Assembly (NCBI GenBank): GCA_022451965.1
Contig: JAKUNJ010000002.1
Location: forward strand, 1 to 36,286
Direction of reading: 5' to 3'
Length of the DNA: 36,286 bases
Source of the DNA: Dehalococcoidia bacterium
Lineage (GTDB): Bacteria; Chloroflexota; Dehalococcoidia; Lucifugimonadales; Lucifugimonadaceae
Part shown: piece by piece, positions 1-36,286 of the stretch
How positions within the stretch are numbered: the first letter of the stretch is position 1
Layout: each line of letters begins with the position of its first letter
The notes under the pieces: model-generated
Seen by the model: only the letters and a program-made list of their open reading frames with translations
The model's database searches: none
Told to the model about the DNA's origin: nothing
Translations under genes and position numbers: made by a program

Positions 1-108
1 CTTCTGGCTCTGCTTTTGCTTCTGGCTCTGCTTTTGCTTCTGGCTCTGCTTTTGCTTCTGGCTCTGCTTTTGCTTCTGGCTCTGCTTTTGCTTCTTGCTC
101 TGCTTTTG
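1..108 (-). repeat. 18-bp tandem repeat inside rpsB (six copies)
   Basis: Six head-to-tail 18-bp units fill positions 1-108. Units 1-5 are identical; the unit at 91-108 differs by one base (cttctt for cttctg), which changes one Pro codon to Gln. In the rpsB frame each unit encodes Ala-Lys-Ala-Glu-Pro-Glu. The array is cut by the window edge, so the total copy number is unknown. It is an in-frame coding minisatellite, not a CRISPR array. Confidence 0.95.
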
Positions 109-928
109 CACTAGAATCATTACTAGACTGTCTTTTAGCAGCTTGTTCTTGGGCTTTATTTCTAGCTTCAGCTTCTAATCTTTCTAGCTCAGCCTCTTCC
201 GCTAGTTGATCCTCCTGCTTCTTTTGGTATAACTCTTGACCTGAAATTATCGCATCTGTGATTATATTAGTTATAAGCTGAATTGATCTCAAACCATCAT
301 CATTTGATGGGATAGGATATTCTACTTGATTAGGATCTGAATTTGTATCAACCATGGCCACAACAGGTATATTAAGTTTTCTAGCTTCTGCTACAGCAAT
401 TTTTTCTCTATGAATATCTACTACGTAAAGCACAGAAGGTAATTCATTCATCTCTTTTATTCCAGAAAAAAACTTATTAAGTCTTCCTCTTTCTGTATCG
501 AGTTTTTGAGATTCTCTTTTAGTCTGAGAGATAATAATACCCTTTGCAAATGAATCTTCAAGTTCAACAAGTCTTTCAAGTCTTCTCTCAATTGTTTTGA
601 AGTTAGTCATTAAACCACCTAGCCATCTTTGATTAATATAAAGTGAATTAGACCTTTCAGCATTTTCTTTTATGATATTTTGGGCATGCTTTTTAGTTCC
701 AACAAACATACAATTACCACCATCTGAAATAACAGATTCAATAAAGTTAACTGCTTGTAATAACTTTTCTTGAGTCTTAGATAAATTTATAATGTGAGAG
801 CCATTTCTTTTTGAGTGAATATACTCTGTCATTTTAGGATTCCATCGCCTAGATGGATGTCCAAAATGAGAACCTGCATCAAATAATTCCTGAATTGATG
901 CTGATAATTTTTCATTCTTTGTAGTCAA
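1..928 (-). CDS. rpsB: 30S ribosomal protein S2, 3' end outside window
   Basis: Small-subunit ribosomal protein S2. Translation from TTG at 928-926 gives the S2 core: LFDAGSHFGHPSRRWNPKM near the N-terminus, then GTKKHA, RWLGGLMTNFKTI, VVDIHREKIAVAEARKLNIP and the late segment VDTNSDPN. The TTG is chosen because AAGGAA lies 5 bases upstream (939-934) and homology begins right after it. About 309 codons are visible with no stop, already longer than the usual 230-260 residues. The excess is a C-terminal extension: an E/A/Q-rich probable helix, then six copies of a hexapeptide (AKAEQE once, AKAEPE five times) reaching the window edge. The gene is preceded by its own candidate promoter. The identity is secure; the function of the tail is unknown. 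Confidence 0.97.
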   Translation of the reverse strand, partial: MTTKNEKLSASIQELFDAGSHFGHPSRRWNPKMTEYIHSKRNGSHIINLSKTQEKLLQAVNFIESVISDGGNCMFVGTKKHAQNIIKENAERSNSLYINQRWLGGLMTNFKTIERRLERLVELEDSFAKGIIISQTKRESQKLDTERGRLNKFFSGIKEMNELPSVLYVVDIHREKIAVAEARKLNIPVVAMVDTNSDPNQVEYPIPSNDDGLRSIQLITNIITDAIISGQELYQKKQEDQLAEEAELERLEAEARNKAQEQAAKRQSSNDSSAKAEQEAKAEPEAKAEPEAKAEPEAKAEPEAKAEPE

Positions 929-985
929 ATTTATTCCTTAATTTAGTTTCATTTAGTTGAAATATAAACGGTAATCCAAACAATC

Positions 986-994
986 ATTATAACA
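986..994 (-). promoter_or_regulatory. Candidate extended -10 promoter of rpsB
   Basis: On the minus strand the bases read TGTTATAAT: a perfect TATAAT (991-986) preceded by the TG of an extended -10 element. No good -35 stands at 17 bases; an AT-rich TGTAAA-like sequence is there. Transcription would start near 978, giving a leader of about 50 nt before the TTG start. The leader holds a weak 5-bp hairpin (947-951 with 958-962). A separate promoter fits rpsB being separated from ccdA by 116 bases. Confidence 0.5.
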
Positions 995-1044
995 ATTATT
1001 ATTTATTTTTTACACAAAATGCTAAGTAAATCTGAGAATAAATT

Positions 1045-1923
1045 TTATATTTTAAATTCACTCATCCAATAAAATATTAAATAAGCACTTGATAAAATCA
1101 AAATACTTGAAGCAACATATTTATAAACCGTCAGAAATATTTTTACTTTATCTATAACAAATTTCAAGAATAATAACCCAAAAGAAACACTCAAAAGGGC
1201 AACCCATGTCCCTAATGAAAAAAGAATAAAATCAATAAAAAGTATTTGTAATTTAGATACATTCGAAAGGCTAAAAACAATAGACATAAATATAGGTAGT
1301 GTACATGATAAAGAAGTTATTCCATATGAAACGCCATAAATAAAATAGAATCTAGATGTACCATTTTTTTTTGAGTCAAATAGATATGCTAATTTTTGTA
1401 ATTTTAAGAAATAAACATTACCACCATAAAGAACTATAAAACCATAACCTAGAAGAAGTATAGAGATTACTAAGCCGAAATATGAAAACACATCTCTTAT
1501 ACTATAAAAACCGGCAGAAATAATTGATGCAAAGATAAAAAAAACTAATATAAAACCAACTGTAACAACAGTTGAAATATATAGAGGTTCAAGAAATTTT
1601 TTTGAAAAAATTGATGTATTGCCATTAAATAATAATTTTTCATCATTTTTCAGGAATGATGAAAAATATACCGATAAAAGAGCAAATCCACATGGATTAA
1701 AAACTGCTACTAGACCTGCACTAAAAGCTATCCCCAATCTAATTAGGTTAGAAAAATTTAGATATAAAGAACTAGTACTTGAAGATGCCTCAAAACCTAA
1801 AAATAAAATTTTGTTTAGGCTTTCTAAGCTCAATAAAAATCCAAAAGTAAGGATTATTATAAGAGTCAAAATAAATAGAGAAAAGTAAATCCAGAATTTT
1901 TTATTATCTATTTGATTTAGCAT
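1045..1923 (-). CDS. CcdA/DsbD-family transmembrane thiol-disulfide transporter
   Basis: A polytopic membrane protein of 292 aa in the CcdA / DsbD transmembrane-domain family. These proteins carry reducing equivalents from cytoplasmic thioredoxin across the membrane, among other uses to keep apocytochrome c cysteines reduced. Both hallmark cysteines are present: one in FNPCGFALLS (about residue 77) at the start of a long helix, and one in SLSCTLPIF (about residue 207) in the symmetry-related position. There is an extra N-terminal helix (residues 12-32) before the core, so it is longer than a minimal CcdA of about 220 aa. The spacing of hydrophobic segments suggests about seven helices. A CcdA role fits the System I cytochrome c genes at 3129-6064, although these are on the other strand and separated by two genes. 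Confidence 0.85.
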   Translation of the reverse strand: MLNQIDNKKFWIYFSLFILTLIIILTFGFLLSLESLNKILFLGFEASSSTSSLYLNFSNLIRLGIAFSAGLVAVFNPCGFALLSVYFSSFLKNDEKLLFNGNTSIFSKKFLEPLYISTVVTVGFILVFFIFASIISAGFYSIRDVFSYFGLVISILLLGYGFIVLYGGNVYFLKLQKLAYLFDSKKNGTSRFYFIYGVSYGITSLSCTLPIFMSIVFSLSNVSKLQILFIDFILFSLGTWVALLSVSFGLLFLKFVIDKVKIFLTVYKYVASSILILSSAYLIFYWMSEFKI

Positions 1924-2052
1924 ATATTTAATTTCCCAGAAAGACTGGGAAAACTTCTCCTTCTAAGTTGAATTTTTAACAAAATAAAAAGTATCACTTA
2001 TTATTATTTTAGTGCTAATTAAATTTTGTGTCACTTAGTATGTATTTCATAA

Positions 2053-2262
2053 ATGTATAACTTAGACAACATCAAAACTACCAAACAGGAGCTAGAAATT
2101 CTAGAGCTTCTTTCGAATGGCTATAAAGCTAATGAAATAGCTAAGACTATGAATTTAGCAGAACAAACTATTAAAAATAAAGTTCAAACTATCTGTATTA
2201 AATTTGATTCTTCCAATAGAACTGAGGCTGTAGCCAAGGCAATTAGATTAGGAATTATTTAA
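2053..2262 (+). CDS. Stand-alone LuxR/GerE-type HTH DNA-binding protein
   Basis: A 69-aa protein that is essentially only a LuxR-type helix-turn-helix domain (residues about 8-66). The pattern LEILELLSNGYKANEIAKT, followed by TIKNKV and a C-terminal EAVAKAIRLGII, matches GerE-like domains of response regulators, but no receiver or ligand-binding domain precedes it. It probably acts as a small dimeric DNA-binding regulator; its targets are not evident. Its stop codon interlocks by 4 bases with the convergent FAH-family gene. The upstream 129 bases are AT-rich with two TCACTTA direct repeats (1995-2001 region and 2031-2037 region) of uncertain meaning. Confidence 0.8.
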   Translation: MYNLDNIKTTKQELEILELLSNGYKANEIAKTMNLAEQTIKNKVQTICIKFDSSNRTEAVAKAIRLGII

Positions 2263-3026
2263 GCAGATTCTACTGGGTTTTCTAAAGTACCAACATTTTC
2301 TATTTCAATGGTTACTGTATCTCCAGGATTAATAGGAGGAGTTTTACCTGAGGTACCAGTCCAGAGCATGTCACCCGGAAGAAGAGTTGCATATTTACTT
2401 ATAAAACTTATAGATTTTGCTGTTGAAAATAACATTTCAGAAGAGTGACAACTTTGACCTTCAATTCCATTTACAAATCCTTTTATTCCAACATTTTGAG
2501 GATCTATGTCAGTAACAATATATGGACCTAATGGGCCAAAAGTATCCGCTGATTTTGCTCTCCACCATTGATTATCTGCATCATCTCCTCCCTGCCACTC
2601 TCTAGCAGAAACATCATTTCCACATGTGTAACCAAAGACATAATCTAATGCTTCCTCTTCAGAAACATTTTTAGTAACTTTACCAATAATAGCTACCAGC
2701 TCAGACTCACATGCTACAAGACCAGCTTCAGGGTGAATTTTTATTGGATCACCTGGACCAATTAGTGCTGTCGATGTTTTATAAAAAGGCTCTGGTCTAG
2801 TAGGAGCTCCTCTTTCACCCAAATGCGAACCATAATTAAGCGCTAAGCACAGACTTTTAGATGGATTAGGATTTGGGCAAAGTATCTTAACCTCTGATTC
2901 ATTAAAACTTTTACCTGTTTTTTCATATGAACTTAGAATTGGATTATTATTTATCTGAATAATTTCACCATTATCAACTATCCCGTAGGATACTTCATTA
3001 GACACTTCAAATCTTGCAAACTTCAT
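2259..3026 (-). CDS. Fumarylacetoacetate hydrolase (FAH) family protein
   Basis: A 255-aa member of the FAH superfamily, which contains hydrolases, isomerases and decarboxylases of 2-oxo and dienol acids (such as HHDD isomerase, acylpyruvase and oxaloacetate decarboxylase). Visible signatures are NYGSHLGE (residues 64-71), the metal-ligand region CESELVAIIGK (E107, E109), GYTCGNDVSARE (D138 region), and the closing LWTGTSG followed by INPGDTVTIEIENVGTLENPV. The N-terminal cap is the short type. The start ATG at 3026 has GGAGA upstream. The exact substrate cannot be read from sequence; the neighbours give no pathway. It overlaps the convergent LuxR-type gene by 4 bases at the stops. Confidence 0.88.
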   Translation of the reverse strand: MKFARFEVSNEVSYGIVDNGEIIQINNNPILSSYEKTGKSFNESEVKILCPNPNPSKSLCLALNYGSHLGERGAPTRPEPFYKTSTALIGPGDPIKIHPEAGLVACESELVAIIGKVTKNVSEEEALDYVFGYTCGNDVSAREWQGGDDADNQWWRAKSADTFGPLGPYIVTDIDPQNVGIKGFVNGIEGQSCHSSEMLFSTAKSISFISKYATLLPGDMLWTGTSGKTPPINPGDTVTIEIENVGTLENPVESA

Positions 3027-3082
3027 AGCTTTTCTCCATTAAAATCATTTAAATTAATTTTGTTACACATATAGTTGTTACT

Positions 3083-3110
3083 AGTTTAGTCTACAATTGA
3101 ATAAGGTCAA
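3083..3110 (-). promoter_or_regulatory. Candidate sigma-70 promoter of the FAH-family gene
   Basis: The minus strand has TTGACC (3110-3105) and, after a 16-base spacer, TAAACT (3088-3083). The -35 match is 5/6, the -10 match is weaker. It lies in the 102-base divergent gap between the FAH gene and ccmA, about 50 bases upstream of the FAH start. Confidence 0.4.
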
Positions 3111-3128
3111 GAAAAAAAAAATATTTTT

Positions 3129-3755
3129 ATGGATAAATCATTTATAAGTATCAAAAGTTTATCTAAGAATTTTAATGAAAATGAAATTATTAAAAATCTC
3201 TCTGCAGAAATAACCAAAGGAGATTTAGTTAAGGTTTCAGGTAAAAATGGTAGTGGGAAAACTACTCTATTCAAAATTCTGTGTCAGCTTTATACTTTTG
3301 AATCTGGAAATATTTTTATTGATGGGAAAGAAATAAATAAAAATTCATTTGTTAAATCAATAACTTCGTACTGTTCAAGTGATTCAATATATTACAAAGA
3401 TTTGAAAGTAAAAAATAATATAATTTTTTACTTTGATGTTTTGGGAGAACTTAATCCAAATGATTTATACACAAATAATAAAAAATTTTTAAATTTAGAA
3501 TCTTTTGAAGATAAATATCCGGAAGAATTATCAAATGGTCAAAAGAAAAGAATGAATTTATTTAGATGCTTAATTCCATCATTTGAAATATACCTTCTTG
3601 ATGAACCTGAATTAGGTTTAGATTTAGAATCAATTACTGAATTAAGTTCAAAACTCACTGAAATAAACAAATTAGGTAAGACGATTCTTTTTTCGACCCA
3701 TAACTTGGATTCTGTAGATTTTTATCAAAGATTCAAGAAAGAAATCTTATTATGA
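3129..3755 (+). CDS. ccmA: Cytochrome c maturation ABC transporter ATP-binding protein CcmA
   Basis: ATPase subunit of the CcmAB(CD) complex of System I cytochrome c biogenesis, which drives release of holo-CcmE from CcmC. At 208 aa it has the family's length. Motifs in order: Walker A GKNGSGKTT (38-46), ABC signature LSNGQKKR (134-141), Walker B IYLLDEP (154-160), D-loop near ELGLD, and switch histidine in STHN (H191). It begins the operon and overlaps ccmB by 4 bases (ATGA-type coupling at 3752-3755). The assignment to CcmA rather than another small ABC ATPase rests on the ccmB-ccmC-ccmE genes following. No clear Shine-Dalgarno is seen upstream. Confidence 0.93.
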   Translation: MDKSFISIKSLSKNFNENEIIKNLSAEITKGDLVKVSGKNGSGKTTLFKILCQLYTFESGNIFIDGKEINKNSFVKSITSYCSSDSIYYKDLKVKNNIIFYFDVLGELNPNDLYTNNKKFLNLESFEDKYPEELSNGQKKRMNLFRCLIPSFEIYLLDEPELGLDLESITELSSKLTEINKLGKTILFSTHNLDSVDFYQRFKKEILL

Positions 3756-4423
3756 ATAATTTCATAAATATTCTACAACTAATAAAAATCATAGTTCAAA
3801 AAGATTTTATTGAAGAAATTAAATCTAAAGAAATATTAATTTCAATAATTTCTTATTCAACTTTAGTTTTAGTTGTTGTCGCTACGACTTCTAATATAAA
3901 AAATTCATCAGAGATTTTTTCAATAATTTTTTGGATTTCTCTAAGTTTTTCTATAATACTGGGAATTAATAAATCAATGAGCAAAGAATTTGAAAATAAC
4001 GGATTAGAAATGATTCTAACATCTCCAATTGATATAGAAATTTTTATAATAGCAAAATCAATAACTAACTTTGTATTGATATCAATATCTAGTGGAATTA
4101 TTTTACTATTTAATAACATAATCTTAAATTATGAACTCTATAATTTTTCATTTATTTTTCTAGTTATAATAATAAACTTTGGATTTAGTATTATAGGAAC
4201 TATTACTTACTTATTATTTTCTAAATCAAGAGGTAAAGAAATTTTATCTCCACTTTTATTTATACCCTTAGTCTCACCTTTACTCATGGGAGGATCATTG
4301 ACTACTGTGGAAATAATTAATAATAATTTAGTAAGTTTTACATGGTATGGATTAATTATCGCTTATGACTTAATTTTCTTGATAATTGGCTTCTTTATCT
4401 CTAATTTAATTTTCCAAGAATAG
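3752..4423 (+). CDS. ccmB: Cytochrome c maturation membrane protein CcmB
   Basis: Membrane subunit of the CcmAB transporter, 223 aa, close to the family's roughly 220. The N-terminus has a short cytoplasmic segment (IVQKDFIEEIKSKEILIS) followed by about six hydrophobic segments. The segment FENNGLEMILTSPID (about residues 75-90) corresponds to the CcmB loop that usually reads E...G.LE.LL.SP. The late SPLLFIPLVSPLLMGG matches the P-rich CcmB helix. Translationally coupled to ccmA. Very AT-rich with mostly Ile/Leu/Ser content, so similarity is recognisable mainly through these motifs and position. Confidence 0.88.
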   Translation: MNNFINILQLIKIIVQKDFIEEIKSKEILISIISYSTLVLVVVATTSNIKNSSEIFSIIFWISLSFSIILGINKSMSKEFENNGLEMILTSPIDIEIFIIAKSITNFVLISISSGIILLFNNIILNYELYNFSFIFLVIIINFGFSIIGTITYLLFSKSRGKEILSPLLFIPLVSPLLMGGSLTTVEIINNNLVSFTWYGLIIAYDLIFLIIGFFISNLIFQE

Positions 4424-4474
4424 ATACAATTAAAGAATAGTTATAATTTTAATAAAAAAACTTTTTTTACTTTT

Positions 4475-5137
4475 GTGTTTGATAGATTATTTACATTAAC
4501 TACTTTCATAACCTTCGTATTTATGCTTTGGATGATATTTTGGTGGATACCAATAGATATATCTCAAGGGCCAGTAGCAAAAACTGTTTTCATTCATGTA
4601 CCATTAGCTTGGTGTTCAATGATTGCTATAGTTCTTGTTGCAGTAGCATCAATCTACTACTTATTTAATAAAAAATTATTTTGGGATAATCTTGCACAAT
4701 CTACTGCTGAAGTCGGTGTTATATTTGGTTCTTTGGCCTTGATATCAGGGATTATTTGGGCAAAGCCGATTTGGGGGGTTTGGTGGACAGGTGAAGCAAA
4801 ACTTACAACTACTCTTATTTTAATTTTGATCTATGCGGCTTACATACTTTTCAGATCTTTATATTCTAATAGTCTTCAGATGAAGAAAATTGCTGCAATA
4901 ATTGCTGTTATAGGAGCTATTGACAGCCCTATAATTTATTTTGCAGCAAATCTTTGGCAAGAATCTCATCCTGTTACCGTAATTGGTCCCCTAGCAAGAG
5001 AAGACTCTTCTTTTGGTGCAGATTATGGTTTGACTTTACTTGTTTCAGTTATAGCTTTCACTCTTCTGTTCGTGATACTAACAAGATTGAGATTAAAAGT
5101 TTTAAGTCTAGAAAGTAAATTTAAAAAAGGAATATAA
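4475..5137 (+). CDS. ccmC: Haem transport/handling protein CcmC
   Basis: CcmC belongs to the haem-handling-protein superfamily and loads haem onto CcmE. The 220-aa protein has about six transmembrane segments. The tryptophan-rich WWD-type motif is IWGVWWTGEAKLTTTLI (about residues 100-116). The first periplasmic histidine region is FIHVPLAW (H about 41) and the second is LWQESHPVTVIGP (H about 166), giving the expected two external haem ligands. The start is GTG at 4475 after a 51-base gap from ccmB that lacks an obvious ribosome site. The Asp of the usual WDxRLT form is replaced (TGEAKLT), which is a modest deviation in the WWD motif. The next gene starts one base after its stop. Confidence 0.92.
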   Translation: MFDRLFTLTTFITFVFMLWMIFWWIPIDISQGPVAKTVFIHVPLAWCSMIAIVLVAVASIYYLFNKKLFWDNLAQSTAEVGVIFGSLALISGIIWAKPIWGVWWTGEAKLTTTLILILIYAAYILFRSLYSNSLQMKKIAAIIAVIGAIDSPIIYFAANLWQESHPVTVIGPLAREDSSFGADYGLTLLVSVIAFTLLFVILTRLRLKVLSLESKFKKGI

Positions 5138-5138
5138 A

Positions 5139-5621
5139 ATGAAAAAAATAAAATACTCCATAATAATATTTTTATTAGGCATGATTCCCATAAGTTCTTC
5201 ATTTATACAAGCTCAGCAAAATGAAAATGTTGTTAATGGATTTATTGAGAATTTAGAACTTGTAGATAAAAAAATTAACATTTCAGTGATAGATAATTTT
5301 GGAACAAGATTTTTGCTAGAAATTATCGATAGTACTGAAATAGGTATTGAAACCCAATCTGGTGAAAGATGGGTAGGAAATATAAAAGATGATCCAGAAT
5401 ATGTATTAGAGTTACTAAATGAAGCTCAACATAGCTTAGAACCAATTACACTAACTCAAGTTGGATCAGAAATAATTACTTTAGTGAGCTATGAGTCTTC
5501 CAACATTAAAAATAATCTAGGATATTTAGCAGCTAGTTTTATTTTTCTTTCAATTTTATTTTTTGGTTTTATATTTATAATTAATAATAAGGTTCAGATT
5601 TTATCTAGAAAAAATAATTAA
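5139..5621 (+). CDS. Secreted-domain protein with CcmD-like C-terminal membrane segment
   Basis: A 160-aa protein with an N-terminal signal peptide (residues about 5-26, ending in IQAQQ), an extracytoplasmic domain of about 95 residues of mixed beta character, and a C-terminal transmembrane helix followed by a basic cytoplasmic tail. The C-terminal part (NLGYLAASFIFLS, then GFIF and a tail ending QILSRKNN) resembles the small protein CcmD, which in System I stabilises CcmC with CcmE and normally has only 50-80 residues. The gene sits exactly between ccmC and ccmE, the usual ccmD position, and its stop overlaps the ccmE start by one base. I do not recognise the extracytoplasmic domain. The CcmD assignment is inference from position, topology and weak sequence likeness. 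Confidence 0.6.
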   Translation: MKKIKYSIIIFLLGMIPISSSFIQAQQNENVVNGFIENLELVDKKINISVIDNFGTRFLLEIIDSTEIGIETQSGERWVGNIKDDPEYVLELLNEAQHSLEPITLTQVGSEIITLVSYESSNIKNNLGYLAASFIFLSILFFGFIFIINNKVQILSRKNN

Positions 5622-6064
5622 TGAAAAATGATTCTTCCAAAAGAGTAGTTGAAGTTAAAAATAAAAAATTTACTTTTGGAGCAATAATAATTATTGTTTT
5701 GTCTTCGTTAGTTTTCTTTGGTTTTCAAGCTTTTTCTGAAGCTACATATAAATATTACTCTGTCAATGAAATATTAGGTTCTGGAAGCGTTGATTCAAAC
5801 ACTCAAATTGGATTAAAAGCTGTACTTGTACCAAATTCTTATGTTAGGTCTGCTGACGGTTTATCAGCAACTTTCAATGTCAAAGACAAAGACAATGAAA
5901 ATAATATTAGAGTAAATTATTCAGGTGAAATAGGAAGCGTATTTTTTAATGAATACTCCGAGTTAATTATGCAGGGATACTTTGATAATAAAGATACTTT
6001 TATTGCAACAAATCTTTCAGTTAGATGTCCATCAAAATATATGACTGAAGAGGAATATAGTTAA
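5621..6064 (+). CDS. ccmE: Periplasmic haem chaperone CcmE, cysteine (CXXXY) type
   Basis: CcmE accepts haem from CcmC and passes it to apocytochrome c. The 147-aa protein has an N-terminal membrane anchor (residues about 17-37) and an OB-fold domain with YYSVNEI, then VPNSYVRS and a GEIGSVFFNE-like turn, typical of CcmE (usual ...R.GG.V..GS... and V.Y.G..P..F.E). The haem-binding motif near the C-terminus is CPSKY (C136, Y140). Most bacterial CcmE proteins have HxxxY here; the CXXXY form is known from some archaea and Desulfovibrio-type bacteria. It is the last gene of the operon; its TAA shares TTAA with the convergent korB stop. No ccmF, ccmG or ccmH is in the window. Confidence 0.92.
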   Translation: MKNDSSKRVVEVKNKKFTFGAIIIIVLSSLVFFGFQAFSEATYKYYSVNEILGSGSVDSNTQIGLKAVLVPNSYVRSADGLSATFNVKDKDNENNIRVNYSGEIGSVFFNEYSELIMQGYFDNKDTFIATNLSVRCPSKYMTEEEYS

Positions 6065-6921
6065 ATTGAATAGCTTCCTAGTATATCTTCTGGATTTTTA
6101 GATTTTTCCTCTATTAGTTTATTTTGCATGTCAGTAATAGTAGGTGGCTCTTTCTTATAAATTAGACCTAGAGGAACTCCACCTTTACTTAACAAATTAA
6201 CTGCAGCACCATAATCAGATGGGTCATGATCTTCATCCACAATAAAAGCTGTACCAGGTATTCCCTCGCGTCTATTCCCTTTTAATATGTCATATGTGTC
6301 GTTATAAGTAGTGCAAGGAGATTGAACATGTATGATAGATAACCCAGGATGTTTCATACCTTCTAAAATGAATTGTGCTAAAACTTTTGGTTTACTTGAG
6401 TAGTGAGATGCAATATAACTTACGCCATAAGTTAGATATAATTCCAAAGGTTTCATTTGAGTTTCCAACTTACCAAAAGGAGTAGAGGTAGTAATTTGAC
6501 CAGTTGTGGATGTGGGGGAACTTTGTCCTTTAGTTAGGCCATAGACTCCGTTATCCATTACTATACAAGTCATATTCGGATTTCTTGAAGCAGCAGGCCC
6601 TATATGCTCGCCACCAATAGATAAAAAGTCACCATCACCAGCCACAATTATAGTGTTTAGATCAGGTCTAGAGGTAGCAACTCCAAATGCTATAGGTAAT
6701 GTCCTTCCATGAATTCCGTGGATACCAAATGGCTGCTCTCCATCCATCATATGAACCATATTTCCAGAGCAACCTATTCCTGCAACAATCACATTTGAGG
6801 TTCTTGGAATTTCATATTCTTCTGTGTAGTTGTCTATAGCTTGTTCTAGAGCTCTCTTGACCCCAAAATCTCCACAACCTGGACACCATTTAAAATCATA
6901 TTCTGGATTTCTATCACTCAA
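6061..6921 (-). CDS. korB: 2-oxoacid:ferredoxin oxidoreductase, beta subunit
   Basis: The thiamine-diphosphate-binding beta subunit of 2-oxoacid:ferredoxin oxidoreductase, which oxidatively decarboxylates a 2-oxoacid to acyl-CoA and reduces ferredoxin. Iron-sulfur cluster cysteines are in WCPGCGDFG (C13, C16) and GIGCSGN (C51), with a fourth candidate in VQSPCTTYND. The ThDP/Mg motif is GDGDFLSIGG (95-104), closing with MDNGVYGLTKGQ and SPTS. At 286 aa it is the usual length. It lies 2 bases downstream of korA in one transcript. Substrate is most often 2-oxoglutarate for this KorAB architecture, but pyruvate or branched-chain 2-oxoacids cannot be excluded. Confidence 0.94.
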   Translation of the reverse strand: MSDRNPEYDFKWCPGCGDFGVKRALEQAIDNYTEEYEIPRTSNVIVAGIGCSGNMVHMMDGEQPFGIHGIHGRTLPIAFGVATSRPDLNTIIVAGDGDFLSIGGEHIGPAASRNPNMTCIVMDNGVYGLTKGQSSPTSTTGQITTSTPFGKLETQMKPLELYLTYGVSYIASHYSSKPKVLAQFILEGMKHPGLSIIHVQSPCTTYNDTYDILKGNRREGIPGTAFIVDEDHDPSDYGAAVNLLSKGGVPLGLIYKKEPPTITDMQNKLIEEKSKNPEDILGSYSI

Positions 6922-6923
6922 TA

Positions 6924-8642
6924 TTATTCTCCTTGCTCTTTAATTGTATCTGAAATTTTATTAGCAAGATCAGTTGGTTTGAATGGAAGACCTGTATATT
7001 GAGTTACTGAAACTGCATTTACACCCTCCATTCTTAGTATAGAGGACCATTGACCTTGATAATTTAATTCTGGGACTATAACTAATTTTTTATTTTTTAG
7101 TTCATCTATTACCTCTTGGGGTAATGGATTTAATGCAACAGAATAAATCCATCCTATATCTTTTTTATCCTCGATGAGCTTTTGATATGCTTCTCTTGCA
7201 ACCCCTTTACTTGAGCCCCAAGGCATAATTGCAACATCAGCTTCTGAATTTTCAATTTCAAATGGAGCATCATTTAGTAAGCCTAACTTAGCAAATCTTC
7301 TTTCTGTAAGTCTAATATGATGCTTTGGTAAGTGGGTTGTATCCCCTATCTCATCGTGCTCAGAACCATTGGCTACATAAGCCACATCACCACCAGGTAT
7401 TGGCATAGGAGATAGTTCTCCATTCCATGACTCGTATCTTTTATAACCATTTGAACCAGTGTTAGAATTTCTTCTTTCATCCACGACTTTAGCTAAATCT
7501 GGTTTCTTAATATTCTCAGATCTCTCTGCAAGACTAAATTCTCCCATTACCATTACTGGGCCTTGATATCTTTCAGACCAGTTAACTGAAAGTTCTCCAA
7601 CATAAAAACATTCTTCAACAGAACCTGGAGCCAAAACAGGTAGCCTTACATCACCATGTGCTGGAAACATACAAGCAAAAAGATCGGATTGCTCTGATTT
7701 AGTGGGTAACCCAGTAGCTGGTCCACCCCTTTGAATATCAACTACTACACAAGGTATTTCTGCCATCCAGGCTAATCCTAATCCTTCAGACATCAAGGCT
7801 ATTCCTGGACCAGCTGTCGCAGTCATTGCCTTTTTCCCTGAAAATCCAGCTCCAACAATATTATTTATAGCTTCAATTTCTGAAGCTACTTGAAAAACAA
7901 ACTTTCCTTCACTAATTAAGTTTTGTTCCATCCAAATAAGAATTGTAGTTGCTGGAGAAATAGGATAACCATAGTAGCTGTCTAATCCGGCAGAAACTGC
8001 TCCTAAGGATAAAGCTGCATTTCCGGTAATCATTATTTGTTCATAACTCGGAGCAGTAGGATCATCTAAAGATCCCACGCTGAAACCACTCTTTTTAGCA
8101 ACTTCAGTCCCAAGGCCAAGAGCGACAATATTTGACTTTATAATTTCATCATCTCCAGCTCGACCTCTTGAAAATCTATCTTTTACAAAATTTTCTATAC
8201 TTTCTAGCTTAAAATCTATCAAAGTTGCTACAGCCCCTAATATGACCATATTAGCAGCCCTTGTATTACCAGATTCTTTAGCTAATTCATCAGCATTTAT
8301 ACCAAAATAATTTCCATCACCTGACGGAATACAATCTTGAGCATTGTAAATACAAACTCCATTTTCGCTCAGATCATCTATATGATTATCAAAAGCATAC
8401 TGATTTAATACAACTAAGACATCTACAGCATCTCCATTTGATAAAACAGGAGTAGTGGATATTCTTACTTGAGAAGAGGCCGGACCTCCCATAATTTGTG
8501 AAGGGAATGTAGAAAATGTCTGGCAATAAAAGCCTGCTCCTGTAGCTGCTCTTGCCATAGCATCTGCTGAAGTGACAAGACCCTGTCCACCCTCACCTGC
8601 AAATCTTATAACGAAATCCTTGGATTTTACTTTTTGAACCAT
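6924..8642 (-). CDS. korA: 2-oxoacid:ferredoxin oxidoreductase, fused gamma-alpha subunit
   Basis: A 572-aa protein carrying the gamma domain at the N-terminus (residues about 8-190, with GEGGQGLVTSA at 16-26 and a GGPASSQVRIS segment) fused to the alpha domain (from about 200, with YYGYPISPATTI near residue 223 and the ATAGPGIALMSEGLG segment that contacts ThDP). This fused form pairs with a single KorB subunit. In a cell it would form an alpha-gamma/beta heterotetramer acting in the TCA cycle or in reductive carboxylation, depending on ferredoxin redox state. The 173-base upstream gap, shared with the divergent Nudix gene, is AT-rich with no clear promoter identified. No obvious defect. Confidence 0.94.
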   Translation of the reverse strand: MVQKVKSKDFVIRFAGEGGQGLVTSADAMARAATGAGFYCQTFSTFPSQIMGGPASSQVRISTTPVLSNGDAVDVLVVLNQYAFDNHIDDLSENGVCIYNAQDCIPSGDGNYFGINADELAKESGNTRAANMVILGAVATLIDFKLESIENFVKDRFSRGRAGDDEIIKSNIVALGLGTEVAKKSGFSVGSLDDPTAPSYEQIMITGNAALSLGAVSAGLDSYYGYPISPATTILIWMEQNLISEGKFVFQVASEIEAINNIVGAGFSGKKAMTATAGPGIALMSEGLGLAWMAEIPCVVVDIQRGGPATGLPTKSEQSDLFACMFPAHGDVRLPVLAPGSVEECFYVGELSVNWSERYQGPVMVMGEFSLAERSENIKKPDLAKVVDERRNSNTGSNGYKRYESWNGELSPMPIPGGDVAYVANGSEHDEIGDTTHLPKHHIRLTERRFAKLGLLNDAPFEIENSEADVAIMPWGSSKGVAREAYQKLIEDKKDIGWIYSVALNPLPQEVIDELKNKKLVIVPELNYQGQWSSILRMEGVNAVSVTQYTGLPFKPTDLANKISDTIKEQGE

Positions 8643-8815
8643 AATAATCTTTATATACTCAAAATTCTAGATTAGAAAATTAATCATTATTTAAAACAAA
8701 TTTTTTAAATTAAAGACTTATCTGATCATATTGTAAAAAAAGCATAATTTCAATTGTATATGAATAAATTTTATTTGATTATTATACTAATAGAATAAAC
8801 TATTGAAAATTTAGT

Positions 8816-9241
8816 ATGGATGAACTCAAAAATATATGGTCAGCTGGAGGAGTTATTATTTTTGAAGAAAAAATAATAATTTGCCATAGAAAAAAAGAAA
8901 ATCTTTTTTGTCTACCAAAAGGAACCCCCGAAAATGATGAAAGTCCTGAACAAACGGCTTTAAGAGAGGTTTATGAAGAAACTGGTTTATTACCAAAAAT
9001 AATTAACCAAATCGGCGAGATTAGATATCAATTTCAAAAACAATCTAGTACAAAAAAATATAAAAACAACATAAAATATAATAAAACAGTTTATTACTAT
9101 CTAATGGAAACTATAGGTGGTGATATTTCAAATCATGATCACGAATTTGATTCGGTATTATGGATGTCATTTTATGAAGCTAAAGAAAAATTAACATATC
9201 AAAATGAACTCTCAATCGTGGAAAAAGCTTTTCATGCCTAA
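8816..9241 (+). CDS. Nudix hydrolase
   Basis: A 141-aa single-domain Nudix hydrolase. The Nudix box starts at G37 (GTPENDESPEQTALREV, then YEETGL) and matches GX5EX7REUXEEXGU exactly, so the metal-binding glutamates are intact. The start SAGGVIIFE strand and the length resemble Ap4A-hydrolase/MutT-like enzymes, which cleave nucleoside diphosphates linked to another group. The substrate cannot be set from sequence. It overlaps the next gene by 8 bases if that gene starts at 9234, so the two are probably cotranscribed and coupled. Confidence 0.9.
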   Translation: MDELKNIWSAGGVIIFEEKIIICHRKKENLFCLPKGTPENDESPEQTALREVYEETGLLPKIINQIGEIRYQFQKQSSTKKYKNNIKYNKTVYYYLMETIGGDISNHDHEFDSVLWMSFYEAKEKLTYQNELSIVEKAFHA

Positions 9242-9830
9242 AATTAAAACTAAATCTACAAAGCCAATTATTATTACTGGTGAAAAAACAATTTTAAGAC
9301 CAAAGCTAAAAAGTGATATAAAAAATGATTACAGCTGGAGAACTGATTCAGAACTATCAGAATTAGACGCAACTATTCCTATAAATTTATCATTTGAGCA
9401 GTTTGAAAGAATTTCAATAAATGATTTATCAAAATCTTCTCCTTGGTCAGAAAAATTTTCTATAGATAATTTAAATAAAGATCATATAGGAAACTGTATG
9501 TTTTATGATATAAATAGATGGGAAAAGTCTTGTGAGTTTGGGATTATGATTGGTAACAAAAGTTTTTGGAACTCTGGATATGGTACGGATGCTTCTAGGA
9601 ATTTATTATTTTATATTTTTAACCACACTGAAATAAATGAAGTTTATTTACACACACTTCAAAGAAATCTAAGAGCTCAAAAATCGTTTCAAAAAGCTGG
9701 ATTTGAAAATCCCAAAGAAATTAAAAAAGGTAGATTTGAATTTATAAAAATGTCCACCAAAAGAGATATTTGGATGAATAAATTTTCAGATCTTGTCCTA
9801 AATACTACTCTTGAGGAGGAGCAGGATTAA
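9234..9830 (+). CDS. GNAT-family N-acetyltransferase (RimJ/RimL type)
   Basis: A 198-aa protein of the GCN5-related acetyltransferase fold. It begins with ILRPKLKSDI typical of the RimJ/RimL subgroup, then has EFGIMIGNKSFWNSGYGTD (the acetyl-CoA-binding turn, with G-x-G-Y-G as the pyrophosphate loop), YLHTLQRNLRAQKSFQKAGF as the C-terminal signature, and a short tail. An in-frame ATG exists 30 bases upstream (9204), but it would overlap the Nudix gene by 38 bases; the ATG at 9234 leaves 8 bases of overlap and MPKIK as start, which I prefer. The last 26 bases overlap the convergent SDR gene. Substrate unknown. Confidence 0.82.
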   Translation: MPKIKTKSTKPIIITGEKTILRPKLKSDIKNDYSWRTDSELSELDATIPINLSFEQFERISINDLSKSSPWSEKFSIDNLNKDHIGNCMFYDINRWEKSCEFGIMIGNKSFWNSGYGTDASRNLLFYIFNHTEINEVYLHTLQRNLRAQKSFQKAGFENPKEIKKGRFEFIKMSTKRDIWMNKFSDLVLNTTLEEEQD

Positions 9831-11601
9831 TTAGCTCTGGCCCAAAAGTTTCCGGAACAGCATTTGCTAACTCTTCTACAGTCCATCTTCCAGCTTTAGT
9901 TAGGGATCTTCTTGTCTCATACTTATTAAAAAGACTTATTCTATTTCCTACTGCGTGAACAATCTCCCCATTTATGTGGGCAGCTGCATCTGTACATAAC
10001 CAAGCCACAATAGGCGCTACATCTTCTGGGTCATAAATGAAGTGGTCTTCTTCAGCTGGTTTAAATGCTCCTGTTCTCATAGCTCTAGTAGAATCAGGAA
10101 TTGATTGAGTCATCCTAGTATTAGCTCCAGGAGATATTGCATTAGCAGTTACTCCATACTTACCAAGTTCTTTGGCAACAACTCTTGTAAATCCTGCAAT
10201 ACCATCTTTAGCTGCTCCATAATTTGATTGCCCACTATATCCTATCAAACCTGAAACACTTGAGAAGGTTATAATTCTTCCTGATTTTTGTTCCCTAAAG
10301 ATCTTTGATGCCGGAGCAACAACAGAAAAAGTTCCAGTTAAGTGTACGTCTATAACATCTTGCCATTCTTCTTTGGTCATATTAAATATCATTCTGTCTC
10401 TCAATATACCTGCTGGAGTTATTACGATATCTAATCTTCCAAACTCTTCAATTGCTTTATCAATAATTGCTTTTCCTCCTGCAACCGAAGCCACGGAACT
10501 TGTTGAAGCAACTGCTTTACCACCAAGCTCAGAAATTTCTTCTACGACACTTTGAGCAGGGCCTTTATCATTACCAGTTCCATCAAGACTTGCACCAACA
10601 TCATTAACAACAATATTTGCTCCTAATCTTGCTAATTCTAAAGCAATTCCTCTACCTATACCTCTACCTGACCCAGTTACAACCGCTACTTGACCATCTA
10701 ATGGTTTAGCGGATTCATTATTCTTTTCGCCAAAACCAAAAAGTAGCCCTCTTCCTTCAGACTCAAGATTATCTTGAGTAAACCTTCCTTTATTTATTGG
10801 GTTGAATAAAGTCACCTTTCTTCTTAATTCTTGCAAATGATTAATGGTTCCACCTGAAACATGAAAGATTTGTGAATTAATTGGAGCTGAATAATCACTA
10901 GCCAAATAAGTTACAAATGGTGCAATATCTCGCGGATCCCTAGATTCTTTGTATGGATTATTTTTTAATGTTTTGAATTCTTCAGGAACTGAAGCAGTCA
11001 TCCTAGTATCTGCACTTGGTGCAATACTATTAGCAGTAACTCCATATTTACCTAAATCTTTGCCAACAACTTTTGTGAAACCAGCTATTCCAGATTTTGC
11101 TGCACCATAATTTGATTGGCCCGGATTACCAAAAAGTCCTGAGCCTGAAGAAAAAGTTATAATTCTTCCAGATTTTTGAGATCTAAAAATAGGAGCAGCA
11201 TGCCTGACAACAGAAAAAGTACCAGTAAGATGAACATCTATTACATCATGCCATTCATCTTCGGTCATATTAAATATCATTCTATCTCTTAAGATACCTG
11301 CTACAGTAACTACAATATCCAATCTTCCAAAAGAATCTAAAGCATCATTAACTATTTCTTCCCCAGCTTCAAAAGAAGCAACAGATAATTTAGATGACTT
11401 TGCTTCTCCTCCTGCTTTCTTAATTCCTTCTACAACTTCATCTGCTAATGAAGCATTCTCAACGTTTCCATCGAGAGAAAGACCTGGATCCACAACAAGA
11501 ATTTTTGCACCATGTGCTGCCAAATCTTCAGCAACCGCTCTTCCAATTCCTTGACCAGAACCTGTAACTATAGCAACTTTACCAGATAAAATATCAGACA
11601 T
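9805..11601 (-). CDS. Tandem two-domain short-chain dehydrogenase (MFE-2/Fox2-like)
   Basis: A 598-aa protein of two full SDR domains. Domain 1 (about 1-255) has TGSGQGIG (13-20), catalytic Ser in SSGSG (151-155) and YGAAK (Y165, K169). Domain 2 (about 300-560) has TGSGRGIG (309-316), SSVSG (447-451) and YGAAK (Y461, K465). Both carry GILRDRMIFNMT followed by DVIDVHLTGTF, like the dehydrogenase units of peroxisomal multifunctional enzyme 2, suggesting (3R)-hydroxyacyl-CoA dehydrogenase activity. An acidic residue after beta-2 (VVDPG and VNDVG) favours NAD. The usual NNAG is TVAG (99-102) and TPAG (395-398). Two MaoC-type genes lie directly upstream in the same operon. Substrate range unknown. 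Confidence 0.9.
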   Translation of the reverse strand: MSDILSGKVAIVTGSGQGIGRAVAEDLAAHGAKILVVDPGLSLDGNVENASLADEVVEGIKKAGGEAKSSKLSVASFEAGEEIVNDALDSFGRLDIVVTVAGILRDRMIFNMTEDEWHDVIDVHLTGTFSVVRHAAPIFRSQKSGRIITFSSGSGLFGNPGQSNYGAAKSGIAGFTKVVGKDLGKYGVTANSIAPSADTRMTASVPEEFKTLKNNPYKESRDPRDIAPFVTYLASDYSAPINSQIFHVSGGTINHLQELRRKVTLFNPINKGRFTQDNLESEGRGLLFGFGEKNNESAKPLDGQVAVVTGSGRGIGRGIALELARLGANIVVNDVGASLDGTGNDKGPAQSVVEEISELGGKAVASTSSVASVAGGKAIIDKAIEEFGRLDIVITPAGILRDRMIFNMTKEEWQDVIDVHLTGTFSVVAPASKIFREQKSGRIITFSSVSGLIGYSGQSNYGAAKDGIAGFTRVVAKELGKYGVTANAISPGANTRMTQSIPDSTRAMRTGAFKPAEEDHFIYDPEDVAPIVAWLCTDAAAHINGEIVHAVGNRISLFNKYETRRSLTKAGRWTVEELANAVPETFGPELINPAPPQE

Positions 11602-11621
11602 TTTAAATCTCCATTTCTTTT

Positions 11622-12056
11622 TTATTTATTTTTCAGTGGTAGTTCAATTTCAGCAAAGCATGGAGTTGTAACTATACCCTCTTCATTCTCCAAAAAAACC
11701 TCTAATTCTAGATTACCTACTGAATTTATAATTTGTTTTTTTATAACTTTTCCATAAAGCTTTAAGTTTTCGTATGGAAAATCTACACCTCTATATGAAA
11801 CATTGAATTTCCTTAGAATACCTTTTTCACCAATAAAATCTACTACTAATTTAGCCAACCAAGCACTCTTTAATGCACCATGAATTATAATTCCTTTGTG
11901 CCCAGCTTTTTTTGCTACCTCGTCATCATAATGGAATTCATTAAAATCCAAAGATGCTCCTGCATACATTACTAGTTGTTTTCTATCAATATTCTTAATA
12001 GTAGGTCCAATAATATCACCTACGTTTATATCTTCATAATAATTTTGATAATTCAT
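11622..12056 (-). CDS. MaoC-like (R)-specific enoyl-CoA hydratase / HadB-like half-dehydratase
   Basis: A 144-aa hot-dog-fold protein with the hydratase-2 signature: D37 and H42 in LDFNEFHYDD, then HKGIIIHG (54-60), the pattern of MaoC enzymes (D-x4-H ... G...HG). It opens with the standard MaoC lead-in YYEDINVGDIIGP. It lies between the tandem SDR gene and the partner half-dehydratase, 2 bases downstream of the latter. In HadAB-type enzymes the catalytic residues are in the B half and the substrate tunnel in the A half. It probably hydrates 2-enoyl-CoA (or the reverse dehydration) for the SDR dehydrogenase. Confidence 0.85.
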   Translation of the reverse strand: MNYQNYYEDINVGDIIGPTIKNIDRKQLVMYAGASLDFNEFHYDDEVAKKAGHKGIIIHGALKSAWLAKLVVDFIGEKGILRKFNVSYRGVDFPYENLKLYGKVIKKQIINSVGNLELEVFLENEEGIVTTPCFAEIELPLKNK

Positions 12057-12058
12057 AG

Positions 12059-12535
12059 TTATCCTAAAAAGGTTTTTTCTCCTTTGCCGTAAGTTATAGT
12101 TACAATTTCTTGAGTAGAAACTAGTTCCTTTTTTTGATTCATATATGAAATTAATGTCACCTTAAATAACATTTCACCCATTGTACCAGTCTTTAGAAAT
12201 AAATCTTTTAATTTTGAAATTACAGTTATTTCATCTCCTACGTAAATATTTTTATAGAAACTATATGATGAGCCTCCATCAACTAGATTTGAAAAAGGTT
12301 CTGGAAATTTTTTTTCGAGTTTATTTGCCTTGAATAATCTTACATAAGTAGGAGGTGTGATCAAACCTCCCTTAATTTTATCAGCATATTTTTTATCTAA
12401 ATATAAAGGATTTTCATCTTCAATTGCTTCAGCAAATCTTTCAACAGAATGCTTTTCGACTAAATAGGTTTTTGGCTTTGTTTCCAAGCCAATAAAACTT
12501 TTCATTTCAGTTGTTATTATCTCACCTGATGACAT
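12059..12535 (-). CDS. MaoC N-terminal / HadA-like dehydratase subunit
   Basis: A 158-aa hot-dog protein similar to the N-terminal MaoC-dehydratase region and to mycobacterial HadA/HadC. Visible are FIGLETKPKTYLVEKHSVE, FAEAIEDENPLYLD (36-47), a GLITPPTYVRLF segment, and the late FKVTLISYMNQKKELV followed by STQEIVTITY. It lacks the catalytic D-x4-H set found in its downstream partner, as expected for the non-catalytic subunit of a heterodimer. Its start overlaps the stop of the upstream membrane-protein gene (TAATG). Partner of the following MaoC gene by inference. Confidence 0.8.
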   Translation of the reverse strand: MSSGEIITTEMKSFIGLETKPKTYLVEKHSVERFAEAIEDENPLYLDKKYADKIKGGLITPPTYVRLFKANKLEKKFPEPFSNLVDGGSSYSFYKNIYVGDEITVISKLKDLFLKTGTMGEMLFKVTLISYMNQKKELVSTQEIVTITYGKGEKTFLG

Positions 12536-12921
12536 TATTTTTTCTTTCTTTTTCTGAAAACAAATATAAAAGAACTAACTGATGAAGACAATAGTAAAGT
12601 AGCACTAAACAAATAAATAAAAGCATAATTCCCCACTAACCCAAACATTCCTATTTGAAAATAGAATAATAAAATTGATCCAATTAATAGAGTTATAGGT
12701 AAATAAACTAAAGAGACATTTTTTCTTCTACTAGAATATAAACAAACAAGTCCTATTAGAAAAGGAACAAATAATGGGAAAATTACGCTTGATGAATGGA
12801 TCTCAATAAGAGATTTATTATCATCAAAACTTATGAACAATAAAATAAATCCTGCAATAAAACTTGAAATTATTGAAAGGTAAATAAGAAATTTAATTCT
12901 TCTAATTTCATTAGATTCCAT
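12535..12921 (-). CDS. Small membrane protein of unknown function
   Basis: A 128-aa protein with four predicted hydrophobic helices (about 10-30, 43-62, 71-89 and 96-121) and a very basic C-terminus (FRKRKKK), which puts the C-terminal end in the cytoplasm by the positive-inside rule. No conserved motif is recognised. It overlaps the helicase gene by 11 bases at its start and is coupled to the HadA-like gene at its end, so it is certainly part of the operon. Function unknown. Confidence 0.7.
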   Translation of the reverse strand: MESNEIRRIKFLIYLSIISSFIAGFILLFISFDDNKSLIEIHSSSVIFPLFVPFLIGLVCLYSSRRKNVSLVYLPITLLIGSILLFYFQIGMFGLVGNYAFIYLFSATLLLSSSVSSFIFVFRKRKKK

Positions 12922-15163
12922 AATAATCCTCAGGAGAAGATTCTTGAGATGATTCAGTAATTTCTATTGGTGATTTGTTCTTCATAATTTTCTTAATGCC
13001 TATAGGTTCTTGAAATTTTACAGTTAACTCTACATCCATTTGAAGAGATTTATATGAAAGTAAAATACCTTCTCCGAAACTTTTATGAGAAACTTTATCT
13101 CCCTCATTAATATTAACTTCAATTTGATTGATAGTATTACTAACATCCTCTATATCAAAATTTTTTTGAGAAATATAACTACTTTTCCAATGTGTTTTGT
13201 CATGTAAAAAAGATTTTGAATTTTTTCTTGACATTACATTTTTTGGGATTTCATCTATAAATCTAGACTTAATTGCATTTCCATATATTCCTTGAAATCT
13301 TCTTCTGCTGGAGGAAGAAAGAAAAAGCTCACTTTTAGCTCTTGTTATTCCTACATAACAGAGTCTTCTTTCTTCTTCTACTTCATCATCAGATTCTAAA
13401 GAGCGAGAGTGAGGTAATAAACCTTCCTCCATTCCAACAATAAAAACATTTTCGTATTCTAGGCCTTTTGCCTGATGAAGAGTTATTAAGGTAACTGCTT
13501 CAAAAGACTCATTTATATTATCTAAATTAGTATTAAGTGAAGAGGTTTCAATAAATTCTATTAGGGAATCTTTTGGATTTTTATCTGATCCTACTGAAAA
13601 TTCTTCTGCTGAAGATCTTAATTCATTTATGTTCTCTAGTCTCTCTGAACTATCTTCATCATTTCTAAGATAATCGTCATAAGATGTAAGCGCAATTATT
13701 GAATTAATTAATTCAAAAGGTTCTTGGATTTCAATTTGCTTCAAAAGTTTTTCGTAAATAATTAGGAATTCTTTCAATGCTAAAGTTGCCCTTTGAGGTA
13801 ATAAAGAAAAATTATCATTATTAATGTATTTTTTTATGTAATTTATGAAGCTAAGATTTTCTTGAAATTTTGAATTTCTTAATATTTGAATTGTTTTATT
13901 ACCTATTCCTCTAGGAGGACAATTAACTACTCTTTCAAAGGCGTTATCATCATCTGGGTTAAGAAGCATTTTGCAGTAAGCAAGAATATCCTTAATTTCT
14001 CTTCTATCGTAGAACCTAACTCCACCGACCAATCTGTATTTCAGACCTAATGAATTCAATCCTACTTCAAAAACTCTACTTTGAGCATTCACTCTATATA
14101 TAATGGCTATTTCATTTGGAGATTTACCTTTTTCAATCTGCCTTTGGATTTTTGAAGAAACTGATATAGCTTCTTCTTCTTCGTCATTATAAAAATCAAA
14201 ATTAATTAAACTTCCATTCTTTTTTTTAGTCCATAATTTTCTTTCAAATCTATTTGAATTATTTGAAATTATAGAATCAGCTGCATCAAGAATTTGTTGA
14301 GTAGATCTATAGCTTTCATCTAAATTTACCACTAAGCATTCTTTATATTGTTTTTGAAATTCCAATAAATTAGTAGGTACAGCATGTCTCCATGAATAAA
14401 TTGATTGATCTGGGTCTCCAACAACTGAAATAGATTTTTGATTATTTGTTAGCAAGTTTGAAATATCAAATTGTAAAGGATTTGTGTCTTGAAATTCATC
14501 AATTATTACTTGCTTGTACCTATCAGACCATTTTTCTCTAATATCTTTATTTTCTAAAAGAATAGTTTTAGTTTTCATCAATAAATCATCAAAATCGCAG
14601 GCATTTGATTGATCAATAATTTCTTGATATCTAATAAAAACTCTTGAAACAATTTCATCAAAATATGAAGAACTTTTATTTTTGAAATTCTCAGGAGTAA
14701 AGCCTTGATTTTTGGCCTTAGATATTTCTGACGAAATTGCTTTAGGATTTATTTTTCTAGGATTTATATCTAATTCATCAAAAATATTTTTTAATATTCT
14801 CAGTTGATCAGCATCATCGTATATTGAAAATGATTGATCTAATCCTATAAAAAAGCCTTCTCTTCTCAAAAAATAAGAACAAAAACCATGAAAAGTTTTT
14901 ACTAATGGAGTTCTATGATTTGGTAGAAATTGATTTGCTCTCTCCATCAATTCTTTTGCAGATTTATTTGTGAATGTAACAGCAAGTATCTGACTAGGAT
15001 TAATTTGAAAATTATTAACTATCCAAGGTATCCTATGAGCCATAACTCTTGTTTTGCCTGAACCTGGACCTGCTATAACAAGTAGAGGTTTCAACTCATG
15101 AGTAACAGCTTTTATTTGATTATCAGATAATCCTTCAAGAATTTGTGTATTTAGTGAATCCAT
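12911..15163 (-). CDS. pcrA: UvrD/PcrA-type ATP-dependent DNA helicase
   Basis: A 750-aa superfamily 1A 3'-5' helicase. Motifs in order: Q-motif LSDNQIKAV, motif I AGPGSGKT (31-38), Ia TFTNKSAKEL, II DEFQDTNPLQF, III GDPDQSIYSWRHA, IV LDESYRST, V LITLHQAKGLEYENVF, and VI EERRLCYVGITRAK. The C-terminal region holds the PcrA/UvrD Tudor-like element (VNINEGDKVSHKSFGEG), which contacts RNA polymerase in UvrD/PcrA. Acts in nucleotide excision repair, mismatch repair or replication restart. Length and motifs are complete. UvrD and PcrA names cannot be separated on this evidence. It lies 6 bases after the DRTGG gene. Confidence 0.95.
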   Translation of the reverse strand: MDSLNTQILEGLSDNQIKAVTHELKPLLVIAGPGSGKTRVMAHRIPWIVNNFQINPSQILAVTFTNKSAKELMERANQFLPNHRTPLVKTFHGFCSYFLRREGFFIGLDQSFSIYDDADQLRILKNIFDELDINPRKINPKAISSEISKAKNQGFTPENFKNKSSSYFDEIVSRVFIRYQEIIDQSNACDFDDLLMKTKTILLENKDIREKWSDRYKQVIIDEFQDTNPLQFDISNLLTNNQKSISVVGDPDQSIYSWRHAVPTNLLEFQKQYKECLVVNLDESYRSTQQILDAADSIISNNSNRFERKLWTKKKNGSLINFDFYNDEEEEAISVSSKIQRQIEKGKSPNEIAIIYRVNAQSRVFEVGLNSLGLKYRLVGGVRFYDRREIKDILAYCKMLLNPDDDNAFERVVNCPPRGIGNKTIQILRNSKFQENLSFINYIKKYINNDNFSLLPQRATLALKEFLIIYEKLLKQIEIQEPFELINSIIALTSYDDYLRNDEDSSERLENINELRSSAEEFSVGSDKNPKDSLIEFIETSSLNTNLDNINESFEAVTLITLHQAKGLEYENVFIVGMEEGLLPHSRSLESDDEVEEERRLCYVGITRAKSELFLSSSSRRRFQGIYGNAIKSRFIDEIPKNVMSRKNSKSFLHDKTHWKSSYISQKNFDIEDVSNTINQIEVNINEGDKVSHKSFGEGILLSYKSLQMDVELTVKFQEPIGIKKIMKNKSPIEITESSQESSPEDYYGI

Positions 15164-15169
15164 CCGAAA

Positions 15170-16063
15170 TTACTTTGTGATGGGTGTTGAAAAAATATCA
15201 AATAATTTATCGAAATTTAAATTATCATTTAAGATTCTATTGGAATACATGACCTTTTCATTATGGTCAAAATCATTTATCTCAAAAGAATCAGAAAGTT
15301 TAGAAATTGCTTCTTCTGTATTTTCATCAACAATTAAAACTGGAATACTTAATTTTTTTGCTTCATAAATAATATACTCAACAGGACTTATACCACTAGT
15401 AGCAATAAGAACATTAAGAGTACCTGACTGAAGAGCGGATAGCTGAACATCAGGTCTATCTCCTCTAACGACTAAAGCTACGTTTTTTCTAGTTGAAAAA
15501 TATTCAGGTCCCCAATCTAACACAAAACCACCAATTAAATAATTTTCAATGATTTTATTTAAACTTTCTTCTCCTAAAACCTTTTTAGTACTTAACACAT
15601 CTCTTAGGTCTTGAGCTGTCTTAGTCATGAAAAATCTTTGTTCCTCTAATATTGCAATAACCTTTTCATTATGAAGAGATTCGATTACATTTTTTTTGTA
15701 CTTCAAAACACCATTAATAATAAACCCAACTAATCTTTCTGAAAAAAACTTCTCAATACTATTAATATCAGCTGAATCTCTCTCAATAAAAATAACTTTA
15801 GCATCAAATTTATCAAGTATTATTTTTTGTTTTGAAAACTCCATTTGATTTATTTCAACAAATATAAGTTCTGAGTTTTTCAAAGAGTTTCTGTTGTCTA
15901 GTTCTAATAATTGATTGATCTTTTTATGATCAACTATCTCATTATTTTCTAGTTCACCCACATAGGTTTTTATCCCTCTGTTCAAGGACTCTTGGACTAT
16001 TCCAGATAAAATAGCTGTTTTACCACTATCTTTCTCTGATGATGAAATACAAATAACTGGCAT
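15170..16063 (-). CDS. P-loop (BioD/CobB-like) plus DRTGG-domain protein
   Basis: A 297-aa protein with an N-terminal dethiobiotin-synthetase-like P-loop domain (SSSEKDSGKTAIL, residues 7-19) and a C-terminal DRTGG domain (about 185-275, with IGGFVLDWGPEYF, VVRGDRPDVQLSAL and LIATSGISPVEYI). This arrangement is the same as the N-terminal half of long phosphotransacetylases, but the Pta catalytic domain is absent. Such free-standing proteins are widespread and their role is not established; a regulatory or nucleotide-sensing part is usual speculation. It is the first gene of the operon that runs to 9805. Identified by domains only. Confidence 0.75.
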   Translation of the reverse strand: MPVICISSSEKDSGKTAILSGIVQESLNRGIKTYVGELENNEIVDHKKINQLLELDNRNSLKNSELIFVEINQMEFSKQKIILDKFDAKVIFIERDSADINSIEKFFSERLVGFIINGVLKYKKNVIESLHNEKVIAILEEQRFFMTKTAQDLRDVLSTKKVLGEESLNKIIENYLIGGFVLDWGPEYFSTRKNVALVVRGDRPDVQLSALQSGTLNVLIATSGISPVEYIIYEAKKLSIPVLIVDENTEEAISKLSDSFEINDFDHNEKVMYSNRILNDNLNFDKLFDIFSTPITK

Positions 16064-16165
16064 AATATATAAATAATAATGAAAAAATAGTTCAAATTAC
16101 ACGTTTTTTGTCATTCATTATAGAATTTTTTTGTTAAAAATTAATGATAGGTTTTTTTATTAGAT

Positions 16166-16240
16166 GCCTGGGTAGCTCAGGGGTAGAGCACTGCGCTGAA
16201 AACGCAGGTGTCGACAGTTCGAATCTGTCCCTAGGCACCA
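16166..16240 (+). tRNA. tRNA-Phe (GAA)
   Basis: Full cloverleaf: acceptor stem GCCTGGG (16166-16172) with CCTAGGC (16230-16236), D-arm GCTC/GAGC, anticodon stem CTGCG/CGCAG with loop CTGAAAA giving anticodon GAA (16198-16200), T-arm GACAG/CTGTC with TTCGAAT. The discriminator is A16237 and the CCA end is encoded (16238-16240). One G-U pair in the acceptor stem. Confidence 0.97.
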
Positions 16241-16298
16241 CTTAAGAAAACTTTTAGGTTTGAATAAATAAAAATAATTATATATATTATCGATAATA

Positions 16299-17666
16299 AT
16301 GATTACAAATATTGAGAAGAAAAGTTTAATAGCTCATCTCATGAGAAGAGCTGGATTTGGATGTAATTTTGATCAGATAGAAGAATTATCTCTTCAAGAA
16401 TATGATGACATCGTAGATCAATTATTAGAACCATCCTTTAATTTACCCCCTGACCAAGATCTTTTAGAGAGATACTTTATAGCTTCAGTTGAAGCTCGTA
16501 CAGCTAGGCATGCTGATCCACAGTGGACTTGGAGATTAGCAAAATCGAAAAAGCAACTCGAAGAAAAAATTGCTCTATTTTGGCATGGTCTATTAGCGGT
16601 TGGTGGTATCAAGTTAGATCATGGGCTGGCAATGCTTGAAGAAATTGATTTATTTAGAAAATATGGTTTAGGTAATTTTAATACCTTATTACTCAAAATT
16701 TCACAGGATCCTGGAATGATGTATTGGCTAGATAATCAAAATAGTCATAAAGAAGCTCCTAATGAAAACTATGGTAGAGAATTACTTGAATTATTTTCAA
16801 TGGGTATAGATGAGAATGGAGAGGGAGTATATACAGAAGATGATGTTAAGTCTGCAGCTCGAGCTTTTACAGGCTGGGCTTCTAAACCTACTCCACCACC
16901 TTTTTTCTTAGGACCTTTTCCAATGGAATTTACTTTTAATGTAAATGATCATGATGACTCAGAAAAAGAATTCCTAGGTGAAAAAGGTAATTTTAATGGT
17001 GAACACATAGTAGAAATGGTTTCAAGGCATCCATCAACAGCTAAATTCATTTGCATGAGGCTTTATTTATATTTTGTTTCTGAAGAAGAAAATTGGACTG
17101 AAATAAATAAACTTTCTCAAGTCTATTTAGACACTGATGGAAATATTAAAAAAGTTTTGGAGTACATGTTTAAATCAGATCATTTCAAATCTAAAGAAAT
17201 AATGTTTAAGAAAGTTAAAAGCCCTTCAGATTTAGTTTTTGGAATTACAAGAGTAGTCGATAGGTTTGAAATACCTGAGTTAGACTCAGCTGAATTAGCT
17301 ACAAATACAAACTTAATGGGTCAATTCTTACTCAATCCTCCTAGTGTTGAAGGATGGCATGAGGGAGAAGAATGGATAGATAGTGGCTCGCTCATAGAGA
17401 GAATTAATTATGCATCTGAAGAGATATCTAATACTAGTTCAAAAGGTGTTAAAAGACTTCTTGAAATAATAAAGTCAAAAGACTCCAAAGATGATGAAGA
17501 ATTTATAAATTTATGCCTAGATTCTCTTGGATATATACAAATCAGTGATAGATCTCAAAAGATTATTAGTGAGCACTTAAAGATTAATAAATATGAAAAT
17601 GATGAAGACAAAATAATGGATGTATTAAAAATTATTGTGTCTACTCCTGATTTTCAATATTGCTAA
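16299..17666 (+). CDS. DUF1800 domain protein
   Basis: A 455-aa DUF1800 protein. Family marks are AHLMRRAGFG near the N-terminus (residues 10-19), the helical ALFWHGLLAVG segment, ENYGRELLELFSMG (about 152-165) and SAARAFTGW, then SRHPSTAKFICMRLYLYFV and a C-terminal LLNPPSVEGWHEG motif. DUF1800 genes typically sit next to DUF1501 genes, as here (9 bases to the next start). The biochemical role is unknown; family members are often reported with secretion signals, yet this one has none: it begins MITNIEKKSL and goes directly into the domain. Upstream is tRNA-Phe, 58 bases away. Assignment to the family is secure, function is not. Confidence 0.9.
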   Translation: MITNIEKKSLIAHLMRRAGFGCNFDQIEELSLQEYDDIVDQLLEPSFNLPPDQDLLERYFIASVEARTARHADPQWTWRLAKSKKQLEEKIALFWHGLLAVGGIKLDHGLAMLEEIDLFRKYGLGNFNTLLLKISQDPGMMYWLDNQNSHKEAPNENYGRELLELFSMGIDENGEGVYTEDDVKSAARAFTGWASKPTPPPFFLGPFPMEFTFNVNDHDDSEKEFLGEKGNFNGEHIVEMVSRHPSTAKFICMRLYLYFVSEEENWTEINKLSQVYLDTDGNIKKVLEYMFKSDHFKSKEIMFKKVKSPSDLVFGITRVVDRFEIPELDSAELATNTNLMGQFLLNPPSVEGWHEGEEWIDSGSLIERINYASEEISNTSSKGVKRLLEIIKSKDSKDDEEFINLCLDSLGYIQISDRSQKIISEHLKINKYENDEDKIMDVLKIIVSTPDFQYC

Positions 17667-17675
17667 GGAGAATAA

Positions 17676-18803
17676 ATGATTAAAGAAAAGAATTTAGTTG
17701 TAATCCAATTGAGTGGGGGTAATGACTATCTGAATACTATAGTGCCCTACGAATCTGGATTATATTATGATTACAGACCTAATATGGGGCTAAAAGATGA
17801 TTCAATTATACCTATAGATAACAATGTGGCATTTAATTCCAATATGGATATTTTCAAGAAGCATTTTGATGAAAAGAATTTAGCAGTTATGATGGGTATC
17901 GGTTATCCAGAACCTAACAGGTCACATTTTAGATCAATGGATATATGGCATACAGCAGAACCTTTTGAAAGTAGTTCTATTGGATGGCTTGGGAAGACAG
18001 TAAAAAATATAGATCCAGAAGGTAAAAATCCAATAACAGCAGTAAATTTTGGTAAAGGTCTACCAAGAGCTTTAGCATGTCCAGGTGTATCAGTGGCATC
18101 AGTGGGAGCACTTGAATCTTATGGTTTATTCACAGGTGTTTCAGGGTCTCAAAATAGAGAGATTTTACTAGATACTGTTGATAGAATTTATCAACCCATG
18201 AATCTAGAAGGAATGCCTTCCCTAAGATTATTGCAAACAGGAAGAGGAGCTCTAGACGGTGCAGACTTATTAGCAGAAGCGCCAAGAAGTTATAAATCTA
18301 ATATAGAGTACCCTGAAGATAATCCTATTGCACAATCTCTTAAGGGAATAGCACAAGTTGCAAGTGCAAGGCTTGGAACAAGAATCTTTTATGCTCAACA
18401 TGGAAGTTTTGATACACATACTGATGAATTGAAAAATCATTCTTTATTATGGCAACAACTATCAACAGCAATAGATTGCTTTCAAAAAGATTTGAAAGAA
18501 CAGTCATTAGAAGAAGAAACTATAATATGGATTTTTTCAGAATTTGGTAGAAGAGTAGCAGATAATGGTACAGGTACAGATCATGGTTCAGGAGGAGTAG
18601 CTTTTCTTCTTGGAAAATCTGTCAAAGGTGGTCTCTATGGAGAGTATCCTAATCTTGATCCATCTGCTCAACTTGAAGGAGATATAAAATATAACACTGA
18701 TTTTAGATGTTTATACTCCACAATTTTAGAAGATATATTGGGAATTGAAGCTTCGAGTGTACTTAGTGAAAAATTTAGTAAAGTAGAAATTATAAAAAGC
18801 TGA
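17676..18803 (+). CDS. DUF1501 domain protein
   Basis: A 375-aa DUF1501 (sulfatase-like alkaline-phosphatase superfamily) protein. Visible are VVIQLSGGNDYLNTIVPYE at the start, NRSHFRSMDIWHTAEP (residues about 82-97), FDTHTDELKNHSLLW and FSEFGRRVADNGTGTDHGSG (the metal-binding-like acidic/His cluster near residues 287-306). DUF1501 proteins usually carry a Tat signal peptide; here there is none, and the domain begins at residue 6. Ribosome site GGAG is 6 bases before the ATG. Start and stop are shared closely with its neighbours, and the TGATG overlap with the NHL gene indicates translational coupling. Probably acts with the DUF1800 protein; reaction unknown. Confidence 0.9.
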   Translation: MIKEKNLVVIQLSGGNDYLNTIVPYESGLYYDYRPNMGLKDDSIIPIDNNVAFNSNMDIFKKHFDEKNLAVMMGIGYPEPNRSHFRSMDIWHTAEPFESSSIGWLGKTVKNIDPEGKNPITAVNFGKGLPRALACPGVSVASVGALESYGLFTGVSGSQNREILLDTVDRIYQPMNLEGMPSLRLLQTGRGALDGADLLAEAPRSYKSNIEYPEDNPIAQSLKGIAQVASARLGTRIFYAQHGSFDTHTDELKNHSLLWQQLSTAIDCFQKDLKEQSLEEETIIWIFSEFGRRVADNGTGTDHGSGGVAFLLGKSVKGGLYGEYPNLDPSAQLEGDIKYNTDFRCLYSTILEDILGIEASSVLSEKFSKVEIIKS

Positions 18804-19750
18804 TGGTTACGACCGCAAATGATTATAGTCATACAATAGGAATTGCATCCTTCGAAGGAAGAGGATTTATGAATCCTATTGATGTAATTTTTAATGATGA
18901 ACTACTATATGTACTCAGTAGATCAAATGCTTCGAATAAAAATAATAGAATTAGCGCTCTAACAGTAGATTCAAATCATAAATTTGAATTCGCAAATTGG
19001 GGAGAAGAGCCAGGTAAATCTATATTACCAACCGCTATTGAAATAGATAAGGATAATAAAATTATCTTATCAGACGAGCATCTCAATAGAATCTCTATAT
19101 TTGATTTAGAAGGGAAGCTAATCAATCATTGGGGCGAATTTGGAAATAAAGAAGGCCAACTAAACAGACCTTCAGGCATTTCAATTGATTCTGAAAATAA
19201 TATATTGGTTGTTGATCACCTTAACTCAAGAATTCAAAAATTTGATACTAGTGGAAAATATATATCTTGTTTTGGAAAATTCGGTAAAGATGTTGGTGAG
19301 TTTAACTATCCTTGGGGTATAGATATAGATAAAGATCAAAATATTTATATTGCTGATTGGAGAAATAACAGAGTTCAAATATTTAATTCAAATGGAAATT
19401 ATGTAAATTCTATTGAAAATTATGAAGATCAAAAATTAGCAAAACCCTCTTCAGTACATATTAGTACAAAAGGAAATATATTCGTAACTAACTGGGCTGA
19501 TAATTCTGTCATAATTTATGATTCTAAACTAAATTTCATATCAAAATTAATTGGTGACGCAACCATTTCAAAATGGTGTCAAGAATTTCTAGATGTTAAC
19601 CCTGAGCAATCTAGTTGGAGAGAAGAAGCAGGATTATTTGAGGAAGAAAAAAGATTTTGGAGACCTCAAAATATTGATTCAAATGAAGACTTAATTTTTA
19701 TAACAGATTCCTGTAGGCATAGAATTCAAATATACAAAAATAGATTTTAA
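18803..19750 (+). CDS. NHL-repeat beta-propeller protein
   Basis: A 315-aa protein built from about five to six NHL repeats. Examples are LNRPSGISIDSENNILVVD, NYPWGIDIDKDQNIYIADW and KPSSVHISTKGNIFVTNW; each ends in a N-R-hydrophobic-Q/S motif such as NSRIQKFD and NNRVQIFN. A six-bladed propeller is expected. No signal peptide is seen, so like its two upstream partners it appears cytoplasmic. It starts at the ATG that overlaps the DUF1501 stop (TGATG). The three genes 16299-19750 form one transcription unit, suggesting a joint role. The stop interlocks (TTAA) with the convergent peroxiredoxin gene. Confidence 0.85.
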   Translation: MVTTANDYSHTIGIASFEGRGFMNPIDVIFNDELLYVLSRSNASNKNNRISALTVDSNHKFEFANWGEEPGKSILPTAIEIDKDNKIILSDEHLNRISIFDLEGKLINHWGEFGNKEGQLNRPSGISIDSENNILVVDHLNSRIQKFDTSGKYISCFGKFGKDVGEFNYPWGIDIDKDQNIYIADWRNNRVQIFNSNGNYVNSIENYEDQKLAKPSSVHISTKGNIFVTNWADNSVIIYDSKLNFISKLIGDATISKWCQEFLDVNPEQSSWREEAGLFEEEKRFWRPQNIDSNEDLIFITDSCRHRIQIYKNRF

Positions 19751-20211
19751 ATTTTTTCTAATTCGGCTTTTACTTTTTCAGCATGACCCTTAGCCTTAAC
19801 ATTGGTCCATTTCTTTATAAGTATCCCTTGTTTATCAATAAGAAAAGTCGATCTAATTATACCCATTGAAACTTTACCATACATATTTTTTTCACCCCAA
19901 ACTCCGTAATCATTAATCATTTTTTTATCTGTGTCACAAAGAAGAGTAAAAGGCAAAGAATGGTTTCCTATAAATTTATTATGAGATTTTTTATCATCAG
20001 GACTTATTCCATAAATTTCACAGTTCATTTTACTGAACTCAACATATATATCTCTAAATTCACATGCCTCAACAGTACATCCTGGAGTTTCATCTTTAGG
20101 ATAAAAATATAAAACAGCAGGTTTCCCTGATAAAGTATCTAAGGAAATTGTATTATTATTTTGATCTAATAATTTGAAATCTGGAACTTTTGATCCCTCT
20201 GATAATGTCAT
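19747..20211 (-). CDS. bcp: Thioredoxin-dependent peroxiredoxin, Bcp/PrxQ type
   Basis: A 154-aa Bcp/PrxQ-family peroxiredoxin that reduces hydrogen and organic peroxides using thioredoxin. The active-site segment FYPKDETPGCTVEACEFRD holds the peroxidatic C45 and, five residues on, the resolving C50, the arrangement of atypical 2-Cys PrxQ enzymes. The family's later features are present: GISPDDKKSHNKFIGNHSLP, DYGVWGEK and STFLIDKQG. Full length. Separated from the HIT gene by 50 bases, so it may be cotranscribed with it. Its start has an AGGAG-like site upstream (revcomp of ctccta at 20217-20222). Confidence 0.95.
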   Translation of the reverse strand: MTLSEGSKVPDFKLLDQNNNTISLDTLSGKPAVLYFYPKDETPGCTVEACEFRDIYVEFSKMNCEIYGISPDDKKSHNKFIGNHSLPFTLLCDTDKKMINDYGVWGEKNMYGKVSMGIIRSTFLIDKQGILIKKWTNVKAKGHAEKVKAELEKI

Positions 20212-20261
20212 AATTTTCTCCTAAAATGAAATTTTATCTAATAGTCATTATATTTAAATTC

Positions 20262-20594
20262 TTATAATTTCAAAGTATTCCCACTCAATAAATGAAGATG
20301 AAGGTGCATAACTGTTTGACCTCCTCCTTGTTCAACATTAGTTAATATTTGGTAACCAGATTTTTCGATATTTAGTTCTTCAGCTATTTTTTTACACACC
20401 AATAATAAATGACCCAAAATATTTTGATCGTCATCATTGGCATGATTAATGTTTATTATTGGTTTTTTTGGGATTACTAAAATATGAACCTGAGATTTAG
20501 GATTTATATCATCAATTGCTATGCATAAATCATCCTCATAGCGAATTTCAGAGGGAATTTCCTTGTTAATTATTTTTGTAAAAATAGAATCCAT
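20262..20594 (-). CDS. HIT-family nucleotide-binding hydrolase
   Basis: A 110-aa histidine-triad protein of the HINT/PKCI branch (adenosine 5'-monophosphoramidase type). It has the opening IFTKIINKEIPSEIRYEDD, the strand HILVIPKKPI and the triad MHLHLHLLSG with H97, H99 and H101. The C-terminus after the triad is slightly short (ends NTLKL). Its ATG overlaps by one base the stop of the upstream carboxyltransferase gene, so translation is coupled. Cytoplasmic; cleaves AMP-X substrates in known relatives. Confidence 0.93.
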   Translation of the reverse strand: MDSIFTKIINKEIPSEIRYEDDLCIAIDDINPKSQVHILVIPKKPIININHANDDDQNILGHLLLVCKKIAEELNIEKSGYQILTNVEQGGGQTVMHLHLHLLSGNTLKL

Positions 20595-22114
20595 TATTTT
20601 TCGTTAACGGAAACCTCATATTCTTGACCATTTATAGAAACAGTAGTTTTATACTCACCATTTAAGTTTTCAGATCCCTGAGATTTAGATTGCACTACTT
20701 CTTTCATATCTTCAGCATACCTAATCCCTAATTCAGCATTACCCTCTAAAAAAGCTATACCCTGGGCGCCGCATGTAGCAGATATAAAAATATTTTCTTC
20801 AGTAGTTTCTAAATTCTTTTCTTGTAATAATTTTTTATTATATTCGATTCCTAGTTTTGGATTAGCATCGTTTAAATCATGAACATCTTCTTTTGTGGGC
20901 TCTAGTGATAATTGTTCAGATGCAATTTTTACAATTTCTGGATCTGGTTCTGAAGGTGTTTTACCAAAATATCCAAGTACCATTTTGCCATAACTATCTG
21001 TAATCTTAGACCATTTTTCTTGAATTGTATTCATGAATGCTTGTTGAAAATAAAATTGAGAAACGGGTGTCACAGATGTTCCAAATCCAGCTTTTGCTAC
21101 AACTTCTCTCATATTTTCAATTACTTTTGGAAACAAATTTAATGTCCCATTATCTCTCATCATTTGAGTATTTGATGTAAGAGCTCCTCCTGGCATAGGA
21201 GAAAAAGGAATCACGGGATTAACTTCAGTAGCTTCTGGTGGCATGTAGTATTTTTCCATCTGATCTATAAACATCTTTTCTACTTCCAAAATTTTTTCTT
21301 CATCTATATCCAACGTATATTCAGTTCCTCGTAAAGCTTGCCACATTGTCAAAATATCAGTTTGAGATGTACCTCCACTCACTGGAGCCATTGCTAAATC
21401 AATCATATCTGCTCCAGCTTTGATTGCAGCCATATTGCTTGATATAGCCATTCCAGCTGTATCATGAGTGTGGAATTGAATCATTGTATCTTTTGGTAAT
21501 AACTTTCTAGCATTTTTTACAGCATCATAGACAATTGATGGAGGAGTTGTACCAGAAGCATCCTTGAAAGCTAGACTATCAAAAGGAATATCTGCTTTAA
21601 GTATTTCTTTGATTTTATCAGTATAAAAATCAGCTGAATGAAAATATTTTTCGTTTAGGTTGGGAGGTAATCCCATCAAAGCTATAACAATTTGATGATT
21701 TAATCCTGCATCAGTTATGCACTGACCTGAATAAGATAAATTTCTGATATCCATTAGTGCATCAAAATTTCTAATGGTTGTTATACCGTGTTTCTTAAAT
21801 AACTTAGCGTGCAGATTGATTATATCTCTAGATTGAGATTCCAAACCAACTACGTTAGCACCTCTTGCTAATGTTTGTAAGTTGATATCTTTACCAACTA
21901 TTTCTCTAGACTTATCCATCATATCAAAGGCGTCTTCTTGACAATAGAAATAAAGGCTTTGAAATCTTGCACCTCCTCCAATTTCAAAGTTATCATTTCC
22001 CGCTTCTAATGCAGCAGACAAAATTGGTATGAAGTCTTCAGTCTTAACTCTTGCTCCCAAGCATGACTGAAAGCCATCCCTGAATGATGTATCCATAAAA
22101 TTAATTTTTTTCAT
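20594..22114 (-). CDS. Carboxyltransferase subunit (5S / PycB / OadA-like), without biotinyl domain
   Basis: A 506-aa member of the pyruvate-carboxylase/oxaloacetate-decarboxylase carboxyltransferase family. An HMGL-like TIM barrel (about 1-290) has DTSFRDGFQS (8-17; D13 metal ligand), FKDASGTTPPS with the carbamylated-lysine position, and FHTHDTAGMA with the two metal histidines. It is followed by a conserved carboxylase domain ending near 450. Length equals the 5S subunit of transcarboxylase (about 505 aa). No AMKM biotin site is present. The last 15 residues (TVSINGQEYEVSVNEK) resemble the first strand of a biotin carrier, after which the ORF ends on the HIT start codon. A separate biotin carrier must be elsewhere. 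Pyruvate/oxaloacetate is the likely substrate pair. Confidence 0.88.
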   Translation of the reverse strand: MKKINFMDTSFRDGFQSCLGARVKTEDFIPILSAALEAGNDNFEIGGGARFQSLYFYCQEDAFDMMDKSREIVGKDINLQTLARGANVVGLESQSRDIINLHAKLFKKHGITTIRNFDALMDIRNLSYSGQCITDAGLNHQIVIALMGLPPNLNEKYFHSADFYTDKIKEILKADIPFDSLAFKDASGTTPPSIVYDAVKNARKLLPKDTMIQFHTHDTAGMAISSNMAAIKAGADMIDLAMAPVSGGTSQTDILTMWQALRGTEYTLDIDEEKILEVEKMFIDQMEKYYMPPEATEVNPVIPFSPMPGGALTSNTQMMRDNGTLNLFPKVIENMREVVAKAGFGTSVTPVSQFYFQQAFMNTIQEKWSKITDSYGKMVLGYFGKTPSEPDPEIVKIASEQLSLEPTKEDVHDLNDANPKLGIEYNKKLLQEKNLETTEENIFISATCGAQGIAFLEGNAELGIRYAEDMKEVVQSKSQGSENLNGEYKTTVSINGQEYEVSVNEK

Positions 22115-22215
22115 AAAGGCAATTATAAGATAAAAAAGTTTTTTTTTTATAAAAAATATATTTATTTAGGACTTTAATATTTAATTATTCAAATACTACT
22201 AAAACTAAAATTAGA

Positions 22216-22221
22216 TATAAT
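22216..22221 (+). promoter_or_regulatory. Candidate -10 element of tRNA-Gly(GCC)
   Basis: A perfect TATAAT lies 21 bases before the mature tRNA 5' end. The region 17 bases further upstream lacks a recognisable -35 box. The spacing would give a short 5' leader of roughly 15 bases, normal for tRNA genes. In such AT-rich sequence a chance match is possible. Confidence 0.35.
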
Positions 22222-22242
22222 AAAATTCAAGATTGAAAATAA

Positions 22243-22317
22243 GCGGAAGTGGCTCAGTGGTAGAGCATCTCCTTGCCAAGGAGAAGGTCGCGAGTTCGAA
22301 TCTCGTCTTCCGCTCCA
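22243..22317 (+). tRNA. tRNA-Gly (GCC)
   Basis: Acceptor stem GCGGAAG (22243-22249) with CTTCCGC (22307-22313), all Watson-Crick. D-arm GCTC/GAGC, anticodon stem TCTCC/GGAGA, loop TTGCCAA giving anticodon GCC (22275-22277), T-arm with TTCGAAT. Discriminator T22314 and encoded CCA (22315-22317). An open frame running through the tRNA into the next gene is not coding. Confidence 0.97.
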
Positions 22318-22340
22318 AATCTTTTCACAAAAAATTAGAT

Positions 22341-23129
22341 ATGAATGAATTCCCTAACCAACTAGATAATAATTTGAAACAATTTTTCATCTTAGGAAAT
22401 ACGGCTTTAGATGCTTCAAGAAAAATAACAAAAGATGTTAATTTTGCTAACAGTGAGTTAAAAGATGATGGGAGTTTGCTAACTAAGTTTGATTTATCTG
22501 TAGAGGAAAAAATATTTGAAATACTTAGTGAATCAGATGCAGATATTATTACTGAGGAAATCCTTGAAAAAAAAGAAAATAAAGAATTTTGCTGGTATGT
22601 GGATCCAATTGATGGTACTACTTCATTCTCTAAAGGGATACCACTATTTGGAACAATCATTGGATTAACTCATAAAGAAAAACCTATTATGGGTTTTATA
22701 GATTTACCAAAATTAGGAGATAGATATATTTCAATTAATAAATATGGATGCTTTTTGAATAAAAAATTAGTAAAAGCTTCAGAACTTGGTAATCTTAATG
22801 AGGCAATAATATCTTATGGATCACCTCAAAGATTTGCTAAAGAAAATTTAATTGATCAACTTAGAAAAATAGATGATTTAGCTTGGGATTCCAGAGGTTA
22901 TTCAGATTGTTTTGGATACTCGCTAGTATTTAGAGGAGCTATAGATTTATTTATAGAAGCAGATTTAAATCCGTGGGAAACAGTTGCTATAGAAAATTTA
23001 TCTTTAGAATCTGGTGCAGGATATGCGGAAAAAGAATCAATTAATGGGAAAAAAAATATAATTTTCGGGTCAAAAAATCTAATTGAACAAACTACTGATA
23101 TATTTGGTGGAGACTGGACAATAAAATAA
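22341..23129 (+). CDS. Inositol-monophosphatase-family phosphatase, HisN-like
   Basis: A 262-aa Mg-dependent phosphatase of the IMPase/FBPase superfamily. Metal motifs: D51, the E72/E73 pair, DPIDGTTSF (88-96), and a C-terminal PWETVA (211-216). The segment RGYSDCFGYSLVFRGA (185-200) is typical of HisN histidinol-phosphate phosphatases rather than true inositol monophosphatases, so the last-but-one step of histidine synthesis is the best guess. The usual WD of the C-terminal metal site is WE here (E213), a conservative but unusual change. The open frame extends upstream through tRNA-Gly to 22233, but the first ATG outside the tRNA is at 22341 and gives the normal N-terminus. The MFS frame begins within its last codons. 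Confidence 0.85.
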   Translation: MNEFPNQLDNNLKQFFILGNTALDASRKITKDVNFANSELKDDGSLLTKFDLSVEEKIFEILSESDADIITEEILEKKENKEFCWYVDPIDGTTSFSKGIPLFGTIIGLTHKEKPIMGFIDLPKLGDRYISINKYGCFLNKKLVKASELGNLNEAIISYGSPQRFAKENLIDQLRKIDDLAWDSRGYSDCFGYSLVFRGAIDLFIEADLNPWETVAIENLSLESGAGYAEKESINGKKNIIFGSKNLIEQTTDIFGGDWTIK

Positions 23130-23221
23130 GCTCCAATAAAGTTGGTACATTTACTGCCTTAAAAAGTAAAAATTATAGAATATTTTGGATAGGATCAATA
23201 GCATCAATTTCTTCTACTCAA

Positions 23222-24412
23222 TTGGTAACTATTTTTAGTGGGAAATTAGTATTTGATATTAGTGGTTCAGAATTTTTACTTGGATTAGTAGCAAGCATTT
23301 TTGGTTTAGGCACAATAATTCTTAATTTTGTAGGTGGAGTTATAGCAGACAGATTTGAAAAAAAAATCCTACTGATATTAACGTCACTTGCAATGGCAGT
23401 AACATTATTAATTCTAGCTATTGTAGATGCTTATGATTTTGAAACTGTGGCAATAGTAATTTTAATTTGTAGTTTATTAGGATTTATTACAGGAATAGAT
23501 TGGCCACTAAGAGCATCTATTTTTACAGATTTCATTGAAGATAAAAATCATATTGTAAGCGCTGTGGCATTAAATTCTTTACTTTGGCAAGGTATGAGAA
23601 TTTTAGCTCCAGGATTAGGTGGATTTATTATCGCTTATTATGGCACTCCAATAATATTTTTTATAAGTTCTTTAGGATTTCTTATAATGGCTTCGGCTCT
23701 AATTATAATAAAGCATGAGCCACCAAATGTAGCACCGAGAATCAAAAAATCTTTTGTAAGCGAAACGATGGAAGGAATAAATTTTATTGCGAAAGATACT
23801 GTCTTTAGAATTATTATTATAATTAGTTACTTAACTATGGGATTTGCGATGTCTTACCTTCAATTGATCCCATCACTTACTGAAATATATAAAAATACTT
23901 CTTATGGGAATATTTCATCTCAAATAATGGGCATTATGCTTTCTGTTGGGGGAATAGGAGCAGTAACTGGAAATATGATAACTTCTGGAATAAAAAACAA
24001 AATAAACTTAGGTAAAATAACTCTAAGTATGAATATAGTCTCTGTAGTATTAGTTTTTTTCTTTGGGTTATCAAATTATTTAACCGCTAATGAAAATATT
24101 TATGATAATCCTTGGATTTCGATGAATTTATTACTTTCTATTGTGTTTATATTTTTTGCTGGAATATCAAATGCAATTTTTATTGTTTGCTCGATAACAA
24201 TACTACAAATGAAAGTTCCTGAAAATCTGAGAGGAAGAGTTATGGGAATTCATACTATAACTTTTAGTATGTTAACTGCAGGTGCATTGGTTCTTGGATT
24301 AGTTGCTGAATTTTCAACATCAAGCATATCAATTATGATTTTTTCAGGAATTCTAATTGTAATTAATACGATAGTTTATTTTAAGAATCCAAATATAAAA
24401 GCCATAATCTAA
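23222..24412 (+). CDS. Major facilitator superfamily transporter (start uncertain)
   Basis: A polytopic transporter of the EntS/MFS drug-exporter type, with about twelve helices. The A-motif loop is GGVIADRFEKK and the second half has the mirrored NLRGRVMG. The first standard start is TTG at 23222 (396 aa), but this cuts into helix 1. The frame stays open upstream to 23099 and encodes ALKSKNYRIFWIGSIAS, the typical N-terminus of this family, with no ATG, GTG or TTG. Possible upstream starts are ATA at 23126 (overlapping the HisN stop as ATAA) or CTG at 23114; a frameshift or sequence error is also possible. Substrate unknown. The stop interlocks (CTAA) with the convergent DCC gene. Confidence 0.85.
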   Translation: MVTIFSGKLVFDISGSEFLLGLVASIFGLGTIILNFVGGVIADRFEKKILLILTSLAMAVTLLILAIVDAYDFETVAIVILICSLLGFITGIDWPLRASIFTDFIEDKNHIVSAVALNSLLWQGMRILAPGLGGFIIAYYGTPIIFFISSLGFLIMASALIIIKHEPPNVAPRIKKSFVSETMEGINFIAKDTVFRIIIIISYLTMGFAMSYLQLIPSLTEIYKNTSYGNISSQIMGIMLSVGGIGAVTGNMITSGIKNKINLGKITLSMNIVSVVLVFFFGLSNYLTANENIYDNPWISMNLLLSIVFIFFAGISNAIFIVCSITILQMKVPENLRGRVMGIHTITFSMLTAGALVLGLVAEFSTSSISIMIFSGILIVINTIVYFKNPNIKAII

Positions 24413-24768
24413 CAACCGATATAAGGAATCAAAAAAGAAAATTTAGACCTATTCTTAGAAAACAAAAAATAAAACAAATTATAGATAAAGTATAAAAATT
24501 TAAGCGACAACAAAATTTTGGAAACAAATGATATTTTGCCATTACAATGAGCTAATATTTTTAAAATTGCAATTCCACCTAAATAAATTCTTTCATCTTC
24601 ACATACAATTTTTTTAGATGGCGTTGATAAATCTATCTTCATTCCTGAGCCAATTATTGAATTTTCATCATTTGGAAGAAATGTCCAATAAGATGATCTT
24701 TCAAGTACCCAATTTTTGAAACAAGTACAAATTTTACAATTATGATCGTAAAATACAATTTTTGTCAT
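24409..24768 (-). CDS. DCC-family (DUF393) thiol-disulfide-like protein
   Basis: A 119-aa DUF393 protein. The family's DCC signature, normally YDGDCPxC, is YDHNCKIC here (residues 7-14) followed by TCF. Further family traits are the LPND segment, GGIAILKIL (about 64-72), and a hydrophobic helix (about 84-103) before the C-terminus. DUF393 proteins are predicted thioredoxin-fold-like, possibly thiol oxidoreductases; the real reaction is not established. The ATG has AGAGG upstream. The final residue is Cys. The 160 bases upstream to tRNA-Leu are AT-rich and hold no recognised gene. Confidence 0.8.
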   Translation of the reverse strand: MTKIVFYDHNCKICTCFKNWVLERSSYWTFLPNDENSIIGSGMKIDLSTPSKKIVCEDERIYLGGIAILKILAHCNGKISFVSKILLSLKFLYFIYNLFYFLFSKNRSKFSFLIPYIGC

Positions 24769-24928
24769 AACTACCTCTTGATTATCTTTCTATGAAAATC
24801 TTAGGTTATATATTTAATATTGTATAAAAGATAATAAAAAAGTAATGAAGATTTCATAATAATATTAGTTTTAGTATTTTGTAATTTTCAAAATAAAACT
24901 TTTGATAAGATTTAATAGGTATTATAAT

Positions 24929-25012
<84 letters not shown>

Positions 25013-25047
25013 TAAATTTTTATTTTTTGAATAATCTATAATCTATT

Positions 25048-25075
25048 TTGTTATCAATTAAATTTTTTATATATT
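25048..25075 (+). promoter_or_regulatory. Candidate promoter of tRNA-Gly(TCC)
   Basis: TTGTTA (25048-25053), a 16-base spacer and TATATT (25070-25075). Predicted start near 25082, about 28 bases before the tRNA 5' end. Matches are 4/6 and 5/6. Confidence 0.4.
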
Positions 25076-25109
25076 TAAAAGAATAATTTTATGTTAAAAT
25101 TGAATTCAT

Positions 25110-25185
<76 letters not shown>

Positions 25186-25242
25186 ATTTTTTCCAAATAT
25201 CTATAAATTTTAAAGTAAATTCTAAATTTCAAAATTTCATGA

Positions 25243-25270
25243 TTGATTTTTGCTCATAATAAACTATTAT
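25243..25270 (+). promoter_or_regulatory. Candidate promoter of the alcohol dehydrogenase operon
   Basis: TTGATT (25243-25248), 16-base spacer, TATTAT (25265-25270). The start would be near 25277, giving a leader of about 85 bases that contains the hairpin at 25290-25325. Confidence 0.4.
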
Positions 25271-25289
25271 TGCTAGATAATTTTTTTAT

Positions 25290-25325
25290 TTAATACTTAA
25301 ACATTCATAGAGTCTTAAGTGTTAA
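25290..25325 (+). promoter_or_regulatory. Inverted repeat in the leader of the alcohol dehydrogenase gene
   Basis: Bases 25290-25300 pair with 25315-25325 (11 pairs, one G-U) around a 14-base loop ACATTCATAGAGTC. It lies 37 bases upstream of the TTG start and before the GGGAG ribosome site (25352-25356). It could be an operator or RNA hairpin; it is AT-rich, so stability is modest. Confidence 0.35.
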
Positions 25326-25362
25326 TATCAGAATAAGATAACAAGAATTACGGGAGCTAATA

Positions 25363-26457
25363 TTGAAAGCAGCAGTTCTATTTGAAACTAAAGGTAAACT
25401 TTCAGTTGAAAATGTTGATATTTCAGAACCAAAAAAAGATGAGGTTTTAGTAAAAATAAAAGCAAGTGGTTTATGCCATACAGATTGGGAAACCATGCAT
25501 GGTTATCAACCTGTAAATTTACCTGCAATAATAGGTCATGAAGGAGCGGGAGTTGTTGAAGCAGTAGGTGAAGGTGTCGATAACGTAAGCGTTGGAGATA
25601 ATGTAATTTGTTCATGGAACCCAAATTGTGGGATATGTTTTTACTGTGATAATGGCCAGCCAATTCTTTGTGAAGTGCAAAAAAAATATAATTCTCAAGG
25701 TGTACTATTCGATGGAACAACTAGAGCTTCTCTTAATGGTCAAAATTTACATTACTATAGCCTTGTTTCTACTCATGCAGAATACACAATTATTCCTAAG
25801 CAAGGCGCAGTAAAAGTAAGAAAAGATTTTCCTCTAGATAGAGCATCTTTATTAGGTTGTGCTGTAATGACAGGATATGGCGGAGCAGTATATGCAGGAA
25901 ATATAAAACCAGAAACCTCAGTTGTAGTTATAGGATGCGGTGCAGTTGGATTAAGCGCAATTCAAGGGGCAAGAATATCAGGTGCATCAAAGATTATAGC
26001 TGTTGATATTTTTGATAACAAATTAGAATTTGCAAAAAAAGTTGGAGCTACACACACTATTAATTCTAAGATAGACAATCCAATAGAGGCTTGCTTAGAA
26101 ATAACTGATGGCAGAGGCGTAGATTGTGCAATTGAATCAGCAGGTCATAATGAAACAATTCGACAAACTTTAGAATGTTCAAGACCCGGTGCTAGAATTG
26201 TTATTTTAGGCAAAACTCCTTATGGAGTAGAAATAAATTTACCTTTTTATACACTTATGGGAGAAAGAGAATTAATTAGAACTTCATATGGAAAAAGTCA
26301 TCCTAGAATTGATTTTCCAAGACTAGCTAATTTATATATGGATGGTAAATTATACTTAGACGAAATGATAACAAAAACATATAAAATAGAGGAAATTAAC
26401 GAAGGGTTTGATGCACTAGAAAGAGGAGAACTTGCTAGAGGATTAGTAATATTTTAA
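25363..26457 (+). CDS. Zinc-dependent alcohol dehydrogenase (class III-like MDR)
   Basis: A 364-aa medium-chain dehydrogenase. Catalytic zinc ligands: C38 in GLCHTDWE, H59-E60 in GHEGAGVVEAVG, and the later Cys in LLGCAVMTGYGG. The structural-zinc loop has all four cysteines (C89, C92, C95, C103). The coenzyme motif GCGAVGLSAIQGARISGAS is followed by IIAVDI with Asp at the end of beta-2, indicating NAD. The start is TTG at 25363 with GGGAG at 25352-25356. Closest likeness is to class III / aryl-alcohol-type enzymes; actual alcohol unknown. NudC follows after 15 bases with its own GGAG site, so the two are cotranscribed. Confidence 0.92.
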   Translation: MKAAVLFETKGKLSVENVDISEPKKDEVLVKIKASGLCHTDWETMHGYQPVNLPAIIGHEGAGVVEAVGEGVDNVSVGDNVICSWNPNCGICFYCDNGQPILCEVQKKYNSQGVLFDGTTRASLNGQNLHYYSLVSTHAEYTIIPKQGAVKVRKDFPLDRASLLGCAVMTGYGGAVYAGNIKPETSVVVIGCGAVGLSAIQGARISGASKIIAVDIFDNKLEFAKKVGATHTINSKIDNPIEACLEITDGRGVDCAIESAGHNETIRQTLECSRPGARIVILGKTPYGVEINLPFYTLMGERELIRTSYGKSHPRIDFPRLANLYMDGKLYLDEMITKTYKIEEINEGFDALERGELARGLVIF

Positions 26458-26472
26458 TTAGGAGAGAAATTA

Positions 26473-27396
26473 ATGGGAAAAGTACTTAAATTTTCAGGAA
26501 ATAATATAGATAGATTAGAAGTTGAAAGAAGAAACGAGGATTGGGTTTCAGAAAAAATCAATGATCCAAACTCAAAAGTCTTGGTTTACAATAGATCTAA
26601 AATTTTAGTAAAAAAAATATACTCAAATATTACTGTTAAATTTCTTAGGTTAGGTGACATTAGAGAATCTGGGATTGATCCTAAATTAATTTTACTTGGA
26701 GATCTTGGTGGAGAAATTTATCTATCTACAGACTTAAATGATGTTGATGAAGAAATAGTAAATGGACTTATTTCCAAAGATGAAGAATTTATAGACTGTA
26801 GGACTGCTGGAGACCAACTAAGTCAAGCTCAAGGTGGAATGATAAGTCAAAGTAAAAGTCAACTTGAGTGGAACAGAAAAAATTCTTTTTGTGGAATTTG
26901 TGCAGGAAAAACAGAAGGATTAAGAGGAGGGCAATCTAGAAAATGCTCAAGCTGTGAAATAGAACTTTTCCCTAGAACAGATCCAGTTATTATATCCCTC
27001 GTAACTAATGGTGAATATTGTCTTTTAGGTCAGTCAAAAGGAAGATTATCAAGACTAAATATATATTCTTGTTTAGCAGGATTTATTGACCAAGGTGAAT
27101 CTATTGAAGAAGCCGTTGCCAGAGAAATCATGGAAGAATCTGGTATAAAAGTCAAGAATGTAAAGTATTACGCATCTCAGCCTTGGCCTTTTCCTTGGTC
27201 ACTGATGATTGGTTGTCATGCTGAAGCTGAAACAGAAGAAATTAACTTTGATGAGCATGAAATGCACTCAGTAAAATGGTTTCATAGAGATGAAGTTTTA
27301 TCAGCATTAGAAGAAAAAAACGACAATTTATCAGTACCCGGCAATATAGCTATAGCCCATCATCTAATAAAGGCTTGGGCCACAAAAGAGGTCTAA
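26473..27396 (+). CDS. nudC: NADH pyrophosphatase / RNA NAD-decapping Nudix enzyme
   Basis: NudC cleaves the pyrophosphate of NAD(H) and removes NAD caps from RNA. The 307-aa protein has the family's three parts: a divergent N-terminal domain (1-130), a zinc ribbon with C140, C143, C158 and C161, and a Nudix domain with box starting at G203 (GFIDQGESIEEAVAREIM, then EESGI). The NudC-specific SQPWPFPWS is at 235-243. All catalytic residues are intact. It follows the NAD-dependent alcohol dehydrogenase after 15 bases. Its stop shares CTAA with the convergent CvpA-like gene. Confidence 0.95.
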   Translation: MGKVLKFSGNNIDRLEVERRNEDWVSEKINDPNSKVLVYNRSKILVKKIYSNITVKFLRLGDIRESGIDPKLILLGDLGGEIYLSTDLNDVDEEIVNGLISKDEEFIDCRTAGDQLSQAQGGMISQSKSQLEWNRKNSFCGICAGKTEGLRGGQSRKCSSCEIELFPRTDPVIISLVTNGEYCLLGQSKGRLSRLNIYSCLAGFIDQGESIEEAVAREIMEESGIKVKNVKYYASQPWPFPWSLMIGCHAEAETEEINFDEHEMHSVKWFHRDEVLSALEEKNDNLSVPGNIAIAHHLIKAWATKEV

Positions 27397-28022
27397 TCAG
27401 AATCTTCTCTTCTTTGTTGTGCGATATCAAGAGAATCACTGAATTCACCAGGGATTATTCCAATAAGTTGTCCACCTAGTAGATCTTTAACATCTATTAC
27501 CACTCCAACCATAATACTCTCACGGATTACTAAATCTGCTGCCTCTCTAGAGGTATCCTTTAGACTATTTTCAAACATTTTTGCAATAGCTTCTTCAGAG
27601 ATTTCAAGTCTTCCGTCTTCATCCTCATCTGGAGTATAAGTCCATCTAGCAGTTATGTTGACTATAATAGTTGTAATCAAGAATCCTAATATTAGTCCAG
27701 ATGCCAATCCTCCAACTTGATTTACCTTGTCTCCAATACCAAAAGTCATTTTGGAAACAATAGCTTGAATTACTCCACTAAATAGTTGGACTCCTAAGAA
27801 ACCTCCAATAAGTAATAGCCCATAACCAATTACTGTTACTAATCCATCACTTTCAAGTTCAAGCCCTATTGCATCAACTATCATTTGAGATAAAAATCCT
27901 CCAATAATCATAGTTACAGCTACCAATACTATATACAAGATATTTTTTACCAAACCTATTCTGAAGCCTAGAATAACTCCAAGAACAATAGGTGCTATTA
28001 GAACCCAATCATACCAATTCAT
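27393..28022 (-). CDS. CvpA-family membrane protein
   Basis: A 209-aa membrane protein of the CvpA / colicin-V-production family. It begins MNWYDWVLIAPIVLGVILGF with a conserved Asp in the first helix and a glycine-rich GFRIGLVK turn, followed by three more hydrophobic helices (about 28-46, 62-83 and 103-122). The rest (about 125-209) is an acidic cytoplasmic or external tail ending in QQRREDSD. Ribosome site AGAGG is 6 bases before the ATG. CvpA proteins are linked to envelope homeostasis; the direct function is poorly defined. It is divergent from the large-protein locus, separated by a 169-base gap. Confidence 0.8.
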   Translation of the reverse strand: MNWYDWVLIAPIVLGVILGFRIGLVKNILYIVLVAVTMIIGGFLSQMIVDAIGLELESDGLVTVIGYGLLLIGGFLGVQLFSGVIQAIVSKMTFGIGDKVNQVGGLASGLILGFLITTIIVNITARWTYTPDEDEDGRLEISEEAIAKMFENSLKDTSREAADLVIRESIMVGVVIDVKDLLGGQLIGIIPGEFSDSLDIAQQRREDSD

Positions 28023-28157
28023 AAGAAACCTCTTTTAATATATATCTTTTCAATATTACAACTTTACTCTAATATATTTTAATAACGTTTATGTTAATAT
28101 ATAGATAAAAAAATATATTGCTTGTAAAAATCATATCAGAAATCAAAAAAAGAGGGG

Positions 28158-28176
28158 TCCTAATCTTAGGTTAGGA
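28158..28176 (+). promoter_or_regulatory. Inverted repeat upstream of the first large Cys-repeat gene
   Basis: TCCTAA (28158-28163) and TTAGGA (28171-28176) with a 7-base loop, 16 bases before the ATG at 28192. No ribosome site lies between, so the hairpin may be an operator or leader structure. The second copy of the gene (32875) lacks this element. The gap 28023-28191 holds no other recognised feature. Confidence 0.35.
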
Positions 28177-28191
28177 TTAAAATCAAAAGCT

Positions 28192-31152
28192 ATGGAAAAT
28201 CTTTCAATCTCAAAATTTAGTTTCAAGAAAATTATCACATCTTCATTAATATTAATGTTTATCTTAATTTCTGGAATAAATACTCAAAATAATATATCTG
28301 CACAGATGCCACCAATGGGTGGAATGATGGGTGGAGGAATGGGTACAATGGGATCATCAGCTACAGATTCATCTTGTAGGCAAAATCCCGGAACAGGAGA
28401 AGTTTTCTGTGAAGTTGAGATGGATGTAAGTATGATGAGTATGACTCACACATCTAGTGATGTGGAACATTATGAAGGTCAAGGAATTTGGTTTCAGGGA
28501 TGTTTGATTCCTGGTCAGCAGTATGAAAACTATGAAGCTGCTTGGATAGAAAGACATTATAATGCAAATCAGGATCATAGAGGCTCTAGAGCTGGTGATC
28601 AGCAGTTTACAAACGTATTTATAAGAGGTAATATGCCGACTCAACCTGGTCAAACAATTGGAAAATGTAAGTATCAATTCTTTAAAATTGATTCTCCATT
28701 AGTACAACCTGGCCAGCCTTATCACAATCCCCAATGGGAATCTGATCAAGAAACACAAAGAATGTATGAAGAGGCAGACAGAATTAGAAGAGATGCTGAA
28801 AGAAAAAGAGCTGAAGAAGAGCTTCTTCGTGCTAAACAACAGGCAGAGCTTGATCTTCAAAGACAAGAAGAAGAAAGAAAAAGAAATGAACAACAAAATC
28901 AGGGTGGATTTGATTTATTCGGGGGCCAGGGACCTGTTGGAAATATATTTAGTAACTCATTTCAACCACCACCAGATGATGAAGTCCCTCAAGGACCTTT
29001 CATAAACTTAACTTCAATAGCTGAAATAGATAGATGGAAAACTATGGAATGTATAGGTAATACAGTCCAAGATATAACAGGTATGAGTTATGAACAAGCA
29101 TATATGGATTTTGCTTTCCCTTTGGGTGTAAGAATGATGGATGAACCAGATTTTTATTACGACGCAGTAGTAAATTGTATGCATTTGAGTTACGATAAGC
29201 TTCTCAGCGGAGCTTGGGGAGTAGATACAAATACAAATGGAATGTTTGGTGGAAAGGCTCCAAGAAATGAAATGGATCAAATGCTTCAAAACTGTATAGT
29301 GCCGCATATTTCCGATGTCTTAAATATTCCTAATGACATCATTAGAGATGACGCTTTATCAGTTGAATCTGGAAGAAGATCTGTTACAAGAGAAGAAATG
29401 CTAGCTGCTTATGACTGTTTTATAAAATTTGATGAAGATATAAGAAATAGTAATTCTTCAGGCAGTCCTCAATATTTTCCACTCAATTCTGATTTGCTTA
29501 CTTCATTTGTTTACGGAGACCAAGAAATACCTGGGCAAGCATGTATGGTAGATTCTATTTCAGACTCCAGAGGAATGAACAGAGAAGATTCTCAAAGAAT
29601 AGTTGAAGATTTAGTTAATTTCGCTGTAGGAAGGTCCGACCGGTGGGGATTTCTAGAAAGTGATGCAAACCCTCAGCACAAAAACGATGTAGTTAACAGA
29701 GTAATATCATGTAATCAAGAATTAGACTGGCTTAGGGATTACCAATCCTCAATAAGCGGAGGTGGAGTTAATTTAGAAGATATCTTTGCTAGACTTGCAG
29801 AACCTGAGTTCCAAAAATGTGTAAAAGATGAATACAAAGAACTTAGTAATGGTGATAGAGATTTTGCAGATATGATGTATGACCAAATGATTGAAGGATT
29901 TATGATGTACCAAGATCCAACAGAAATCATAAATAGACCTCTCTCATACAGGCAAACATCAACAATACTTGATTGTGCTGAAGATTTTGGTACAGACCAA
30001 GAAACTTTCAGTATAATTCAACCTTATCTTAGTCAATATACTATAGACCTCGACCAAATTGATTTTTCTTGGTCTGGAGGAATGGGATACGATCAAAAAT
30101 CTGAAACACTTATAGGTTGTATAGATGATAGTTGGCATGAAAATGATCGTGATTTGGGTAACGTAGGTGCAAATGCCGAACAAATAGTTTTCAACATTTT
30201 TGAGAGAGGAGGAAGCTTAAATGCCCTAAAGCCTCTTAATAGAGATTATACTCAAGATGAACTTGACGATGTTGTGGAGTGCTTAGAAGAAAGACCTGAA
30301 TTTGACTGGATATCACAGTATGATAATCCAAATTATGACTTTGAGCCTCTTTTTGAAAGTGATTTATTCTCTCAATCGAATGTAGATTTTCAATCTTCTG
30401 CTGCTGATTTTAGACAAAATATTGCCACTAATAACAATTCTAATATGGTGTCTGGTTCACTTATGGGTGGTGGAGCTCTTGAAAATCTTCGATTAGACTT
30501 AGTCAATTCTGCTAGAGGTTCTGCTGCTGAAGATTGTATGGTAGCAAACCTTGCAAGAGAAAAAGGCGAAACTGAAAACTATATTAAGACTTCATACATA
30601 GCTAATTTAATTTGGGAACCTACTCAAAGACCTTCAAAAAATGAAAGAGAAGCTCTTGAAAATTGTGAATCTCAAATCAGATCTGCGACTCAAGGTAAAG
30701 GTGGATTAAGCTCACTACTAAAAATAGGTTCTTATGGTGATCCTGATTATTTTGCACAACCTTCAGACAGCCAAAGAGCATGTATGGTGAATGAGTACAA
30801 AAAAGTCTTTGGTTATATGATTGAAAGTTCTGGTGCTAATCCGGATGAAAGTGCTGCAAAAGCTATTTCAGAAATATCATTACCCGGAACTTATAATGGT
30901 TCTCATCCAATTTTAGGAGATAAAGCTCCTAACTTAAGACCTCCCTCATCGATTGAACTTGAAGCATTATCAAACTGTAAGATAATAGATTTGTATGTTT
31001 TCGAGGGAAGTAGGCTCAGGAAGCTGATACCTGGAGTTGATACAGCTGATCTTCCTGTAGGAGAGCTCATAAATAATCCTTCAAATCTAGCTATATTAGG
31101 TATATTAATAACACTGTTCTTTTCAGTACTACAAATGGTGAGAGGTAAATAA
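28192..31152 (+). CDS. Large secreted, membrane-anchored cysteine-pair repeat protein (copy 1)
   Basis: A 986-aa protein of no family known to me. Order: signal peptide (about 10-37, likely cut after NISA), a Gly/Met-rich stretch (39-55), an N-terminal domain with C62, C73, C104 and C159, a charged coiled coil (about 185-235), a linker, then seven segments bounded by cysteine pairs: 287/329, 368/409, 451/507, 543/595, 643/697, 782/825 and 864/929. Segments tend to open with C-(M/I/V) and close with a pattern like R-x-[ST]-x-x-E-x-x-x-x-x-x-C. A single C-terminal helix (about 966-983) and a short basic MVRGK tail follow. All cysteines would be outside the cytoplasm and probably form disulfides. 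No ribosome site is visible. The next gene starts at its stop (TAATG). Confidence 0.88.
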   Translation: MENLSISKFSFKKIITSSLILMFILISGINTQNNISAQMPPMGGMMGGGMGTMGSSATDSSCRQNPGTGEVFCEVEMDVSMMSMTHTSSDVEHYEGQGIWFQGCLIPGQQYENYEAAWIERHYNANQDHRGSRAGDQQFTNVFIRGNMPTQPGQTIGKCKYQFFKIDSPLVQPGQPYHNPQWESDQETQRMYEEADRIRRDAERKRAEEELLRAKQQAELDLQRQEEERKRNEQQNQGGFDLFGGQGPVGNIFSNSFQPPPDDEVPQGPFINLTSIAEIDRWKTMECIGNTVQDITGMSYEQAYMDFAFPLGVRMMDEPDFYYDAVVNCMHLSYDKLLSGAWGVDTNTNGMFGGKAPRNEMDQMLQNCIVPHISDVLNIPNDIIRDDALSVESGRRSVTREEMLAAYDCFIKFDEDIRNSNSSGSPQYFPLNSDLLTSFVYGDQEIPGQACMVDSISDSRGMNREDSQRIVEDLVNFAVGRSDRWGFLESDANPQHKNDVVNRVISCNQELDWLRDYQSSISGGGVNLEDIFARLAEPEFQKCVKDEYKELSNGDRDFADMMYDQMIEGFMMYQDPTEIINRPLSYRQTSTILDCAEDFGTDQETFSIIQPYLSQYTIDLDQIDFSWSGGMGYDQKSETLIGCIDDSWHENDRDLGNVGANAEQIVFNIFERGGSLNALKPLNRDYTQDELDDVVECLEERPEFDWISQYDNPNYDFEPLFESDLFSQSNVDFQSSAADFRQNIATNNNSNMVSGSLMGGGALENLRLDLVNSARGSAAEDCMVANLAREKGETENYIKTSYIANLIWEPTQRPSKNEREALENCESQIRSATQGKGGLSSLLKIGSYGDPDYFAQPSDSQRACMVNEYKKVFGYMIESSGANPDESAAKAISEISLPGTYNGSHPILGDKAPNLRPPSSIELEALSNCKIIDLYVFEGSRLRKLIPGVDTADLPVGELINNPSNLAILGILITLFFSVLQMVRGK

Positions 31153-31853
31153 TGACTACTACTAGAGTTCCTACAGGTATAAATTTGGTTTTCAGAGTGA
31201 TTTCAAGGATGATGGTAGCTTTACTTGTATCTCTGCCAATAATAGCATTAGGTGTTGCGCTTATAATATACTCTCAAACTGATGGAAGTGTACCAATTTG
31301 GACTGGATTTGCAGCTCTGATCTCTGGGCTACTACTCTTAGTTTTAGGTTTTTATATGACTGCTGTTGGAGCTTTCCCAAAGCCTACTTTAGGTCAAGGA
31401 GAAGAAGTTCAAATTGAAAGACATCCTACTATGAAACCTGCATATGCAAGAATAGTCGTTGCATTACCCTTATTTTTCATTAGTGCGGTTTTATACGTCT
31501 CAACTGATTTCGCTTATATATTCCCTTTCATAACTTTCATAATTGGATCATGGTTATTTTTTAAAGGAACTATGAGGTATTTCAGAAATCTTCATATAAC
31601 TTATATTGTTACCGATAGAAGAGCAATTTATATGTTTAAGTTTTTATACTTACATACAAACGAAATTCCTGTTGGAAGAATAGTTCAAATATCAGAAAAA
31701 AGGACTCTGATTGAAGCTCTTACCGGAAGGGGAACTGTAGTTGTTTCATCAGGTATAGGAAGTAGAATGACCATTAGTATGGAAGAAATAGATAATCCTG
31801 GAAGCGTAGCGGAAGCTCTTAGAAGTATGCTTCCATCAACAAGAGAAGCTTAG
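31152..31853 (+). CDS. Bacterial PH-domain (bPH2/YdbT-like) membrane protein, copy 1
   Basis: A 233-aa protein with four hydrophobic helices (about 18-40, 50-72, 99-118 and 121-139) and a C-terminal bacterial pleckstrin-homology domain (about 148-226). The PH segment has the family's TYIVTDRRAIYM, EIPVGRIVQISEKRT, GRGTVVVSSG and a closing IDNPGSVAEAL. A cytoplasmic PH domain is likely. Such proteins are membrane proteins of mostly unknown role. The ATG overlaps the stop of the large protein (TAATG), so the two are made together, and the same pair recurs at 35826. This coupling suggests that the PH protein serves the large protein, for example as membrane partner. Confidence 0.88.
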   Translation: MTTTRVPTGINLVFRVISRMMVALLVSLPIIALGVALIIYSQTDGSVPIWTGFAALISGLLLLVLGFYMTAVGAFPKPTLGQGEEVQIERHPTMKPAYARIVVALPLFFISAVLYVSTDFAYIFPFITFIIGSWLFFKGTMRYFRNLHITYIVTDRRAIYMFKFLYLHTNEIPVGRIVQISEKRTLIEALTGRGTVVVSSGIGSRMTISMEEIDNPGSVAEALRSMLPSTREA

Positions 31854-31857
31854 GAGG
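31852..31857 (+). promoter_or_regulatory. Strong ribosome binding site of the coiled-coil membrane gene
   Basis: A full AGGAGG overlaps the TAG stop of the PH gene and is 6 bases before the ATG at 31864. It is one of the best Shine-Dalgarno sites in the window and contrasts with the two large genes, which have none. Confidence 0.75.
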
Positions 31858-31863
31858 CAATAA

Positions 31864-32502
31864 ATGGATATTGGTTTTGTCACAAGTTTAGTATCAATAC
31901 CTTTGGTAGGAGCACTTGGAACAGCAGCTTGGAGAATTCAAGCAACTATAACAGCAAGAAAACAAAGTGAAATTGATCAATTAAAAACAGAAATTGAATC
32001 AATAAGAACTATTCATGCTGAACAGATGACTTTGCAGAAAGAAAAAACTGAACTTACTAATGACCAGATGGATACTCTTATTAGTAATAGAACAAAAGAA
32101 ATGGCAGAAAAAATTGAAACTGAATTCATCAGTAAGGTAAGACAATGGAAACAGTATGCAATTGTAGGAATAACTGCGTCAACTGGCTTATTAATCTTTG
32201 TGTTAGGATTATTATTTGCTATGATTCCAAGGTCGGCATCAGATGAACCAGTTATGACATTGGTTAATGATGAAAATGTCAGAAATGAAATAACAAGATT
32301 TGGTCTTCATAACGACTCAGTTGCAGGAACAGTTTTATTTGCCCATGGGCCTACATTTATGTGGGGTACGATAATAGGTGCTTTAATTTTGGTTATTGCT
32401 ATAGTTATAATTGGTGTAAACACATTTTTTACCTCTAAGCCAAAAACTACCATATCATCTGATGATAATGGAGAAAATGTCATAAATGAAACCAGTAATT
32501 AA
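31864..32502 (+). CDS. Coiled-coil membrane protein of unknown function
   Basis: A 212-aa protein with a first hydrophobic segment (about 5-22), a charged probable coiled coil (about 28-90, rich in E/K/Q), a second helix (about 98-117), a short loop, and a third helix (about 165-187) before a polar Ser/Asp/Asn-rich tail. No known domain was recognised. It starts 10 bases after the PH gene behind an AGGAGG site, and overlaps the next gene by 17 bases. It is present once in the window, between the two copies of the large/PH pair; whether a second copy follows copy 2 lies outside the window. Confidence 0.8.
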   Translation: MDIGFVTSLVSIPLVGALGTAAWRIQATITARKQSEIDQLKTEIESIRTIHAEQMTLQKEKTELTNDQMDTLISNRTKEMAEKIETEFISKVRQWKQYAIVGITASTGLLIFVLGLLFAMIPRSASDEPVMTLVNDENVRNEITRFGLHNDSVAGTVLFAHGPTFMWGTIIGALILVIAIVIIGVNTFFTSKPKTTISSDDNGENVINETSN

Positions 32503-32809
32503 GAACAAAAATGATCATAAACAGCACCCTATTCTAGGTTCACCTGAAGGTGTACCAACGGTAGTATCCTTGTATCATGATCATCAACCAGGAGAAACAA
32601 GTACTCATCATACTCATCCCTGGGAGCATCAAGCTTACATAACTAGAGGTGAAGGAATCATTTTTGTAGATGGAGAAAAATACCCAATAAAAGAGGGTGA
32701 TTTTGTGTTAATTCCTCCAAACGCAGATCATTATTTTGAAAATACCGGTAATTCTGTTCTTAGTAGAGTAACATTCAATCCGCTGGCAAGTGAAGATCAC
32801 TTAGGCTAA
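32486..32809 (+). CDS. Single-domain cupin protein
   Basis: A 107-aa cupin_2 protein. First cupin motif: G-E-x-x-x-H-H-T-H-P-W-E-H (about 37-48) with the metal-ligand histidines and Glu, then GEGIIFVDGE; second motif: GDFVLIPPNADHYFENTG (about 71-88) with the last ligand His. All four typical ligands appear present. The ATG at 32486 overlaps the coiled-coil gene by 17 bases. Small cupins of this kind bind metal and ligands in many pathways; no substrate can be deduced. It may simply be a downstream gene of the operon. Confidence 0.85.
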   Translation: MKPVIKNKNDHKQHPILGSPEGVPTVVSLYHDHQPGETSTHHTHPWEHQAYITRGEGIIFVDGEKYPIKEGDFVLIPPNADHYFENTGNSVLSRVTFNPLASEDHLG

Positions 32810-32823
32810 ATCATATAATATAA

Positions 32824-32853
32824 TTAACAGATTTACTATAAATAGTGTAATAT
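32824..32853 (+). promoter_or_regulatory. Candidate promoter with internal dyad before copy 2
   Basis: TTAACA (32824-32829), an 18-base spacer and TAATAT (32848-32853). The spacer contains the inverted repeat ACTAT-AA-ATAGT (32835-32846), a possible operator. The start would be near 32860, only about 15 bases before the ATG at 32875. The box matches are weak. Confidence 0.3.
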
Positions 32854-32874
32854 TTAATAGTAAAAATAATTTCT

Positions 32875-35826
32875 ATGGTTATCTCTAGTTTAAAAAAAAT
32901 TATAGCTGCAAATTTAATTTTAGTATTTTTTCTATTTTCAGGAATAAATACACAAAATAATATTTCAGCTCAAATGCCTTCTTCTGGAGGAGATTTTTTA
33001 TTTGAAGAATCAGAGTGTAGAAATAATCCTGGTACAGGTGAAGTCTTCTGTGAATTAACTCTTGATACAAGTATGCAAATAATGACGCAGACTGTAGCGC
33101 CTAAAGAATACTATGAAGGTCAAGGAGTTTGGTTTCAAGGATGTAGAATTCCAGGTCAAGATCATAATACTCATGATTCTGCTTGGATTGAAAGACACTA
33201 CACTGCTGAAGCTGGATCTATTGGTACTTGGGGAGAAAGTGTTACTAACTTCTATAATTTGGATCCATCTGCAAAAGTTACTCATGTTTTATTTAGAGGA
33301 AATGTACCTCAAGAGCCTGATAGACAAAGAATTAGGTGTCAATATCAATTTTTTACAGTAGATTCCCCTTTAGTACAACCTGGTCAGCCTTACCATAATC
33401 CTCAATGGGAAGCAGATCAAGAAACACAAAGAATGTATGAAGAGGCAGACAGAATTAGAAGAGAAGCTGAAAGAGCAAGAGCTGAAGAAGAGCTTCTTCG
33501 TGCTAAACAACAGGCAGAACTTGATCTTCAAAGACAAGAAGAAGAAAGAAAAAGAAATGAACAGGATCAGGGCGGATTTCAAGATTTATTTGGACAAGGA
33601 CCTGTTGGAAATATATTTAGTAACTCATTTCAACCTCCTGATGATTTACCACTAGGTCCTTACATAAATTTAACTGAAATTCCCTCTGATGCAAGCGAAG
33701 TTGTAACAGATTGTGTCGCTAATTTTATATCTTCAGAAACAGGAATGAGTTACGAGCAAGCATATATGGATTTTGCTTATACACTTGGTGTAAGATGGCT
33801 ACAAGATCCAGATTTTTATTACCACGCAGTAGTAGATTGTATGCATTTGAGTTACGATAAGCTTCTCAGCGGAGCTTGGGGAATTGATGGAGATTATTTC
33901 ACAGAAAATCCTCCTCTAGGAGACTTAGATAATCTTATAGATAACTGCATAGTCCCTCATCTATCAAATGCTTTAAATATTCCTAGAGAAATCATTTTAG
34001 ATGATATCGAAATTGTCCAAAGTGGTAAAAGATCAGTAACAAGAGAGGAAATGTTGGCTGCCTACGATTGTTGGATAACTCATGATGGCAGATATAATAA
34101 TAACTTTCAAGAACCCCCTCAAAATGGTGGTGGTTATGAGACCTTAGATATAGGATTGCTATTTGAGACTATTTATGGAGGTGAAGAAATACCTGGTCAA
34201 AACTGTATGCTTAATTCACTAAGTTCCATACATTTTGATTTAGGTTTCTCGCACTCCATAGTAGACAGTTTAGTTGACTTTGCCGTTGGCCGAACTGATG
34301 ATTGGCGTATGTATGAAGATCGTCTAAGTGATGAGCATCAAAATTATGTAATAAACACTGTTATTGGATGTAACCAAGAATTAGACTGGCTTAGAGACTA
34401 TCAAGCTTCACTTACTGAAGGTCCTAATCTTGAAGCTGTATTTGCTAGGTTAGTTCAACCAGAATTTAGAGATTGTATTATTGGAAAATTTGAAGACTAT
34501 GGTGATATAGAGGAAAGTTGGGGTAATGAATTATATGACAGGATGCTAAAAGGATTTGTTGAAGCTCAAGATCCAACAGAATATACTAACAGGCCTCTTG
34601 GTGAACAACAATATAATTCAATAGTTGATTGTGCAGTTGAGTTTGAAGTTGATCCAGAAACTCTAACATATGTCCCTGCATACCTAAGCCAGTACACACA
34701 CTTTATTGAAGAGGTCGAATTTTCGTGGTCTAGAGGACTTGATGCAGAAGATAAATATGACAGGCTTGTTGAATGTATAGCCGATGGGTTTGAAAACTCA
34801 GGTTATGGAGATGATTTAGTAAGAAAAGCTGAAGAATCTGCTGATACCATGATGTGGAATGTATTTTATAGTGGCTTAGGCGTTAATTCCCAAAAACCAT
34901 TAGGAAGAGATTTTACTGGTATTGAATTAGATACTGTTTTTGATTGTTTGGAACAAAAGCAAGAATTTGAATGGATCGATAATTTTTATAATAGTAATTA
35001 TGATTATGAACCTCTTTTTGAAAGTGATTTATTTAGCCAATCTAATGTAGATTATCAATCTTCTGCTGCTGATTTTAGGCAGACTATATCAAGTAACACT
35101 TCTGGACAAGCAAATTCTAATATGGTATCTGGATCTCAAATTCTAGGAGAACCTTTAGAAATGGAAAGGCTAGAAGCAGTTAATTTAGCTAGAGGAGCAT
35201 CTGCTGAAGATTGTATGGTAGCAAACCTTGCAAGAGAAAAAGGCGAAACTGAAAACTATATCAGATCTTCCTATATAGCTAATTTAATTTGGGAACCTAC
35301 TCAAAGACCTTCAAAAAATGAAAGAGAGGCTCTTGAAAATTGTGAGTCTCAAATCAGATCTTCGACTAATGGATTAGGTGGATTAGAATTATTATTACGG
35401 TTTGGTTCTTACGGTGATCCTGATTATCTATCTGAACCTTCAGATACCCAAAGAGCATGTATGGTGAATGAGTACAAAAATGACTTTGGTTATATGATTG
35501 AAAGTTATGGAGGAAACCCAACAGAAAGTGCTGCAAAAGCTATTTCAGAAATATCATTGCCCGGAACTTATAATGGTTATCATCCAATTTTAGGAGATGT
35601 TCCTAACGTAAGACCTCCCTCATCCAAAGAACTTAATGCAATATCTAACTGTAGAGTTGAAGATTTATTTATTTATGAAGGAAGTAGACTCAGGAAGCTT
35701 ATACCTGGAGTTAATACAGCCGATCTTCCTATAGGAGAGCTTATAAATAATCCTTCAAATCTAGCTATTATGGGTATATTAATAACACTGTTCTTTTCAG
35801 TACTACAAATGGTGAGAGGTAAATAA
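32875..35826 (+). CDS. Large secreted, membrane-anchored cysteine-pair repeat protein (copy 2)
   Basis: A 983-aa paralogue of the 986-aa protein, with the same plan: signal peptide (about 6-32), N-terminal domain with C48, C59, C90 and C155, coiled coil (about 180-230), seven cysteine pairs (280/322, 358/399, 444/499, 534/586, 634/691, 780/823, 862/926) and a C-terminal helix (about 962-980) plus VRGK tail. It lacks the Gly/Met-rich stretch after the signal. Pair spacings are almost the same in both copies (41-43, 52-57, 64-65 residues), and no cysteine is unmatched. Linkers and segments 3-5 are the most divergent. No ribosome site is evident. Function unknown; disulfide-stabilised surface structure is an inference. 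Confidence 0.88.
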   Translation: MVISSLKKIIAANLILVFFLFSGINTQNNISAQMPSSGGDFLFEESECRNNPGTGEVFCELTLDTSMQIMTQTVAPKEYYEGQGVWFQGCRIPGQDHNTHDSAWIERHYTAEAGSIGTWGESVTNFYNLDPSAKVTHVLFRGNVPQEPDRQRIRCQYQFFTVDSPLVQPGQPYHNPQWEADQETQRMYEEADRIRREAERARAEEELLRAKQQAELDLQRQEEERKRNEQDQGGFQDLFGQGPVGNIFSNSFQPPDDLPLGPYINLTEIPSDASEVVTDCVANFISSETGMSYEQAYMDFAYTLGVRWLQDPDFYYHAVVDCMHLSYDKLLSGAWGIDGDYFTENPPLGDLDNLIDNCIVPHLSNALNIPREIILDDIEIVQSGKRSVTREEMLAAYDCWITHDGRYNNNFQEPPQNGGGYETLDIGLLFETIYGGEEIPGQNCMLNSLSSIHFDLGFSHSIVDSLVDFAVGRTDDWRMYEDRLSDEHQNYVINTVIGCNQELDWLRDYQASLTEGPNLEAVFARLVQPEFRDCIIGKFEDYGDIEESWGNELYDRMLKGFVEAQDPTEYTNRPLGEQQYNSIVDCAVEFEVDPETLTYVPAYLSQYTHFIEEVEFSWSRGLDAEDKYDRLVECIADGFENSGYGDDLVRKAEESADTMMWNVFYSGLGVNSQKPLGRDFTGIELDTVFDCLEQKQEFEWIDNFYNSNYDYEPLFESDLFSQSNVDYQSSAADFRQTISSNTSGQANSNMVSGSQILGEPLEMERLEAVNLARGASAEDCMVANLAREKGETENYIRSSYIANLIWEPTQRPSKNEREALENCESQIRSSTNGLGGLELLLRFGSYGDPDYLSEPSDTQRACMVNEYKNDFGYMIESYGGNPTESAAKAISEISLPGTYNGYHPILGDVPNVRPPSSKELNAISNCRVEDLFIYEGSRLRKLIPGVNTADLPIGELINNPSNLAIMGILITLFFSVLQMVRGK

Positions 35827-36286
35827 TGACTACTACTAGAGTTCCTACAGGAATAAATTTGATTTTCAGAGTGATATCGAGAATGATGGTTGCTCTACTA
35901 GTTTCTCTTCCAATAATTGGACTAGGTATAGCATTGATTATTTACTCTCAAACCGATGGTAGTGTACCAATTTGGACAGGATTTGCAGCTTTAATCTCTG
36001 GATTTCTATTATTGATTCTTGGTTTTTATATGACAGCAGTTGGAGCATTTCCAAAGCCTACTTTAGGTCAAGGAGAAGAAGTTCAAATTGAAAGACATCC
36101 TACTATGAAACCTGCATATGCAAGGATAATAGTTGCGTTACCATTATTTTTCATTAGTGCAGTATTATACGTCGCAACTGATTTCGCTTATATTTTCCCA
36201 TTTATCACTTTCATAATTGGATCTTGGTTATTTTTCAAAGGAACTATGAGATATTACAGAAATCTTCATATAACTTATATTGTTAC
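35826..36286 (+). CDS. Bacterial PH-domain membrane protein, copy 2 (3' end outside window)
   Basis: The first 153 codons of a close paralogue of the protein at 31152-31853. The translation MTTTRVPTGINLIFRVISRM and the four-helix region are nearly the same, with a few substitutions (for example VSTDF to VATDF, RYFRN to RYYRN). The window ends in TYIV just as the PH domain begins. It overlaps the large gene's stop by one base (TAATG), as in copy 1. Confidence 0.9.
   Translation, partial: MTTTRVPTGINLIFRVISRMMVALLVSLPIIGLGIALIIYSQTDGSVPIWTGFAALISGFLLLILGFYMTAVGAFPKPTLGQGEEVQIERHPTMKPAYARIIVALPLFFISAVLYVATDFAYIFPFITFIIGSWLFFKGTMRYYRNLHITYIV

Follow-up and report, generated by a model that had tools for sequence, protein, structure and literature searches.

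The window analysed here, a stretch of 36,286 nt from a SAR202 (Chloroflexota) genome, contains two genes for large secreted proteins, which are open reading frames at the places proposed from the sequence alone, and each is followed by a gene for a membrane protein with a bacterial PH domain, here called the partner (Table 1). The start of partner 1 overlaps the stop of protein 1, and partner 2 is 95% identical to partner 1 over 153 residues. The gene for the 212-residue membrane/coil protein also comes after partner 1, on the same strand, in other members of the genus, and the CvpA-like gene adjoins a gene bearing the C-terminal tail described below in this genus and at the g5 loci L064, L065, L066, L071 and L147.

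Table 1. Features of the two cassettes and their neighbours in the window
Feature	Position	Strand	Evidence
CvpA-like membrane protein (PF02674), conserved cassette neighbour	27393..28022	-	Pfam Colicin_V, E 2e-12
Secreted protein 1, 986 aa, 18 Cys	28192..31152	+	ORF, family alignment
Putative signal peptide, protein 1 residues 1-38, ends ISAQ	28192..28305	+	Hydropathy only
N-terminal four-Cys all-β domain, protein 1 residues 55-165	28354..28686	+	AlphaFold2 (pLDDT about 70-88)
Charged coiled coil, protein 1 residues 181-235	28732..28896	+	Single predicted helix 180-234; 75% E/K/R/D/Q over 40 residues
Cys segment 1 (C287-C329), protein 1	29050..29178	+	Alignment, AlphaFold2
Cys segment 2 (C368-C409), protein 1	29293..29418	+	Alignment, AlphaFold2
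Cys segment 3 (C451-C507), protein 1	29542..29712	+	Alignment, AlphaFold2
Cys segment 4 (C543-C595), protein 1	29818..29976	+	Alignment, AlphaFold2 crop
Cys segment 5 (C643-C697), protein 1	30118..30282	+	Alignment, AlphaFold2 crop
Cys segment 6 (C782-C825), protein 1	30535..30666	+	Alignment, AlphaFold2 crop
Cys segment 7 (C864-C929), protein 1	30781..30978	+	Alignment, AlphaFold2 crop
Tail module, protein 1 residues 939-986, GSRLRKLIPG..NNPSNLAILGILITLFFSVLQMVRGK	31006..31149	+	Tail profile, E 8e-22
Partner 1, four-helix membrane protein, C-terminal bacterial PH domain	31152..31853	+	bPH_2, 18.1 bits; 4 TM windows
212-aa membrane/coil protein	31864..32502	+	Alignment; DUF2207_C weak, E 2e-4, below cut-off
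Cupin protein, between both cassettes	32486..32809	+	Cupin_2, E 5e-17
Secreted protein 2, 983 aa, 18 Cys, paralogue of protein 1	32875..35826	+	ORF, alignment
Tail module, protein 2	35680..35823	+	Tail profile, E 2e-21
Partner 2, PH-domain membrane protein	35826..36286	+	Extends beyond the window, up to contig position 36482

Proteins 1 and 2 are 63% identical, with their cysteines at matching positions (in protein 1, four within residues 62-159 and 14 within residues 287-929), and no further copies were found in a search of the same genome. Eleven family members, 39-82% identical to protein 1, were aligned: each cysteine column is invariant where sequence is present, with one ambiguous X in these columns, and all full-length relatives found, the most distant at 39% identity, retain the 18 cysteines and have no extra one. 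The correspondence of cysteines first noted between the two proteins is thus borne out for the family, and as judged from the alignment it is far beyond what would be expected by chance. The signal-peptide-like N-terminus, charged coil and C-terminal membrane helix of the sequence-only reading are likewise present: hydropathy places one N-terminal hydrophobic stretch and one C-terminal hydrophobic helix in both proteins and no other membrane segment, and the coil is apparent from composition. In the AlphaFold2 model of protein 1 the β domain and the long helix of the coil precede Cys segments that are helical throughout. Between the paralogues the coil (91%), segments 6-7 (81%) and the tail (93%) are conserved and the β domain (56%) and segments 1-5 (46%) have diverged, a pattern that would be expected if variable outer parts sit on a constant base. 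We regard the two proteins as tandem paralogues, likely to be surface-exposed and anchored in the membrane by a single pass.

Seven Cys-bounded helical segments are a fair description of the array, and the original count of exactly seven presumes pairing of neighbouring cysteines. Profile comparison of segments against each other gave a mean score of 14.7, versus 9.5 for Cys-preserving shuffles and 9.1 for interior-reversed controls, with 13 of the 21 pairs scoring above all 20 shuffles. The pairs well clear of the controls are 1-5, 3-4, 4-5 and 6-7, for which HHalign probabilities are only 24-47%. Homology between the segments therefore appears statistically present but weak, and of the repeated, disulfide-closed domain proposed earlier the likeness of the segments as a set stands, while their pairwise similarity is weak. 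In the better AlphaFold2 crop (residues 530-935, mean pLDDT 73) segments 4-7 each form three helices, with the first cysteine in helix 1 and the third helix stopping at or just before the second cysteine, a predicted pattern that fits a repeated unit.

Searches of both proteins and their profile against Pfam, NCBIfam and PDB sequences returned nothing above threshold, and an LntA_helical match (E 0.16) was taken as chance. Foldseek gave no match at E <= 0.001 with either the full model or the 530-935 crop, and comparison of the same two models by VIA-align gave nothing convincing. A truncated-haemoglobin fold for residues 530-624 (best Z 6.3, within noise for helical models, with no evidence of a haem site) was rejected, and the resemblance of the N-terminal β domain to Ig-like adhesin and CBM3 sandwiches is weak (Z at most 5.2, within the usual model noise). 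A described repeat family, named beforehand as the outcome that would count against a new domain, gave no clear match by sequence, profile or Foldseek, and the description of a large secreted family lacking a named match in these databases holds. The ectodomain with the Cys segments is restricted to a single SAR202 genus: it is present in eight of the nine genomes of that genus and in none of the 241 other genomes in the order. A phage origin of the genes was discarded, as no relative was found among viral contigs.

Two other views of the array were weighed. The segments might be expanded copies of a 28-residue Cys-to-Cys repeat (C-[IV]-x3-[LI]-G-x2-P...[LM]-[TS]-x-[ED]...C) that occurs commonly in other secreted proteins of SAR202, tail proteins among them; 65 copies of it were gathered, with as many as ten in one array. 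Summed over the seven segments, similarity to its profile (83.0) exceeds all 40 Cys-preserving shuffles (mean 57.4, maximum 73.3), but segment 4 alone beats all its own shuffles, the probabilities are 14% or less and a direct HMM search of the secreted-protein family with the repeat model was negative; membership, examined in two comparisons, is no more than suggestive as a sum, and we consider this origin somewhat unlikely. The 14 array cysteines might also be free thiols or metal or haem ligands, in line with the absence of VKOR and Thioredoxin_4 (DsbA-like), the two usual oxidant families searched for in the genome. This is improbable, since the cysteines lie about 36-85 residues apart in strictly even number, with no CxxC, CXXCH or clustered Cys/His motif, and the proteins, which come from an aerobic lineage of the ocean, have a predicted extracellular location. 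The preferred assignment is to putative disulfides, which may lie within segments.

A search for the ectodomain in 250 genomes of the order gave matches outside the genus that span only the last 26-47 residues, which led to recognition of the tail. The last ~48 residues constitute an independent module, found by profile search (E <= 1e-3) in 32 genomes on unrelated ectodomains: PD40/TolB-like propellers, RCC1, LRR, an NHL-like six-bladed propeller, coiled coils and others with no Pfam match. A genome may carry up to seven tails, and the one with seven (G012) has a single partner, with most of its tails unlinked to the partner gene. The consensus describes one transmembrane helix whose conserved face reads P-x2-L-x3-G-x3-T-x3-[TS]-x2-Q-x2-[RK]-G. 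In most SAR202 lineages it is preceded by an RG[FL]F motif, which is replaced by GSRLRKLIPG in the genus studied here. Conservation along the helix has a sharp peak at 100 degrees per residue (none of 5000 column shuffles was as strong), and one face of the helix is therefore constrained. The usual end is [RK]-G-[KNR], and basic residues do not cluster behind the helix. By hydropathy, an N-terminal hydrophobic stretch is present in 30 of 34 tail ORFs tested (contig ends truncate some of the others), and all 34 lack an inner membrane helix. Outside the order the tail was matched in two of about 300 genomes, both weakly (above 0.003). No curated CTERM model of NCBIfam matched 11 tail proteins at E up to 1, and the literature searched held no description of the tail or its partner, nor of coiled-coil or sorting proteins in SAR202. 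The earlier reading saw the C-terminal helix as an anchor, and the helix is there, but it missed that this is a mobile module, common to surface proteins of SAR202 that are otherwise unrelated and linked with a neighbouring PH-domain protein, and that the Cys-segment ectodomain is limited to one genus. The module is probably an undescribed membrane-anchor tag of SAR202 surface proteins.

The partner family, four-helix membrane proteins with a bacterial PH domain, is present in 34 of 247 genomes of the order and, weakly (1.7e-4), in one of about 300 outside it. The window protein scores below the 22-bit cut-off of bPH_2 (PF03703) and its homologue L078 above it (33.0 bits); no protease or transpeptidase family was found in the partner with Pfam or NCBIfam. 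Tail and partner occur together in 31 of the 32 tail genomes, the partner occurs without the tail in three and 212 genomes have neither (Fisher p 7e-35, with related genomes treated as independent); part of this co-occurrence is simple co-inheritance, as the two genes are mostly adjacent. The partner gene directly follows the tail gene on the same strand, at 2-119 bp, in 35 of 39 cases. The four exceptions are a diverged tail in another frame of a repeat-rich upstream gene (G041), a truncated gene (G115), a contig end (G205) and a fragment (G213). Two tails and no partner were found in one genome that is 55% complete (G068). The genes are thus paired, and physical recognition of the tail by the partner is, on this sequence evidence, rather probable.

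We propose that the four-Cys β domain, the charged coiled coil and the array of about seven Cys-bounded helical units would lie outside the membrane, and that the tail helix would be recognized inside the membrane by the product of the next gene, with its PH domain in the cytoplasm. The partner may insert, retain, cluster or position the tail-bearing surface proteins, and a single partner could serve up to seven of them per genome. SAR202 bacteria have no peptidoglycan and an S-layer-like wall (PMC10444878, PMC11994032), and for this reason an anchor embedded in the membrane would be a sensible way to hold proteins of the surface or associated with the S-layer. We favour the interpretation that these are SAR202 surface proteins, perhaps S-layer-associated, whose anchor helix would be read within the membrane by a PH-domain protein dedicated to this task. 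That this amounts to an undescribed kind of anchoring, in which an uncleaved C-terminal helix tag is read by a PH-domain protein to assemble the surface layer of a lineage that lacks peptidoglycan, is a more tentative proposal, which we hold as possible. In the deep ocean SAR202 bacteria rank with the most abundant. The 48-residue tag would be diagnostic, so that their anchored surface proteins could be listed for each genome; the PH-domain protein paired with it is a first candidate for the anchoring machinery. If correct, the proposal would assign a role to one subfamily of the bacterial PH-domain membrane proteins, about whose functions little is known, and would broaden C-terminal protein sorting to systems that use neither a protease nor a transpeptidase.

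The conserved helix face could instead serve self-association, with homo-oligomers packed through G-x3-T-x3-S beneath the coiled coil, like stalk or S-layer anchors, and the PH protein a mere operon neighbour or general membrane factor. The face does carry a small-x3-small-x3-small pattern (G32, T36, T/S40), a usual helix-packing motif, and many tail proteins have long charged coils. Against this, the partner stays behind tail genes of wholly different ectodomains, including some that have no long coil (RCC1, LRR, L067), and unlinked tails occur almost only in genomes with the partner, which makes this reading unlikely. A classical C-terminal sorting signal (of PEP-CTERM, LPXTG or GlyGly-CTERM type), cut by a protease or transpeptidase with the PH protein as accessory, would account for a motif, helix and basic end, many-to-one pairing and adjacency where there is a single target, which is the logic of GlyGly-CTERM and rhombosortase (PMC3237569). 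SAR202, however, lack peptidoglycan as a sortase target (PMC10444878), and the NCBIfam CTERM models are unmatched. The partner shows bPH_2 alone, and it is the helix face that is best conserved while the preceding motif changes in the genus of the window, where a cleavage signal would be expected to keep its motif; a cleaved signal is thus quite unlikely, and recognition of an intact helix by the partner remains the preferred reading.

SlaB-type S-layer stalk proteins comprise a signal peptide, β domains, a coiled coil and a C-terminal membrane helix. Proteins 1 and 2 resemble them in architecture and in belonging to cells with an S-layer instead of peptidoglycan, a likeness by description and not by sequence, and differ in the order of coil and Cys array; slaA and slaB have been annotated in SAR202 (PMC11994032). 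The partner shares membrane helices and a PHb2 domain with YdbS/YdbT and DdE/DdF (bPH_2, PF03703). Enterococcus requires DdE/DdF to export a leaderless bacteriocin (PMC8657885), which sets a precedent for the handling of membrane-crossing polypeptides. Unlike these proteins, the partner has four helices and one C-terminal PH domain and forms a distinct SAR202 subfamily, of which the window protein matches PF03703 weakly. The tail is most readily compared with the GlyGly-CTERM/rhombosortase (PMC3237569), PEP-CTERM/exosortase (PMC1569441) and MYXO-CTERM/myxosortase (PMC11980579) systems, as in each a short C-terminal one-helix module occurs on unrelated secreted proteins, several per genome, and is co-distributed with one membrane protein family, encoded by the adjacent gene if there is a single target. 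In contrast to these systems, the SAR202 tail mostly ends in one R/K, then G and one residue, in place of a basic cluster; its helix face, and not a motif, is most conserved; and it is confined to SAR202, where its partner is a bacterial PH-domain membrane protein free of any protease signature.

The two secreted proteins (protein 1 and protein 2) share 63% identity, and the source genome (1.25 Mb, 98% complete), of which the window is contig 2, has no further copies. The sequence-only reading, which had described two giant ORFs with 18 cysteines each at matching places, is confirmed: in an alignment of 11 family members, drawn from the source genus only and with identities down to 39%, every member keeps all 18 cysteines wherever it has sequence, without any additional cysteine. 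Hydropathy analysis gives a hydrophobic N-terminal stretch and a single C-terminal membrane helix, and sequence searches of Pfam, NCBIfam and the PDB returned no match to either protein. The N-terminal domain (residues 55–165) is all-beta, with a weak resemblance to Ig-like adhesin or CBM3 sandwiches. The paralogues are 81–93% identical in the coil, segments 6–7 and the C-terminal tail and 46–56% identical in the beta domain and segments 1–5, as expected if variable outer parts sit on a constant base. Relatives found by name all come from marine SAR202/Chloroflexota metagenome-assembled genomes (including TMED70, OSU_BB06, EAC10, NAT118, PW8, SP316 and others). The two proteins represent a real, unnamed protein family specific to one genus. 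Coordinates of these and other features are collected in the table.

Coordinates of features in the window and in loci (L) of surveyed genomes (G)
Feature	Position	Strand	Remark
CvpA-like membrane protein gene	27393-28022		
Secreted protein 1 ORF	28192-31152		986 aa
212-aa membrane/coil protein + cupin	31864-32809		between the two cassettes; ORFs overlap 17 bases
Secreted protein 2 ORF	32875-35826		983 aa
28-residue Cys repeat arrays	L165:1246-3183	-	
28-residue Cys repeat arrays	L166:1345-2715	-	
28-residue Cys repeat, further loci	L167, L168, L170, L171, L144		
Propeller-type gene upstream of the partner, with out-of-frame tail (G041)	L069:7504-8393		
Truncated partner gene (G115)	L148:976-1311	-	

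The proposal that the seven cysteine-bounded segments are related holds in part. The alignment was cut at the cysteine pairs and the segment profiles were compared using HHalign; the mean score of real segment pairs was 14.7, versus 9.5 for cysteine-preserving shuffles and 9.1 for interior-reversed controls, and 13 of the 21 pairs scored above all 20 of their own shuffles. However, only pairs 1–5, 3–4, 4–5 and 6–7 are well clear of the controls (probabilities of 24–47%). AlphaFold2 models (12 sequences) are of moderate confidence, with a mean pLDDT of 61 for the whole protein and 73 for residues 530–935. In this crop, segments 4, 5, 6 and 7 each show three helices in the same order: the first carries the initial cysteine, and the third stops at the second cysteine or just before it. 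This common order supports a repeated helical unit; putative disulfides within each segment are plausible. The source genome gave no match to VKOR or Thioredoxin_4, two of the usual oxidant families. The sequence-only reading could match the segments to no named family; a Foldseek search of the models gave no fold match at E ≤ 0.001; VIA-align reached a Z of at most 6.3, a value that the tool rates as common for models of this kind.

A shorter helical repeat, with 28 residues from Cys to Cys (C-[IV]-x3-[LI]-G-x2-P-x5-[LM]-[TS]-x-[ED]-...-C), occurs in other secreted SAR202 proteins, as single copies or as tandem arrays with ten at most, and in some tail proteins in one to three copies (65 copies were collected). 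Four array proteins had no convincing match in Pfam or NCBIfam. The longer segments of the window may be expanded forms of this repeat; the sum over the seven segments exceeds all 40 shuffles, individual comparisons mostly do not.

The more important result is a shared tail with a dedicated PH-domain partner. Eight of the nine genomes of the source genus encode full-length relatives. The 241 other genomes surveyed in the order have none; there the family profile matches by its last 26–47 residues only, each time at the C-terminal end of a protein that otherwise differs. The cysteine-segment ectodomain is genus-specific and the tail is not. Searched with a separate profile model (A5), 35 of 247 genomes contain the tail at E ≤ 0.01, and 32 still do at E ≤ 0.001; a single genome can hold as many as seven copies. 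Its ectodomains include PD40/TolB-like propellers, RCC1 repeats, leucine-rich repeats and a 6-bladed propeller; others lack Pfam hits and appear to combine small beta domains with long charged coils downstream of them. Three loci (L128, L133 and L136) encode tail proteins of 960–1324 residues with a PD40 propeller and very long charged coils, unlinked to the PH gene. An N-terminal hydrophobic stretch was seen in 30 of 34 tail ORFs tested and an inner membrane helix in none. No curated CTERM model matched any of 11 tail proteins.

In the window, the stop of each secreted-protein gene overlaps the start of the next gene, which encodes a protein with four membrane helices and a C-terminal bacterial PH domain (bPH_2 score of 18 bits, and 33 bits for a homologue; cut-off 22). 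This partner was found in 34 of the 247 metagenome-assembled genomes of the order: 31 carry tail (E ≤ 0.001) and partner, one the tail alone (G068, 55% complete), three the partner alone and 212 neither (Fisher p = 7e-35, counting related genomes as independent). Directly behind a tail on the same strand, at 2–119 bp, lie 35 of 39 partner matches. In G041 a propeller-type gene precedes the partner and ends, after a PTPTNTPVP repeat tract, in a diverged tail in another reading frame, either by a real frameshift or by an assembly error. The G115 gene appears to be a remnant: it is truncated, lacks the N-terminal helices and is not preceded by a tail gene. Of the remaining exceptions, the G205 gene lies at a contig end and that of G213 is a fragment. 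Tails outnumber the single partner by seven (G012), four (G031) and three (G227) to one, and most tails in such genomes are unlinked to it. Apparently identical cassettes on two contigs of one assembly (L009/L014 in G002; L063/L064 in G022) probably reflect redundancy of the assembly and may inflate the copy counts for these genomes. Outside the order, about 300 genomes sampled across the phylum yielded two weak tail matches (0.004–0.007) and one weak partner match (1.7e-4). The CvpA-like gene adjoins the cassette in two genera, divergently in the source genus and on the same strand in genus g5.

Across 46 distinct tails, P25, L28, G32, T36, Q43, R/K46 and G47 are invariant or nearly so, and helix conservation peaks sharply at 100° per residue (matched by none of 5000 column shuffles). 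One side of the helix is therefore constrained, a property that neither simple anchoring nor cleavage of a signal would require. An RG[FL]F motif upstream of the helix is general; the source genus has GSRLRKLIPG instead and keeps the helix face, which points to recognition within the membrane. Judging from hydropathy, tail proteins would be exported by the general route. The C-terminal helix would act as a stop-transfer that leaves almost the entire protein outside. The helix face would then bind the partner in the membrane, as suggested by the observed pairing, order-wide synteny with changing ectodomains and face conservation. Alternatively, tail helices may self-associate through G-x3-T-x3-[TS]. 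If the N-terminus of the partner is inside, its PH domain and conserved HPTMKPA loop would be cytoplasmic, beside the [RK]-G-x end of the tail. Partner binding could serve to retain, cluster or position the tail protein; a precedent is the export of a leaderless bacteriocin, which requires the PHb2 proteins DdE and DdF (PMC8657885). The tail proteins may have a role in the surface layer; SAR202 are monoderm, without peptidoglycan and with an S-layer-like coat (PMC10444878, PMC11994032).

We found no description of the tail–partner arrangement in the open-access literature searched. In the GlyGly-CTERM/rhombosortase system, unrelated secreted proteins share a C-terminal module and one co-distributed membrane partner, adjacent when the target is single (PMC3237569). 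The tail system is alike in all three respects and resembles it, at most, in logic. Two differences set it apart, the defining one being that its partner is no protease and the other being the conserved helix face of the tail; for both reasons we place it outside that class.
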